Positions 1 through 46,322 of a DNA stretch of 46,322 nt are shown here, in pieces. Position 1 is the first letter of the stretch, and every line of letters starts with the position of its first letter. The stretch covers positions 1-46,322 of IMG/VR virus record IMGVR_UViG_3300004807_000038, one strand, 5' to 3'. The stretch comes from a virus. The translations under genes and the position numbers were made by a program. The notes below the pieces were generated by a model, which ran no database searches, was not told the origin of the DNA, and worked only from the letters and a program-made list of their open reading frames with translations.

Positions 1-550
1 TATTCTCACATGTAACTTCAAAAATAGAATTATCGAACCGTTACATTCTCGGTGCTCTGTCATAGATTTTAAGATCAACAAGAAAGCGACAGCGAAGCTA
101 GCAGCTCAGTTCTTTAAGCGCTGCTGCACAATACTCGAACAGGAAGGAATAACATATGACAAAGCGGTCGTTGCAGAAGTTATCAACAAACATTTTCCAG
201 ACTGGCGCCGGGTACTTAACGAGCTGCAAAGATATTCTGCTACTGGCAGCATTGATTCTGGTATTCTTGCCAATCTTAAAGAGACTTCCATCAAGCAGCT
301 CATTGAGCTTCTAAAGGATAAAAACTTCACAGAGGTTCGTAAGTGGGTCGTAGAGAATCTAGACTACAACGTCAATGAGCTTTTTCGTAAGTTGTATGAC
401 ACGTCTTCAGAATATCTAAAGCCAAACGAGGTTCCTGCATTTATCCTTCTTATCAGCCGGTATCAGTATCAGGCCGCGTTTGTCGCAGATCAAGAGATCA
501 ACCTGATGGCGTTCTTCGCTCAGGTGATGCTTGAAGGATTCTACGCATGA
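1..550 (+). CDS. 44: Clamp-loader large subunit gp44 (RfcS), C-terminal part
   Basis: AAA+ ATPase subunit that, with gp62, opens and loads the sliding clamp at primer-template junctions. Only the last 182 residues lie in the window, in the frame that starts at base 2. The visible part opens with the sensor-1-like ILTCN followed by the SRC motif (EPLHSRCSV), whose arginine reaches the neighbouring subunit's ATP site, and then the all-helical C-terminal collar domain. The stop overlaps the gp62 start as ATGA, so the two are translationally coupled. The 5' part is missing because the window begins inside the gene. The assignment rests on close similarity to T4 gp44 around the SRC motif. Confidence 0.93.
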   Translation, partial: ILTCNFKNRIIEPLHSRCSVIDFKINKKATAKLAAQFFKRCCTILEQEGITYDKAVVAEVINKHFPDWRRVLNELQRYSATGSIDSGILANLKETSIKQLIELLKDKNFTEVRKWVVENLDYNVNELFRKLYDTSSEYLKPNEVPAFILLISRYQYQAAFVADQEINLMAFFAQVMLEGFYA

Positions 551-909
551 ACCCGTTCGACATAATTAACGATATATCATACGCTAAGAGATACATACTA
601 GAAGATGATAAAGATTATATACCATATATAGTCAATAACCACTTCTCATACTTTGGTGATTCCATATTCTTTGCAAACCAGATGAATATGAAATCAAATC
701 TTGATAAGAGGCTGCAGCACGATTACTACTTTCACTCGCTCCGTAAGAGTAAGAGAAAGACAAAGTGGGCAAAGAAAGAAAAGTCTGATATCTTAGAGTG
801 TGTGCAGAAATACTATAACTATGGACCTGATCAGGCCAAAGAGGCAATTAGGCTGTTAACTAAGAAACAGATAGACTATATTGTAGACAAAGTAACTCCA
901 AAGGATTAA
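547..909 (+). CDS. 62: Clamp-loader small subunit gp62
   Basis: Small clamp-loader subunit, 120 aa; it is shorter than T4 gp62 (187 aa) and about the size of the form seen in marine T4-like phages. It lacks an ATPase site, as expected. Conserved features are a PYIVN motif near residue 25, the ANEMN-like ANQMN stretch, a basic KSKRKTKWAKKEK block near residues 68-80, and a helical C-terminus. It starts on the ATGA shared with the gp44 stop. Position directly after gp44 and before regA supports the call more than sequence alone. Confidence 0.85.
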   Translation: MNPFDIINDISYAKRYILEDDKDYIPYIVNNHFSYFGDSIFFANQMNMKSNLDKRLQHDYYFHSLRKSKRKTKWAKKEKSDILECVQKYYNYGPDQAKEAIRLLTKKQIDYIVDKVTPKD

Positions 910-920
910 TTCTTATGAAT

Positions 921-928
921 TATAAATA
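921..928 (+). promoter_or_regulatory. T4-type late promoter motif TATAAATA upstream of regA
   Basis: An exact TATAAATA sits in the 51-bp gap between gp62 and regA, 33 bp before the regA ATG. In T4 this octamer is the whole late promoter, used by gp55-directed RNA polymerase. No convincing -35/-10 pair for the host sigma factor is visible in the gap. Confidence 0.5.
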
Positions 929-960
929 ATCAGTGCATAATAATAAGAAAAGGTTTAACT

Positions 961-1365
961 ATGAACAATATTTTAGAATCTCTAGTAGAGGTAAAGATCG
1001 ATGGAGAAGAGTCCTTCTTAAAGATCAAAGAGACCCTCACTAGAATTGGCGTGGCTTCTCGGAAAGAGAATAAACTCTATCAATCTTGCCATATCTTCCA
1101 TAAACAAGGACACTATTACATAGTACACTTTAAGGAAATGTTTATCATCGACGGAAAGCCGTCAAACTTCTCAGAAGAAGATATGGGTCGTAGAAATAAG
1201 ATCGCAGAACTACTTCAGGACTGGGGCCTATTAACGGTGCTAGACGAAGAAAAGATCAAGTCTCCACTGGCTCCTATGAATCAGATTAAAGTATTAAACT
1301 ATAAAGAAAAGAATGAATGGACTCTAGAAGCTAAGTATCAAATAGGTCGTAAACGAGTGAACTAA
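961..1365 (+). CDS. regA: RegA translational repressor
   Basis: RNA-binding repressor that blocks ribosome access to selected early mRNAs, including its own in T4. The protein has 134 aa (T4: 122). The segment LKIKETLTRIG (about 20-30), LYQSCHIF (about 39-46), the YYIVHFKEM strand (about 52-60), EEDMGRRNKIAELLQDWGL (about 72-90) and the C-terminal EWTLEAKYQIG follow T4 RegA closely. It lies after the clamp-loader genes; in T4 the same three genes sit together next to gene 43. A late-promoter motif lies just upstream. Confidence 0.95.
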   Translation: MNNILESLVEVKIDGEESFLKIKETLTRIGVASRKENKLYQSCHIFHKQGHYYIVHFKEMFIIDGKPSNFSEEDMGRRNKIAELLQDWGLLTVLDEEKIKSPLAPMNQIKVLNYKEKNEWTLEAKYQIGRKRVN

Positions 1366-1380
1366 TGGAGAAACTATATT

Positions 1381-1743
1381 ATGTTTGGATTTACAGTGAA
1401 GAAGAAAGTAGAGACTCCTGCGGAGCAGAAGCTCGAAGAAATTAAGAATATCCTGTTTCCACCTTCTGAGACAAAAGAAGTACCAGATAAAGAATCAGGT
1501 GAGATGTTGAAGTATCAGGTGGACTACACCATCGATATGAATCTAGATTCAGCCTTGTATGATATCAGAGAGGGTTACGCAGACGCCCCGGTTCAGAATA
1601 CTATCCAAGACGCGATAGACAGACTAATTAAGATTAGAAAGATTCTTGAAGCCGATATGGAGCTAGACCCAGAAGCCAACTACATCATAGTAGACAACAA
1701 GTACCAAGAACACGATATCCAAGCCTCGGAAGATAATAGTTGA
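1381..1743 (+). CDS. Conserved phage protein of unknown function, 120 aa
   Basis: I do not recognise the family. It is an acidic, Lys/Glu-rich protein with a basic N-terminus (MFGFTVKKKVE) and a helical central part (about 65-95) that includes a DAIDRLIKIRKILEA helix. A GGAG-like site precedes the ATG 15 bp after the regA stop, so it is probably in the same operon. Its TGA stop falls inside the TTGACA -35 box of the next promoter. Confidence 0.6.
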   Translation: MFGFTVKKKVETPAEQKLEEIKNILFPPSETKEVPDKESGEMLKYQVDYTIDMNLDSALYDIREGYADAPVQNTIQDAIDRLIKIRKILEADMELDPEANYIIVDNKYQEHDIQASEDNS

Positions 1744-1767
1744 CAAAATCTATAGATATGGTATAAT
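1740..1767 (+). promoter_or_regulatory. Strong sigma-70-type promoter, TTGACA-16-TATAAT
   Basis: Perfect -35 (1740-1745) and -10 (1762-1767) hexamers with a 16-bp spacer, reading toward the gene at 1791. The -35 overlaps the stop of the upstream gene. The leader is very short: transcription should begin near 1774 and the ATG is at 1791. Two copies of a 10-bp palindrome flank the -10 box (separate entry). Confidence 0.85.
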
Positions 1768-1779
1768 ATATCTATAGAT
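1748..1779 (+). promoter_or_regulatory. Twin palindromic operator-like sites ATCTATAGAT
   Basis: The perfect 10-bp palindrome ATCTATAGAT occurs at 1748-1757, in the promoter spacer, and again at 1770-1779, over the expected transcription start. The centres are 22 bp apart, about two helical turns, so a dimeric repressor could bind both on one DNA face. No repressor is identified; the winged-helix-like protein at 2227 is a nearby candidate. Confidence 0.5.
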
Positions 1780-1790
1780 TGGAGATCGAC

Positions 1791-2207
1791 ATGTCTATGC
1801 ACCTCTTAGGTCCTTGGTATACCACCACAAATACTAAGAAACGCGGCAAGAAATCTAACACGTCTAAAGCTCTAGTATCTAAGCACGACCAGTGGCTTCT
1901 TAAGAACGGCGTGCACCCAGAGCAAATCAAATTAAAAAAATCAGTTGACAAGAACTGGAAAACAGATTATAATGAATCTATGAAGGTTGATCGTAGCGGT
2001 TATGTTTCCGCAGGTCTGTCAGGTTCTAAGTCTGCCTGCGCCAAGCGTGGCGTTATGGCCAACCTTCATAAAGAAAAGCCTGAAGTCAGAGAGGCTATAT
2101 TAGAGAAAGCGTCACGCGTGATGCCGCTCTATAACAAAGGTGGTTTGCAGCTACTATCACCTTCTGACGATCTAACTAAAATTGGTACCCTATCTCGTAG
2201 GGGTTGA
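1791..2207 (+). CDS. Conserved phage protein of unknown function, 138 aa
   Basis: Function unknown. It begins MSMHLLGPWYTTTNTKKRGKK, an N-terminus that recurs in short basic proteins of several large phages, then a basic lysine-rich first half and a GYVSAGLSGSKSACAKR segment (about 73-90) with two prolines and glycines around it. I chose the ATG at 1791 because GGAG lies eight bases upstream; an in-frame TTG at 1779 would sit on the operator. It is the first gene of the unit driven by the 1740 promoter. Confidence 0.6.
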   Translation: MSMHLLGPWYTTTNTKKRGKKSNTSKALVSKHDQWLLKNGVHPEQIKLKKSVDKNWKTDYNESMKVDRSGYVSAGLSGSKSACAKRGVMANLHKEKPEVREAILEKASRVMPLYNKGGLQLLSPSDDLTKIGTLSRRG

Positions 2208-2226
2208 ATATAAGATGGAGAAATGA

Positions 2227-2481
2227 ATGACGACTAAGACTAATGCACTAGTTAATGCACTCAAGAATGGTGAAGAACTTACTTCGGCTCAGATTCGTTC
2301 GCGCTTTGGTATCGCTAACGTAACTGCGGCTATTCACTATATTCGTTCGAACCTAGGTTACGCCGTGTATCTAAACGAACGCAAGAACTCAAAGGGTGAG
2401 ACGCTTACTAAGTATCGCATTGGTACGCCTTCACGCAAGGTCGTTGCGGCTGGTTATCGCGCTCTGACTGCTGGTTTCTAA
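2227..2481 (+). CDS. Small winged-helix-type putative DNA-binding protein
   Basis: An 84-aa protein with the look of a helix-turn-helix/winged-helix domain. Residues about 9-32 (LKNGEELTSAQIRSRFGIAN) match the dropping-restriction type HTH: a helix, a tight turn, then a recognition helix VTAAIHYIRSNLG, followed by a beta wing AVYLNERKNSKGETLTKYRI. GGAG precedes the ATG. It is the second gene after the operator-bearing promoter at 1740, so autoregulation is possible but unproven. A tetraloop hairpin terminator follows. Confidence 0.6.
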   Translation: MTTKTNALVNALKNGEELTSAQIRSRFGIANVTAAIHYIRSNLGYAVYLNERKNSKGETLTKYRIGTPSRKVVAAGYRALTAGF

Positions 2482-2492
2482 TAATATATATA

Positions 2493-2518
2493 GTTGAGGC
2501 AGCTTCGGTTGCCTCAAC
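2493..2518 (+). terminator. Hairpin with cUUCGg tetraloop after the HTH gene
   Basis: GTTGAGGCA and TGCCTCAAC form nine perfect pairs, extended by G-T and C-G to close a UUCG tetraloop: a very stable hairpin of the kind that ends T4 transcripts. The following sequence is AT-rich, but the real T-run (TTTTTT) starts only about 13 bases later, so termination may be partial or the stem may mainly protect the 3' end. Confidence 0.65.
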
Positions 2519-2547
2519 ATACTTTAAATATTTTTTAAGAGATTATT

Positions 2548-2742
2548 ATGGGTTGGCCTACAAGGTATAGATGTAGAAAATGCACGAGATCTACTAGCAA
2601 CTATCCAATATTTTGTGATAAAAAAGATTGCCCAGTAAAGCATGATTGGCTGCAAGATAATGTGTTTGGTTTGGTATTGTCAATTGTTTTGATAATCGGT
2701 TGGTTTGCTTTTTGGGGCTACGCCATGTTTGGCTCTAGATAG
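2548..2742 (+). CDS. Small zinc-ribbon-like membrane protein
   Basis: A 64-aa protein of unknown function. The N-terminal half has cysteines at 9, 12, 23 and 28 (CRKC and CDKKDC), a plausible zinc-binding pair of knuckles. The C-terminal half is one hydrophobic segment (about 40-60, rich in I, L, V, W and F), predicted to span the membrane with the cysteines probably in the cytoplasm. It sits between a terminator-like hairpin and tRNA-Asn. Confidence 0.55.
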   Translation: MGWPTRYRCRKCTRSTSNYPIFCDKKDCPVKHDWLQDNVFGLVLSIVLIIGWFAFWGYAMFGSR

Positions 2743-2755
2743 CATGTTAGTTTAT

Positions 2756-2831
2756 TTCCCGATAGCTCAGTTGGTAGAGTAGGTGACTGTTAATCACTTG
2801 GTCCTTGGTTCGAGTCCAAGTCGGGGAGCCA
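2756..2831 (+). tRNA. tRNA-Asn (GTT), CCA encoded
   Basis: A 76-nt cloverleaf. The acceptor stem pairs 2756-2762 with 2821-2827 (one T-G wobble), the D-arm carries GCTC...GAGT, the anticodon stem GGTGA/TCACT frames the loop CTGTTAA with anticodon GTT at 2789-2791, and the T-loop is TTCGAGT. The discriminator is G73, as in bacterial tRNA-Asn, followed by a genomic CCA. Confidence 0.95.
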
Positions 2832-2843
2832 CTAAAAGAGTAA

Positions 2844-2871
2844 TTTACTTTTACTCAAGATGTTGTATAAT
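2844..2871 (+). promoter_or_regulatory. Sigma-70-type promoter before the exported-protein pair
   Basis: A perfect TATAAT (2866-2871) lies 16 bp after TTTACT (2844-2849, 4 of 6 matches to TTGACA). The roughly 65-nt leader contains GACTC-gcgt-GAGTC (2890-2903) and an alternative GTGAG/CTCAC pairing (2897-2901 with 2913-2917), so the leader could switch between two folds. A GGAG precedes the start at 2937. Confidence 0.55.
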
Positions 2872-2936
2872 AAGGTTAGTCGCTCAATAGACTCGCGTGA
2901 GTCCATGGTTAGCTCACAATTAACTGGAGAAAGACT

Positions 2937-3239
2937 ATGAAAAAGAAAGTTATCGCACTACTCACAGTCATTGGTATCTCAATCGCGGCGATCTCACCAG
3001 CTAGTGCTTGGTATCGCGGAGGCTGGGGTGGTGGCTACTATGGCGGATACGGCTATGGCGGTTACGGTGCCGCACTAGGTATCGGCGCTGGTGCCGCACT
3101 GCTAGGTGGTATTATCGGCGGCGCGATCGCTAACGGTGGTGGCTACTATGGTGGTTACTATCCTTATGGCGGCAGTTACTACGGTCCTTATGGCCGTCCT
3201 ATCTATGGTTATCCTTATGGTGGCTACTACGGGTGGTAA
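2937..3239 (+). CDS. Exported glycine/tyrosine-rich protein
   Basis: A 100-aa protein with a clear Sec signal peptide (KKK, hydrophobic core, cleavage likely after ASA at residue 24). The mature part is almost only Gly and Tyr with some Trp and Pro (GGWGGGYYGG repeats), broken by one small-residue hydrophobic stretch (about 46-66, GIGAGAALLGGIIGGAIA) that resembles a glycine-zipper membrane segment. Such proteins occur in alphaproteobacterial envelopes. It has its own promoter and may act on the host envelope; the role is unknown. Confidence 0.7.
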   Translation: MKKKVIALLTVIGISIAAISPASAWYRGGWGGGYYGGYGYGGYGAALGIGAGAALLGGIIGGAIANGGGYYGGYYPYGGSYYGPYGRPIYGYPYGGYYGW

Positions 3240-3240
3240 G

Positions 3241-3585
3241 ATGAAAAAGTTATTCTTGACTGCGTTCTCTATTCTAGCTCTGACCTCTGCGGCTAGCGCT
3301 AATGGAGATCTAATGATCGATCCAGATATTGGTCAATACAACTACATCGACAATCGTCGAGTCGTAGAGCGTAAGACTATAGTTAAGAATAGGACAATCG
3401 TAAAACAAGTGCCGGTACCAGTTCCAGTACCACAACCTTATCCAGTTCCGGCACCAGTCGTCGCAGTACCAGCATCAGCGATGCCAGGATATATTCCACG
3501 TTGTCGCATGCAGAGGGCGCAGCCTCTAGTAGATCCTGTGTATGGTACTGTAGTAGACTATATGTATGTAAGAGTTTGTTTTTAA
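3241..3585 (+). CDS. Exported Val-Pro-repeat protein
   Basis: A 114-aa protein starting at ATG 3241, one base after the previous stop; an in-frame extension to 3106 would run through the upstream gene and is rejected. The signal peptide ends near SAASA. The mature part has a basic VVERKTIVKNRTIVKQ segment, then alternating VPVPVPVPQPYPVPAP (about 57-75), likely an extended rod like those of TonB or outer-membrane linkers, then a C-terminal domain with two cysteines (about 90 and 113). Function unknown; it is coupled to the Gly/Tyr-rich gene. Confidence 0.7.
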   Translation: MKKLFLTAFSILALTSAASANGDLMIDPDIGQYNYIDNRRVVERKTIVKNRTIVKQVPVPVPVPQPYPVPAPVVAVPASAMPGYIPRCRMQRAQPLVDPVYGTVVDYMYVRVCF

Positions 3586-3591
3586 GAGTAA

Positions 3592-3667
3592 GCTGCTGTA
3601 GCTCAGCTGGCAGAGCAAGGCATTAGTAATGCCTAGGTCGGGAGTTCGAATCTCTCCAGCAGCACCA
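3592..3667 (+). tRNA. tRNA-Thr with unusual anticodon AGT, CCA encoded
   Basis: A 76-nt cloverleaf: acceptor GCTGCTG/CAGCAGC, D-arm GCTC...GAGC, anticodon stem AGGCA/TGCCT, loop TTAGTAA with anticodon AGT at 3625-3627, T-arm GGGAG/CTCTC with loop TTCGAAT, A73 and CCA. The fold is intact. An A at position 34 is rare in bacterial tRNAs other than Arg(ACG); decoding would be limited to ACT unless A34 is deaminated to inosine. Confidence 0.9.
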
Positions 3668-3685
3668 CTCCTCAAAGGATATATC

Positions 3686-3802
3686 ATGAATGAAGATCTT
3701 CTACGCAGGCAGGCAATATTTCGAATGGTCGTGTTCGTTCTTTTAATGATGACGATTGGTTTTATCGCCGGTGATTTAAACATGCTAGATGGTGGTAATT
3801 AA
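3686..3802 (+). CDS. 38-aa single-span membrane peptide
   Basis: A short ORF with AAAGGA seven bases before its ATG. The sequence is a charged N-terminus (MNEDLLRRQ), one hydrophobic segment (about 13-30, MVVFVLLMMTIGFIAGD) and a short tail. Its TAA stop shares an A with the ATG of the next gene (TAATG), the pattern of translational coupling used throughout this genome, which argues that it is a real gene. Function unknown. Confidence 0.6.
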   Translation: MNEDLLRRQAIFRMVVFVLLMMTIGFIAGDLNMLDGGN

Positions 3803-4593
3803 TGGCGCAGCTGCTGATGTGCAGTCCGGACCTATTTGGTGTGGACTATGTGATTAACCCATGGATGGAAGATCAAATCGGAAACGTAAATTCTGATAAG
3901 GCCTTGTCACAGTGGACAGATCTATATAATGCACTCAGCAGGGTCGCCGTCGTTAGACTCATAGATCCGGTACCGGGTCTACCGGACATGGTGTTCACCG
4001 CCAACGCCGGTCTAGTAGTGAACAACAAGTTTTTTCTCTCTAGATTTGCGCACAGCCAGAGACAGAAAGAAGAGAAGTATTTTAGAGAATGGTTCCTGAA
4101 GAACGGCTGGAACGTAATAGAGCAGGGCAAACACAACTTCGAGGGTGAGGGAGACTGTCTAAGAGACAAAGAATATCCTTATCAATATATCTCACACGGC
4201 TTCAGAACTCGTCAAGAGTTTCACGGCGTGCTTAGTTCTTTTGATATAGACAACATGCCTCTAAAGCTAGTGGACCCGCGTTTCTATCATCTAGACACGT
4301 GTTTCTGCCCGCTGAATAACGGCGAAGTGCTGTATTATCCAGAAGCCTTCGATGAGAATAGCAGAAAATTTATCACGAATAACTTTGATACTGCTGTAGA
4401 TGTCACTGAAGAAGAGGCATTGACTTTCTGCTGCAACGCGGTAGTAGTCGGTGAAAACATATTCATGCCTAAGTGTAAGCCTGTAGCAAATATACTAAGA
4501 AACACGCTGAACTATACCGTCCATGAGTTTGACATGTCAGAATTCATGAAGTCTGGCGGCGCATGTAAGTGCCTGGTACTGCATCTGGACTAA
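3802..4593 (+). CDS. Amidinotransferase / dimethylarginine dimethylaminohydrolase-like enzyme
   Basis: A 263-aa protein of the guanidino-group-modifying superfamily (DDAH, arginine deiminase, amidinotransferases), which act on arginine-type guanidines through a covalent Cys adduct. Visible motifs are MVFTANAGL (63-71), the acidic substrate loop FEGEGD (114-119), DPRFYHLDT with the general-base His163, and GGACKCLVL with the likely nucleophile Cys257. Length matches DDAH-type enzymes. The substrate (free arginine, methylarginine or an amine acceptor) cannot be read from sequence. It is coupled by TAATG to the deaminase-like gene downstream. Confidence 0.8.
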   Translation: MAQLLMCSPDLFGVDYVINPWMEDQIGNVNSDKALSQWTDLYNALSRVAVVRLIDPVPGLPDMVFTANAGLVVNNKFFLSRFAHSQRQKEEKYFREWFLKNGWNVIEQGKHNFEGEGDCLRDKEYPYQYISHGFRTRQEFHGVLSSFDIDNMPLKLVDPRFYHLDTCFCPLNNGEVLYYPEAFDENSRKFITNNFDTAVDVTEEEALTFCCNAVVVGENIFMPKCKPVANILRNTLNYTVHEFDMSEFMKSGGACKCLVLHLD

Positions 4594-5030
4594 TGATTAC
4601 TTCCAAAGATAAGAAGCATATGGCCTTCGTAAGAAGACTAGCCATAGATAACGTCGACTCGCAGACTAGAGCAAAACTCGCTGCGTGCATAGTCGTTCGT
4701 AACGATATAATATCTATTGGCCAGAATTCTTATAAGTCTCACCCACTCCAGAAGAGATTCTCAAAGCACATAGAGTCTATATTTAAGCACGCGGAGGTAG
4801 ACTGTATTATCAACGCTCTTAGACATGTCGATGCCGATAAGTTGTGTAAAGCTACTCTTTACGTTTATAGAGTTAAAAGACGTTCAAAAGACTCGATTGA
4901 CTGGGTAGATGGTTACTCTGAGCCGTGTCCCGGCTGTAAGCAGGCCATAAGTCATTTTAAAATTAAAAAAGTAATATTTTCTACCGACGAGGATAGAAAA
5001 TTTATTAGTATAAATAGCATATCCACGTGA
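4593..5030 (+). CDS. Cytidine/deoxycytidylate deaminase-family protein
   Basis: A 145-aa zinc-dependent deaminase fold. His66-Ala-Glu68 (HAEVDCI) supplies one zinc ligand and the proton-shuttle Glu; Pro-Cys112-x-x-Cys115 (PCPGC) supplies the others. The spacing suits the CMP/dCMP or tRNA-adenosine deaminase group; it is shorter than T4 dCMP deaminase (193 aa) and lacks an obvious allosteric insertion. I chose ATG 4593, which overlaps the preceding stop; a GTG further upstream (4569) lies inside that gene. The substrate is unproven: dCMP, a free base or tRNA are all possible. Confidence 0.72.
   Translation: MITSKDKKHMAFVRRLAIDNVDSQTRAKLAACIVVRNDIISIGQNSYKSHPLQKRFSKHIESIFKHAEVDCIINALRHVDADKLCKATLYVYRVKRRSKDSIDWVDGYSEPCPGCKQAISHFKIKKVIFSTDEDRKFISINSIST
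5009..5016 (+). promoter_or_regulatory. T4-type late promoter TATAAATA for the holin-like gene
   Basis: An exact late octamer overlaps the end of the deaminase gene, 45 bp before the ATG at 5061. The leader then holds CCACgtgaaGTGG and a weak ATCT-aagg-AGAT stem (5043-5054) whose loop exposes half of the AAGGAG ribosome-binding site. Late control suits a lysis gene. Confidence 0.6.
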
Positions 5031-5060
5031 AGTGGTTTTATCATCTAAGGAGATAATATT

Positions 5061-5294
5061 ATGTTAAATGGTTATAAGACATATATTGTTGCCACACTAA
5101 TCGCAGTTTTTGGTGTTCTTGCACAGTATGACTGGAATGGTTTTCTTAACGATCCAAAAGCCGGTTGGGTAGCTCTTGCGTCTGCCGTGATCATGGCAAT
5201 CATGAGATCGATCACTCAGATCACCACTGTCAAAGAAGCGTTATATACCGACCCACCAAAGCCAAATCCAAAACCAGTTATAAAAAAGAAATAA
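5061..5294 (+). CDS. Putative holin (small two-span membrane protein)
   Basis: A 77-aa protein with two hydrophobic segments (about 7-24 and 37-53) joined by a DWNGFLNDPKAG loop, and a charged, Pro/Lys-rich C-terminal tail (KPNPKPVIKKK). The layout GYKTYIVA...DW..FL..PKAG...A..A.IMA.MRS is frequent in proteins labelled holins in alphaproteobacterial phages. The AAGGAG site and a late promoter fit a lysis-timing protein. No endolysin is adjacent; an M15 peptidase at 18116 could be the partner. Confidence 0.6.
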   Translation: MLNGYKTYIVATLIAVFGVLAQYDWNGFLNDPKAGWVALASAVIMAIMRSITQITTVKEALYTDPPKPNPKPVIKKK

Positions 5295-5648
5295 ATGACC
5301 CAATATATTGTAAACAATCTATCGGAGCATAAAGGTGCTCTTCATATTCCATCTGGCTCAGTAACAATGAGCCAGATCATTCAGGCGTTAGAACTTGTAA
5401 AAGATATTGATTGGTCTAGTTTAGTAAAAATAATCGAAAATAAAGACGAACAGCTGGCTGTATTAACTACGGCAGAAGATGTAGCGAAGATTATCGCTCC
5501 ATTTGTACCACAAGCCGCTTTAGCGGTTGGTGTTATAGAATTTCTAATATTTTTATCTAAACACACGCATCCCGCTCAACCATACGATGTTCCTGGATAT
5601 CATTGGGATATGCTATATGGTTGGGTTCCAAATAATCAAGGAGAATGA
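5295..5648 (+). CDS. Conserved phage protein, possibly membrane-associated
   Basis: A 117-aa protein that starts on the base after the holin-like stop. The first half is helical and amphipathic; residues about 72-92 (IIAPFVPQAALAVGVIEFLIFLS) form a hydrophobic segment, followed by a His/Pro/Trp/Tyr-rich tail (HPAQPYDVPGYHWDMLYGW). I do not recognise the family. Its place between holin and lipoprotein suggests a lysis or envelope role. Confidence 0.5.
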   Translation: MTQYIVNNLSEHKGALHIPSGSVTMSQIIQALELVKDIDWSSLVKIIENKDEQLAVLTTAEDVAKIIAPFVPQAALAVGVIEFLIFLSKHTHPAQPYDVPGYHWDMLYGWVPNNQGE

Positions 5649-5649
5649 G

Positions 5650-5994
5650 ATGAGAAAATATATTGCACTACTAACAGCAGGTGCTTTAGGACTGGCAGTT
5701 GCTGGTTGTAATGCGCCCTCAACCGGCACAGTCATATCAACGACCACAACTGTCGTTAATGACGTCGCCGCTGTCACAAAGACTGCTTGTGGATTTGTTC
5801 CTGCTGCAACTACGATCGCTCAAGTTCTAAATGCATCTTCAACAGTTCTAACTGCAGCTCAAATTGCACAGATAATCTGCCAGGCTGTTAATGCCACTCC
5901 AACTACCACGAAAGCAGCAAGTAAAGCAATTAGTCCTATTCTACTAGAAGTAGATGGTAGAGTTGTTGTCGTGAATGGTTATTTCACAAAATAA
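5650..5994 (+). CDS. Small lipoprotein
   Basis: A 114-aa protein with a lipoprotein signal peptide: KY, hydrophobic core, lipobox LAVAGC with Cys20 as the acylated residue. The mature part is Ala/Thr-rich and probably helical, with two further cysteines. I chose ATG 5650, preceded by AAGGAGAATG; the longer in-frame reading from 5587 would destroy the signal peptide. Behind a holin-like gene, an outer-membrane spanin role (Rz1-like) is possible, but the protein lacks the usual Pro-rich body. Confidence 0.65.
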   Translation: MRKYIALLTAGALGLAVAGCNAPSTGTVISTTTTVVNDVAAVTKTACGFVPAATTIAQVLNASSTVLTAAQIAQIICQAVNATPTTTKAASKAISPILLEVDGRVVVVNGYFTK

Positions 5995-6000
5995 TTTTTA

Positions 6001-6008
6001 TATAAATA
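6001..6008 (+). promoter_or_regulatory. T4-type late promoter firing into a terminator
   Basis: Exact TATAAATA seven bases after the lipoprotein stop. Transcription would start near 6015 and meet a complete terminator at 6021-6062, giving an RNA of about 48 nt unless the terminator is read through. Confidence 0.5.
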
Positions 6009-6020
6009 GTATTAACAAGG

Positions 6021-6062
6021 CCGACTCCTCTGATCAAAAGATCAAGAGTCGGTTTTCTTTTT
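6021..6062 (+). terminator. Intrinsic terminator after the lipoprotein gene
   Basis: CCGACTC (6021-6027) pairs with GAGTCGG (6046-6052); inside, GATC-AAAA-GATC (6032-6043) closes the stem. A T-rich tract (TTTTCTTTTT) follows at once. It is a textbook rho-independent terminator that ends the holin/lipoprotein unit. Confidence 0.85.
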
Positions 6063-6063
6063 G

Positions 6064-6071
6064 TATAAATA
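6064..6071 (+). promoter_or_regulatory. T4-type late promoter for the Ate/Bpt-like gene
   Basis: A second exact TATAAATA begins two bases after the terminator T-tract, 69 bp before the ATG at 6140. The first eleven bases (TATAAATAGTA) repeat those at 6001. The start near 6077 would leave the 11-bp leader hairpin (6098-6130) inside the mRNA. Confidence 0.6.
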
Positions 6072-6097
6072 GTAGGCAGCGTGCGCCTTAAACTTGT

Positions 6098-6130
6098 CTC
6101 TGTTGAATAGATTATGCTCATTCAACAGAG
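6098..6130 (+). promoter_or_regulatory. Leader hairpin upstream of the Ate/Bpt-like gene
   Basis: CTCTGTTGAAT (6098-6108) and ATTCAACAGAG (6120-6130) pair perfectly over 11 bp around an 11-nt loop, ending two bases before the AAGGGAAG ribosome-binding region. There is no T-run, so a terminator is unlikely. It probably stabilises the mRNA or modulates ribosome loading. Confidence 0.6.
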
Positions 6131-6139
6131 AAAGGGAAG

Positions 6140-6856
6140 ATGAAAACTAAGATAAGCCATTTCTTCGGCAATCAAGAAGATCTAGACTTACAGATTATCA
6201 AACTATCGCTTGACCTAGAAACATCAAAAGAATCAGAAGCCCTTGATAAAGGCTGGCTGGTGTATGATAATGTATGGTATACTTGCAGATCGTCTAGAAT
6301 AAATGTCGATGAATATATAAATCAGATTAATTCTTCTAGTTCAAAGAAGAAAGTAAAGAATTACTCTTTTGAATATAAAGATAAGTTTATAATAGATGAT
6401 TCTGTTCTAAAAGTATATAATAGGTTTTTAGAGATTAAGAAGTTTAAAAAGTTCTATCCATTAGAAACAGATATGGAAAGAAGTTCTGGGGTATTCGTAT
6501 ATAATAAAGATAAAGAACTAGTGGCATACACCAAGATGGTAAAGTATGACGGTGGTATCGAGAGTCAATTTACTGTATGGGATTATTCTGAGCCAAAAGC
6601 TTCTATAGGCAAATATCTAGTAGACTATGAGATAGAAGCAACTAGAGCGCTTGGGCATAAATATCTTTATATCGGGCCGGTATATGGAATGAACTCTATC
6701 TATAAAATGAACTTTAGCGGGTTCGAATGGTGGGATGGAGAGAACTGGTCAAAAGATGAGCATGAGTTGTTTAGTATTTTAGAAAGAGATTCTAACATTA
6801 ATACATTAGAAGAGTTGAGTAATGCATTCATTCAAGATTCACAAGTATGTAAATGA
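6140..6856 (+). CDS. Arginyl/leucyl-tRNA-protein transferase-like (GNAT-fold) protein
   Basis: A 238-aa protein. The N-terminal part has KGWLVYDNVWYTCRSSRINV (about 37-56), like the region of Ate1/Bpt enzymes that precedes the substrate pocket; the C-terminal part has VAYTKMVKYDGG, an acetyl-CoA-like SIGKYLVDYEIEATRALG segment (about 164-183) and YLYIGPVYGMNSIYKMNF, matching the GNAT-type half of those transferases. Those enzymes add Arg or Leu from aminoacyl-tRNA to protein N-termini and so create N-degrons. The zinc-binding CxxC of bacterial Bpt is reduced to a single Cys. Similarity is moderate; another GNAT acyltransferase is possible. Confidence 0.55.
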   Translation: MKTKISHFFGNQEDLDLQIIKLSLDLETSKESEALDKGWLVYDNVWYTCRSSRINVDEYINQINSSSSKKKVKNYSFEYKDKFIIDDSVLKVYNRFLEIKKFKKFYPLETDMERSSGVFVYNKDKELVAYTKMVKYDGGIESQFTVWDYSEPKASIGKYLVDYEIEATRALGHKYLYIGPVYGMNSIYKMNFSGFEWWDGENWSKDEHELFSILERDSNINTLEELSNAFIQDSQVCK

Positions 6857-7280
6857 TCCTAAGTTCAAGCAGCGTATGGCAGAAAAAGTCAACATAGATA
6901 GAAATCATGACGTGCCATACGTTGCTGGTTATTCAAAGGATGGTAAGACTATCTTCGTGGATCGTCATCTATTAAAGATGAAAGACGAGCATGATATTGA
7001 GCCTTATCTCTTAGTTCATGAGAAGACAGAGAAAGCGCTTATAGATCTATTTGGATTAGACTATCAGCACGCCCATCATATAGCTATGGAGCAGGAAAAA
7101 GAAGCTGTAGCTAAAGGTGGGCTGGAGTGGAGTGCGTACGAGAAGCACTATAATAAGTTCATAAAGGGATGTTCACACGAGAAACTTCAAAAGGTGTCAT
7201 CCAGTCTTGACATGACACCTTATAAAGATGAGAAAGACTTTAATCTTCTCAGAGATATGGAAAAGCACGAAGTTAAGTAG
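6822..7280 (+). CDS. Putative HExxE zinc-binding protein
   Basis: A 152-aa protein of unknown function. Residues about 64-100 read LLVHEKTEKALIDLFG.DYQHAHHIAMEQEKEAV: an HExxE, then a conserved YxHAHHIA and a Glu, which together could bind a metal as in a degenerate metallopeptidase. Similar proteins occur in phages of Alphaproteobacteria. The start overlaps the upstream gene by 35 bp; an internal ATG (6876) is an alternative. The 3' end overlaps the convergent exonuclease gene by 8 bp, and a leftward terminator is embedded in its coding sequence. Confidence 0.55.
   Translation: MHSFKIHKYVNDPKFKQRMAEKVNIDRNHDVPYVAGYSKDGKTIFVDRHLLKMKDEHDIEPYLLVHEKTEKALIDLFGLDYQHAHHIAMEQEKEAVAKGGLEWSAYEKHYNKFIKGCSHEKLQKVSSSLDMTPYKDEKDFNLLRDMEKHEVK
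7189..7221 (-). terminator. Leftward terminator embedded in the convergent gene
   Basis: AAGGTGTCAT (7191-7200) and ATGACACCTT (7212-7221) form a perfect 10-bp stem with an 11-nt loop. Read leftward, the stem is followed by a TTTT run (7192-7189); read rightward there is no T-run. It lies about 50 bp beyond the stop of the leftward exonuclease gene, so it probably ends the long leftward operon inside the opposing gene's coding region. Confidence 0.6.
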
Positions 7281-7932
7281 TAAATATTTCTATTACTCTT
7301 GCGACATAATCAGATCTATTTTTAACAAACAGCTGTGGTTCTTCATGATCTACAGCTATCATTATTGCTATCTGTGGAATCGCAATCTTATACATCCATT
7401 CGAACATCATAGAATAGACGGTAGTCTGGAGAAAGTAGGACTCGATCCACTCTTCTTTCTTTAGTTTGCGAGACGTCTTAAAGTCTATAACTGAAGGCAC
7501 CCCGTCGAACTCTGCGATGAGATCGCACCTTCCCGCCGTCTTCAACACTTTAGAATACAGCGGTAGTTCTATACCGAGAAGGTTATCAACATGCTTATCA
7601 AGAAGATGTTTAATAGAATGGAAAGCGTCCACACCAGAAGGCATTCCTCCCTTGATATAATCTTCTTCATTGAGTACGTATCTCTCAGCCATGGAGTGGA
7701 CTGAGGTACCACGTCTAGCCGCTTGTGTGGAAATCTTATTAGCTTGCTCTTCTCCAACTCTCTTCCTCCATTCTAAAAGACCAGTCTTATCGAGCTTTTC
7801 ACCTAAAACTGTAGTCACCGAACGAAATTTACTTCCGTCCGGTAACACATAGAATCTTCCATTATCAGTGTTCTCTGTAGTTAGACTTACTTCAGGAACT
7901 AAGTTATGCTTGAATATCTTTCTGGTACCCAT
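7273..7932 (-). CDS. PD-(D/E)XK exonuclease (RecB/Cas4-type)
   Basis: A 219-aa nuclease of the restriction-endonuclease-like fold, common in T4-like phages of cyanobacteria and alphaproteobacteria. Motifs: helix with RRGTSVHSMAERY (about 74-86), GRCDLIAEFDG with the metal-binding Asp, and VIDFKTS with the Asp and catalytic Lys (about 148-154). It could process recombination intermediates or degrade host DNA. It is the last gene of the leftward arm, overlaps the upstream gene by 29 bp, and is followed by a terminator inside the convergent gene. Confidence 0.82.
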   Translation of the reverse strand: MGTRKIFKHNLVPEVSLTTENTDNGRFYVLPDGSKFRSVTTVLGEKLDKTGLLEWRKRVGEEQANKISTQAARRGTSVHSMAERYVLNEEDYIKGGMPSGVDAFHSIKHLLDKHVDNLLGIELPLYSKVLKTAGRCDLIAEFDGVPSVIDFKTSRKLKKEEWIESYFLQTTVYSMMFEWMYKIAIPQIAIMIAVDHEEPQLFVKNRSDYVARVIEIFTT

Positions 7933-8554
7933 TAATCACCGTATATTTCGCATCCATTCTAGCAGTGGTAATATAATTACCCGGTCTGCTTGGAGATGGT
8001 GCTACCCACTGAAGAGCAATAGGACCAATTCCTTTTGCCAAATAATATCTTGCGCCGGTCGTAGTCTTACCCCAAGATTGTTGATAGACTATAGTAAGAA
8101 TGTCTAGGTATTTATCGCCGTTGCTCAGAGTGAGCTCAGGCAGCCAGGACTCCCATATCACCGTCTGCGTCCCAGTCTGAAAGGCCGGAGGATTACACGA
8201 CAGCGGATCCATCTTAGGGCGATTCTGATAGAAGTTTCCTATAGTCGCCCACTCACCCCAACCTATAGGTGGGTTCATCACGACCTTTTTGCGGCCGCCA
8301 AATAGTCCACCCTTAGGATAATCGTCTCTCCATTCCATTATACCCTGTCCTGGAGTATATCTCATATACCAAGTATCCTGCCACTGCATGACAGAATTGT
8401 ACTCTACATACAGCATGTCTTTCTTATCATCTGATAATAAGAAGTATGCAACGATGTCGGACATTGATCCATCAACCGCTTTATATGTGAAAGTGCTGAT
8501 CTTTCCATATTCGGGTGACGGCCAATAAGATGGAACAAAGTACGTGTTACTCAT
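7904..8554 (-). CDS. Conserved phage protein of unknown function, 216 aa
   Basis: I do not recognise it. The protein is rich in Trp, Tyr, Gly and Pro (EWRDDYPKGGLFGGRKK, GWGEWATIGNFY), with alternating beta-like segments and no signal peptide. The stop overlaps the exonuclease start and its start overlaps the phoH stop, so it belongs to that operon. The composition suggests a beta-rich binding or virion protein, but nothing fixes a role. Confidence 0.55.
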   Translation of the reverse strand: MSNTYFVPSYWPSPEYGKISTFTYKAVDGSMSDIVAYFLLSDDKKDMLYVEYNSVMQWQDTWYMRYTPGQGIMEWRDDYPKGGLFGGRKKVVMNPPIGWGEWATIGNFYQNRPKMDPLSCNPPAFQTGTQTVIWESWLPELTLSNGDKYLDILTIVYQQSWGKTTTGARYYLAKGIGPIALQWVAPSPSRPGNYITTARMDAKYTVINGYQKDIQA

Positions 8555-9315
8555 GTTATGATCTTCATCTTATCTTTAAGAATGATGTACTCTTTAACAA
8601 GAGCAGATCTGACAATGTCATCTGCATCAAAATCTATTAACTCAAAAGATCTCATTCTCTTTACCACGTGCATGAAGTCTGTTAGACCATTCTTCTCATG
8701 CTCTCTAGTAAAGTCAGTCTGTCTAAAGTCGCCACAGAATATAATCTTACAGTTATGGCCAATACGCGTGATGACAGAGTCTAACTCGTGTAGTGTGGCG
8801 TTCTGCATCTCATCGACAATGACTATACAGTCATTCAGCGTAATACCTCTGATGAACGAGGTAGATATAAACTCAATTAAACCCTTACTCTTTAAATACT
8901 CATAAGAGTCTCCGCGGCCAAACAACTCAGTACATATAGCATAGTATGGGGCTTCATACACTTTGGTCTTCTCTTTAGTATTACCTGGAAGAAAACCCAT
9001 GTCTCTAGTTGGAACAACAGTACGAACTATAACTATCTTTTTATAGAGTTCAGAACCGCTTAATATCTGTTTAAGAGAAAGGTACATAGATAAGAAAGAT
9101 TTACCGGTACCAGCAATCCCATGTAGCATGAGATTCTTTTCGTCTTCAAACGCGTTAAACGTCAATCTTTGATTGTCAGTTAGCGGTTCTATGTTTTTAA
9201 GTCTATAGTTTAACTTTTCTTGATAGTTGTCTTTTTGTTGATGATGATCGTTTCCTTGTCTAAGAAGTCTCTTTTCCCTGCGCGTTAATCTTCTTGTTCT
9301 TGGTTCGTCTTCCAT
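8551..9315 (-). CDS. phoH: PhoH-like ATPase
   Basis: A 254-aa P-loop ATPase of the PhoH family, widespread in marine phages and related to the helicase half of RecD-like enzymes. Walker A is GIAGTGKS (about 66-73), Walker B IVIVDEMQN (about 165-173), and a CGDFRQTD sensor follows near 195. A basic N-terminal stretch (TRRLTRREKRLLRQ) may bind nucleic acid. The cellular role is unclear; RNA metabolism is favoured in bacteria. It starts at ATG 9315 with AAGGGCAG upstream. Confidence 0.9.
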   Translation of the reverse strand: MEDEPRTRRLTRREKRLLRQGNDHHQQKDNYQEKLNYRLKNIEPLTDNQRLTFNAFEDEKNLMLHGIAGTGKSFLSMYLSLKQILSGSELYKKIVIVRTVVPTRDMGFLPGNTKEKTKVYEAPYYAICTELFGRGDSYEYLKSKGLIEFISTSFIRGITLNDCIVIVDEMQNATLHELDSVITRIGHNCKIIFCGDFRQTDFTREHEKNGLTDFMHVVKRMRSFELIDFDADDIVRSALVKEYIILKDKMKIIT

Positions 9316-9326
9316 TACTGCCCTTA

Positions 9327-9569
9327 CTAAAACGTATTCACGGTGCTCCTTGTAAAACCTTTAGAATGCTCTTTCTTAATATTTTTAAGCAAGTCACGGA
9401 AACCCGCGTCGGGTTTTGCCATACCTCTGCCAGAAGAGATCAAAGGAGCTCCGTTTACTAGTTGAGTGACATTTGGATTTTCATCCAAATACGTATCAAG
9501 TGCGGAGATCGACATGAACTCCTCATACTCTTCACCGGTGTCATTGTTTAGAAACTTGTAAGTAGGCAT
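9327..9569 (-). CDS. FmdB-like small protein, copy 2
   Basis: An 80-aa protein starting MPTYKFLNNDTGEEYEEFMS, the start of the FmdB-type zinc-ribbon family, but with no cysteines, so it cannot form the ribbon. The C-terminal part ends KPDAGFRDLLKNIKKEHSKG...NTF, as in relatives found in T4-like phages. It is a neighbour and evident paralogue of the next gene. Role unknown; a virion or regulatory protein are both possible. Confidence 0.65.
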   Translation of the reverse strand: MPTYKFLNNDTGEEYEEFMSISALDTYLDENPNVTQLVNGAPLISSGRGMAKPDAGFRDLLKNIKKEHSKGFTRSTVNTF

Positions 9570-9797
9570 TTAAACGCTCGTCGAGTCTAGATATGGTTTC
9601 TTTATAGAAGTCGCGTCGAGCGGCTTCTTCTTAGCCATGTGAGAATTCTTTCCCATCGTGCCAACGACCATAGGTGCGCCGTTGATGAGAACTTGAACGT
9701 GAGGGTACTTCTCGATCTTTGCTTCCATCTCAGAGATCGTCATGAACTCTTCCCACTCTTCTTGTGTCTGTGTGTTAAGTAGTCTGTAAATAGGCAT
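9570..9797 (-). CDS. FmdB-like small protein, copy 1
   Basis: A 75-aa paralogue of the protein at 9327: MPIYRLLNTQTQEEWEEFMTIS aligns with it over the first 45 residues, including the NGAP motif near 39-42, while the C-terminal thirds differ. Cysteines are absent here too. The ATG overlaps the stop of the gene before it (TAATG). The pair looks like a tandem duplication with divergence at the C-terminus. Confidence 0.6.
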   Translation of the reverse strand: MPIYRLLNTQTQEEWEEFMTISEMEAKIEKYPHVQVLINGAPMVVGTMGKNSHMAKKKPLDATSIKKPYLDSTSV

Positions 9798-9997
9798 TAC
9801 TTTTCAAACCAATCTTTGTCGTATTCTTCGTTGTAATCGTCTTCAGCTTCTAGAAGCTCATCGATGTTCTTAGTGCGAAGAGCGTGCTCTACTCTTTTTT
9901 CTTTTCTCTTTACGAGATACGCACTCGTCGAATGATTAAACTCTTCATTCTCGCTGAAGTCATTCTTTCTAAATTTCTTCAAAGTCGATTTACTCAT
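9797..9997 (-). CDS. Small charged phage protein, 66 aa
   Basis: A small protein with a basic N-terminal half (KSTLKKFRKND, KRKEKRVEHALRTKN) and an acidic C-terminal half (LLEAEDDYNEEYDKDWFEK). No known domain is visible. It overlaps the DUF6433-like gene upstream by 8 bp and the FmdB-like gene downstream by one base, so it is part of the same translated block. Confidence 0.5.
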   Translation of the reverse strand: MSKSTLKKFRKNDFSENEEFNHSTSAYLVKRKEKRVEHALRTKNIDELLEAEDDYNEEYDKDWFEK

Positions 9998-10406
9998 TGA
10001 TTAACCCCGGTAGTCCTTCTTTTACATGTTGAAGTGTGATACCGTTGAACGGCATCTTCTTGTCTTTAATAGCACATAATAGTTTTGCGTCGTTTGGATC
10101 TACTCTCTCAAGTAGCTCGATAAACATAGTCTCACGCTTGTTCTGGTTGAGCGTGTCATGAAAGCCTTTAATATAGTAGCGAAGTTTTTCACACTCTTTG
10201 ATTAGAACGTGTTGCTGGTCTACGAGGTCGTTTGGCTTGTATGGAGGCTCACCGGGAGGAAGAAGCCACTCGACACTTGGATCGAACGCGCCCTGTAGAA
10301 TAATACGTAAGGGTAAACTATCATTGTGTTTAATCGCGTCGATCTTCTCTTGTGTTCTTTTTAATTTTGACACTTTCTCGAGAAATTCATATAGACTAAT
10401 TACCAT
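9990..10406 (-). CDS. DUF6433-like conserved T4-type phage protein
   Basis: A 138-aa protein that resembles the DUF6433 family seen in many T4-like phages of cyanobacteria. The conserved run is EFLEKVSK...KEKIDAIK.ND...LR..LQGAFDPSV, then PGEPPYKPNDLVDQQ, and near the C-terminus ERVDPNDAKLLCAIKDKKMPFNGIT. It is probably all-helical and cytoplasmic. Function is unknown; position upstream of FmdB-like genes and downstream of RNase H is typical of relatives. AAGGAGAG precedes the ATG. Confidence 0.7.
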   Translation of the reverse strand: MVISLYEFLEKVSKLKRTQEKIDAIKHNDSLPLRIILQGAFDPSVEWLLPPGEPPYKPNDLVDQQHVLIKECEKLRYYIKGFHDTLNQNKRETMFIELLERVDPNDAKLLCAIKDKKMPFNGITLQHVKEGLPGLINE

Positions 10407-10416
10407 CTAACTCTCC

Positions 10417-11277
10417 TTAAAATTCACTGATGTATTCAGCTAGGTTCTTTAGCTTGTTGACTATAAAATAATTCATTAGTTTTGAGCGATCTTTACCGAC
10501 CTGCTCATTGTACTGATTCAATACTTTTTCTTTGATTTCGTTTGGGATGTAACTTAGATCGATAAGTTGTCTATTACGACAGAAGTTGCGATATGTTTTC
10601 TCGTCGTAGTCTTTTCCCGGAATACTATTTAATAGCTGCTCCATCTTTTTAGCGGTCATTGGTTTCTGCCTCGTACCGACGACAAAACAGTTATCGTCTG
10701 AGAGTACGTTTGGAACACCATCGCCAGCATCACCCTTCATGATATGCTCACTTAAGAACCTATCCGGATCATTATGGCTAATGACTTTCTTTCTGACTGG
10801 ATCATATTGACTAACATTAGCAAACTTATGAAGCTGTATAAAATCTTTATCTCCTGATAGGATGAGGATCTTCATACCGGTATTTATATTCTGACCAAAT
10901 TCAGCCACGAGAGTGCCAATAATGTCGTCAGCCTCAGCAGACTCAACGTCTATTACCCTATAAGGAAAGAACTCTTTGAGCTCAGCCCTGATCTTGTTCA
11001 TGCACTCGAAGATATCTTTCCAGTTTAATTCTGACTCGGCTATGGCTTTCTTACGGTTAGCCTTGTAGTATGGAAACAGCTGCTTGCGCCAGTAGTTGGT
11101 GTTGTCACACGCTATTACCAGTTCTCCATACTCTGCTGAGAACTTCTGCTTATACGAGCGTATGGAGTTTAGTACCATATGTCTAACCATCGCCTCTTCC
11201 ACGTGGGCATTTAGATGGTTACCAAGCTGAACCATAAGATTGGACAGCATCACCTGATTCAAATCGACGATAATCAC
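10417..11277 (-). CDS. rnh: RNase H (T4-type 5'-3' exonuclease)
   Basis: A 286-aa FEN-1-family nuclease that removes RNA primers and some adjacent DNA from Okazaki fragments. Acidic metal-binding positions are visible in MIIVDLN (Asp5), VIACDNT, ESAEADDIIG, LSGDKDFIQL and MKGDAGDGVPN (helix-hairpin-helix-like). The length is near the 305 aa of T4 RNase H. The start is GTG at 11277, after GAGGAATAAA; the preceding gene's stop is one base upstream. Confidence 0.92.
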   Translation of the reverse strand: MIIVDLNQVMLSNLMVQLGNHLNAHVEEAMVRHMVLNSIRSYKQKFSAEYGELVIACDNTNYWRKQLFPYYKANRKKAIAESELNWKDIFECMNKIRAELKEFFPYRVIDVESAEADDIIGTLVAEFGQNINTGMKILILSGDKDFIQLHKFANVSQYDPVRKKVISHNDPDRFLSEHIMKGDAGDGVPNVLSDDNCFVVGTRQKPMTAKKMEQLLNSIPGKDYDEKTYRNFCRNRQLIDLSYIPNEIKEKVLNQYNEQVGKDRSKLMNYFIVNKLKNLAEYISEF

Positions 11278-11278
11278 T

Positions 11279-11659
11279 TTATTCCTCGCTTTTGTGTTCT
11301 TTCAGATCTATAGTTATACTATCTGCTATCTTAAGAGCACCCTCTTCATCCGCATCGTCTAAGAATATATTTTCAGTTATTTTCTGAAACGGATGATATA
11401 TATCATAGTGTTTACACAACATCGATCGTAGAGCCTCTACGAAGAAAGCCCCGTCCTTGATATCTGTCTCTAGATCTTCTTCGTCTGGATAAAACCCAGC
11501 GATGTCCAGATGAGTAAAGATAATTGGAATGATGGTGGCGATGGTCTCTTGAATGTGATAGAGATTCATCTGCTCGACGTTGTGGTCGATCTCATCTATA
11601 GAGATCATCCTACTTAGATTCTTATTTTCTTTTGGAAAGAGGATTACATTGTTGCTCAT
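11279..11659 (-). CDS. Conserved phage protein upstream of rnh
   Basis: A 126-aa acidic protein of unknown function. The N-terminal SNNVILFPKENKN is followed by a helical body with an isoleucine-rich stretch (ETIATIIPIIFTHLDIAGF, about 38-56) and an acidic C-terminus (DDADEEGALKIADSI). It is the first gene after the promoter pair at 11666-11705 and is separated from rnh by one base. Confidence 0.5.
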   Translation of the reverse strand: MSNNVILFPKENKNLSRMISIDEIDHNVEQMNLYHIQETIATIIPIIFTHLDIAGFYPDEEDLETDIKDGAFFVEALRSMLCKHYDIYHPFQKITENIFLDDADEEGALKIADSITIDLKEHKSEE

Positions 11660-11665
11660 GATTAT

Positions 11666-11694
11666 ATTATACCATATTTTCCATTAATTGTAAA
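11666..11694 (-). promoter_or_regulatory. Sigma-70-type promoter TTTACA-17-TATAAT
   Basis: Reading leftward, TTTACA (11694-11689), a 17-bp spacer and a perfect TATAAT (11671-11666). It drives the unit that begins with the gene at 11659 and continues to rnh. The late octamer at 11698-11705 lies just upstream of its -35. Confidence 0.8.
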
Positions 11695-11697
11695 TTA

Positions 11698-11705
11698 TAT
11701 TTATA
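11698..11705 (-). promoter_or_regulatory. T4-type late promoter TATAAATA
   Basis: An exact octamer reading leftward that overlaps the stop codon of the oxygenase gene. It is next to a strong sigma-70-type promoter, giving the rnh unit both early and late expression. Confidence 0.55.
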
Positions 11706-12342
11706 GTCTTTCATAGTTTCTTACGTCGTCTACGACTTTGATATTAGTTACTAGTGCTAGTAGATCTGTGTGAGAGAAGTTTAACTCTGTAGTGTGAAAT
11801 ACATATGCTGGGTGTATAATAAAAGTACCAGCATATGGTCTTATAGCGTGTAACATGTTGTGATTAAGATATCTACTACGCTGTGGTATAGGATCTAAGA
11901 GATGGAGACGGTTTCCTGCCATCTTTTGATGTGTTTTTTCACCTTCTTTAGTAAGGCATTCTCCTACTTGCACGAACAGAACTGCTACGTAGTCCACTGA
12001 TCTATGTGTATGTGGTTTAGAATACTGTAAATGCTTAAACTTTCTTAAATTAGTAATTGCTTCAAACACTATTTTTTCTGGATCAAAGAATCCTTCAGAT
12101 TTAGCCATCTCTAGCATGCGATCTTTTAGCATCTTCTTAAATAGTTGACAAGAAGGACGAGGATCGGACAATAGATTATAAGAAGTTTCTGGATTTTTAC
12201 GCATCTCTTTTGGTAGATGCGCCTCAGGGTGAAGAGATTCATACTCTTCGCCAATATCTATTATATCCTTTATAAATTCAGGTGTAACTTCTGCAGCGTA
12301 TTTTTCGTAAAGAAGATTAGTTTCCCATAGATTTCTAATCAT
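11701..12342 (-). CDS. Putative 2OG-Fe(II) oxygenase
   Basis: A 213-aa protein that resembles the phage 2-oxoglutarate/iron dioxygenases. The core begins YSKPHTHRSVDYVAVLFVQVG (about 106-126) with a HxH in place of the usual HxD, RLHLLDP follows, then a strand pair ending FIIHPAYVFHTTELN (about 174-188) that would supply the distal His. The metal triad is plausible but one position is unusual. Its start overlaps the gmhA stop (ATGA), so it may act on the product of the heptose cassette. Confidence 0.6.
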   Translation of the reverse strand: MIRNLWETNLLYEKYAAEVTPEFIKDIIDIGEEYESLHPEAHLPKEMRKNPETSYNLLSDPRPSCQLFKKMLKDRMLEMAKSEGFFDPEKIVFEAITNLRKFKHLQYSKPHTHRSVDYVAVLFVQVGECLTKEGEKTHQKMAGNRLHLLDPIPQRSRYLNHNMLHAIRPYAGTFIIHPAYVFHTTELNFSHTDLLALVTNIKVVDDVRNYERL

Positions 12343-12923
12343 AGTTTTAAGCTCTTTAAATCCTTTACTGTAAACTGCTTTCTCATATACTGAGCCATGG
12401 CATGCATTAGGATCTGATGACAGTCTTCAACGACGCCATAGTTATTAGACTTAACATGAACTATATGATCTGCAAGATTTCTTCTTAGAATCTGACCGCC
12501 ATCAAATCCGACGAACGCGATGGTGGTATACTCTTCATACTTTGCCTGCTCTAGAGCTTTAATGATGTTCGGAGAGCTACCTGAAGAAGTAATAGCAACT
12601 ACCGTGGCTAGGTCTGACTGGTGATACTCGATCTGCTTAGAGAACACCTGCTCATAACTCATATCGTTAGCGATCGCGGTCATTAGAGCCATGTTGCTTG
12701 CTAGATTAGTGACGTTTGGCCAGATGTACGTGTCTTCACCGACGCCCTTAGTATGGTCGCACGACCAGTGTTCTGCGATAGCCGCTGATCCACCGTTACC
12801 GATTGTGAGGATTTGTTTTCTTTGTTTAGCGCATTCTACGATGTGGTCTGTTACAGTTTTTAATACGACTTCATCGACCGTATCGAGAGCCTCGTCAATC
12901 ATCTTCTGATATTCTTTAAACAT
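12339..12923 (-). CDS. gmhA: Sedoheptulose-7-phosphate isomerase GmhA
   Basis: A 194-aa SIS-domain isomerase that converts sedoheptulose 7-phosphate to D-glycero-D-manno-heptose 7-phosphate, the first step of heptose-nucleotide synthesis. LTIGNGGSAAIAEHW (about 39-53) and AITSSGSSPNIIKAL (about 110-124) are the sugar-phosphate loops; a His/Glu set (HWSCD, EDCHQ) completes the active site. I start at ATG 12923, which overlaps the kinase stop; the TTG one codon earlier is inferior. Confidence 0.92.
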   Translation of the reverse strand: MFKEYQKMIDEALDTVDEVVLKTVTDHIVECAKQRKQILTIGNGGSAAIAEHWSCDHTKGVGEDTYIWPNVTNLASNMALMTAIANDMSYEQVFSKQIEYHQSDLATVVAITSSGSSPNIIKALEQAKYEEYTTIAFVGFDGGQILRRNLADHIVHVKSNNYGVVEDCHQILMHAMAQYMRKQFTVKDLKSLKL

Positions 12924-13897
12924 CAAATAGTCTCCAGAGTAGATCCATGTTTGGCAAACCTGAACTTAAATCTCTCGTGCTGCTTCATAGCTTCATTCAC
13001 TCTATTCTTGTATTTATCAGGAACATAGACTAGCAAGTATCCACCTCCACCTGCGCCTAGAATCTTTCCACCAAGCGCGCCGTTACGCATGGCTTTGTCA
13101 TACATCTCATCGATATGCGGATTACTTACGTTATCTGACAACTTCTTCTTTATCTGCCAGCCCTGATCAAGTAGACTTCCAAAGTCATCTATCTTCTTCT
13201 TTTGCAGCAGTTTAACAGACGTCTTAGCTAGTTCTACCATAGACTTCGTCTGCTCTATATTGACGTTGTTCTTTAAGTTTTCAACCTGTTTTGTTAAAAC
13301 AGAAGAAGCTTGTCTGTTTATGCCGGTGTTAAAAGCTAGTAGATTACTATCGAGCTCATACATGGCGCTTGGATCGATATCTACAGGCTTAATTCTAGTC
13401 TCATTGCCGTGGAAGTATATCGTATTAAACCCGCCATAAGCAGCCGCATACTGATCCTGCTTGCCGATTGGTTCATTGCATCTTACTATCTCGATGTACG
13501 AAGCAAGTTCAGCGAGCTCTTTGTGATCTATGTTCTTGTTGTGTATGATTCTATAGACAGCGTTTATTAGTCCTACAGTAAATGTGGACGAAGACCCTAG
13601 TCCCGTTCCTTTGGTGGGAACGTCTGAGAACGACGCTATCTCAATGTTTGATGGGAATTCAAAATGTTTAAGAGTCTCTCTGACCCTGTCGTGTTTAACG
13701 TCTTCTAATTTATCGGTCTGCTCTAGTACCGAATAGATGACCCTGATATGATTTGCGACACAGCGATTAACAGCCAGATATATGTAGCTATTAATCGCTG
13801 TAGATACGACCATTCCCTCGTTGTTCTCATAGAACTGTGGAATGTCAGAACCTCCTCCAAAGAAGGAGATTCTGAGTGGTGTTTTTGTTACGATCAT
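12923..13897 (-). CDS. hddA: Heptose-7-phosphate kinase HddA (GHMP kinase)
   Basis: A 324-aa GHMP kinase. TPLRISFFGGGSDIPQFY (about 6-23) is the HddA-type N-terminus, GTGLGSSST (about 97-105) the ATP-binding motif 2, and ALGGKILGAGGGGYLLVYV (about 275-293) motif 3. HddA phosphorylates heptose 7-phosphate at C1. In its family the alpha anomer is used for GDP-heptose, in contrast to the beta anomer used by HldE. Overlaps on both sides (ATGA) tie it to gmhA and the glycosyltransferase. Confidence 0.9.
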   Translation of the reverse strand: MIVTKTPLRISFFGGGSDIPQFYENNEGMVVSTAINSYIYLAVNRCVANHIRVIYSVLEQTDKLEDVKHDRVRETLKHFEFPSNIEIASFSDVPTKGTGLGSSSTFTVGLINAVYRIIHNKNIDHKELAELASYIEIVRCNEPIGKQDQYAAAYGGFNTIYFHGNETRIKPVDIDPSAMYELDSNLLAFNTGINRQASSVLTKQVENLKNNVNIEQTKSMVELAKTSVKLLQKKKIDDFGSLLDQGWQIKKKLSDNVSNPHIDEMYDKAMRNGALGGKILGAGGGGYLLVYVPDKYKNRVNEAMKQHERFKFRFAKHGSTLETI

Positions 13898-14886
13898 GTT
13901 CTATACGTAAACATCTCTGATGGGGTCTTTCTAGACTCTGCGGTAGGATACTGTTCTCTCAGCTCAAGCATGAGTGACTCCCACTGCGCGCTTATCTTCT
14001 TTAGATTGAATCGCGTATCAGCATATGCCTTAACAAACTTCATATAGTTCTGAAGATCAGGGTTATTCACCTCCTGAATAGCCTTGTCAAGGTACTTATA
14101 AAACGTCTGTGCGTGCTCTTCTGGCTTCTGACTAAACTGATACATGAACGTCGTACCACCAGAAGTATCAGGAAGCGCGGCTAGGTTTGGATGAACTGCA
14201 AGTAGTCCAGCAGACATCGATTCAATTAGTACCCTACAAGACGTCTCAGGCCATACGCACGGGTAGGCAAGAATATGCGCTTTCTGAATATGCTCTTTAA
14301 GCTTCTCCTGCGGGGCAAAGCCGTGGTATGTCATATTTGGATGGTTGCGAATTTTGTCGTACAGGGGTTCAAAGTGCTGATCTGCCTCGTCCCAGCCGTA
14401 GATCTTAAAACTAGAGAACACGTCAAGATGAACGTTCTTGTGCTTCTGCGCTAGCGCGTCTACTACAGGAATCAACAGTTCTAGACCGCGTTGTGGGGTA
14501 GAGAAATAGATCAAATTTACTTTATCTGGATCTTTTGCTACGAGCTCAATAGGTTCGACCGGGGTCTCAATGACCTGAACCTTTGAGTCTAGCGGGATAC
14601 CGAGTCTATTATTAAACTCCTGAAGCTGCCAGTTAGAGCTGAACACCATCTTATGAAAACGATTTCTGCTGTTTTCTTCTTTAAAGTGCGCGCACTCAGG
14701 ATCGTGAGCGAGGTCGTGAGCCCAATAGATTCTAATCTTATCTTCTTCTAGATCTCTAATACGAGAAGGCACGATCTGAAATTCTTTTCCTAGCTCTTCA
14801 GGAATATACTTACCGATGCTTCTCTTTGTAATCTCAGTGCCGCCGTGAGACTTAGCAGAGATTTCATTTTCTTCAACGAACGCCAT
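13894..14886 (-). CDS. Glycosyltransferase (GT-B type)
   Basis: A 330-aa protein of the GT4/GT-B fold. SHGGTEITKRSI (about 12-23) is the acceptor-side glycine motif, NLIYFSTPQRGLELLIP the start of the nucleotide-binding domain, and PCVWPETSCRVLIESMSAGLL (about 233-253) the E-x7-E signature. It is cytosolic, with no signal or membrane segment. I use ATG 14886, seven bases after GGAG; an in-frame TTG at 14904 is upstream. Flanked by gmhB and hddA, it probably transfers a heptose. The acceptor (DNA, LPS or protein) is unknown. Confidence 0.8.
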   Translation of the reverse strand: MAFVEENEISAKSHGGTEITKRSIGKYIPEELGKEFQIVPSRIRDLEEDKIRIYWAHDLAHDPECAHFKEENSRNRFHKMVFSSNWQLQEFNNRLGIPLDSKVQVIETPVEPIELVAKDPDKVNLIYFSTPQRGLELLIPVVDALAQKHKNVHLDVFSSFKIYGWDEADQHFEPLYDKIRNHPNMTYHGFAPQEKLKEHIQKAHILAYPCVWPETSCRVLIESMSAGLLAVHPNLAALPDTSGGTTFMYQFSQKPEEHAQTFYKYLDKAIQEVNNPDLQNYMKFVKAYADTRFNLKKISAQWESLMLELREQYPTAESRKTPSEMFTYRT

Positions 14887-15433
14887 TCTTAAACTCCATT
14901 TCAATTATAGCAACTGCGGCGGCTAAATCCGACGCGACATGATAAGGTTCACTCATATCTATATATTCTTCTGGTGGATCATACGCGTGTTCGTTACCGA
15001 CTAGTATTGTCGTCAGCATACACTTGTTTCCTGGAACGATGTCTTTCCATCTATCACCGATCATATAACTACCCTGAGAATTGATCTCATAGATGCGCAT
15101 GAGTGAGTCGATCATACCCGTGTTTGGCTTATAAAGATTAGTATCTTTCTTAAGCGCGTATAACACGTGATTCACACCTAGTTCTTCTTCAAGATATTCG
15201 CAGATAGAGTCAAGCTCTACTATAAACATCTCACCGTCTAATACGCCAGGCTGATTTGTCACTACGAACACAGAAAAGCCCATGTCTTTTAATCGTGTAA
15301 TCGATTCTTTGACATGTGGATATAGTCTATCTTTAAATTCAGCGAGCGTCCATGGTGAAGTCATTCTGCCGTCTGATCTTAGCACTAGACTATTGATTAC
15401 ACCATCTTTATCTAAAAATACGGCTTTGCACAT
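14873..15433 (-). CDS. gmhB: Heptose bisphosphate phosphatase GmhB (HAD family)
   Basis: A 186-aa HAD-family phosphatase. FLDKDGVIN (6-14) carries the nucleophile Asp8 and acid Asp10, VVTNQPGV (about 57-64) motif II, LYKPNTGMI (about 99-107) the Lys of motif III, and YMIGDRWKDI (about 122-131) motif IV. GmhB removes the 7-phosphate of heptose 1,7-bisphosphate. The Cys zinc loop of E. coli GmhB is not obvious, and histidinol-phosphate phosphatase is a close homologue, but context favours the heptose step. Confidence 0.85.
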   Translation of the reverse strand: MCKAVFLDKDGVINSLVLRSDGRMTSPWTLAEFKDRLYPHVKESITRLKDMGFSVFVVTNQPGVLDGEMFIVELDSICEYLEEELGVNHVLYALKKDTNLYKPNTGMIDSLMRIYEINSQGSYMIGDRWKDIVPGNKCMLTTILVGNEHAYDPPEEYIDMSEPYHVASDLAAAVAIIEMEFKNGVR

Positions 15434-15834
15434 CTGTTTCTCAGTTCTGTAGTTGAATAGCTGTGGTATCTGTCTAAGAATACTATATCGATATTTCTAA
15501 TTTTACAGATATCTATGCCAGTTATTGGTTTATTCCTATCAGAATAGTCAGCGCCAATAAACCTCTTTTGAAGATCTAGCAAAGATAATATATTGACTAG
15601 ATCTTTTTCTGTGTCATATGGGATAATATTATCCACACACTTGAGTGCGCTAAGCTGAACATATCTCTCAAATACAGTCTGAGAGGGCTTGTTCTTTGAG
15701 TAGGGTCTATCTACAGTCGGATCAGTATGTAGACCAACATTAAGCCAGTCACAATTATCTCTTGCTTCTGTAAGCATGGCGATGTGACCTACGTGTAGAA
15801 GATCAAACGCCCCAAAAGTTATACCTACTATCAT
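15412..15834 (-). CDS. Cytidylyltransferase-type nucleotidyltransferase (TagD/HldE C-domain-like)
   Basis: A 140-aa nucleotidyltransferase. TFGAFDLLHVGHIAML (6-21) is the HxGH nucleotide-binding motif; RYHSYSTTELR near the C-terminus corresponds to the ISTT motif of the family. The size matches glycerol-3-phosphate cytidylyltransferase and the second domain of HldE. Here it most likely makes a nucleoside-diphosphate heptose. It is not the HddC type usually paired with HddA, so the nucleotide (CDP or ADP rather than GDP) is open. Confidence 0.8.
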   Translation of the reverse strand: MIVGITFGAFDLLHVGHIAMLTEARDNCDWLNVGLHTDPTVDRPYSKNKPSQTVFERYVQLSALKCVDNIIPYDTEKDLVNILSLLDLQKRFIGADYSDRNKPITGIDICKIRNIDIVFLDRYHSYSTTELRNRCAKPYF

Positions 15835-15844
15835 GTTTATCTTT

Positions 15845-16123
15845 CTAGTAGTTATCTATCACCTGTACGTATTCTACAGAATCGACGCGAAACGATCTCC
15901 AACCTGCGTTCTGCAGATCCCATACCGCAAGTACGTCTTTATTCTGCGTATGAAAATCTTTCACCTTTGGCGCTTCTGAGTTCGTATAAGACTCAGGAAG
16001 CACGTCCGGACGAAGCGAGCATCTCATAGCTCTCTTCTCACCATTCACTTTAGTAAAATAGACCTCACACACGTTTTCAGTGAGATCGTTTAAGAGTACG
16101 TCGCGATCATATTTAACAGTCAT
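15845..16123 (-). CDS. DUF2693-like small protein
   Basis: A 92-aa protein with the look of a small beta-barrel found in T4-like phages: EVYFTKVNGEKRAMRCSLRPD (about 20-40) and VLAVWDLQNAGWRSFRVDSV (about 65-84), the latter ending in a Trp-Arg-Phe core. It may bind nucleic acid or protein; function unknown. The start is ATG 16123, seven bases after GGAG; the TTG-initiated extension to 16147 runs over the end of the glutaredoxin gene. Confidence 0.65.
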   Translation of the reverse strand: MTVKYDRDVLLNDLTENVCEVYFTKVNGEKRAMRCSLRPDVLPESYTNSEAPKVKDFHTQNKDVLAVWDLQNAGWRSFRVDSVEYVQVIDNY

Positions 16124-16124
16124 T

Positions 16125-16397
16125 TTAAGCTCCAAAATAGTCTTCAACTAGAAGCTTGCGATTGTCTAGTCTCTCTTCGGTGATGCACTTGAACAGCTGC
16201 TCATAGCCACCGATATTCATACCATCGATGACGATCACCGGGAAAGTCTTAGCTTCTGGAAACTTTGATAGAAGAATCTCTCGAGTAAAGTCTTCATTAA
16301 GCTTGTACTCAAAGAAATCTTTACCGTGTGTGTTTAACAGCTGCTTAGCCTTCACACAGTTAGGACAACCGTCTTTTGAATAGATCTCAATAGCCAT
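16125..16397 (-). CDS. Glutaredoxin
   Basis: A 90-aa thioredoxin-fold protein with the dithiol CPNC (12-15) after a short beta strand, cis-Pro near 53 (TFPVIVIDG) and the GG-Y of the glutathione-binding loop (NIGGYEQL, about 61-68). It could reduce ribonucleotide reductase or phage enzymes; the RNR in this window is class II and takes electrons from a thioredoxin or glutaredoxin type donor. The start overlaps the 38-aa ORF by 11 bp. Confidence 0.9.
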   Translation of the reverse strand: MAIEIYSKDGCPNCVKAKQLLNTHGKDFFEYKLNEDFTREILLSKFPEAKTFPVIVIDGMNIGGYEQLFKCITEERLDNRKLLVEDYFGA

Positions 16398-16503
16398 TGA
16401 AATACGCCTCCCAATACTCTCTAATGGACGTGATCAACTTAGGATCATATCCCTTCGAAGCCATATCATTCTCTACTAAAATTTCTAGATCACTCTTCCA
16501 CAT
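16387..16503 (-). CDS. 38-aa protein upstream of glutaredoxin
   Basis: A short ORF, MWKSDLEILVEND... ending EAYFNGY, that forms an amphipathic helix. A GGAG site lies six bases before the ATG and it follows a sigma-70-type/late promoter pair by about 25 bases, and its stop overlaps the glutaredoxin start. These three facts support a real gene. The function is unknown. Confidence 0.55.
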   Translation of the reverse strand: MWKSDLEILVENDMASKGYDPKLITSIREYWEAYFNGY

Positions 16504-16526
16504 ATATTTCTCCATATTTAGACCTG

Positions 16527-16534
16527 TATTTATA
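16527..16534 (-). promoter_or_regulatory. T4-type late promoter TATAAATA
   Basis: An exact octamer reading leftward, whose upstream end overlaps the TAATAT -10 of the sigma-70-type promoter. It serves the 38-aa ORF, glutaredoxin and the heptose cassette. Confidence 0.55.
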
Positions 16535-16560
16535 TTATCACACTCGATATCAGATGTCAA
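16532..16560 (-). promoter_or_regulatory. Sigma-70-type promoter TTGACA-17-TAATAT
   Basis: Leftward promoter with a perfect -35 (16560-16555), 17-bp spacer and TAATAT (-10, 16537-16532, 4 of 6). It overlaps the late octamer, so the same DNA can fire early and late. The -35 lies within the last codons of the membrane-protein gene at 16550. Confidence 0.75.
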
Positions 16561-16795
16561 CAAAAAAATACTTGATTATTCCGATCCCATATATTATAGT
16601 TATGAATATCTGAATTACTATAAGAGACCACTTTTTCCAGTGCACGCCCATGATAAACCACAGTAGGTTTCCAACCAGGCTGATATAGATGTTGAGCGGA
16701 AAGATATTAAAAGACGTAAGAGCTACGCCGGCGACTAGTGTTACAGTCGCCAGCCATTCTATAACGACAAATATCTTACTTGATCTTTCTGACAT
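16550..16795 (-). CDS. Small multi-span membrane protein
   Basis: An 81-aa protein with three hydrophobic helices (about 8-28, 34-48, 54-77) separated by short turns and a KKW pair near 54. It is very hydrophobic and aromatic. The family is not one I can name; similar short proteins occur in T4-like phages. Its start overlaps the methyltransferase by 20 bp, and the next gene's promoter begins inside it. Confidence 0.55.
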   Translation of the reverse strand: MSERSSKIFVVIEWLATVTLVAGVALTSFNIFPLNIYISLVGNLLWFIMGVHWKKWSLIVIQIFITIIYGIGIIKYFFVDI

Positions 16796-17480
16796 AAGAT
16801 GCCTTCACATTTCCTTTTCGAAGGGTCTCAAATCCATTAATGAAGAGATAGTCTCTCTCAATCATATCGTGGTCGTACATCCAGATATCGTCAAACACAT
16901 AGACTGACCCTACCGGTGACTTTGGCAAGAAATAATTTAGCTCATCGATCACAGCCTGATTGGTGTGGGGACCGTCATAGAAGACGAACGCGAACTTATC
17001 TTCTAACTTCTTTTCTTCGTCATACACTGGAACACCGTCCGGATAGCGAGCAAAAAACTCAGTATCTTCAAGACAGAAGAAAGTAAAGTTAAGTCCTTTA
17101 GAGAAACCATAGTAGTATAGAGATGGAATTACTCTATTTCGCATCGTGTTTGTGTAATCAAACTTCGTTGAAAATGAAACATCTTTAGACATCGGATCAC
17201 CTTCTACCTGATGTTTACCAGGATAGTGAATAGATGCATTGATGTTTGTGATCTCGAGATCGATGTTTCCATATGGATCGATACAGAACATCGATCGGTT
17301 AGTATCACCGCTGTGCTCTAAACAGTCCATGACCATTCTGGCCGATCCGCCGCGGCGAGTACCGATCTCAACTACAGCGCCCTCAACACCTTTGATAACA
17401 GGAACTGCGTCTACTAGAATCTCATACTCGGTACTGTCAGTATTAAAAACTTCATCAGGATTAAATCTAATCACGGTCAT
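16776..17480 (-). CDS. Class I SAM-dependent methyltransferase
   Basis: A 234-aa Rossmann methyltransferase of the TylF/Methyltransf_24 kind. EGAVVEIGTRRGGSARMVMD (about 32-51) is motif I, FCIDPYGNI (about 65-73) the acidic ribose loop, and FAFVFYDGPHTNQAVIDEL (about 165-183) motif IV with the catalytic/metal Asp. The family often methylates sugars or polyketides, which fits a role near the heptose genes. I chose ATG 17480 with GGAG six bases upstream rather than GTG 17492. Confidence 0.7.
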   Translation of the reverse strand: MTVIRFNPDEVFNTDSTEYEILVDAVPVIKGVEGAVVEIGTRRGGSARMVMDCLEHSGDTNRSMFCIDPYGNIDLEITNINASIHYPGKHQVEGDPMSKDVSFSTKFDYTNTMRNRVIPSLYYYGFSKGLNFTFFCLEDTEFFARYPDGVPVYDEEKKLEDKFAFVFYDGPHTNQAVIDELNYFLPKSPVGSVYVFDDIWMYDHDMIERDYLFINGFETLRKGNVKASYVRKIK

Positions 17481-17492
17481 TTTGTTCTCCAC

Positions 17493-18059
17493 TTAGTAAA
17501 AATCAACGATCTCGTCAGCTATTCCAAACTTGATTGCTTCTTTTGGTGTTAACCAGACGTCTTCTGCTGGCAGTAAATATTTCTTTATATTAGCTTCTGT
17601 CTGACCAGTACAACGCTTATAGTGTTCTACAATCCTTTGACTGGTATTATTGAACTCTTTAACTTGAGCCATTAATTCGTGTTCTTTGCCAATAGAACCC
17701 CAAGAAAACTGGTGCGATAAGATCGCAGTGTTTCTTGTAATATATCTATGTCCTTTAGCGCCGGCTATGAACGTCAACAGACCGCACGACGCGATCTCAC
17801 CTAGTCCATATGTGTATATAGGTATTCTAGAACCCTTCATCGTATCGATGAGTGCGAACGCAGAAGGAACTTCACCGCCAGGAGAATTGATGATCATTTT
17901 AATCTGTTTTGGTCTATCTTTTCTCATCAAATTTCTAGCAAGTATATATTTTAAAGCGTCTCCAGTTGAAGAAGCGTCAAACGTAGAATTAAAAAGATAG
18001 TAATGAAAGTCTTCGATGTCTGGAATTTCTGATTTTTCTTTTTCTTTGTCTAGACTCAC
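17493..18059 (-). CDS. clpP: ClpP-like serine protease
   Basis: A 188-aa ClpP-family protein. INSPGGEV (about 57-64) is the oxyanion loop, GEIAS with catalytic Ser90, ILSHQFSWG with His115, and the Asp in AEDVWLTPKEA (about 164-174). Phage ClpP relatives process prohead proteins or act on host targets; no chaperone ATPase is nearby. The start is GTG 18059, with GGAG seven bases before it. A terminator separates it from the M15 peptidase gene. Confidence 0.85.
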   Translation of the reverse strand: MSLDKEKEKSEIPDIEDFHYYLFNSTFDASSTGDALKYILARNLMRKDRPKQIKMIINSPGGEVPSAFALIDTMKGSRIPIYTYGLGEIASCGLLTFIAGAKGHRYITRNTAILSHQFSWGSIGKEHELMAQVKEFNNTSQRIVEHYKRCTGQTEANIKKYLLPAEDVWLTPKEAIKFGIADEIVDFY

Positions 18060-18081
18060 GTATCTTCTCCATTGTCGGGTG

Positions 18082-18109
18082 AAAAGGGAGGCACGGACAT
18101 TGCCTCCCT
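18082..18109 (-). terminator. Leftward intrinsic terminator after the M15 peptidase
   Basis: A 9-bp stem (AGGGAGGCA/TGCCTCCCT, 18085-18093 with 18101-18109) with a 7-nt loop, followed leftward by TTTTC. It ends the unit that started at the 19806 promoter, and clpP begins just beyond it. Confidence 0.85.
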
Positions 18110-18115
18110 AGTTGT

Positions 18116-18658
18116 TTATTTCTGAATATGAATGTGGTCGTAATGACCAGGCACTCTCCAGAGAACCGTGTAACCAGCAGCTCTTGCTTCAGCCGCTAGC
18201 TGATCAAATCTATGCGCATATTGTGAACTGGCTTCACGCACGCCACGGCCGACATTAATATCGATCGCATTACCGGAGTAGTGCGCCGAATGATGTGCGT
18301 GTACGTGATGAACTCCACCAAAAGACGGATGTTCAGATACGCGGAAGCCTCTATGCTGCAGTTCGTATCCGTATGCTACAAGCGAACCTGAAGCATGTCC
18401 GAAACCATACTGCTCTTCTTCGTGTTGTTGATAAGCACGTGCTTGTTTTCTTGTGCGAAATTTAACACGTGGACTAACGGACCACTCTTCTCCATTCGAT
18501 GAAGTGCCACCGAGTAGCTCGGCGAACGGGTTCTCATAAGTCTCTTCTAAGTTTGTTGAATACTGAGTATTCTTGCTGTGACTGACTCTTGCTTCTGCAG
18601 TTTCGCTTATCGCGAAAACCATAGTAGCTACAGTCGCAGCTAGGATAATCTTCTTCAT
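18116..18658 (-). CDS. Exported M15-type peptidoglycan peptidase (endolysin candidate)
   Basis: A 180-aa protein with a Sec-type signal peptide (KKIILAATVATMVFAISETAEA). The C-terminal domain has HHSAHYSGNAIDINVG (about 123-138) and HYDHIHIQ (about 172-179): the HxxxxxxD and HxH zinc ligands of the LAS/M15 group (D-Ala-D-Ala carboxypeptidase, L-Ala-D-Glu endopeptidase). A Gln-rich linker precedes it. It could be an endolysin exported by the Sec system instead of through a holin. Neighbour RlpA-like gene and the tRNA-Met lie in the same unit. Confidence 0.75.
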   Translation of the reverse strand: MKKIILAATVATMVFAISETAEARVSHSKNTQYSTNLEETYENPFAELLGGTSSNGEEWSVSPRVKFRTRKQARAYQQHEEEQYGFGHASGSLVAYGYELQHRGFRVSEHPSFGGVHHVHAHHSAHYSGNAIDINVGRGVREASSQYAHRFDQLAAEARAAGYTVLWRVPGHYDHIHIQK

Positions 18659-18692
18659 ATATTTACCTTTCTTTTATGCGTAACCGACTAAG

Positions 18693-19106
18693 TCACTGCA
18701 CTTGCATATGTAATCGTGCTGTTCCATGGGATTTAAAGCCGAGAGCATTGGCTACGTTTTGATTTACGTCGAGTGTTCTACCTCTGACGAATGGCCCTCT
18801 ATCGGTTACGACGGCTGTTACTGTCCTTCCGTTGGCGGGATTGGTAATCAATACCCTAGTACCAAACGGAAGAGTTCTATGAGCTACACCATAGGTGGCT
18901 CTCATACCCGAAGCTGTCCGTCCACTTCGGTCATTATACCACGAGGCGTTATGACGCCCAGTGGAATAGATATTTATATGTTTAGAGTGTTTACCTTGAC
19001 TCACCTGTTCTATCTGAGATCCTCCAAATAGATCATCTACAAATCCGGCCTGAGCGGTATTCCACGTACCAAACACAAGCGCCATTATAAAAATCACGTA
19101 TTTCAT
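18693..19106 (-). CDS. Exported RlpA-like protein (DPBB domain)
   Basis: A 137-aa protein: signal peptide (cleavage near AQAGF, residue 20), then a double-psi beta-barrel with SWYNDRSGRTASGMRATYGVAHRTLPFGTRVLITNP (about 55-90) and VVTDRGPFVRGRTLDVNQNVANALG (about 99-123). RlpA lytic transglycosylases cut peptidoglycan lacking stem peptides. The catalytic Asp (TDRGPF) is present. With the M15 peptidase it forms a two-enzyme cell-wall unit. Confidence 0.85.
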   Translation of the reverse strand: MKYVIFIMALVFGTWNTAQAGFVDDLFGGSQIEQVSQGKHSKHINIYSTGRHNASWYNDRSGRTASGMRATYGVAHRTLPFGTRVLITNPANGRTVTAVVTDRGPFVRGRTLDVNQNVANALGFKSHGTARLHMQVQ

Positions 19107-19125
19107 ATTATAGCCTTTCAGATAT

Positions 19126-19202
19126 TGGTACTCCTGACAGGACTCGAACCTGTAACCGCGCTGTTATGAGCAGCGAGAACTGACCAATTGTTCTACAGGA
19201 GT
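19126..19202 (-). tRNA. tRNA-Met (CAT), CCA encoded
   Basis: A 77-nt cloverleaf on the leftward strand: acceptor ACTCCTG/CAGGAGT, D-stem GAAC/GTTC, anticodon stem CGCTG/CAGCG with loop CTCATAA, anticodon CAT at 19168-19166, T-arm ACAGG/CCTGT with loop TTCGAGT, A73 and CCA. It is an elongator-type sequence. A tRNA-Ile with lysidine-modified CAT cannot be ruled out from sequence alone. Confidence 0.9.
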
Positions 19203-19203
19203 A

Positions 19204-19779
19204 TTAGATGAAGTTAAAGTTTAACACCACTTTTCTGTTGGTGTAGGTCGGTGAGCTACTAGAATGATACTGATGCCCATTAAAGAAGATTGAAGAGTTT
19301 TCTTTTGGTGATACCCTAGTAAACTCTGTGACATTATTTTTTAATACTTCTTGTAGGTAGAAATCAGCCGGCTGACCGTCGTCCGGATTATAAAACTCAT
19401 TATACAGTATGGTATCACCATCATTGTTGTTAAAATATAGCAGCCCAGTCATATGTCTATCATCCATGTCTACGTGTGGTGGATGAATATGGCCAATAGG
19501 ATTAATCTGCAGCATAGTCAATCTAATTCTAAGAATAGCGTTGACTTTATATCCGGCGGTATCAGCCAGATGCAGAATACACGCTTCCGCTAAGTTTGTA
19601 ATTTGAGAATTACTTCTTCCATCAAAGTAAGCTAGGTGATAGAAGCTGTAGCTAAACTTATCCTCATTAGACCTATACGTGGTCTCATTATAAAACCAAG
19701 GAAAGTTTCTATCAAATACTTCATTCTTGAATCTGTCAAATAGCTGTCTTGGCAGAGCGTTTTCACGTTGAATCATCAT
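19204..19779 (-). CDS. 2OG-Fe(II) dioxygenase (prolyl-hydroxylase-like)
   Basis: A 191-aa protein with a double-stranded beta-helix core. HPPHVDMDDRHMTGLLYFN (about 98-116) carries the HxD, SSIFFNGHQYHSSS (about 162-175) the distal His, and NRKVVLNFNF the Arg that binds 2-oxoglutarate. Phage homologues are common, but substrates are unknown. It is the first gene after the promoter at 19806 and is followed by tRNA-Met. Confidence 0.75.
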   Translation of the reverse strand: MMIQRENALPRQLFDRFKNEVFDRNFPWFYNETTYRSNEDKFSYSFYHLAYFDGRSNSQITNLAEACILHLADTAGYKVNAILRIRLTMLQINPIGHIHPPHVDMDDRHMTGLLYFNNNDGDTILYNEFYNPDDGQPADFYLQEVLKNNVTEFTRVSPKENSSIFFNGHQYHSSSSPTYTNRKVVLNFNFI

Positions 19780-19805
19780 ATAACCTATTAATTGACTATT
19801 TGCGT

Positions 19806-19834
19806 ATTATACACTACTTCTTTAGAAATGTCAA
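19806..19834 (-). promoter_or_regulatory. Consensus sigma-70-type promoter TTGACA-17-TATAAT
   Basis: Leftward, both hexamers perfect (-35 19834-19829, -10 19811-19806) with the ideal 17-bp spacer. The -35 lies in the last codons of the SegE-like gene. It drives the oxygenase, tRNA-Met, RlpA-like and M15 peptidase genes up to the terminator at 18082. Confidence 0.9.
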
Positions 19835-20218
19835 ATGATTCTTTCTCACTTTACACATTATCCAAGAGTTATACCAGTCATCTGACTCTAACACGCTATT
19901 TTCGAACTGGTATTTTGCCTCGAAGTATGTCATCTCACCCTTAGAAGAGCAGAACCTTATAATTTCTCTACTAAAATTATGTTTTCCTAGTAGGTTGACG
20001 TCTTCATTTAATTTATCGTTAGAGCCGTAGTATTCTTTCCAGTCAGACTCTACCTTGTACCTCTTCTTCTTGCCTTTTATCTGTTTAGTCTTGGCGAAGT
20101 AGAAGTTCTTTTTGCCGATATATTTGCGTTTGGTGCGGAGATTTTCTATTATATAGACGAATCCAATAAACTTTTCGGGTATATTCTCCAATACTTTTTC
20201 TTCATAAAACCAAGTCAT
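19814..20218 (-). CDS. SegE-like GIY-YIG-type putative endonuclease
   Basis: A 134-aa protein common in T4-like phages and often described as a SegE-like endonuclease. GFVYIIENLRTKRKYIGKK (about 19-37) is a GIY-YIG variant (VYI/YIG), followed by a basic KGKKKRYKVESDWKEYYGS and FEAKYQFENSVL near the C-terminus, where the Glu would bind metal. AGGAT precedes the ATG. Activity as a homing or repair nuclease is not shown; it is next to a second GIY-YIG gene on the other strand. Confidence 0.65.
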   Translation of the reverse strand: MTWFYEEKVLENIPEKFIGFVYIIENLRTKRKYIGKKNFYFAKTKQIKGKKKRYKVESDWKEYYGSNDKLNEDVNLLGKHNFSREIIRFCSSKGEMTYFEAKYQFENSVLESDDWYNSWIMCKVRKNHLTFLKK

Positions 20219-20232
20219 AAGATATCCTAAAA

Positions 20233-20240
20233 TATAAATA
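20233..20240 (+). promoter_or_regulatory. T4-type late promoter TATAAATA for the homing endonuclease
   Basis: The only rightward late octamer in this part of the window, 61 bp before the ATG at 20301. It fits the single rightward gene here. Confidence 0.6.
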
Positions 20241-20244
20241 AAAC

Positions 20245-20274
20245 GTAGATCGCAGAGCGGGAACTCTCATCTAC
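20245..20274 (+). promoter_or_regulatory. Leader hairpin of the homing-endonuclease mRNA
   Basis: GTAGAT (20245-20250) pairs with ATCTAC (20269-20274) and, inside, AGAG (20254-20257) with CTCT (20264-20267), a broken stem of ten pairs. It ends 14 bases before the GGAGG ribosome-binding site. T4 I-TevI mRNA also has a late promoter and a leader hairpin. Confidence 0.45.
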
Positions 20275-20300
20275 TCTAACCCTGCATGGAGGATCAGCAT

Positions 20301-20861
20301 ATGATTATTTATATTCCATATACCTATCTTATTGGATGGTCAAAATACAATATATGGTATTATGGCGTAAGATACGCCAAAGGATGTCAACCCTCAGATT
20401 TATGGACATCTTATTTCACTTCTTCAAAACTTGTTAAAAAGGCTCGATCAGAATATGGCGAGCCTGATATTATCCAAATCCGTAAAACTTTTACAAACGA
20501 AAACAACGCCAGAATATGGGAAACTAAAGTTCTTCGAAGATTGAAAGTTGTTTTAAGAGAAGATTTTATAAATCAAACAGATAATATCGCAATTTCCATA
20601 CAATCTGCTTCAGTTCCAAAACCTGGAACTTCTACCGCCATGATCGGGAATCATAATGCTTCTGGTAACAAAGGCAAAAAACAATCAAAAGATCATATAA
20701 TAAAAAGGACCAGTAAATTAAAAGGAAGAATTTTCTCTCAAGAAACTATAGAAAAAATGAGATTAGCCAAAATTGGCAAAAAACAATCTATAGAAAGTAA
20801 TTTAAAAAGATCAAAAGCTCTAACTGGTAAAAAACGTGGCCCTTATAAGAAAAAGGATTAA
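20301..20861 (+). CDS. GIY-YIG homing endonuclease with NUMOD3-like motif
   Basis: A 186-aa free-standing homing endonuclease, the only rightward gene in the leftward arm. The N-terminus has YTYLIGWSKYNIWYYGVRYA (about 8-27), a GIY-YIG motif variant, and IWETKVLRRL with the metal-binding Glu (about 80-90); the C-terminal part carries two NUMOD3-like repeats (SKDHIIKRTSKLKG and SQETIEKMRLAKIGKK). The start is ATG 20301, eight bases after GGAGG. Codon choice favours AAA, AAT and ATT more than its neighbours, a sign of recent arrival. Confidence 0.75.
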   Translation: MIIYIPYTYLIGWSKYNIWYYGVRYAKGCQPSDLWTSYFTSSKLVKKARSEYGEPDIIQIRKTFTNENNARIWETKVLRRLKVVLREDFINQTDNIAISIQSASVPKPGTSTAMIGNHNASGNKGKKQSKDHIIKRTSKLKGRIFSQETIEKMRLAKIGKKQSIESNLKRSKALTGKKRGPYKKKD

Positions 20862-20869
20862 TCCATGAC

Positions 20870-20890
20870 ATCCCGAATCTCCTTCGGGAT
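20870..20890. terminator. Bidirectional-type hairpin between converging genes
   Basis: ATCCCGAA (20870-20877) pairs with TTCGGGAT (20883-20890) around TCTCC. It follows the homing-endonuclease stop by nine bases. T-runs are weak on both sides (ATTTAT to the right), so termination may be partial. Confidence 0.45.
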
Positions 20891-20895
20891 ATTTA

Positions 20896-21081
20896 TCACT
20901 CATCAAAGTCGAGTTCTTCTTGGTCGATGTCTTCGTAGTAACCTACCAACCCACATATGTTCGAAATAAATTCATGGATGTCTGATATGTCTATACCATC
21001 TAGCTCGTCATCGTCTTCTGTGATCTTATTATCTCTAATAAATTCTCTACAGAGATCAAACAGTTCTGCGTCTACCTTCAT
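20896..21081 (-). CDS. Small acidic phage protein, 61 aa
   Basis: A very acidic protein (ITEDDDELDGIDISDIHEF, DIDQEELDFDE C-terminus). It has no recognised domain. The start overlaps the nuclease stop (ATGA), so it is translated with it. A small acidic partner could be an inhibitor or DNA mimic, but this is speculation. Confidence 0.45.
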   Translation of the reverse strand: MKVDAELFDLCREFIRDNKITEDDDELDGIDISDIHEFISNICGLVGYYEDIDQEELDFDE

Positions 21082-21590
21082 TTGTTCTTCTCCTTATTAA
21101 GATAGTCCGAGCACTGTTCTTCCATGTCGTCAAACTTTCCACAATACGTCTTGATCCAGTCTGTCTTAATCATTTCTTGTGCTTCGTCTACAGTGATGAT
21201 ACCGTCACAGATCTCACGATGCAGTCTATTCTCTAGCTTATCTTTAACGTGGGCGTTCCACGGCTTGGTCTCATAAGACTGCGGCCATAGATTCTTAATA
21301 TCGTTAGAACCGCCGAGTTCTAGCGAGATGAGATGATCAATCTCAAACTTCTCTCTAGTGCGATCTAGATGATACAAGTCGAAAGCCTGCTGCTTAGTTC
21401 TACTCGAAACGTTTCTTACAGATCCAGAATAGCCAGAAAGACAGATGTTCTCTCTAGTTCCTCTTGGATCCGCAACTCCAGGAGTCATCACTGGATTAGG
21501 TAGAATAGGCGATACTACTATTGGATCGCCAAAAGCAGTACCACACGATAAGAAAGCAAATAAGACTGCGAATTTAAATCTATTAATCAT
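21078..21590 (-). CDS. Exported HNH-type nuclease
   Basis: A 170-aa protein with a Sec signal peptide (NRFKFAVLFAFLSCGTAFG, cleavage near residue 21). The body contains FEIDHLISLELGGSNDIKNLWPQ (about 82-104), the DH-I-L-LGG-N-LWPQ signature of an HNH-type endonuclease found in secreted bacterial nucleases, and paired cysteines in the C-terminal part. It would act in the periplasm. Possible jobs: degrading incoming DNA of competing phages or scavenging nucleotides. It sits in the operon of NrdJ and ThyX. Confidence 0.72.
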   Translation of the reverse strand: MINRFKFAVLFAFLSCGTAFGDPIVVSPILPNPVMTPGVADPRGTRENICLSGYSGSVRNVSSRTKQQAFDLYHLDRTREKFEIDHLISLELGGSNDIKNLWPQSYETKPWNAHVKDKLENRLHREICDGIITVDEAQEMIKTDWIKTYCGKFDDMEEQCSDYLNKEKNK

Positions 21591-21804
21591 TCTTTTTCTC
21601 TTCTATTAATTGTTTTATATCCACCACCATTTCATTCTCTATAAGGTTGATACAAATCGTTGTTATTTCAATATCTTTTCTTATAAAGAACATCTTTTGA
21701 TTTAGGATCTCCAGCTGTTCTTTATAATATGCTAGCTCTTTTTCTTTTCTAGCCTTAGTCTCATAGATATCAGTGAGTAGGATTATCTTACTATTCCCTG
21801 TCAT
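21583..21804 (-). CDS. Coiled-coil phage protein, 73 aa
   Basis: Function unknown. The central region (about 15-60, KARKEKELAYYKEQLEILNQK) is strongly helical with heptad-like Leu/Ile spacing, likely a short coiled coil. It overlaps both neighbours by 8 and 14 bases. Confidence 0.45.
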   Translation of the reverse strand: MTGNSKIILLTDIYETKARKEKELAYYKEQLEILNQKMFFIRKDIEITTICINLIENEMVVDIKQLIEEKKND

Positions 21805-21982
21805 GTTCCTTTTTCATTTTCCTATAGACAGCAGCGCCATACGCCTCTTCATAGAAGTCTTCTAGGCAGCCTGGATCTTGTATCTTAACTTCTTTAGAAG
21901 AGGCGATCTTAATGTCGGACACAGCTGTTCTATACCCTTCTTCGTATCCAGCTTTATAGCCGTTGTTCCAGTCGTCGTTCAT
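21791..21982 (-). CDS. Small phage protein, 63 aa
   Basis: Function unknown. The N-terminal NDDWNNGYKAGYEEGYRTAVSD has a repeated GY(K/E)xGY pattern, often seen in short helical proteins. The start overlaps the stop of NrdJ as ATGA (ATATGA), so it is translated with it. Confidence 0.45.
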   Translation of the reverse strand: MNDDWNNGYKAGYEEGYRTAVSDIKIASSKEVKIQDPGCLEDFYEEAYGAAVYRKMKKEHDRE

Positions 21983-23862
21983 ATCTCACAACTCCCAGCT
22001 GTGCACGCTAGCGTCTGCGCCCCTTCAACTTGATCAGTCAACTCGATTAGAGAGTCCCAGTCGACCGTTGTTGGGATATTTATAATAGCAGCTTCGTATT
22101 CTTCTTTAGTGATAGTCTCGTATGGAGCCTGTCTATAAGTGCCGCCGTCGTATGGAAGGAACGACACGCCAGACATCTCCTCAAAGTGATCGTATACCCA
22201 AGCGCCGACTCTTGGCCACTCTTCCTCTTTCACGTTGATGGTGACGGAAGGCTTGTGCTCACACCAGTGACGCTGGTACTTCAACCAGAGCTCTAGATGC
22301 TTAATGGCGTCTACTTCTTCTCTTACTATTGAGCCTTCTGGTAGTTTCATTGGAAACGAAAAGACAGTAGTAGAGTGAGGCTTAGTAACATCAGGCTCAT
22401 GAGGAACGCCAGCATCGATAAGATGTTTAGTAAGGGGATCTTTGTTGTCAGACCGTACGCGACGAATATAATAGCGGTCGTGACCTGGATGAATACCGGA
22501 AGGACTAAGAACAAGTTGGCTAACAGTTCCGGATGGTTTAACACAGGTGATAGCAGTTGACTGATTGATTCCAAGTTTCTCACTCCATTCTTTATTCGCG
22601 TCGATAGCGACCTGCTTCAACTTCTCAAGACGAGCCGGTAGATCCGGATCTTCAGGATCGTTCATAAGAGGTGAGTCGTAGATGCCTGTAAACGACACGC
22701 CTAACAGTCTCTCTTCTTCAGTATTCTTCTGCCATATCTTGCGAAGATACGGAAAGTCGGTCATCGTCGATTGAAACGTTCCCAATACTGCCGCGACTCT
22801 AATCTTTCTTGCAAGAGTTCTTTCAGTGTCATCAGCTCTGATAACGACTTCCGTGAGATTGCAGAATTGATAAGGTCTGAGGATAATCTCTGAACAGGGG
22901 TTAGTTCCGAATTCAAACGATGGATCTCTGCGGCCGTTCTTTTTAGCGACACGTTGCGATGCAGCACGGCTAAATATGCCTCTTTCTCCTGACTTGGACT
23001 CGTAGATTGATAGCCACTCTTGCATGAACTGTCCGACTTCGGGCTTCTCTGTGTAAACTGCTGAATTATTTGAAAGAGCTCTTTGAACATTTGCTTCCCA
23101 CCATTGACCTGCTTTTGCATGACGCATTCTATCGTCAGAAAGATTAGAGAGTGAAATCATGGCGGAACGACGCACGCCACCGACGACTACCACCTCGCCG
23201 ATCTTACACATGATATCGTGACACTCTAGCGAAGTCAACTTGCGGCCATGAGCGTTCTTAAATATGCGAACGATAAACTTGAACAGCTCGTTAAGTGGTT
23301 CTGGACCAGAAGAGCGTCCGCCGAACGTCTTAAGAACGGACCCGGCAGGACGAAGTTTAGACACGTCCCACTTTGGGATCTCACCGGTATACAACAGTGC
23401 GATCAACATACGCAGCGCCTTTGCCCAACCCTCTTTAGAGTCTCTAACTGTGATTAGTGTGTCACAGTCGTATAGTTGTTCTGGAATTTCCGGTAATTTA
23501 TTAACGTACTGACGCTCAACTGAGAAGCCAACACCGGTGCCGTTCATAAGAATACACATGGCCTCATCGAACGCTTTAGGGTCGTCAATAGGTAGGTATG
23601 AACAGTTGTAGCCGGCGACATTGTCGCGATCTAGAGCCTTACCCGCCGTCATAAGTGCGCGCATAGACGGCATCACTTCAAGATTAAAAATAGCGTTGAA
23701 TACTTCTTTCTTTAGAGACGCGTCGTCGACACCTACCTTGTCGAACATGTAGTCGACGTAGCGCTGGACTGTCTCTTGCCAATGTTCTCTACGATTTAAT
23801 TCTGGAAGATATCTTGCGTATCTGGACTTGTGAATATATTGCTGGTAAACGTTCATTGACAT
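21979..23862 (-). CDS. nrdJ: Adenosylcobalamin-dependent ribonucleotide reductase (class II)
   Basis: A 627-aa monomeric class II RNR that makes deoxyribonucleotides using a cobalamin-derived thiyl radical. AGYNCSYLP (about 83-91) supplies one redox Cys, GTNPCSEII (about 324-332) the radical Cys and Glu, and CNLTEVV the second; the C-terminus ends CTAGSCEI, a Cys pair that would hand over electrons. It is shorter than Lactobacillus RTPR, so part of the allosteric region is reduced. Out-of-frame ORFs inside are spurious. Confidence 0.88.
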   Translation of the reverse strand: MSMNVYQQYIHKSRYARYLPELNRREHWQETVQRYVDYMFDKVGVDDASLKKEVFNAIFNLEVMPSMRALMTAGKALDRDNVAGYNCSYLPIDDPKAFDEAMCILMNGTGVGFSVERQYVNKLPEIPEQLYDCDTLITVRDSKEGWAKALRMLIALLYTGEIPKWDVSKLRPAGSVLKTFGGRSSGPEPLNELFKFIVRIFKNAHGRKLTSLECHDIMCKIGEVVVVGGVRRSAMISLSNLSDDRMRHAKAGQWWEANVQRALSNNSAVYTEKPEVGQFMQEWLSIYESKSGERGIFSRAASQRVAKKNGRRDPSFEFGTNPCSEIILRPYQFCNLTEVVIRADDTERTLARKIRVAAVLGTFQSTMTDFPYLRKIWQKNTEEERLLGVSFTGIYDSPLMNDPEDPDLPARLEKLKQVAIDANKEWSEKLGINQSTAITCVKPSGTVSQLVLSPSGIHPGHDRYYIRRVRSDNKDPLTKHLIDAGVPHEPDVTKPHSTTVFSFPMKLPEGSIVREEVDAIKHLELWLKYQRHWCEHKPSVTINVKEEEWPRVGAWVYDHFEEMSGVSFLPYDGGTYRQAPYETITKEEYEAAIINIPTTVDWDSLIELTDQVEGAQTLACTAGSCEI

Positions 23863-23894
23863 TCTTCTATCCTTCGTACTTAAATTCGTTGTAA

Positions 23895-24587
23895 TTATTT
23901 CTTCACATCTTTTAATGACGGAAATTCTTTAACTAATTGACTCCAAGCGCTACTAGCTACTTCGCGATGTTCTTTCTGAGTTCCTTCTGACATTCTTATA
24001 TCGCAGTAGTGTATCCAAGATCTAAGCGTGCCATTCATATACATTCTAGAAATAGTCAAACCTTCTGGTAATACCGCTCTTGCCTGTTCTTTTGCAATAC
24101 CGTTTGCTATTGCCCACTTATAGCCAAGAATACATTCGTGAATCAACTGCTCTTGTTTTACCTTCCAGTCTCTATGTAACTCTTTATCTCCAGTTTCAAT
24201 AGAATTTTGTCTATTCTTTGTATCTTGCAGACGCGCTTCTCTAATACCAAAACCTAAATCTGAAGTTGGATCGGCGTAGCGCTGACTGAATTCTTGAAAT
24301 GTAAATGAGCGATGTCTGAGAATCTGGCGAGCGATGTCGCGTGTGGTATTTATCTCCATGACTATATTGACCATCTCAAATGGAGACCAGTGCTTATTTT
24401 TAACAAGATACTTTAGTAGCTTATCAGCAGTGAGATGGTTGTTCTGGTTAGACGGGTTAGACACCCTAGCGACGTATGCGACGAACTCATCGACCGTCAG
24501 GGCTCTCTGTCTATTGTAGAACCATTTAGAATACTCTGTCTCATATAACTTAGGCTGTGTAACAGCGACGATCTTAGCGTCATTCAT
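23895..24587 (-). CDS. thyX: Flavin-dependent thymidylate synthase
   Basis: A 230-aa ThyX that methylates dUMP with FAD and methylene-THF. The signature RHRSFTFQEFSQRYA (about 91-105) matches RHR-x7-S-RY; RAVLPEGLTISRMYMNGTLRSW (about 169-190) is the second conserved block. It acts with the RNR upstream to supply dTTP. AAGGAACATCGC lies before the ATG. Confidence 0.93.
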   Translation of the reverse strand: MNDAKIVAVTQPKLYETEYSKWFYNRQRALTVDEFVAYVARVSNPSNQNNHLTADKLLKYLVKNKHWSPFEMVNIVMEINTTRDIARQILRHRSFTFQEFSQRYADPTSDLGFGIREARLQDTKNRQNSIETGDKELHRDWKVKQEQLIHECILGYKWAIANGIAKEQARAVLPEGLTISRMYMNGTLRSWIHYCDIRMSEGTQKEHREVASSAWSQLVKEFPSLKDVKK

Positions 24588-24598
24588 GCGATGTTCCT

Positions 24599-25378
24599 TT
24601 ATAATTTAAATATGTCTAGCTCGGCCGTATCTTTATCTATAAGGAAAGAGACCATAGAGTATCTCACAGTATGCTCAGGCCACTCGTCTGGATAGAAGTT
24701 CGGCGCGTGAAAGTTTCTACCACAGTACACCACTGCGCTGTTGTACTCACTCGGCAGAGCCCCGTATCGCTCCCAGTGTTCGCTGTCTCTTATGCCGGTC
24801 CACGGCACGTCGGTAAACTGGTCGTACTTTAGCAGCTTGTGAAGCAGCGTGTAGTCGTCTTCAGGAATGCTAGCCGAGTCAAAGTACTCTCTGTCTTCTA
24901 CCTTAAATTTATACAGTCCTGTACCGCAGTCCGGCATGTCTTTAGTCAACCATAGATTGGCCACGTAGTGCAGCGGGTCGTAGTGCGGCATGTCCTTGGC
25001 TAGCATTCCCTTATAGAATATGTTCGTGCTGTTTATCCACTCATAGGACTTAATGACCGAGGTGTCTCCGGTCATCACTCGATAGGCTCTAGTCCACAGC
25101 GCAGTCAGAAGACTAAAGTCAAAGAAGTTTAAATTCTGTCTAAACCCTGGATTCATGAAGCGAACTGAGCCGCCGTACGCGGGATATCGCTTGAGGATGT
25201 TGATGAACATCTCTGGATTCTGAAGTACGTTCTTGATGACGCAGTACTTCATCCTACTGACTGGATGCTCCATATATGAGAAGTGTATGTTAGGACTTAT
25301 CTTAAACGCCTCCACCATGCTCATCCTGTCGATGGCTGCGGAGAAACCGTTTAGATTAAGTAGGTCTAACTCATTCAT
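24599..25378 (-). CDS. DUF6445-like protein, possible 2OG-Fe(II) oxygenase
   Basis: A 259-aa conserved phage protein. HYDPLHYVANLWLTKDMPDCGTGLYKF (about 133-159) has the HxD..A-LWL...GTG arrangement of dioxygenase-like proteins, and HAPNFYPDEWPEH (about 226-238) has His residues in a distal position. Assignment to the DUF6445-type oxygenase group is likely but not certain. The start is ATG 25378; the TTG before it is not needed. Confidence 0.55.
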   Translation of the reverse strand: MNELDLLNLNGFSAAIDRMSMVEAFKISPNIHFSYMEHPVSRMKYCVIKNVLQNPEMFINILKRYPAYGGSVRFMNPGFRQNLNFFDFSLLTALWTRAYRVMTGDTSVIKSYEWINSTNIFYKGMLAKDMPHYDPLHYVANLWLTKDMPDCGTGLYKFKVEDREYFDSASIPEDDYTLLHKLLKYDQFTDVPWTGIRDSEHWERYGALPSEYNSAVVYCGRNFHAPNFYPDEWPEHTVRYSMVSFLIDKDTAELDIFKL

Positions 25379-25625
25379 CAATTATCTCATAGGTCTGATC
25401 GAATATCGCAGGAGCGCACGGATAGAACTCGCCGGCTACACCCTTGATTATGTAGTCGTGGAGTCGCGCGGTCATGACTCCCTCTAGCGTCATAATCTGT
25501 ATATATGGCTCAAAGTTATCGTCGCGCTTGATGAGCAGACCCTTACACCACTTTGCTACAAAATCATAGTTCTCTATAGTGAGTCTATGAGCCTCGATCT
25601 CTACCGGTTTCTTTCGCGCCCTCAT
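25371..25625 (-). CDS. PGDYG-like small phage protein
   Basis: An 84-aa protein of the common phage type MRARKKPVEIEA...TLEGVMTA..HDYIIKGVAGEFYPCAP..F..TYE, related to PGDYG-domain proteins. It is beta-rich, without known catalytic residues. It lies between primase and the DUF6445-like gene and overlaps both. Confidence 0.65.
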   Translation of the reverse strand: MRARKKPVEIEAHRLTIENYDFVAKWCKGLLIKRDDNFEPYIQIMTLEGVMTARLHDYIIKGVAGEFYPCAPAIFDQTYEIIDE

Positions 25626-26647
25626 GCCTTACTCCACTTCTGCAGCGCCAACTTGGCTGCCAAATCGCTGTACGTGTTCTGTTTAATTATATGACCGATA
25701 AAGTCGGTGCTTAGACCGGCTAGAACCATGTCGTTGACGTCTTTGTGCTCCATGTTATCCGGCCATATGACCACCTTATACCCGTTCATGATCGCCTTGT
25801 CTATCTTCTTAAACGTCTCTCTAGATCTAGGCTCGTTGTCATAAACTATCACCAGCTGAGATCGATCAAACCCGCGAACTGCAGATATAAGATCGCCACC
25901 TGCAGTTGCAATACTATTGTCAACAAACATAGAGTCGATCGGACCTTCCAAGACAGGAATGAGTCTTGCACGATCAACATTGTCGAGACCGAAGACTTTA
26001 GGTACGTCATCGCGCAGTACAATTGTAATGTACTTAACGTGTGAGTTCTTTTTAAGAGATCTTCCTTGGAAGGCATGCACGGTCTTATTAACGTCCAGAA
26101 AAGGTATAAGAAGACGCGTCTCATCGTGAGCCAGAGACTCAGCTGAAAACTTGTCGGGAAGAAGAGTATTGACATAGTGCATAAAATTAGGACAGCAGAA
26201 AAGTCTTGCATGGTAGGCATTAGGTATCTTTCTAGATTCAACAAACTTTTTCATCGGATGATCAGCGGAAAGCTGAGACACCTTCTTTAAACCCTTCAAA
26301 GGACCCGATGACATGAACACCGGTTTCTTCATCTTTTCTACAAACTTCTCGTACTCGTCCTGCTCTTTAGTCTTAGTGCCGGCCAGTCGCTCGAGTCTAA
26401 AGTCGTTGTACAGGACCTGATCTACCGCCTTGATGAAATTCGGCACAGACAGGGTTATAGAGCAGTTGTGGCAGTAGTATACGGACTTTCCCTGTTTCTC
26501 GATTATGAAACCACGAGCCTTACTGCTTACCCTCTTTGAGTCTCCGCAGATAGGACATGAAAAGTTATACATACTTCCGGACTTCCTCTTGAAGTTCCGT
26601 AAGCGACTGCTCAACAACCCTATGTACTTATGTTCTAACCAATCCAT
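25622..26647 (-). CDS. 61: DNA primase gp61
   Basis: A 341-aa T4-type primase. The N-terminal zinc-binding set is CPICGDS (about 31-37) with YYCHNC (about 57-62); the TOPRIM core includes VLEGPIDSMF (about 227-236) and VIVYDNEPR (about 264-272). It makes short RNA primers for lagging-strand synthesis with gp41. The length matches T4 gp61 (342 aa). The leader carries a hairpin that can cover its AGGA site (see 26654-26690). Confidence 0.93.
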   Translation of the reverse strand: MDWLEHKYIGLLSSRLRNFKRKSGSMYNFSCPICGDSKRVSSKARGFIIEKQGKSVYYCHNCSITLSVPNFIKAVDQVLYNDFRLERLAGTKTKEQDEYEKFVEKMKKPVFMSSGPLKGLKKVSQLSADHPMKKFVESRKIPNAYHARLFCCPNFMHYVNTLLPDKFSAESLAHDETRLLIPFLDVNKTVHAFQGRSLKKNSHVKYITIVLRDDVPKVFGLDNVDRARLIPVLEGPIDSMFVDNSIATAGGDLISAVRGFDRSQLVIVYDNEPRSRETFKKIDKAIMNGYKVVIWPDNMEHKDVNDMVLAGLSTDFIGHIIKQNTYSDLAAKLALQKWSKA

Positions 26648-26653
26648 AATATA

Positions 26654-26690
26654 TCCTAGTATTAATGTGTCATAGACTATTATACTAGGA
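26654..26690 (-). promoter_or_regulatory. Inverted repeat overlapping the primase promoter and ribosome-binding site
   Basis: TCCTAGTAT and ATACTAGGA (9 bp perfect, arms 26682-26690 and 26654-26662, 19-nt loop). The downstream arm contains the AGGA that precedes the primase ATG by six bases. The upstream arm overlaps the TATAAT box, so transcripts started there (about 26672) lack that arm and leave AGGA free, while read-through RNA from the upstream genes would fold and hide it. Confidence 0.6.
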
Positions 26691-26707
26691 TTTTATAAAT
26701 CTGTAAA
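26679..26707 (-). promoter_or_regulatory. Sigma-70-type promoter TTTACA-17-TATAAT for primase
   Basis: Leftward -35 TTTACA (26707-26702), 17-bp spacer, perfect TATAAT (26684-26679). It drives primase and probably the genes after it through thyX and nrdJ. The -10 lies inside one arm of the inverted repeat. Confidence 0.8.
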
Positions 26708-26713
26708 CAAAAA

Positions 26714-27088
26714 TTAATGTAAGTTGAGGATTCTTAGTATGCTAGGACCATAAGCCATTATAAACGCAACGACTGCCAGACCACCACCGTACTTCCACAT
26801 GATCTTTTCCATGTCGGCTATCTTCTCAGATAGGCGCTCGGTCTGCTCTACGTTCTGCTGCTTTATGGTCTCTAATTTGTCGTTGATTGTTTCGAAGCGA
26901 AGTTCTAACTCTTCCCTTCTTCTCTCAGCTGATATCTCTACGTTATTCAGCTGCTTTTCTTGGTGATTGAGCCTCTGGTCGTGGACTGCAATCATCTTGC
27001 TGAGATCTGAAGATATGCTCGTGAGTCGATCTACGACTTCCTCGAGTCTATCCTGTCTTCTCTCGTAAGTAGAATAATTCTCTGGCAT
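26714..27088 (-). CDS. Coiled-coil protein with C-terminal membrane anchor
   Basis: A 124-aa protein. Residues about 10-95 are a long coiled coil rich in E, R, Q and L (ERRQDRLEEVVDRL... ERRREELELRFETIND), and residues 101-118 (GGGLAVVAFIMAYGPSIL) a single membrane segment. The layout resembles XhlA-type phage proteins. Role unknown; a membrane-attached spacer or lysis component are options. Confidence 0.55.
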   Translation of the reverse strand: MPENYSTYERRQDRLEEVVDRLTSISSDLSKMIAVHDQRLNHQEKQLNNVEISAERRREELELRFETINDKLETIKQQNVEQTERLSEKIADMEKIMWKYGGGLAVVAFIMAYGPSILRILNLH

Positions 27089-27094
27089 TAGTGA

Positions 27095-27625
27095 CTACCT
27101 CTTGTCTGATTTTCTGTCGTTCTTATAGTCACTACCTATAATGTCTCTCAGACCCTTTACTTTATTTATAATAGGCTTTCTCTTTAACATTGGTTTTAAT
27201 AGTGGATCAAATCCTTGTATAGGACCGGAACTAGACGCGCCCATACCTCCAGCACCGACAGCGTTGGCCGCCATGCCGTCTTCCATCATATTCGCCTTAA
27301 CGGCTTTATCTTTAAAAACATGTGGATATTTAATATCAAACTTTCTCATCAGTCTTCCTGCCATTTCATTGGCATTATCTTCTTTCCATTTATCGCTTCC
27401 AGATTTTTGACCACAGTGGATTAGCTCGTGGGCGATGGTTCTCATGATATCTATTGGATGTCTATCGGTCACTCTAACGTATATATCTTTCTTATTAGTG
27501 TGGCCAAACGCATCCATCTTGTTCTCAGAACTACCTACAAAATGAATCTTAGGAAGCGCTTTGATGCCGAGCTCTTTAGCTGCAAACTTTATGAATAGAT
27601 TTAAATGATCCATATTTGCCGGCAT
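27095..27625 (-). CDS. Zincin-type metallopeptidase domain protein
   Basis: A 176-aa protein with TIAHELIHCGQ (about 63-73), the HExxH zinc motif, and a downstream Glu in NANEMAGRLMRKF (about 84-96) as the likely third ligand. The C-terminal third is glycine/alanine-rich and basic. T4-like phages often carry such a gene near the tail-fibre region. Whether it cleaves virion or host proteins is unknown. Confidence 0.65.
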   Translation of the reverse strand: MPANMDHLNLFIKFAAKELGIKALPKIHFVGSSENKMDAFGHTNKKDIYVRVTDRHPIDIMRTIAHELIHCGQKSGSDKWKEDNANEMAGRLMRKFDIKYPHVFKDKAVKANMMEDGMAANAVGAGGMGASSSGPIQGFDPLLKPMLKRKPIINKVKGLRDIIGSDYKNDRKSDKR

Positions 27626-28017
27626 CAGACTTTCCTTAGTTTGTCTATTATTACAGAATCCATTTCTATGGCGTCAGTGACAACGACTTCTTCTTCGCCG
27701 ACGTCGTATATCTTTTCTGCCATTATATTTAATAAGACTAAAAATGGTTTTATATACTTCATCTGCTTGCTGAGCTTTAGGTATAAAATCTTATTTAGTA
27801 CTTCAGGCCCAAAACAATTATTGAGAACGATGATATGATTCAGGATCAAGCGCTCCTTCAGATCATCGTTCTCAATATATCTAGTTATCAATTTTTTAAT
27901 ATATTTTACTCTGTTTAGATCTTCAACAAACTCTTCAGTGGTATAGTATCTCTTACCATTATAGTGTTGAGCACAGAATACAAGATAGTTATCATTAGTC
28001 AACTTTTCATTGTTCAT
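27625..28017 (-). CDS. Conserved T4-type phage protein upstream of the metallopeptidase
   Basis: A 130-aa helical protein. YYTTEEFVEDLNRVKYIKKLITRY (about 24-47), LKERLILNHIIVLNNCFGPEVLNKILYLKL (about 53-82) and YIKPFLVLLNIM (about 88-99) recur in homologues of T4-like phages of cyanobacteria, where the gene lies among structural genes. Function is unknown. One-base overlap with the next gene. Confidence 0.6.
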   Translation of the reverse strand: MNNEKLTNDNYLVFCAQHYNGKRYYTTEEFVEDLNRVKYIKKLITRYIENDDLKERLILNHIIVLNNCFGPEVLNKILYLKLSKQMKYIKPFLVLLNIMAEKIYDVGEEEVVVTDAIEMDSVIIDKLRKV

Positions 28018-28036
28018 TATATTTTCTTATTTGTTA

Positions 28037-29287
28037 TTAAATACCAATAGCCATCCAGTTCACAGCGGTGTTTGTCGTACTATTAGCCACAAGAGTAATG
28101 GCAGTAGAGTTAGCGGTCGTGACTGCAATCGAAGAAGCTGTCGTGTTCGTCGTAGCAGTTACAGAAAACACGTTAGTCGTAAATGCCGCGCCGGTAGCAG
28201 TTGCAAACGTCGTAACGTTAGCCGTTGAGTTAACGGCTGCTATGGTTCCCCACTGTAGCATTAGACCGTTTGGAAGTCTTGAGTAACCGTTAGCGAGAGC
28301 TGCAGTATGACCCGCTACGTTCGCCGTACCAAGATTGAACGTGTTTGTGGTAATAGTGGCGTTAGCCGCGCTGATCGTGCCGATACCTAAAGACGTACAC
28401 GCGCTGGAGTTACCAACTACTATCGTTCCTGAACTTCCAGCTGCGACGTTCACGGTGAATGAAGTCGCTGTCATTGTCGAGTTGCCAGTAGGTGAAACTA
28501 TAGATTCTGCTGTATTATTACCAACTCCGTAGTATGTTGAGTTGCCAGAGTAGAAGTGACTTGAGTTTGAGAACGAATTAACTGTCGTATTACCAATTGT
28601 TATCACAGAAGAGTTAACAGTGACACCACCCGTGGCAGAACCGCCGCCGGCACCTGTCTGGATATTAGTATTAACGGATAACGCAGTAGCGTTTAACTGC
28701 ATCATCTGAGTGACACCGACACCACCGGTGTAGAACGTCATAGTATCACCTGAACCAGCGCTAACACGACCGTTGTTGGTGACATAGTCGACTACGATAC
28801 CGTCTGTATATGTGCCGTTGAACTGACCAACTGAGTATACGCCGTTCGTGGTCTGAACTAGACCATTAGTGATGAACGTGTTAGTAGTAGTGTTACCAAA
28901 ATACGCGCTGTTAGCGAGTAGGTTAGCAGAGTGTGTATACACACCGGTGATAGTATAGTTACCGGTAGTAGAAACTACGTTGGCAGCAGGAGTAGAGCCA
29001 ACGTAGTTAGTGTTGTTAGAGGTGAGCGTTAACACGTTTGCAGTTATAGTAGTCAGCGATATGTAATTCGCTAGATTAGCTGCTAACTGCGTGTTATTAG
29101 GATAAGTCGCGTTAATATCTTGATTTATTACCATCAAAGCGGCATTAACGAAACTATTGACAGTAATAGTACAAACAGAGGCGTTGACAGTAGTACACGC
29201 CGCGTTGTATAATACCATTATTCGATCTGTATTCGCAACAGTCGTCGTAACTGGTAGTTGTGATACTTTAAGACTATTATCTGTCAT
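28037..29287 (-). CDS. Tail-fibre-type virion protein with gp53-like C-terminal domain
   Basis: A 416-aa protein. The long middle part is Asn/Thr/Gly/Val-rich with repeated beta-like segments (NATSFTVN, TANVLTL), the composition of phage fibres. The C-terminal domain starts RLPNGLMLQWG (about 338-348) and ends NWMAIGI, the pattern of the gp53-like tail-fibre C-terminal domain that forms a trimeric, host-facing tip. Predicted receptor-binding candidate. Confidence 0.78.
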   Translation of the reverse strand: MTDNSLKVSQLPVTTTVANTDRIMVLYNAACTTVNASVCTITVNSFVNAALMVINQDINATYPNNTQLAANLANYISLTTITANVLTLTSNNTNYVGSTPAANVVSTTGNYTITGVYTHSANLLANSAYFGNTTTNTFITNGLVQTTNGVYSVGQFNGTYTDGIVVDYVTNNGRVSAGSGDTMTFYTGGVGVTQMMQLNATALSVNTNIQTGAGGGSATGGVTVNSSVITIGNTTVNSFSNSSHFYSGNSTYYGVGNNTAESIVSPTGNSTMTATSFTVNVAAGSSGTIVVGNSSACTSLGIGTISAANATITTNTFNLGTANVAGHTAALANGYSRLPNGLMLQWGTIAAVNSTANVTTFATATGAAFTTNVFSVTATTNTTASSIAVTTANSTAITLVANSTTNTAVNWMAIGI

Positions 29288-29298
29288 TTATATACGCC

Positions 29299-30045
29299 TT
29301 ATACGCCTGGGAATAGTGTATTATCAGAAGTAGCATCTGCTACAGTAGCTGGAGTACCATAAGCGGCAGTCTGAGCACCGAGCGAACCGAATGCAACTAG
29401 TGTTTCATGGTGAACGCGACCTGCGCGACCACCTGCAGTAACAGTAAAGTAAGTAGTCACAGTATTACCAGCAGCAGTACCGCCGGTAGCATTTGTTACG
29501 AACAGGTTTGTTGTTGGAATCGTTGCTAAGTTGAATCCAAAGCCAGGAGTCGTTAGAGTCAAAGAAACGTTACCGCCAGTAGCGTTTGTTGAGATGCTGA
29601 ACTGCGCATTACCACCTGCGACTGGTGATTTTGCGACTAGAACGTCGTTGTTGTTATAACCAGTTCCTGTGTTTGTATAAACGCCAGAAACAATTGGACC
29701 TGTACCAGCGCGGCGTAGGTTCCAACCGCAGTGGGCTCCGTGCTCGACTGAGTTATTTAAGTTGTTGTTTGCCTGCTCTGTAGCTGATACACCAAATACG
29801 CCAACAGCCACGCCAGGAATAAATGCGCTTGGTGTTGTGTTGTTGAACATAGCGACGTCTACGTTTGCTCTAGAACCGGCTGACGTGTTACCAAAATGCG
29901 CATTAGCTCCATTAACACGAACAGAGGCGACTTCGCCGCCGCCTTTAATCAAAGCCCAAGTTCCAATTGGTGCTCCGTTTGATGATTCAGTCGTAGTAGT
30001 GCTATTAGCAGTTACTGACTGATCGTTTCTACCCCATTGTGCCAT
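29299..30045 (-). CDS. Virion structural protein of the T4-like cyanophage type
   Basis: A 248-aa protein starting MAQWGRNDQSVTANSTT, with NAHFGNTSAGSRANVDVAMF (about 48-67), PSAFIPGVAVGVFGVSATE and a Gly/Thr/Asn-rich second half. The same N-terminus recurs in virion proteins of T4-like marine phages. It is probably a beta-rich decoration or fibre-linked protein. AAAGGAG precedes the ATG. Confidence 0.7.
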   Translation of the reverse strand: MAQWGRNDQSVTANSTTTTESSNGAPIGTWALIKGGGEVASVRVNGANAHFGNTSAGSRANVDVAMFNNTTPSAFIPGVAVGVFGVSATEQANNNLNNSVEHGAHCGWNLRRAGTGPIVSGVYTNTGTGYNNNDVLVAKSPVAGGNAQFSISTNATGGNVSLTLTTPGFGFNLATIPTTNLFVTNATGGTAAGNTVTTYFTVTAGGRAGRVHHETLVAFGSLGAQTAAYGTPATVADATSDNTLFPGV

Positions 30046-30077
30046 AATTGTTTTCTCCTTTGAAGTCTTTTTATTCT

Positions 30078-30085
30078 TATTTATT
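30078..30085 (-). promoter_or_regulatory. Possible late promoter, one mismatch (AATAAATA)
   Basis: The only octamer near the start of the gene at 30045; it matches TATAAATA at seven of eight positions. It overlaps the stop of the previous gene. Position and direction suit a late promoter for the virion proteins. Confidence 0.3.
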
Positions 30086-30293
30086 CATTATCCAAAGTCA
30101 GCATGTCGAGTATGTACTGCGACTGCCTAGAAATCTTCTTCTCTTTGCCATCAACGATCAATATGCCTTCACTGACCTTATCTAATTTCGTCTTTGGCAC
30201 TTGAGAGACCTGTTCAAGTGGTATCAATGGTGGTAGTTCTGGCTCTACAGACTTATTACCACTCGATATAACAGTATTAGCAATTATAGGCAT
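30081..30293 (-). CDS. Small protein after the large virion protein, 70 aa
   Basis: A 70-aa protein, Pro-rich at the start (SVEPELPPLIPLEQ) and charged with KEKKISRQ later. No domain is visible. The start shares an A with the stop of the upstream gene (TAATG). It is probably co-expressed with the virion proteins. Confidence 0.45.
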   Translation of the reverse strand: MPIIANTVISSGNKSVEPELPPLIPLEQVSQVPKTKLDKVSEGILIVDGKEKKISRQSQYILDMLTLDNE

Positions 30294-32398
30294 TAGAGCT
30301 TCATTCCCTTTGCACTGTCATGCATCTTGTTTACAGCTGAATGTCTTTCAGCCGGCTTAAGCGAATTCAAATGAGCCACGATTTTTCTTCCATGATCTGG
30401 CGTGATAGTCGTCTTTGATCCATCGTTGTGATGGAATTCGATATGTCTACCAGCCGCGGCCTGACCTGCAACTACTTGAATGTGCTGCTTAGGATCGCGA
30501 CCGGAGTGTGTTGGAGCGTCGTCATCGGCTTTCTTCGGACGACCACGAGCCTCATCAATATTTTCTTCTTTCACATTTTTCTGCATCTCTTTTGCTTTTT
30601 TGAAATGCCATCCACTACCAGGAACACCGGCTTTCTTCAATCTTCGTCCAATCTCTTTGTGCTGTTCGGGTGTAGGATTTTCGATTCTACCTTTGACGAA
30701 TTCATCGTAAGATAGTTTCTTATACTCTTTCTTTTCAGTTTCTTCAATCACGCTATCAGTAAGATCGCGATCTGGAACTGTAGGTCTTACTGGGTCGCCG
30801 TTTGTAGTTGTTGACCCTGCCTTCTTAAAAGAACCTTTTTGAGTAGCGTCCTTTGACTGTCCGAGCGCTTCTACGACTGAATCAAAGTGTGCTAGTTCCT
30901 CTGCTGAGAACTCAACGTCTTCTGTAGCAGGAACTTTAGCAGTTCCTGATAATTTCTTAACAGCTAACTTCTGCATAGCTCCACGACTAGCAGTCGGGCT
31001 ATGAAGTTTTCTATCGATAGGAGTACCAAAATGCATACCTGTTTCTTTACGTAGCTGATCACGAACTTCGATGCCTTTATCTCGTCGAGCAGTCTCGTCT
31101 TTCTTTGACGCTACCATATATGAACCGAGTTTAGCGCCAGAGATCTCATCTACCTGCTCTACTTCTTCTTCAACTTTCTTACCGGCGCGAAGAGCGGCGA
31201 AGTCAGCAGCGTCTATCTCGTCTTTGTCACCTGCCACTGCGGCTATCTTCTTCTGCTTAGCAGACAGCTTCTTTGCGGCTTCAAAGATGTTACCTGTCTT
31301 GTCGCCCTGCAGCGCCAAGAACGAATCTATAAGTGGGTTCTTGACTTCGTCCGTCATCTCTTCTTCTTCCTTTGCTACTAGTTTTGTTCCGAATTTCTTT
31401 TGTCTTGCTTTCTCGTCTTCGTCTTTATTCACTGCGGTGGACTTGAAAGCAGTTGGCATCATGTTCAGCGCGCGACTCGTAGGATTAGCGTATGTCATCG
31501 CTGTCGTGATGGCGTGTCCAGGATCTTGGCTTATCGCTACGTTTCCGGCGTCGTATACCTTACCAGCGTGAGCGCCTAGAGCTCCAACGACTGAAGCTAC
31601 CTTTGCGATATCTTTAATCTTTCCTTCTTCGACGTGTTCTACAGACTCGGGAAGTGAATCTTTATCATTAGCTGCGCTCTTGATAGTTGGATTCCACTCT
31701 ACACCAGTCTTGCCCTTTGGGTTCTTTACTTTGTCTTTATCGTCTGTGTCTTTAATAGTCTTCTTGACCTTGGGCATCTCATCTGCTGAAGGATCGTTAT
31801 TCTCGTCGTCTGCTCTCTTAGCGTCCTCGTCGATTATCTTAGTCATGATCTGACCGGTCTTATTGAGAGTAGATCCAGATGATTTAGGTCCGAAGTCTTT
31901 AAAACGCGCCATGCTCTTCACCTTGCGGCGCTCTTCAGTTCCCTTAGATACGCCATCGACGTCTGCGTATTCTGCTTCTTCCTTCATCTTCTTCTTACCA
32001 GATTCAGTAGCAGATAGAGAGCCGCAATCACCTGAAGACATAGCGCCGTCTGTCGATAGATCGCCTTCTTTAATCTTCTTCTTGCCGCTCTCAGTATTAA
32101 GTTGAGCGCTTACACCACTCATATCAGATGGTGCGCATTCTAGTTTAATATCGTCTGCCTGCTTCATGTTTGTGTGTGCGCCCTTGCCGGCCGCGACGTG
32201 TCCGCCGTTCTGAGACTTATACTTTCTAGTCATAAATGTAGTAGGGGTGCCCTTTGGCTTGTCGTCACCGATAGTTCCAATTCCCTCAGCGACGTTTCTG
32301 ATAGCGTGCTCTAGAGAGATCTTTGGCTCGTCAGAAGGAGTAAACTTACCCTCTGCGATGTTTCTGATCAGGTGTTCTAGTGATAGTCTCTTATCCAT
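30293..32398 (-). CDS. Large low-complexity virion/core-type protein with SLEHxIRN repeats
   Basis: A 701-aa, highly charged (Lys/Glu/Asp) protein with little predicted fold. Two N-terminal repeats, SLEHLIRNIAEG (about 6-17) and SLEHAIRNVAEG (about 28-39), are followed by ESGKKKIKEG and ESGKKKMKEE repeats. The I-A-E/G and I-K-E/G sites fit the (Leu/Ile)-x-Glu cleavage rule of the T4 prohead protease, so it may be a processed head-core or internal protein. This is inference; no function is established. Confidence 0.55.
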   Translation of the reverse strand: MDKRLSLEHLIRNIAEGKFTPSDEPKISLEHAIRNVAEGIGTIGDDKPKGTPTTFMTRKYKSQNGGHVAAGKGAHTNMKQADDIKLECAPSDMSGVSAQLNTESGKKKIKEGDLSTDGAMSSGDCGSLSATESGKKKMKEEAEYADVDGVSKGTEERRKVKSMARFKDFGPKSSGSTLNKTGQIMTKIIDEDAKRADDENNDPSADEMPKVKKTIKDTDDKDKVKNPKGKTGVEWNPTIKSAANDKDSLPESVEHVEEGKIKDIAKVASVVGALGAHAGKVYDAGNVAISQDPGHAITTAMTYANPTSRALNMMPTAFKSTAVNKDEDEKARQKKFGTKLVAKEEEEMTDEVKNPLIDSFLALQGDKTGNIFEAAKKLSAKQKKIAAVAGDKDEIDAADFAALRAGKKVEEEVEQVDEISGAKLGSYMVASKKDETARRDKGIEVRDQLRKETGMHFGTPIDRKLHSPTASRGAMQKLAVKKLSGTAKVPATEDVEFSAEELAHFDSVVEALGQSKDATQKGSFKKAGSTTTNGDPVRPTVPDRDLTDSVIEETEKKEYKKLSYDEFVKGRIENPTPEQHKEIGRRLKKAGVPGSGWHFKKAKEMQKNVKEENIDEARGRPKKADDDAPTHSGRDPKQHIQVVAGQAAAGRHIEFHHNDGSKTTITPDHGRKIVAHLNSLKPAERHSAVNKMHDSAKGMKL

Positions 32399-32401
32399 CT
32401 A

Positions 32402-32848
32402 TTATGCCTTTGTGAAAGATCTGAGCATCCATCCGTGTTTTTGATGGGCAGTTATACGATCTTGAAGAATGTTAGAAATTCCATAGTGCTTATACTTCTC
32501 ACACAACTCATATGCGTGAGTAAGAGACGCTAGTACTCTCTCGTTGTCTGCTGCTAGCTTGCTGATCATGACCAGACCGTCTGGAATGTTCTTAGCTTCT
32601 TCGATAGTAGTAAGCTCTAAGAATCTAGCCATCGATCCTGGAGAGAACGCCCCTAGAGTCCTGATATTTTCTGCAATGATATCGATGCCGTCGTTTACTT
32701 CTTCATAAAGCTCGCCAAAGAACTTATGATACTCTGAAAAGTGTGGACCAGTAACATTCCAATGGTAGTGCTGTGTCTTCACGGCGAACACGTAGCTGTC
32801 CGCAAGGGCAGCCTTCAACGCGTCTACTGGTTGAATCAGTGGAAGCAT
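32402..32848 (-). CDS. dps: Dps-like ferritin
   Basis: A 148-aa ferritin-like protein of the DNA-protection (Dps) family, which forms 12-subunit shells that oxidise and store iron and can bind DNA. KTQHYHWNVTGPHF (24-37), HKFFGELYEEVNDGIDIIAENIRTLG (41-66) contain the ferroxidase set His29, His41, Asp56 and Glu60. The position usually occupied by an acidic ligand four residues after His41 is Gly45, with Glu46 next to it, so activity may be altered. It lies among virion genes and starts on TAATG. Confidence 0.88.
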   Translation of the reverse strand: MLPLIQPVDALKAALADSYVFAVKTQHYHWNVTGPHFSEYHKFFGELYEEVNDGIDIIAENIRTLGAFSPGSMARFLELTTIEEAKNIPDGLVMISKLAADNERVLASLTHAYELCEKYKHYGISNILQDRITAHQKHGWMLRSFTKA

Positions 32849-33900
32849 TACTTACCACCCCCGCCTGAGCTACCGCTCTTTCCTGGAGGTAGACTCTTTA
32901 TAGTACCATCTGCCATTCTTATTGGAACGTTCTTGATCTTGATGTCTTTGTTTGCGGCGGCGTGGACGGTGACCTCTGAGACTTCTGTCTCTTCACAGTT
33001 CCACGCTTTTCTAGACCAGTAGTTTGCACTTGTCTTTTTACCTAGGTTACCCTGTCCAGAAGATCTAGCGCAGTATGACTTCTTACGGGCCGGCTGATCT
33101 TTCTTGATAGACATGTTTGGATCGCCAAAGTTTACTTTCTTTACGTTTCCTGTAGAAGGATCTTTCACGAAGACTTTTGACTTCTTTACGTCGCCCTTCA
33201 TCGGCTTGTTCAGAGGAACTTCCTTGCCGTGATACTTGGCTTCTTCTAGCGCTTCTTTGAACGCTTCCTTGACCGTTCTTGCGAGTCTTGCGACTCTTAA
33301 AACTTTATTAGAAGTCGCCTTCTCACCGACCGTCTTCTCGTCGTATTCAGGCTGACCCGGAGTTGATCTTCTGTATACTTCTGATGGAGGATCGAGTCTT
33401 GAATTAGGTATCGTAGCGTCGTGAGACTTCTTCTCGTGTCCGACGTGCTCTTCGGTCTGCGACGCCTTAAAGTCTACCGCGGTGGGAGCGCCTTTAGAAC
33501 CTGGCTTGCGCATGTGCTCACCGGAACCGGCTTTAATTCTAGCTCGCTTGGCGTGGATGTTGTCCCATAGCCCGCGCTTCTCGTCTAGTAGATCTTCGTC
33601 TAGATCCATAGCAAATCCTCCCGCTATAAATGAGTTTACTCTGTCGAACCCGAACTGTTCTGCTGAACCGCCAAACGACTCGTCCCATATGAAATGACCG
33701 CGCCGATATACCTCTTCTAGTATATTGGTCGGAATTCCTGAATTCTGTGATTTTTTATAGAGGGAGAGCTTAGCTTTGTCAGTGAGGGTGACAGACTCGC
33801 CAAGTCGCACTTCGACTTCTGGCTGAGGTTCAAAAGTTTTAAATCTATCTAACATTGGAGTTTCCCTTGGGTTTTCCAAAAACTTATGCGAGTCTGCCAT
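32848..33900 (-). CDS. Putative head/virion protein with basic C-terminal module
   Basis: A 350-aa protein. The first half has LTDKAKLSLYKKSQNSGIP and a YRRGHFIWDES...AEQFGFDRVNSFIAGG stretch; the second half carries EVPLNKPMKGDVKKSKVFVKD...VNFGDPNMSIKKDQPARKKSYCARSS, a basic module that recurs in phage structural proteins. The C-terminus is glycine-rich. It starts at 33900, behind a late promoter; an internal ATG (33855, after AAGGG) is a possible alternative. Predicted capsid-associated. Confidence 0.6.
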   Translation of the reverse strand: MADSHKFLENPRETPMLDRFKTFEPQPEVEVRLGESVTLTDKAKLSLYKKSQNSGIPTNILEEVYRRGHFIWDESFGGSAEQFGFDRVNSFIAGGFAMDLDEDLLDEKRGLWDNIHAKRARIKAGSGEHMRKPGSKGAPTAVDFKASQTEEHVGHEKKSHDATIPNSRLDPPSEVYRRSTPGQPEYDEKTVGEKATSNKVLRVARLARTVKEAFKEALEEAKYHGKEVPLNKPMKGDVKKSKVFVKDPSTGNVKKVNFGDPNMSIKKDQPARKKSYCARSSGQGNLGKKTSANYWSRKAWNCEETEVSEVTVHAAANKDIKIKNVPIRMADGTIKSLPPGKSGSSGGGGK

Positions 33901-33921
33901 GGCCTTATCGCACTGACTGGT

Positions 33922-33929
33922 TATTTATA
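33922..33929 (-). promoter_or_regulatory. T4-type late promoter TATAAATA
   Basis: Exact octamer reading leftward in the short gap (33901-33931) between two virion genes; the start near 33915 gives a leader of about 15 nt. It drives the head-type gene, dps and the large core-type protein. Confidence 0.7.
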
Positions 33930-33931
33930 TA

Positions 33932-35632
33932 TTATAGTTGTTCAAGGAAGTTAAACGTAGCAACAAGATTAGCAGTAGAACCACCAGATGCTAGCTGTTG
34001 AACGGCTAGAGTGAGCGTTGCGGGATTACCACTAATGTCAGAACCAAGATTAAACGACCCAGGTATGCCGTCGAACGTCTGCTGCGCAGAAGCAGACTGA
34101 GTTATTCCTGATAATAACACTAATCCACCAGAAACAGTTGCTGTATTAGTCCATGTCCAATACTGCGAAGATCTACCCGTGTTAGGATTAGCTACAGCGT
34201 TGTTGCCGACGTAGGCATAGGTTCCGTTAACGTTAGCGTTGTATATTACATGGTAGAAATAAGTGCCTGGAGTAGAGTTCTTTCCTTGGTTGTTAAGATC
34301 GACTAGAGCAATCTCTCCTGGAGTAATATCAGATCTAGTATAAGGAGATCCTTCTCTTAGACCTATAGACAGTATAGGAGTCATAGAGCTGCCTGGAATA
34401 AATCCATTTATATTATAAGCGCTGGAAGGAGATGGATTGAACAGCTCCGGAGCTTCTGATTGAAAAGATATCGCAGACATATTAAACGTAGGTGAAGTAG
34501 TCTGGGATGTAGAGTTAAATATTTCTCTTCTTAGCGGCAGAGAAGCGTTACTTATAAAATTAGTATTAACGACACCAGCATAACTCTGAGTATGTACTAT
34601 CTGAGGTCCAATAGGAGTGCCGAGGCCGAAACGAACACGACCTGTTCTACCGCCAATAAGATCAAACCAGAAAGTATAATACTTGTTCAGTCCAGCGGAG
34701 AATATATTAAACCCTGAAGGACCAGTTCCGTCTAGATGATCTGTACTAAAGCTGTTAGCGTAGGTTCTGTCTTCTTGAATATACCCGTTAGCCAGAGTTC
34801 TTCTAACAACGACCGCAAGAGTGTTTGCGTTCTGCTCCCAGAATATTCCATCATTAGCGTCGTACAGACCAGTTCTTCTTGTCACACCAGTTTCTGAAGT
34901 ATTTGCAGTAAAATTAACAGTAGTATAGACTATGTGTGAGGTGCCAGGAATGACTTTGAATCTAGAATACGTCTGTCTAATGGCAGAACCAGAAGCGGTG
35001 TTTCCACTAGTCATCTGAATCTCAGAAGTATTTGCTAAAAATACGCTATTAGAATTTGTGCCTGTAAGAGATTGATTCCATCTAAAAGAAGTATCATTAT
35101 CAACCATTGGAGCAAACCAATCTTGATTCAGCGTCGAAGAGACTCTTAATTTACTAAGAGCGTCAACAGACCAAGTTGGCGCGGCCTGAGTATATACGTA
35201 GTTGGTCGTATTAGATAAAACTTGAACGTTCTGTGTCGCAGGAAACGCAACACTCACATTACCAGAAACTACATTTACATTAGTTACTGTAGGAAAGTTA
35301 TTGACTGATACTACTACGTTTGAAGTAACGCTGGTAACGACGACGTTGCCACCAATTGGTAGATATGGAACGTTTAATATTCCACTAGTTCCAACTTCAG
35401 TAAGATGTGTATGAACTGGATTTTCAGGAGTACTAGCAACATTAATTGTGTTTGGAACAGATACGTTGATAGAACCGTTTGTATTAATATTAACATTAGA
35501 GCTACCAAGCGTAACTGGCAGTGGGTTCGTGTTGCTTACAATCATGCCATTAGGCGTAGCGAGCATCTGCGCTTCAAAAAGAGTCTTATTGAATGTCTGG
35601 AACGATCCGTTAGCAGAATTAAAAGTAGCCAT
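33932..35632 (-). CDS. Large virion structural protein (fibre/appendage type)
   Basis: A 566-aa protein without enzymatic motifs. The first 150 residues have the Asn/Val/Thr-rich repeats of phage fibres (NVNINTNGSINVSVP), the middle has WSVDALSKLRVSSTLNQDWF and a GRTGRVRFGLGTP, and the rest is beta-rich. Homologues occur in large T4-like phages as virion proteins. A head-fibre or tail-appendage role is likely; details unknown. Confidence 0.65.
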   Translation of the reverse strand: MATFNSANGSFQTFNKTLFEAQMLATPNGMIVSNTNPLPVTLGSSNVNINTNGSINVSVPNTINVASTPENPVHTHLTEVGTSGILNVPYLPIGGNVVVTSVTSNVVVSVNNFPTVTNVNVVSGNVSVAFPATQNVQVLSNTTNYVYTQAAPTWSVDALSKLRVSSTLNQDWFAPMVDNDTSFRWNQSLTGTNSNSVFLANTSEIQMTSGNTASGSAIRQTYSRFKVIPGTSHIVYTTVNFTANTSETGVTRRTGLYDANDGIFWEQNANTLAVVVRRTLANGYIQEDRTYANSFSTDHLDGTGPSGFNIFSAGLNKYYTFWFDLIGGRTGRVRFGLGTPIGPQIVHTQSYAGVVNTNFISNASLPLRREIFNSTSQTTSPTFNMSAISFQSEAPELFNPSPSSAYNINGFIPGSSMTPILSIGLREGSPYTRSDITPGEIALVDLNNQGKNSTPGTYFYHVIYNANVNGTYAYVGNNAVANPNTGRSSQYWTWTNTATVSGGLVLLSGITQSASAQQTFDGIPGSFNLGSDISGNPATLTLAVQQLASGGSTANLVATFNFLEQL

Positions 35633-35634
35633 TA

Positions 35635-36243
35635 TTAAACCTTACTAGAACTGACGATGTCTCGCATCATCTCATCTTTATGCGCCGGAGTCATATGTGA
35701 AGATGCTCCGGCATGGAATGTCTTTTTGTCTCCAGATCTCGCGGCTGCTCTCATCTTAGTACCGGAGATACCGGTAACACCCTCTGAGTCTGGATCCCTA
35801 TCGCCGGCAGAATGAACAGTTATGGACTTAAAGTTATAGTGTCCGTGCCGACCTTCTTTACCGTTGTAGTCATTTAATAATTTATTAAATTCTCCAACCC
35901 TGTCTTGTCCTGCTACTAGATGAAGATGCTGAATTCCATTTCTAAATAAATTTGACGCATGGTGAAGTAGCGTAGGTTGCTCCTTTGACGACGTAGAGAC
36001 GTTAGCGTCTGGAAACGCCCTCTGCGCATGCTTTAGTTTCTGTTCAGGAGTCAATGGATTCTTGTCTCCATCGTGGCTGTGAGATAGAATAATAGAGTGT
36101 GACGCTTTCTTCTTATTAGCTAGTGCAGTTACTTTATCAACCACCTTTTGGTGACCGGCAGTAGGAGGATTAGCCCTCATGAAAGTCATTACGTGAGACT
36201 TTTCTGTCTCTTCTCTTATTAAGAACTGTAAAAATTTAAGCAT
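35635..36243 (-). CDS. Capsid-targeted adenylyltransferase-like enzyme (NMNAT/TagD fold)
   Basis: A 202-aa nucleotidyltransferase fold. The N-terminus MLKFLQFLIRE has the capsid-targeting-like pattern shared with the next three genes (Phe4, Phe7, Leu8, Glu11). MTFMRANPPTAGHQKVVDKV (about 19-38) matches the nucleotide-binding start of NMNAT-type enzymes, VAGQDRVGEF (about 103-112) and GISGTKMRAAA (about 158-168) the phosphate-binding loop. It could adenylylate or cytidylylate a small substrate. It starts eight bases inside the preceding stop. Confidence 0.72.
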   Translation of the reverse strand: MLKFLQFLIREETEKSHVMTFMRANPPTAGHQKVVDKVTALANKKKASHSIILSHSHDGDKNPLTPEQKLKHAQRAFPDANVSTSSKEQPTLLHHASNLFRNGIQHLHLVAGQDRVGEFNKLLNDYNGKEGRHGHYNFKSITVHSAGDRDPDSEGVTGISGTKMRAAARSGDKKTFHAGASSHMTPAHKDEMMRDIVSSSKV

Positions 36244-37447
36244 CTTGATCCTGCTGTTTTTGAAATTGACCTTTTAGAAAGTTCAATCGATTAAATTCTT
36301 GACGGTTATTCATCTTAGAAGCGTTACCATTCTTGTCGACTACAACCGTTCCTTCTGGACCTGTGTGTTGTCCGCCGACGCTGTGATAGTACGGACTGTT
36401 CTTTGCCATGACATTAACGAGGACGTTCTTAGCAGACTGTAGATGGTTGTGAAGATCAAGAGCTCTTTTAAAGTGATCTTGATTGTCCATCACGTGTTTA
36501 ATATTAGCCGCGTGAGCCTGCGCTTTCTTATCTTTCGCTGCCTGCGTCTTAACGCTATCTACGTCTTTCTTATGTCTATTAGTAATGTCTTGCATGTAAC
36601 CCTCAATAGAAGGCTTTCCTTCAGACCTAATCATATTATTGATGTGAGTCTCTAACGTCTTCTCATGACCTTTGAGTGAATCTAGCGCCTCAGGACTCAT
36701 TGCGGCATAAGACTTTTTAGCCTGATTCATATGCGTTAAAAACTGTTTCTGTTCTTCAGGCGTATAGTTATTAGGATTTACTTCTACTGTTGGATCGATA
36801 TTGTTGACGTCTGGATGCTCTCTAAATTTAGATCTAACGCTGTTAGGAAGGGGGCCGGCGTTCATGCTATCTAGACTTCTACCGCCGGTATATTGGGTAT
36901 GAACGACGACGCCTAGTTTTTTCTTCATATTTCTACCCTCAACGCTGTCTGCTGGAGCCGAATATGTAATCGTGTTTGGTGTTACGCTGTGCATTCCATT
37001 CTTCTTAGTAACATCGCCTGTGGTGTGCATTATATCGCCTTGATATATGCCACCATTCTTTGGCATGATTCCAGGAAGGTGGTGAAGTGCGTGTTTTAAT
37101 TTCTCGACTAGTCCTGGAGCGTGACCATGATTCTTCTCAATGTCTTCGTCTGAATAATTTATTTTTGGATTCTTATTAAACGCAGACTTTGTGGCGACGA
37201 AGAAATGTCCAGTCTGAGGATGGTGTCCAAACACTATAGATGGCGCGCCGTCAAACTTAACTGAAGCGTGTGAAGAAGTATTCTTACCAAGAAGCATGTT
37301 ATGTACGTCATTAAGATGCTGATCGGCAGTAGCCACACCTTCATGACCATTATGAATAATATGATCTTCGACGTGTGTAAGATGTTTAAGAGCTTTACCT
37401 TTTTGCTCTTCTTCTGCCTCAATTAAGAATGTCTTAAAATCTATCAT
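36236..37447 (-). CDS. Capsid-targeted ligase-like enzyme (DUF6267-like, KxDG)
   Basis: A 403-aa protein. The N-terminus MIDFKTFLIEAEEE fits a T4-type capsid-targeting peptide with a prohead-protease site after LIE. The next domain has SVKFDGAPSIVFG (about 62-74), a KxDG motif as in the covalent nucleotidyltransferases (DNA/RNA ligases), then KINYSDEDIEKNHG and GIYQGDIMHT. The second half is helical and basic, rich in His, Lys and Gln. I start at ATG 37447, six bases after GGAG; an in-frame extension to 37531 would overlap the previous gene. Ligase or AMP-transfer activity is inferred. Confidence 0.7.
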   Translation of the reverse strand: MIDFKTFLIEAEEEQKGKALKHLTHVEDHIIHNGHEGVATADQHLNDVHNMLLGKNTSSHASVKFDGAPSIVFGHHPQTGHFFVATKSAFNKNPKINYSDEDIEKNHGHAPGLVEKLKHALHHLPGIMPKNGGIYQGDIMHTTGDVTKKNGMHSVTPNTITYSAPADSVEGRNMKKKLGVVVHTQYTGGRSLDSMNAGPLPNSVRSKFREHPDVNNIDPTVEVNPNNYTPEEQKQFLTHMNQAKKSYAAMSPEALDSLKGHEKTLETHINNMIRSEGKPSIEGYMQDITNRHKKDVDSVKTQAAKDKKAQAHAANIKHVMDNQDHFKRALDLHNHLQSAKNVLVNVMAKNSPYYHSVGGQHTGPEGTVVVDKNGNASKMNNRQEFNRLNFLKGQFQKQQDQDA

Positions 37448-37448
37448 A

Positions 37449-38723
37449 TTATTCTCCGGGACCACGAAACACCAAACCGCCGTGTGTTCCGTCAGTGTTA
37501 TTGCGATAATCTTTCTTTCCTGATTCAGCACCTATATTAGCTACTGTTTTTTTCTTAACTGGCGCTGGTTTTACCGGAACCACCGGTGCAGGCTTTTGTA
37601 ATTTCTTTGGAAGCGATACTAATTTAAACGCGCCTGCGGTGCCCTTATGAGGTCCGGAACCGGCCTTTACAGTCTGTTGAGCGACCTTTGTTTCTTTACC
37701 ATTATAATCGCCATATATATCTGATGTAATTCCATTTCCTTTTTTAACTCTAAGGTTTTGAAAATTATCTAAATGCGTATCAGCAATTCTGCTCATATCC
37801 CCAACATGAGAAACTGCGCTACCATCATTTTGAACTTGACTGTGTGCAACAATGTGATGTATTTTTGTTGGAGGAGAAACTTGACCTCTAATATAATTTC
37901 TTAATTGTTCGTCATTCATATTACCCAAGCCAGCATCTAAATGTCTAGCCATCTTCTTTCTTGCTATTACTGACGCGTTCTCTGCTTCTCTAGCCCTTAG
38001 AGCTTCTTTACCCTTTGGTTTAAAGTCTTTATTAGATCCACCTGAAGCTTTCCACGCTTCTCTTTGTGCGCCTTTTAATTTTCTACCAATTTTATATTGA
38101 GCATGACGTTCTGCTTTGGTTCCTGTATATCCAAGACGATCAGCCATATCTTGGTCGTGAGCTTTTTGGATATTAGTTAATGTTCCTGGTTTTAAACCAC
38201 CTTTTTTTTCTAAAGTAGCCAAACCGTCATTTCTATAATTTGGTTGAACTTCTGTTCCATATTTTGCAGAAACACCAACATGTTTTACTGCTCCAGTTTT
38301 TGGATGACGTAGAGTAACAATAAGATCTCCATTAGAATTAGGATCTCTTATACCTGTAGTTTTTTCATGATCTCCGGGTTTGTTGACAGTATCTCTGTTA
38401 GAAGTCCAATGAATATTGGAAATATCATGCCCCTTAAATTCAGGATGGTTTTCTATATATTTTTTTATTGCTTCTGAAGTCTGTCTAGCGTGATTGTCAA
38501 TTTCAGTATATGCCGCCGGACTCATTTTATCTTTTAATTTCTTATGAACCTGTTCAGGCGTACCACCATAGTCTTCAGACTCAGATCTATGGTGTTCTGG
38601 AAGTCGATTTTCTGGATGTAGATGTTTTGCTAGCAATAACTCGTGCAGTTTACCCTTGTCGTCATTAGATTCAGAAGAACTCGCTGCCGCCATTTCAATT
38701 AGATATGTACTAAATCCTAACAT
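37449..38723 (-). CDS. Capsid-targeted nuclease-like protein (PD-(D/E)XK pattern)
   Basis: A 424-aa protein. MLGFSTYLIE is again a capsid-targeting-like start. The N-terminal domain has GKLHELLLAKHL (Glu helix, about 24-35), SNGDLIVTL (Asp, about 129-137) and HVGVSAKYG (Lys, about 148-156), the order Glu/Asp/xxK of the PD-(D/E)XK nucleases. The middle has KIHHIVAHS (about 290-298), an HNH-like stretch. The tail is Lys/Pro-rich. The DNA is more AT-rich with fewer AGA/CTA-type codons than neighbours, a sign of recent transfer. Nuclease activity is inferred from motifs only. Confidence 0.55.
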   Translation of the reverse strand: MLGFSTYLIEMAAASSSESNDDKGKLHELLLAKHLHPENRLPEHHRSESEDYGGTPEQVHKKLKDKMSPAAYTEIDNHARQTSEAIKKYIENHPEFKGHDISNIHWTSNRDTVNKPGDHEKTTGIRDPNSNGDLIVTLRHPKTGAVKHVGVSAKYGTEVQPNYRNDGLATLEKKGGLKPGTLTNIQKAHDQDMADRLGYTGTKAERHAQYKIGRKLKGAQREAWKASGGSNKDFKPKGKEALRAREAENASVIARKKMARHLDAGLGNMNDEQLRNYIRGQVSPPTKIHHIVAHSQVQNDGSAVSHVGDMSRIADTHLDNFQNLRVKKGNGITSDIYGDYNGKETKVAQQTVKAGSGPHKGTAGAFKLVSLPKKLQKPAPVVPVKPAPVKKKTVANIGAESGKKDYRNNTDGTHGGLVFRGPGE

Positions 38724-38725
38724 AA

Positions 38726-39379
38726 TCAATTTTCCTTCGATGGTTTTGGCTTTACTGAAGTCGTCGTCACTACAACCTCGCCAGATTCGGGATCATGCTT
38801 TACGTGATGTGCATGAAATTCTACTTCTGGATGATGTTTCTTAAGAGCGATAAACTTCTTTAGATTGTCTTCTGAGTCGTCATATAGATGAACTTTTTTA
38901 TATTTATTCTTGTTTATCTGGTCGTGCATGATAGCGGCTTTGGCGTCAGCAGCCTTCATTGGAAGGTTACCTGCTCTTCTGACGTGTATCTGTCCGATGT
39001 CTATTCCATACTTTGACATGTGATGGGCGAACTTCTTCTGATCGTCTAGGTCTGATCGAGCGGTCAGTATCTCTACATTCTTGTTGTTCTTATGGATAGC
39101 CTTCATCTTGGCTATCATCTTTCTAATAGGTCTAGCGTGCTCACCGAAAGCGTCTGAGCTTCTAAACTCTCTAAAGTCGTAAGAATGGTTGTCTGGAAGG
39201 GTGTGAGTATTGAACTCAGAGCTCGTTAGAGTCCTTGATCTATTGCCTTTTGGATCTAGAACGTGGATTCTCATACCTTCTGGATCGTGATGGAATAGCG
39301 TATCGTCTATGTCAAAAGCATGAAGAGTCTCAGAATCTTCGTCTTTCTTCTCGCAGATGAATTGATTAAAAGATATCAT
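38726..39379 (-). CDS. Capsid-targeted HAD-like phosphatase
   Basis: A 217-aa protein. MISFNQFICE is the fourth capsid-targeting-like start. It is followed by a HAD core: AFDIDDTLF (about 19-27) with nucleophile and acid Asp, VEILTARSD (about 94-102) motif II, and VHLYDDSEDN (about 144-153) motif IV. Such enzymes include nucleotidases and polynucleotide 3'/5'-phosphatases (as in T4 Pnkp). I start at ATG 39379, six bases after AAGG, rather than 39385. It is the first gene after a late promoter. Confidence 0.72.
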   Translation of the reverse strand: MISFNQFICEKKDEDSETLHAFDIDDTLFHHDPEGMRIHVLDPKGNRSRTLTSSEFNTHTLPDNHSYDFREFRSSDAFGEHARPIRKMIAKMKAIHKNNKNVEILTARSDLDDQKKFAHHMSKYGIDIGQIHVRRAGNLPMKAADAKAAIMHDQINKNKYKKVHLYDDSEDNLKKFIALKKHHPEVEFHAHHVKHDPESGEVVVTTTSVKPKPSKEN

Positions 39380-39412
39380 GACCATCCTTGTAATTTTTAA
39401 GATATTTATATA

Positions 39413-39420
39413 ATATCTAA
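39413..39420 (-). promoter_or_regulatory. T4-type late promoter TATAAATA for the cargo-enzyme operon
   Basis: Exact octamer reading leftward, 33 bp before the HAD gene, just beyond the terminator of the candidate RNA. It would make the four capsid-targeted enzymes late products. Confidence 0.65.
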
Positions 39421-39438
39421 AACAAGGAAAGTGTCAAT

Positions 39439-39465
39439 AAAAAAGGGGAGCCCGCAGGCTCCCCC
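39439..39465 (-). terminator. Leftward intrinsic terminator
   Basis: GGGGAGCC (39445-39452) and GGCTCCCC (39457-39464) make a GC-rich 8-bp stem with a 4-nt loop, followed leftward by TTTTTT (39444-39439). It is a strong terminator that ends the candidate small RNA and any read-through from the protease unit. Confidence 0.9.
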
Positions 39466-39569
39466 GTCAACTCAGTATGGCTGGCGAAACCACCATCGTG
39501 ATCCAGCGTTCCTTGTCTACTCTACTATTCCAGCGCTATAATCGAGCGCTTAAACATACTGAATGATTC
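39439..39569 (-). ncRNA. Candidate structured late small RNA, about 130 nt
   Basis: A gene-free interval of about 195 bp. A late octamer at 39576-39583 should start transcription near 39569; the terminator ends it at 39439. TCAGTATG/CATACTGA (39472-39479 with 39555-39562) closes a three-way arrangement holding hairpins GCTGG/CCAGC (39480-39484 with 39503-39507) and AGCGCT/AGCGCT (39532-39537 with 39545-39550). No ORF of note or tRNA fold is present. Function unknown. Confidence 0.6.
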
Positions 39570-39575
39570 TGATTT

Positions 39576-39583
39576 TATTTATA
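39576..39583 (-). promoter_or_regulatory. T4-type late promoter TATAAATA for the candidate RNA
   Basis: Exact octamer reading leftward, at the 3' end of the small gene at 39579 (it overlaps the stop). It points at the structured interval and terminator. Confidence 0.6.
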
Positions 39584-39776
39584 TAATAAAATCAATATTT
39601 TTTGTATTTTTTAAAAAAAAATTTGGTGTATTTCCATCAAAACCACCACCGGAGTTAAGATGTTTTAGATACTTTCTAGCGTCACAGATCTTACTACACT
39701 TAGTAACGATCTGGTTAGTCTTAGTCTCGATGACATGAAACTCATTACGATTGATATTCACAATCTCATAATTCAT
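39579..39776 (-). CDS. Small phage protein, 65 aa
   Basis: A 65-aa protein of unknown function, beginning MNYEIVNINRNEFHVIETKTNQIV, a pattern of short beta strands, and ending in a glycine/asparagine-rich tail. The best-spaced site (AGAGGA six bases upstream) favours ATG 39776; earlier in-frame ATGs lie inside the protease gene. Confidence 0.5.
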   Translation of the reverse strand: MNYEIVNINRNEFHVIETKTNQIVTKCSKICDARKYLKHLNSGGGFDGNTPNFFLKNTKNIDFII

Positions 39777-39790
39777 TCTCATTCCTCTTC

Positions 39791-40534
39791 TCATGATAAA
39801 AAGATCGCCCAAAAGTCATCTGCTAGATGTTCGTTAGTTAGATAGTCATGCGGAATATAGCAGTATCCTCTATCTCCCCATCCTTCGCCCCAAGAGTTAC
39901 GAACGATGAAGTTACTTCCTTCACTGCCTACGATGAGCATGCAATGGCCACCGACTACCGTCTCTGTGTTGCTAGGCATAGGGACCACGCCGGTCTGAGC
40001 GACAGCGTCTGACTCAAACGACCGATATAGAGTAGCGCCAAACACGATAGGAATGTTGTGGCTGAGTACGTTGACGATATTTGCTAGCTTTACCGGCACT
40101 CTAGAGTACTGTTTGATGATATGTTTCTTAGCCTCAGCGTACGCCGCGTCTGATGGTCTAGTGGTTAGCTGATTAGGGTCGAACGGCCACACATCTTCGT
40201 TAGGAGCGCCGAGAGAAGCGACTACCTTAATACCATCGCGAATTTCTGCGCCGGCGTCCTGATCAGTGGTGTTCTCAATAACGCGCTCGTTATAGTAGAT
40301 GAACAGTCTTGATGGAATATAGTCGGCTTTACCTTGAGCTCTTAGACCGTACTCTACTGCGCCGGCGATGCCGTTACCGGTACAGGAACCTGTCTGACCC
40401 TGGTCGTATACGGGAGGAAGATGTCCGGTCTTTCTAAGATCGATATTCTTAGGTGCACCCTTCTTTGCTTTTAAATCGCAGATTAAATCTCTATGATCTG
40501 GCTTATCTGGGCGCCAGCCGTATCTTCTAATCAT
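39791..40534 (-). CDS. Papain-family (C1-like) cysteine protease
   Basis: A 247-aa protease of the papain fold. YDQGQTGSCTGNG (43-55) holds the oxyanion Gln45 and nucleophile Cys51, GGHCMLIVG (195-203) the His197, and VRNSWGEGWGDRGY (211-224) the Asn213 and the hallmark NSWG loop. No signal peptide and no pro-domain are visible, so it likely acts in the host cytoplasm, possibly on host or phage proteins. Cysteine proteases of this type are unusual in tailed phages. Confidence 0.88.
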   Translation of the reverse strand: MIRRYGWRPDKPDHRDLICDLKAKKGAPKNIDLRKTGHLPPVYDQGQTGSCTGNGIAGAVEYGLRAQGKADYIPSRLFIYYNERVIENTTDQDAGAEIRDGIKVVASLGAPNEDVWPFDPNQLTTRPSDAAYAEAKKHIIKQYSRVPVKLANIVNVLSHNIPIVFGATLYRSFESDAVAQTGVVPMPSNTETVVGGHCMLIVGSEGSNFIVRNSWGEGWGDRGYCYIPHDYLTNEHLADDFWAIFLS

Positions 40535-40730
40535 TCTTCTCTCCTTTGTCCGAATTAGACTTATTATTTATCTGGTGTCTTATCTCCTCAACGATCGCAC
40601 CCATACAAATACCACACCTAGGATTCCAACCAAGAAAACTAAGGGCGTCTTTAACAGACGGATCGACGTGCCACCGGACATAGTCTCTTATCTCATTGGT
40701 AGAGATGACGTTACAAGAACATATGATCAT
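40527..40730 (-). CDS. bfd: Bacterioferritin-associated ferredoxin-like protein
   Basis: A 67-aa [2Fe-2S] protein. Cysteines Cys4, Cys6, Cys39 and Cys42 have the CxC-x32-CxxC spacing of Bfd, which reduces ferritin iron to release it. The core MIICSCNVIS and PRCGICMGAI match that family; the C-terminal tail is polar. It overlaps the protease start by 8 bp. A Dps ferritin is 8 kb away in the same arm. Confidence 0.85.
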   Translation of the reverse strand: MIICSCNVISTNEIRDYVRWHVDPSVKDALSFLGWNPRCGICMGAIVEEIRHQINNKSNSDKGEKND

Positions 40731-40828
40731 GGGTTACCCAACAGCTGCATGGTAATCTTAAGAAGTACGCTAGCGCTTCCTGCTATACATAAAGCTTTTA
40801 ATAGTATAACTACTCTAGGATCTAACAT
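40727..40828 (-). CDS. 33-aa membrane peptide between helicase and ferredoxin
   Basis: MLDPRVVILLKALCIAGS... is a hydrophobic helix followed by a short tail (residues 8-30). The start shares an A with the gp41 stop (TAATG) and its TGA overlaps the ferredoxin ATG, so it is a coupled gene rather than noise. Function unknown. Confidence 0.55.
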   Translation of the reverse strand: MLDPRVVILLKALCIAGSASVLLKITMQLLGNP

Positions 40829-42243
40829 TATTTAAACCCGCTAAACATCGACCTGTCGAACTTAGACGCCGGCTTATTTCTTTCAAACTCTTCTTCGCCA
40901 AATTTAGAGTTGTCAAATACCGACTTCGTAGAAGGTCCATCTAGAATACCCTCTTGAGCAGACTGCTCAACATCGTAAAGTCGCATCTTTGAGCGATCAA
41001 TACCAACGACGAACCTACGATTGCTCCCTGGATCATTATAGCGATTCTTGAGCTGCTTAACCATGATCTGATTGAGTGACTCAAGCTCTTCTGTCGAGAT
41101 GAGTGCAAACATAAAATCAGCTGTGGCCGGGAGTCCAAAGGATTCTGATGTATCTTCCAGTCCCACGTCGCTGTTCGAATATCCGCCTCGAGTTGTTTGA
41201 GTCGCAGAGACGATAGGTACATCGTATTCCACGGCGAGTCCTCGAAGCTCTTCTGCGATTGCCTTGATATAGGTATAAGAATTGACGTTGGCTCCATACT
41301 TCATCCTCGATGACATACAAATGTTGAGATAATCAATATAGATAATATCCGGCTGAAAGTTCTTCTTGATCTTTAACTCATTGAGAAGATGTCTAAAGTT
41401 TGCAGATCCGGCGCATGCAGTCGGATATTCTTTGATGATAAGTTTACCAGTCGTCTTTGACTTCAACGTACCTATTTTAGAGTCATAAGACTGCTTTGGC
41501 AGCAACTCAAGTTCATCCATAGTGACGTTGAGGAGATTAGCGTCGATGCGCTCGGCGATTCTCTCCTCAGCCATCTCTAGCGTAATGTATAGTACATTGA
41601 GTCCTTTGGAGAGGTTCCCTGCTGCGCAGTGACACATGAATAGCGATTTGCCGACACCTGTACCTGCGAGTGCGATATTGAGAGTCTTGTTCGGCAGGCC
41701 ACCGTTTGTGATGGCGTTAAAGTAGTCAAGATCGAATGGAACTCTCTTCTCTTTACGGTGGTAGAACTCGTATCGTTCATCAGTATCCACCAAGAAATCA
41801 TGACCAATATGGGTGTCAAAAGAAACAGCAAGGGCATCAGTAAGTATTTGAGGAATCGAACCTTTTGAGATTGAAGCATTCTTCTCATCCATTATTTTGA
41901 TCGACTTCATGATCGCAAGATAAAGTGATTTATCTTGACAGAATTTCTCTGTCTGATCCAAAATCCAATCTAGTTTAGTGTTTGGGTCCTGTGACAGCGA
42001 CCCGATTATGTCTTTGCACGACTTGAAGCTGTCTTCGCTTAAGCCGTCCTTATTACTTAGGTCGATCGAGAGAGCCTCGATCGATGGAAATGAATTATAT
42101 TTCTTAACGTATTCATCGACCAACTCAAAGACTGTTCTCTCTGAGTAGTCTGTAAAATATTCTGTCTTTAAAAACGGTATAGCCTTCCTGCTAAAATCCT
42201 CGTTAAACACGAGATTAGAAAGTATGACGCATTCGATATTCAA
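40828..42243 (-). CDS. 41: Replicative helicase gp41
   Basis: A 471-aa DnaB-family hexameric helicase that unwinds the fork 5'-3' and works with primase gp61. The N-terminal domain is divergent. The RecA-like C-domain has GTGVGKSLFMCH Walker A (about 193-204), LYITLEMAEERIAER (about 217-231), IIYIDYLNIC Walker B and VSATQTTRGGYS (about 346-357). The C-terminal tail is Ser/Phe-rich and acidic. Length is close to T4 gp41 (475 aa). Confidence 0.95.
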   Translation of the reverse strand: MNIECVILSNLVFNEDFSRKAIPFLKTEYFTDYSERTVFELVDEYVKKYNSFPSIEALSIDLSNKDGLSEDSFKSCKDIIGSLSQDPNTKLDWILDQTEKFCQDKSLYLAIMKSIKIMDEKNASISKGSIPQILTDALAVSFDTHIGHDFLVDTDERYEFYHRKEKRVPFDLDYFNAITNGGLPNKTLNIALAGTGVGKSLFMCHCAAGNLSKGLNVLYITLEMAEERIAERIDANLLNVTMDELELLPKQSYDSKIGTLKSKTTGKLIIKEYPTACAGSANFRHLLNELKIKKNFQPDIIYIDYLNICMSSRMKYGANVNSYTYIKAIAEELRGLAVEYDVPIVSATQTTRGGYSNSDVGLEDTSESFGLPATADFMFALISTEELESLNQIMVKQLKNRYNDPGSNRRFVVGIDRSKMRLYDVEQSAQEGILDGPSTKSVFDNSKFGEEEFERNKPASKFDRSMFSGFK

Positions 42244-42258
42244 TTAACATGCCTCCAG

Positions 42259-42807
42259 TTATCTAAACAGTGGACCCTTAAACCATACAGAAAGAGTCTT
42301 TCTCTCTCCTTTAGTGACGGGAGTGACTCTATGCTGCATGTATGACGGGAATATTATCACACTTCCCATGCTATCAAATTCTTTTACGTGTTTTGGACCG
42401 TTTGAGAACAACTCAAACTTTCCACCCTCATATGGCTCAGTCGATAGATTTACTATAGCCGTAAGCTTATAGTCGTGCATCTCACCAAATCTACCGTCAG
42501 AATGCCAGCTGTATTCGCTCTTGTGCTTTTCATTATATACGTTGTAGTGAATTATATCTGGATCTAACAGCTTATAGATATGAAATCCAAAGTTTTCATT
42601 ATTCACGTGATTGACTATATCTTCAAACTCTCCTAGACTGTTCTTACAGTTCTTCCATGGAGTCATTAAAACTCTTGAAGTCTTAACGATGCCGCTGGCT
42701 GGATTGTCTGTCAATCCAGCGTCAGCAGCGCTCATCATCAAGTTAGATACAGCTTCACAACTCTGTCTTAAGAACATGTTCTCAAAGAAATAGTGATCGT
42801 ACTTCAT
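42259..42807 (-). CDS. PKHD-type 2OG-Fe(II) oxygenase
   Basis: A 182-aa dioxygenase. SWHSDGRFGEMHDYKLTAIVNLS (about 99-121) carries the HxD; YEGGKFELFSNG (about 125-136) follows; VIIFPSYMQHRVTPVTKGERKTLSVWF (about 149-175) carries the distal His and the 2OG-binding Arg. Proteins of this layout hydroxylate proline or other substrates. It lies between uvsX and gp41. Confidence 0.85.
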   Translation of the reverse strand: MKYDHYFFENMFLRQSCEAVSNLMMSAADAGLTDNPASGIVKTSRVLMTPWKNCKNSLGEFEDIVNHVNNENFGFHIYKLLDPDIIHYNVYNEKHKSEYSWHSDGRFGEMHDYKLTAIVNLSTEPYEGGKFELFSNGPKHVKEFDSMGSVIIFPSYMQHRVTPVTKGERKTLSVWFKGPLFR

Positions 42808-43862
42808 TATCCTACTTCTTCTGTCTCATCATTATATACCAGACTTCCTTCAGTGTCAAGTGAATAAGTCTTCTTAATATAGTCTGCGAAGTCTGTGGTC
42901 TTAAACATATTCATCCAAAACTCTTTATTGTCCACGATATCAGCCGCTCTGAAGTTCTTTCCATCGACTTCGCCAGTTTCACGATTGACGACGGAGTACC
43001 ATCCCACTTTTGGCTTAGCCACGTAATTACCTTCGATGGCAAGATCGAGGAGACCGCTCCAGCGATTAATACCACCCTCATAGCTAATGGTAATCGGTAT
43101 CTTAGATTTTTCACGAACGTAACGCGATTTCTCAACATTGATGACAAAATGGTACCCCTGAATCTCTGTTCCATCTTTATCCTGCTGCCTTCCTAAGATC
43201 CAGATATTATCTGCGCCGTAGTACGCGCCTGTACCACCACCGACGACTGCCTTTGGAAACATACCAATTTCCATGTACGTATGATTTACCGCAGCGACTG
43301 GAATGTCTTTGAGTGTAAGATGCGGAGTGATCATTCTAAACAGCGACTTAAGCTGCTTTGCGCGAGACATGTCGGCTACTGACTTTTCATTAAGAGCGTC
43401 TTCAACTTCTTTCTTAGAAGCAAGATTACCAATAGAGTCAATAATGATAAGCACGCGATCGTTGCGATCAATCTCCTTGAGCTGCTTCATAATATCGAAC
43501 TTCAACTCTTCGACGTCCGTAATTGGTGTGTGAACGACAGAGTCTAGCGGAATATTAAACTTTGAGAAATAAGACTGAGGCGTACCAAACTCTGAGTCAT
43601 AGAATAAGATGACTCCATCTGGATATTTCTTAAGATAAGAAGAAGCGAGAAGAAGAGCGAAGCCGGTCTTAAAGTGCTTCGAAGGACCGGCGAGCATGGT
43701 AAGTCCAGGCGTGATACCGCCATCGATAGTACCAGAAAGAGCCACGTTGATCATCGGCACGGGCGTTGGGATCATATCTTTCTTAGTGTAGATCTTAGAG
43801 TCCGTAAGAGTCGAAGTGTATTCAATAGTACTGTTTTTAATAAGTTTTTCTTTTAAAGACAT
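42807..43862 (-). CDS. uvsX: UvsX recombinase (RecA-like)
   Basis: A 351-aa RecA-family recombinase that forms filaments on ssDNA and promotes strand exchange and recombination-dependent replication. LAGPSKHFKTGFALL (about 56-70) is the Walker A, VLIIIDSIGNLAS (about 137-149) Walker B, VAAVNHTYME (about 187-196) the L1 loop region and GGTGAYYGADNIWIL (about 208-222) the L2. The length is near the T4 protein (391 aa), a little short. It has its own consensus promoter. Confidence 0.96.
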   Translation of the reverse strand: MSLKEKLIKNSTIEYTSTLTDSKIYTKKDMIPTPVPMINVALSGTIDGGITPGLTMLAGPSKHFKTGFALLLASSYLKKYPDGVILFYDSEFGTPQSYFSKFNIPLDSVVHTPITDVEELKFDIMKQLKEIDRNDRVLIIIDSIGNLASKKEVEDALNEKSVADMSRAKQLKSLFRMITPHLTLKDIPVAAVNHTYMEIGMFPKAVVGGGTGAYYGADNIWILGRQQDKDGTEIQGYHFVINVEKSRYVREKSKIPITISYEGGINRWSGLLDLAIEGNYVAKPKVGWYSVVNRETGEVDGKNFRAADIVDNKEFWMNMFKTTDFADYIKKTYSLDTEGSLVYNDETEEVG

Positions 43863-43885
43863 ATTAATTCTCCATGTATTATAGT

Positions 43886-43914
43886 ATTATACAATTTATA
43901 GCGATGTATGTCAA
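43886..43914 (-). promoter_or_regulatory. Consensus sigma-70-type promoter of uvsX
   Basis: Perfect TTGACA (43914-43909), 17-bp spacer and perfect TATAAT (43891-43886), reading leftward, 24 bp before the uvsX ATG. The -35 contains the stop codon TGA of the gene upstream. Confidence 0.92.
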
Positions 43915-44120
43915 CTTTTAATATAATCGTCCATCTTCTTTATAAATGCATCTATCTGTTTGGATCTATCAACACCATTCCACTTGATGATGTCTTTAGT
44001 CTTATCTCCCTTGAGGTTGTTCAAGAAAGGCATGATCATGTCTCTTAGACCCTGTAGCTTTTCTTGTTGGCCTTTAAGCTCATCTTCTGTAGTGAAGCCA
44101 AAATCGAAGTCGTCACTCAT
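43911..44120 (-). CDS. Small conserved phage protein before uvsX, 69 aa
   Basis: An acidic N-terminus (MSDDFDFGFTTEDELKGQ) and a helical rest with repeated KDK and KKMDD patterns. T4-like phages often have a small gene here. The ATG at 44120 has an AGG nine bases before it and overlaps the previous gene's stop by 8 bp; ATG 44126 is an alternative. Function unknown. Confidence 0.6.
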   Translation of the reverse strand: MSDDFDFGFTTEDELKGQQEKLQGLRDMIMPFLNNLKGDKTKDIIKWNGVDRSKQIDAFIKKMDDYIKS

Positions 44121-44313
44121 TTTCATTTGCCTTTTCTTTTAAATATTCATCAATACTTATCTGTTTAACCTCGCTGGCAGCGCCAAATGACTGCTCGGTC
44201 CAAAAAGTTTTAGTATATACTCTTTCTTGTTTTAATTTTTCTCTTAGATTTTCTCTATCTTCAAAAGACATTTTATCAAAATCTAATTTTTTATTCTTTT
44301 TTGACTTCTTCAT
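44113..44313 (-). CDS. Small basic phage protein, 66 aa
   Basis: A lysine-rich start (MKKSKKNKKLDFDKM) and an acidic C-terminal helix (IDEYLKEKANENE). GGAGG lies ten bases before the ATG 44313, which overlaps the polymerase stop. The earlier in-frame start (44355) lies in the polymerase gene. Function unknown. Confidence 0.5.
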   Translation of the reverse strand: MKKSKKNKKLDFDKMSFEDRENLREKLKQERVYTKTFWTEQSFGAASEVKQISIDEYLKEKANENE

Positions 44314-46322
44314 CCGAAAAAATCCTCCAGTGTTGATTTCTGTTCTATGTCCCACCCGATCACTTCAGTGATTGATTTAAGTGGATCTAGAAATGATTTG
44401 TTAAACTGCATCTCTTTATCGATATACTTATCAATGTTAAATTCTTTTGGAAGCTCATCAGGAGTGGCTATAACGTTCTCATTAATAACAGGATTAGGAG
44501 TAACGAGATATACGAACCTGATCTTGTCTCCATCTACAATTGGCGGTATGTTCTTCATGTTATGCTTCTTTAACAGATTATTAAAGAGCAACGCACCCTT
44601 AATATGCATTGGAGTAGACTTCTTATAGACTCTAGATCCATCCTTGTACTTGTCTATTCCATTAACGCCGCGCGGGAACGCAATCACCTCAAACGGTAGA
44701 GTCTTAAACTCGTTCTTAAAGTTAGTAATAAACTCTCTGAGATCGTCTTGAGTACCGTTCATGATGATCTCTAGACCGTTCTTAATATTCTCCCTGCACG
44801 CGTGTGGAGTAGAAGATCTAATAGCCTCAATACCCTGAAGTTTAAGTTTTGGCTTCTCATAGCGTACTCCCTCGACGTCCCACGCGTTGAGTATGTACAT
44901 CTTCTTACCACGCCATATTCCCTTGTTAGCGATGGTCTCACGCTTCATCTTCATCTTCTGCTGATACGCGTTCATCATATCGGCGAGTTCTTGGTAGCAC
45001 TTGTCGATATACTGCTGCAGCTTCTTCTCACAGAATATATCTAGGGCATTGACTATCTTCTTCTCGTCTACGTCACCCATTGTAGCTACGAGTTTATCCA
45101 TGCGAACGTAGATAGAATCGGTATCAGACGCGATGACATAATCTTCATCTGTCTTCAGTATCTTATTCATGTATTGATTGATTTTCTTTTCAATCCAGCG
45201 AATAGACAGCTGACCAGAAGTAGTGATGGCTTCTGCAAGATCGAAGTTAAACCAGCGAAAGTACTGGTTAGCGAGAGCGCCGTAAGCTGAGTTTAACTGA
45301 ATCTTTTTTGCAAGCTGCATGTTATGATATCTAGCTACTAGCTTTTCGTCTTCTAGAGTCTTTGACTTCTCATATCGCTGCTTGGCTTCCAGCATCAGTT
45401 TCTTATACTTAGTACGATCGTCGTACATTCTTTCCATAAGTGCGGGAAGGAAACCCTGCTTGTCTTTTTTAAACGTACAACCGTTTGCGGCGTATGCGTA
45501 TTTACTATCTTTATATTCAAAATTACCATCAAGCAGCCAGTCTACGCCTCCGGAAGGACCGAGTTTTCCAGTGAGTGTCTCAGGACTGATATTGTACTGC
45601 ATGATTAGATGTGGATAAAGAGAGTTCAAGTCAAAAGATACGACCCACTTGCTCAGACCGATCTTTGGATCTTTAACATATCCGCCGACAAGACCACCCT
45701 CAAACACCTGCTTCTTAGACTGCGGGATGACTATCTTCTGATCTAGCAGATAGTTGTGGATGATGATATCCCACGGGCGAACGGTAGCCATAGTGTCAGT
45801 ATAGTTCACTTTAGCGTCATATGCGATAGCCATGACCTGCTCGATGAACTTTAACTTATCTTCTAGCTTTTGAACTAGAAGAACGTCGTGTATGTTATAC
45901 TCCATATACTTTTGAAAGTTATTCTTATAGAATTCATTGAGAGATCCATATTCAGAATAGTCTAACTTTCTCTCACTTAATTCTATCTGAGCGATATAGT
46001 CAAGTTTATAAGACTCTTGATTACCGAACGAGAACTTACGATAGAGTCGATAGTAGTCTAGATCAGACACGCCGACGATCTCGTACACCTTATTCTCTTT
46101 ACCGCGAAACTCTACTACCTTTTCATTTAGCATCTTCCAAGGAGATAGTCTTTTAGCTTCTCTTTCATTATATAGAGTCGTAATCCTGTTAATAAGATAT
46201 GGGATATCAAAAAATTCAATATTCCATCCCGTGATGATGTCCGGCATCCACGCGTCTGATTCCCAGACTTGAAGAAATTTCTGAATAAGGTCATATTCGT
46301 CTTTACATTTCAAGTAGAATGA
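44310..46322 (-). CDS. 43: DNA polymerase gp43, C-terminal two-thirds (5' end outside window)
   Basis: Family-B replicative polymerase; only about 670 codons are visible and the reading frame stays open to the window edge, so the start is beyond it. The first visible part is the end of the 3'-5' exonuclease domain (DIITGWNIEFFDIPYL, Exo II). Polymerase motifs follow: FDLNSLYPHLIM (motif A), KKIQLNSAYGALAN (motif B) and IASDTDSIYV (motif C with the catalytic Asp). The stop overlaps the small gene at 44313. Confidence 0.97.
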   Translation of the reverse strand, partial: SFYLKCKDEYDLIQKFLQVWESDAWMPDIITGWNIEFFDIPYLINRITTLYNEREAKRLSPWKMLNEKVVEFRGKENKVYEIVGVSDLDYYRLYRKFSFGNQESYKLDYIAQIELSERKLDYSEYGSLNEFYKNNFQKYMEYNIHDVLLVQKLEDKLKFIEQVMAIAYDAKVNYTDTMATVRPWDIIIHNYLLDQKIVIPQSKKQVFEGGLVGGYVKDPKIGLSKWVVSFDLNSLYPHLIMQYNISPETLTGKLGPSGGVDWLLDGNFEYKDSKYAYAANGCTFKKDKQGFLPALMERMYDDRTKYKKLMLEAKQRYEKSKTLEDEKLVARYHNMQLAKKIQLNSAYGALANQYFRWFNFDLAEAITTSGQLSIRWIEKKINQYMNKILKTDEDYVIASDTDSIYVRMDKLVATMGDVDEKKIVNALDIFCEKKLQQYIDKCYQELADMMNAYQQKMKMKRETIANKGIWRGKKMYILNAWDVEGVRYEKPKLKLQGIEAIRSSTPHACRENIKNGLEIIMNGTQDDLREFITNFKNEFKTLPFEVIAFPRGVNGIDKYKDGSRVYKKSTPMHIKGALLFNNLLKKHNMKNIPPIVDGDKIRFVYLVTPNPVINENVIATPDELPKEFNIDKYIDKEMQFNKSFLDPLKSITEVIGWDIEQKSTLEDFFG

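Follow-up and report, generated by a model that had tools for sequence, protein, structure and literature searches.

Four consecutive minus-strand genes (39379-35635) open with a short peptide like that of the T4 internal proteins (IPs), and we regard it as highly probable that they encode tagged head cargo, which is made late, trimmed by gp21, injected into the host and composed of nucleic-acid and nucleotide enzymes (Table 1). The window, i.e. the whole 46,322-nt stretch of viral DNA that was analyzed, corresponds to positions 1723-48044 of a 125.5-kb parent contig (G001) and is 100% contained in it. Each tag possesses Phe at position 4, Phe or Tyr at position 7, Leu or Ile at position 8 and Glu at position 10 (11 in MLKFLQFLIRE), and the predicted (Leu/Ile)-x-Glu cleavage consensus closes all four peptides (ICE, LIE, LIE and IRE). 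All four N-termini were present where the first-pass annotation had reported them.

We propose that transcription of the four genes would be late, along with that of the head genes. Docking of each protein into the core of the prohead would depend on the aromatic residues at positions 4 and 7 of its tag, and cleavage after (L/I)-x-Glu10/11 by a gp21-family prohead protease would then release the enzyme inside the DNA-filled head. At the onset of infection, the enzymes would pass into the host together with the phage DNA and be active before the phage expresses its first gene. The likeliest substrate of the MspI/HinP1I-like endonuclease would be DNA of the host or of a competitor, or else a specific target linked to defence, and the HAD phosphatase, the ligase-like nucleotidyltransferase and the NMNAT-like adenylyltransferase would carry out nucleic-acid and nucleotide chemistry. 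For the window phage, we rate packaging in the head and trimming as very likely and injection with the genome, by analogy with T4, as likely; since a T4 head-loading tag stands on four neighbouring enzymes, this T4-like aquatic phage probably injects a ready-made enzyme set. The four activities are those that we infer for the encoded proteins. Capsid targeting, head packaging and gp21 trimming, as previously suggested for these genes, are well supported by what is observed, namely the motif with its match to T4 IPIII residues, the motif statistics, the conservation of tags in homologues, gp21 in the same genome, the late promoter, and the fit to published virion mass spectrometry (MS) of relatives.

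Table 1. Tagged genes, their N-terminal tags and neighbouring features in the window
Feature	Position	Strand	Evidence or remark
T4-type late promoter TATAAATA	39403..39410	-	24-31 nt upstream of ATG 39379
HAD-type phosphatase, 217 aa	38726..39379	-	ATG 39379; DxDxT motif FDIDDT; phrog_415 E=6e-8
Tag MISFNQFICE on HAD protein	39350..39379	-	predicted cut after Glu10
PD-(D/E)XK nuclease, MspI/HinP1I-like restriction-endonuclease fold, 424 aa	37449..38723	-	ATG 38723; AlphaFold2 and Foldseek
Tag MLGFSTYLIE on nuclease	38694..38723	-	F4, E10 invariant in family; residues 1-18 low-confidence in model
DUF6267 protein, ligase/covalent-nucleotidyltransferase-like, 403 aa	36236..37447	-	ATG 37447; PF19782 E=4.5e-88
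Tag MIDFKTFLIE on DUF6267 protein	37418..37447	-	residues 1-21 low-confidence in model
Cytidylyltransferase/NMNAT-like nucleotidyltransferase, 202 aa	35635..36243	-	ATG 36243; phrog_3041 E=1.6e-55, phrog_395 E=1.7e-37
Tag MLKFLQFLIRE on nucleotidyltransferase	36211..36243	-	predicted cut after Glu11
gp41 replicative helicase, syntenic anchor	40828..42243	-	phrog_19 E=1.6e-123

The strict tag pattern, defined as the regular expression M..[FYW]..[FYW][LIVM].{1,2}E, matched 4 of 74 window ORFs, and these are exactly the four neighbouring genes. Internal methionines of the window gave no matches (0/271), shuffled N-termini gave 0.05 expected matches versus 4 observed, and the chance that four random genes among 74 stand consecutively is about 6e-5. 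The pattern recovered IPII, IPIII and gp61.1 in T4, our positive control, and matched 0 of 391 ORFs in lambda, T7, N4 and SPO1, control phages without detectable gp21. The tag rule is not universal, since HTVC008M and S-PM2 possess gp21 and gave no strict match.

The late promoter element was found close to position 39413, where the first-pass annotation had placed it. The parent contig contains 33 copies of this element versus 11.5 expected, some of them just upstream of the gp23, gp22 and portal genes; the sequence of the element indicates probable late expression of the tagged run with the head genes. The four genes are tightly coupled, overlapping or abutting, and the MISF start of the first gene is favoured over an upstream MVM start because an AAGG Shine-Dalgarno sequence stands a few nucleotides 5' of it. 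A gp21-like protease, for which a search elsewhere in the genome had been suggested, was not found inside the window itself and was identified in the parent contig (profile match to PF03420, 67894-68328, E=1.3e-40). The parent contig also encodes gp23 with a predicted site between LTE and T; gp23 proteins of T4, C48C1, Melnitz, HTVC008M and S-PM2 have L-x-E at the aligned site, which reads FLTE in T4 and C48C1. The cargo cluster lies downstream of gp41 here and in many relatives, and T4 gp61.1 occupies the same interval. The replication genes gp41 and uvsX adjoin the tagged run.

The payloads had been assigned to four catalytic folds, and the motifs agree with two of these assignments. The DxDx(T/V) nucleophile motif of the first protein, kept in its family as FD[IM]D[DE]T, points to a HAD fold, and its PHROG match is a weak one to the polynucleotide kinase family. 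The fourth protein possesses NPPTAGH and GISGTKMR, which correspond to the (H/T)xGH and ISSxxxR-type motifs of CTP_transf_like nucleotidyltransferases and uphold a nucleotidyltransferase fold; its match to Pfam PF01467 was below the Pfam cut-off. Searches against PDB sequences by phmmer and profiles gave nothing useful for the HAD and DUF6267 proteins.

The second protein was assigned no family by Pfam, PHROGs or PADLOC, and structure alone gave one. Its AlphaFold2 model (pLDDT 80.7) matched the type II restriction endonucleases MspI (Foldseek E=1.7e-4, prob 1.00) and HinP1I (E=3.8e-4), and the predicted fold thereby agrees with the earlier PD-(D/E)XK guess. The family invariants are E28 and D133-x18-S152-x-K154 (D133, S152 and K154 in the alignment of nine sequences), and both the conserved acidic residue and the (S/Q/N)xK catalytic pair are present. 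We take the D-x18-S-x-K active-site spacing to be that of HinP1I. Unlike MspI and HinP1I, the window nuclease bears a capsid tag, and no methyltransferase partner is seen adjoining it. Two sequence groups with mutually dissimilar payloads, both tagged, occupy the second slot of the run, and the swap is seen even where the HAD neighbour is 84% identical.

In the DUF6267 protein, K64, D66 and G67 of motif I (KxDG) and E365, G366 and V368 of motif IV (EGxV) are invariant in 33 aligned sequences; in motif V (KxK), K378 is invariant and the second lysine was not seen. Its AlphaFold2 model (pLDDT 89.7) retrieved DNA/RNA ligases as the top PDB folds, although weakly (E 0.017-0.1, low TM-score). The protein is like ATP/NAD-dependent DNA/RNA ligases in KxDG, EGxV and best folds, and unlike them in its weak fold score, large helical segment and incomplete motif V. 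The earlier KxDG ligase-like guess is weakly upheld, the best E-value of the fold match being 0.017.

It can be speculated that the phosphatase and the ligase-like protein form an injected end-healing-and-sealing kit, which would repair nucleic acid cut by host defence, just as T4 Pnkp and Rnl1 repair nucleic acid after PrrC cutting. We consider this narrower version rather unlikely. The weak polynucleotide kinase (PNK) match of the HAD protein, the KxDG and EGxV motifs and ligase folds of DUF6267, and the tagged kinase with PNK-like matches that some relatives add all speak for it; however, the same set contains a restriction-fold endonuclease and an NMNAT-like enzyme, and in place of such a kinase other relatives have adenylate kinase or deoxynucleotidase. 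The window run has no kinase, DUF6267 is without the full ligase motif set, and the putative packaged restriction-endonuclease-like nuclease and the NMNAT-like enzyme suggest other jobs; end healing and sealing is accordingly unproven as a function, as is any other role of the set as a whole.

Mutagenesis of T4 IPIII demonstrated that residues 4 and 7 are needed for targeting, and residues 8 and 10 for processing (PMC9026906); the function of the tag is supported by the fact that the conserved residues are those shown to matter in IPIII. The sequence MKTYQEFIAE, given in the first-pass annotation as the start of IPI-III, holds for IPII and IPIII, whereas the propeptide of IPI resembles this sequence without matching it exactly (PMC9026906). 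The window genes are like those of IPI-IPIII in the 10-residue peptide with aromatics at 4 and 7, Leu/Ile at 8 and Glu at 10, in gp21 encoded by the same genome, and in a single tag carried by unrelated payloads with variable cargo. The T4 IPs are small and basic, and they inhibit GmrSD type IV restriction enzymes (PMC12373910); in contrast, the window payloads are enzymes of 22-47 kDa, and a single late operon located downstream of gp41 encodes them. Enzymes fused to the capsid-targeting sequence (CTS) get packaged and delivered in T4, and the Alt ADP-ribosyltransferase is a packaged, gp21-cleaved and injected enzyme (PMC9026906), as proposed for the window enzymes. However, Alt is a single enzyme, not homologous to the four window enzymes. 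It acts on host RNA polymerase.

The tagged proteins could also be packaged as scaffold-like proteins of the assembly core that aid head assembly, little of them entering the cell. T4 IPIII mutants alter head morphology (PMC9026906), but this role appears improbable, as the payloads have enzyme folds in which catalytic residues are conserved, the IPs of T4 as well as Alt pass into the cell, where Ip1-3 act (PMC9026906, PMC12373910), and the cargo varies among relatives, unlike core scaffold genes.

Homologues were collected from metagenomic contigs because tblastn with the HAD protein and the nuclease found no match in named phages. The alignment of homologous N-termini, which the first-pass annotation had called for, revealed conservation of the tag: it is present on 15 of 17 distinct N-termini in the HAD family, on 12 of 29 in the nucleotidyltransferase family and in 48 of 80 DUF6267 relatives taken unselected, and in the nuclease family residues F4 and E10 are invariant even among members with as little as 28% identity. 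Among the DUF6267 relatives, some have F4/F7 but not the Glu, and others have no tag. Further tagged enzymes in relatives are an adenylate kinase, a PNK-like kinase and a deoxynucleotidase.

In published proteomes, tagged homologues or other tagged enzymes were detected by MS in virions of five related phages. In S-SM1, the only strict match in the genome is the cytidylyltransferase GC190 (MKKFSAFLNE), which was detected (PMC3037559). S-CREM2 has only three strict matches, a cytidylyltransferase (MKNFSSFLTE), a SAM hydrolase (MKDFDSFLEE) and a kinase (MKRFDAFLTE), and all three were detected (PMC10665884); taken by themselves, these three give modest significance in a hypergeometric test (P=0.013, CDS count approximate). 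Also detected were the S-SCSM1 NMNAT (MKSFLQFLKE; PMC9602691), the S-SZBM1 cytidylyltransferase (N-terminus MRFRQFIIE; PMC9146016) and the S-CRM01 kinase (MISFDQFLSE). Untagged DUF6267 is absent from the virion proteins reported for S-CREM2 and S-SZBM1. The S-PM2 cytidylyltransferase has no tag and is likewise not reported in the virion, but it is not a clean negative because the DUF6267/cytidylyltransferase frame is disrupted. As a counter-case, S-SZBM1_191 is tagged (MKSFKSFLSE) yet missing among the 30 listed virion proteins. This agreement concerns virions of relatives, as the window phage is uncultured and known from sequence. The proteins detected in particles of these cyanophages include nucleotidyltransferases that are homologous to that of the window and bear the same tag. 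The S-CREM2 (PMC10665884) and S-SCSM1 (PMC9602691) papers caution that such enzymes may be preparation contaminants; in their accessible parts, the cyanophage papers mention no packaging signal and do not settle whether contamination is involved. Searches of the open-access literature found no previous connection between these enzymes and capsid-targeting peptides.

The same proteomes bear on a further possibility, that the tag is a docking or localisation signal for the membrane, replisome, sliding clamp or host polymerase, and that the enzymes act after synthesis in the infected cell. The peptide is a predicted short helix that could bind many partners, and the genes adjoin gp41 and uvsX. 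However, the conserved residues are exactly the targeting and processing residues of IPIII (PMC9026906), the promoter is of the late type, tagged homologues occur in purified virions, and phages without detectable gp21 gave no match; we regard such docking as very improbable. The four genes might also share their leader by coincidence or because a translation-initiation region was duplicated, the peptide itself being functionless. Overlapping or abutting genes make local duplication conceivable, but we find this reading barely credible, since shuffling predicts 0.05 matches against 4, the four leaders keep the residues with differing codons, and both relatives and unrelated payloads retain the tag. 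A simple chance origin of the four tags was rejected by the shuffles and the negative control phages.

Taking the tagged genes as injected head cargo, we lean slightly towards a general cargo code, in which Kyanoviridae-like phages of the T4 superfamily load their heads with modular sets of enzymes for nucleotides and nucleic acids via one tag of ~10 residues placed on enzymes that are ordinary in other respects, including a virion-borne restriction-endonuclease-like nuclease that would act on DNA inside the host before phage genes are expressed. If true, injected proteins would be predictable from sequence alone via the tag. For the cytidylyltransferases, kinases and SAM hydrolase of cyanophage particles, which several groups left undecided between cargo and contamination, the tag offers a mechanism and a sequence rule that is already testable in isolates. 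With such a code, the internal-protein system of T4 would reach beyond small inhibitors to enzyme sets in abundant aquatic phages. It would also suggest that the nucleotide and DNA metabolism of the host is taken over before transcription, with a putative packaged restriction-enzyme-like nuclease among the means. The enzymes falling under the proposed code are adenylate kinase, NMNAT, nucleotidase, kinase, SAM hydrolase and ligase-like proteins.

The first-pass annotation proposed that four consecutive late enzymes share an N-terminal capsid-targeting-like tag, and reading the window ORFs bore out the N-termini of all four, here a HAD protein, a nuclease, a DUF6267 protein and a nucleotidyltransferase. 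Neighbouring genes of the run overlap or abut. A strict pattern, requiring an initial Met, aromatics at positions 4 and 7, Leu/Ile/Val/Met at position 8 and Glu at position 10 or 11, matched 4 of 74 window ORFs, precisely the four run genes, versus 0.05 expected after N-termini were shuffled, and none of 271 internal methionines in the window; the probability that four random genes among 74 stand consecutively is ∼6e-5. The same pattern recovered IPII, IPIII and gp61.1 in T4 and matched none of 391 ORFs in lambda, T7, N4 and SPO1, in which the PF03420 protease was not found either. T4 gp61.1, a 54-aa hypothetical protein encoded between gp41 and gp61, fits the capsid-targeting pattern and shares a genomic interval with the window cargo cluster.

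Positions of tagged genes and related features (window start codons are ATG, from window ORFs; first promoter by sequence match)
Feature	Record	Position	Strand	Sequence
Window	G001 (parent contig)	1723-48044		
HAD protein, start	window	39379	-	MISFNQFICE
Nuclease, start	window	38723	-	MLGFSTYLIE
DUF6267, start	window	37447	-	MIDFKTFLIE
Nucleotidyltransferase, start	window	36243	-	MLKFLQFLIRE
Late promoter of run	window	24-31 nt upstream of first start codon		TATAAATA
Dps/ferritin-like protein	window	32402-32848	-	
DUF5824-like protein	window	32848-33900	-	
Late promoter of these two	window	33929		
701-aa protein	window	30293-32398	-	SLEHLIRNIAEG, SLEHAIRNVAEG
gp61.1	T4 (L226)	18966-19130		MKTFKEFIKE
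DUF6267 and cytidylyltransferase	S-PM2 (L235, L238)	103025-104804		
CRISPR-Cas9-annotated protein	S-CREM2 (L206)	7704-10313		FASFMAE, ∼18 residues in
Three successive proteins	L138	468-2225		MENWRQYLKE or near variants

The window tags match known T4 capsid-targeting features. In IPIII, targeting depends on propeptide residues 4 and 7 and gp21 processing on residues 8 and 10, and foreign enzymes entered T4 heads and then cells when fused to IPIII or just to the tag (PMC9026906). The prohead protease gp21, sought elsewhere in the genome, was found (E=1.3e-40) on the 125.5-kb contig G001, which is 100% identical to the window where they coincide and also encodes gp23 and further head and tail genes, assigned by position and sequence. 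The aligned gp23 cleavage region has an L-x-E site in T4 (FGSFLTE), C48C1 (GGFLTE), Melnitz (AFLSE), HTVC008M (AFLGE), S-PM2 (GMLNE) and G001 (YQTLTE), the putative cleavage points other than that of T4 being placed by comparison with it.

Despite adjoining replication genes, the four enzyme genes seem to be regulated late, like the head genes, because TATAAATA lies just upstream of the run and is found in front of the gp23, gp22 and portal genes of G001 as well (33 copies in this contig versus 11.5 expected). The gp41 helicase gene precedes the cargo cluster; DUF6267 and cytidylyltransferase genes likewise follow gp41 in many Kyanoviridae.

Compared among homologues, as the first-pass annotation had suggested, the tag is kept in relatives of all four proteins: in 15 of 17 distinct N-termini of HAD relatives, 48 of 80 DUF6267 relatives taken without selection, and 12 of 29 nucleotidyltransferase N-termini, while M1, F4 and E10 of the nuclease family are invariant down to 28% identity. 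A relative with an 84%-identical HAD protein encodes, in the nuclease position, a protein that is nonetheless tagged although similarity to the window nuclease could not be detected. The tag also occurs in relatives on bona fide adenylate kinases, which match Pfam ADK at E=3e-41 and 3e-40, as well as on a PNK-like/zeta-toxin-like kinase and on a 5'-3' deoxyribonucleotidase. Certain DUF6267 relatives lack the tag or have lost its Glu; four (L129, L136, L158, L161; e.g. MFSFKGFITKD) keep F4/F7/I8 with Glu replaced, as if targeted yet uncleaved. The three proteins of locus L138 apparently form another run of tagged cargo genes.

Published virion proteomes of related phages fit the tag. The cytidylyltransferase T4-GC190 detected in S-SM1 virions (Sullivan et al. 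2010, PMC3037559) begins MKKFSAFLNE, the sole strict match among 215 S-SM1 ORFs. S-CREM2 has three matches, a SAM hydrolase (MKDFDSFLEE), a kinase (MKRFDAFLTE) and a cytidylyltransferase (MKNFSSFLTE), precisely the virion proteins reported as 'regulatory' (PMC10665884). The virion cytidylyltransferase of S-SZBM1 (MRFRQFIIE; PMC9146016), the virion NMNAT of S-SCSM1 (MKSFLQFLKE; PMC9602691) and the kinase reported from S-CRM01 virions (MISFDQFLSE) are tagged as well. The untagged DUF6267 proteins of S-CREM2 and S-SZBM1 are absent from the virion lists, as is the tagged small protein _191 of S-SZBM1; the S-PM2 cytidylyltransferase, untagged and with a disrupted reading frame, is reported as undetected. 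The S-CREM2 and S-SCSM1 papers caution that contamination is possible (PMC10665884, PMC9602691), and the available text of the proteome papers ties no packaging signal to these virion enzymes. In S-PM2, DUF6267 and the cytidylyltransferase are apparently split by a frame change within DUF6267, whose latter half shares the cytidylyltransferase frame; this appears to be a sequencing error or frameshift. An S-CREM2 virion protein annotated as a CRISPR-Cas9 nuclease has an internal tag-like motif, and neighbours of its homologues in S-N03 and S-CRM01 (L227, L228) also have tag-like starts.

Most likely, the enzymes would be synthesised late, after which the tag would dock them into the prohead core and gp21 would trim them; they would be retained in the filled head and delivered together with DNA, acting ahead of transcription. 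We regard packaging with trimming as very probable and injection as probable, slightly less firmly. For T-even phages, both the tag and tag-based searches for internal proteins are already known (PMC12373910); new with respect to the literature searched are the tag's connection with enzymes as cargo of Kyanoviridae-like phages, the operon of four tagged enzymes, a restriction-enzyme-like tagged payload, and the agreement with several virion proteomes that had lacked an explanation.

The payload activities are predicted. The second protein has no family match, but its AlphaFold2 model (pLDDT 80.7; residues 1-18 low-confidence) resembles MspI (E=1.7e-4, probability 1.00) and also HinP1I, and E28, D133, S152 and K154 are invariant in its family. 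The DUF6267 model (pLDDT 89.7; residues 1-21 low-confidence) has DNA and RNA ligases as top PDB matches, with weak scores (0.017-0.1), and K64xDG and E365GxV are invariant. The HAD protein has an FDIDDT motif and a weak phrog_415 match, and the nucleotidyltransferase contains the motifs TAGH and GISGTKMR. Candidate tasks are early attack by the nuclease on host or competitor DNA, nucleotide and NAD supply or conversion, end repair, and counter-defence. Beyond the leader, T4 Ip1-3 have nothing in common, and the GmrSD restriction enzyme blocked differs from one to the next (PMC12373910); therefore, one tag can serve arms-race cargo.

Directly downstream of the run, the genes for Dps/ferritin-like and DUF5824-like proteins have their own late promoter, and a small protein of phage C48C1 akin to these is tagged (MITFKKYLEE). 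The 701-aa protein, which has no family match, carries a duplicated N-terminal motif, both copies of which terminate in I/V-A-E-G and may represent another type of prohead-protease site or a sorting signal.
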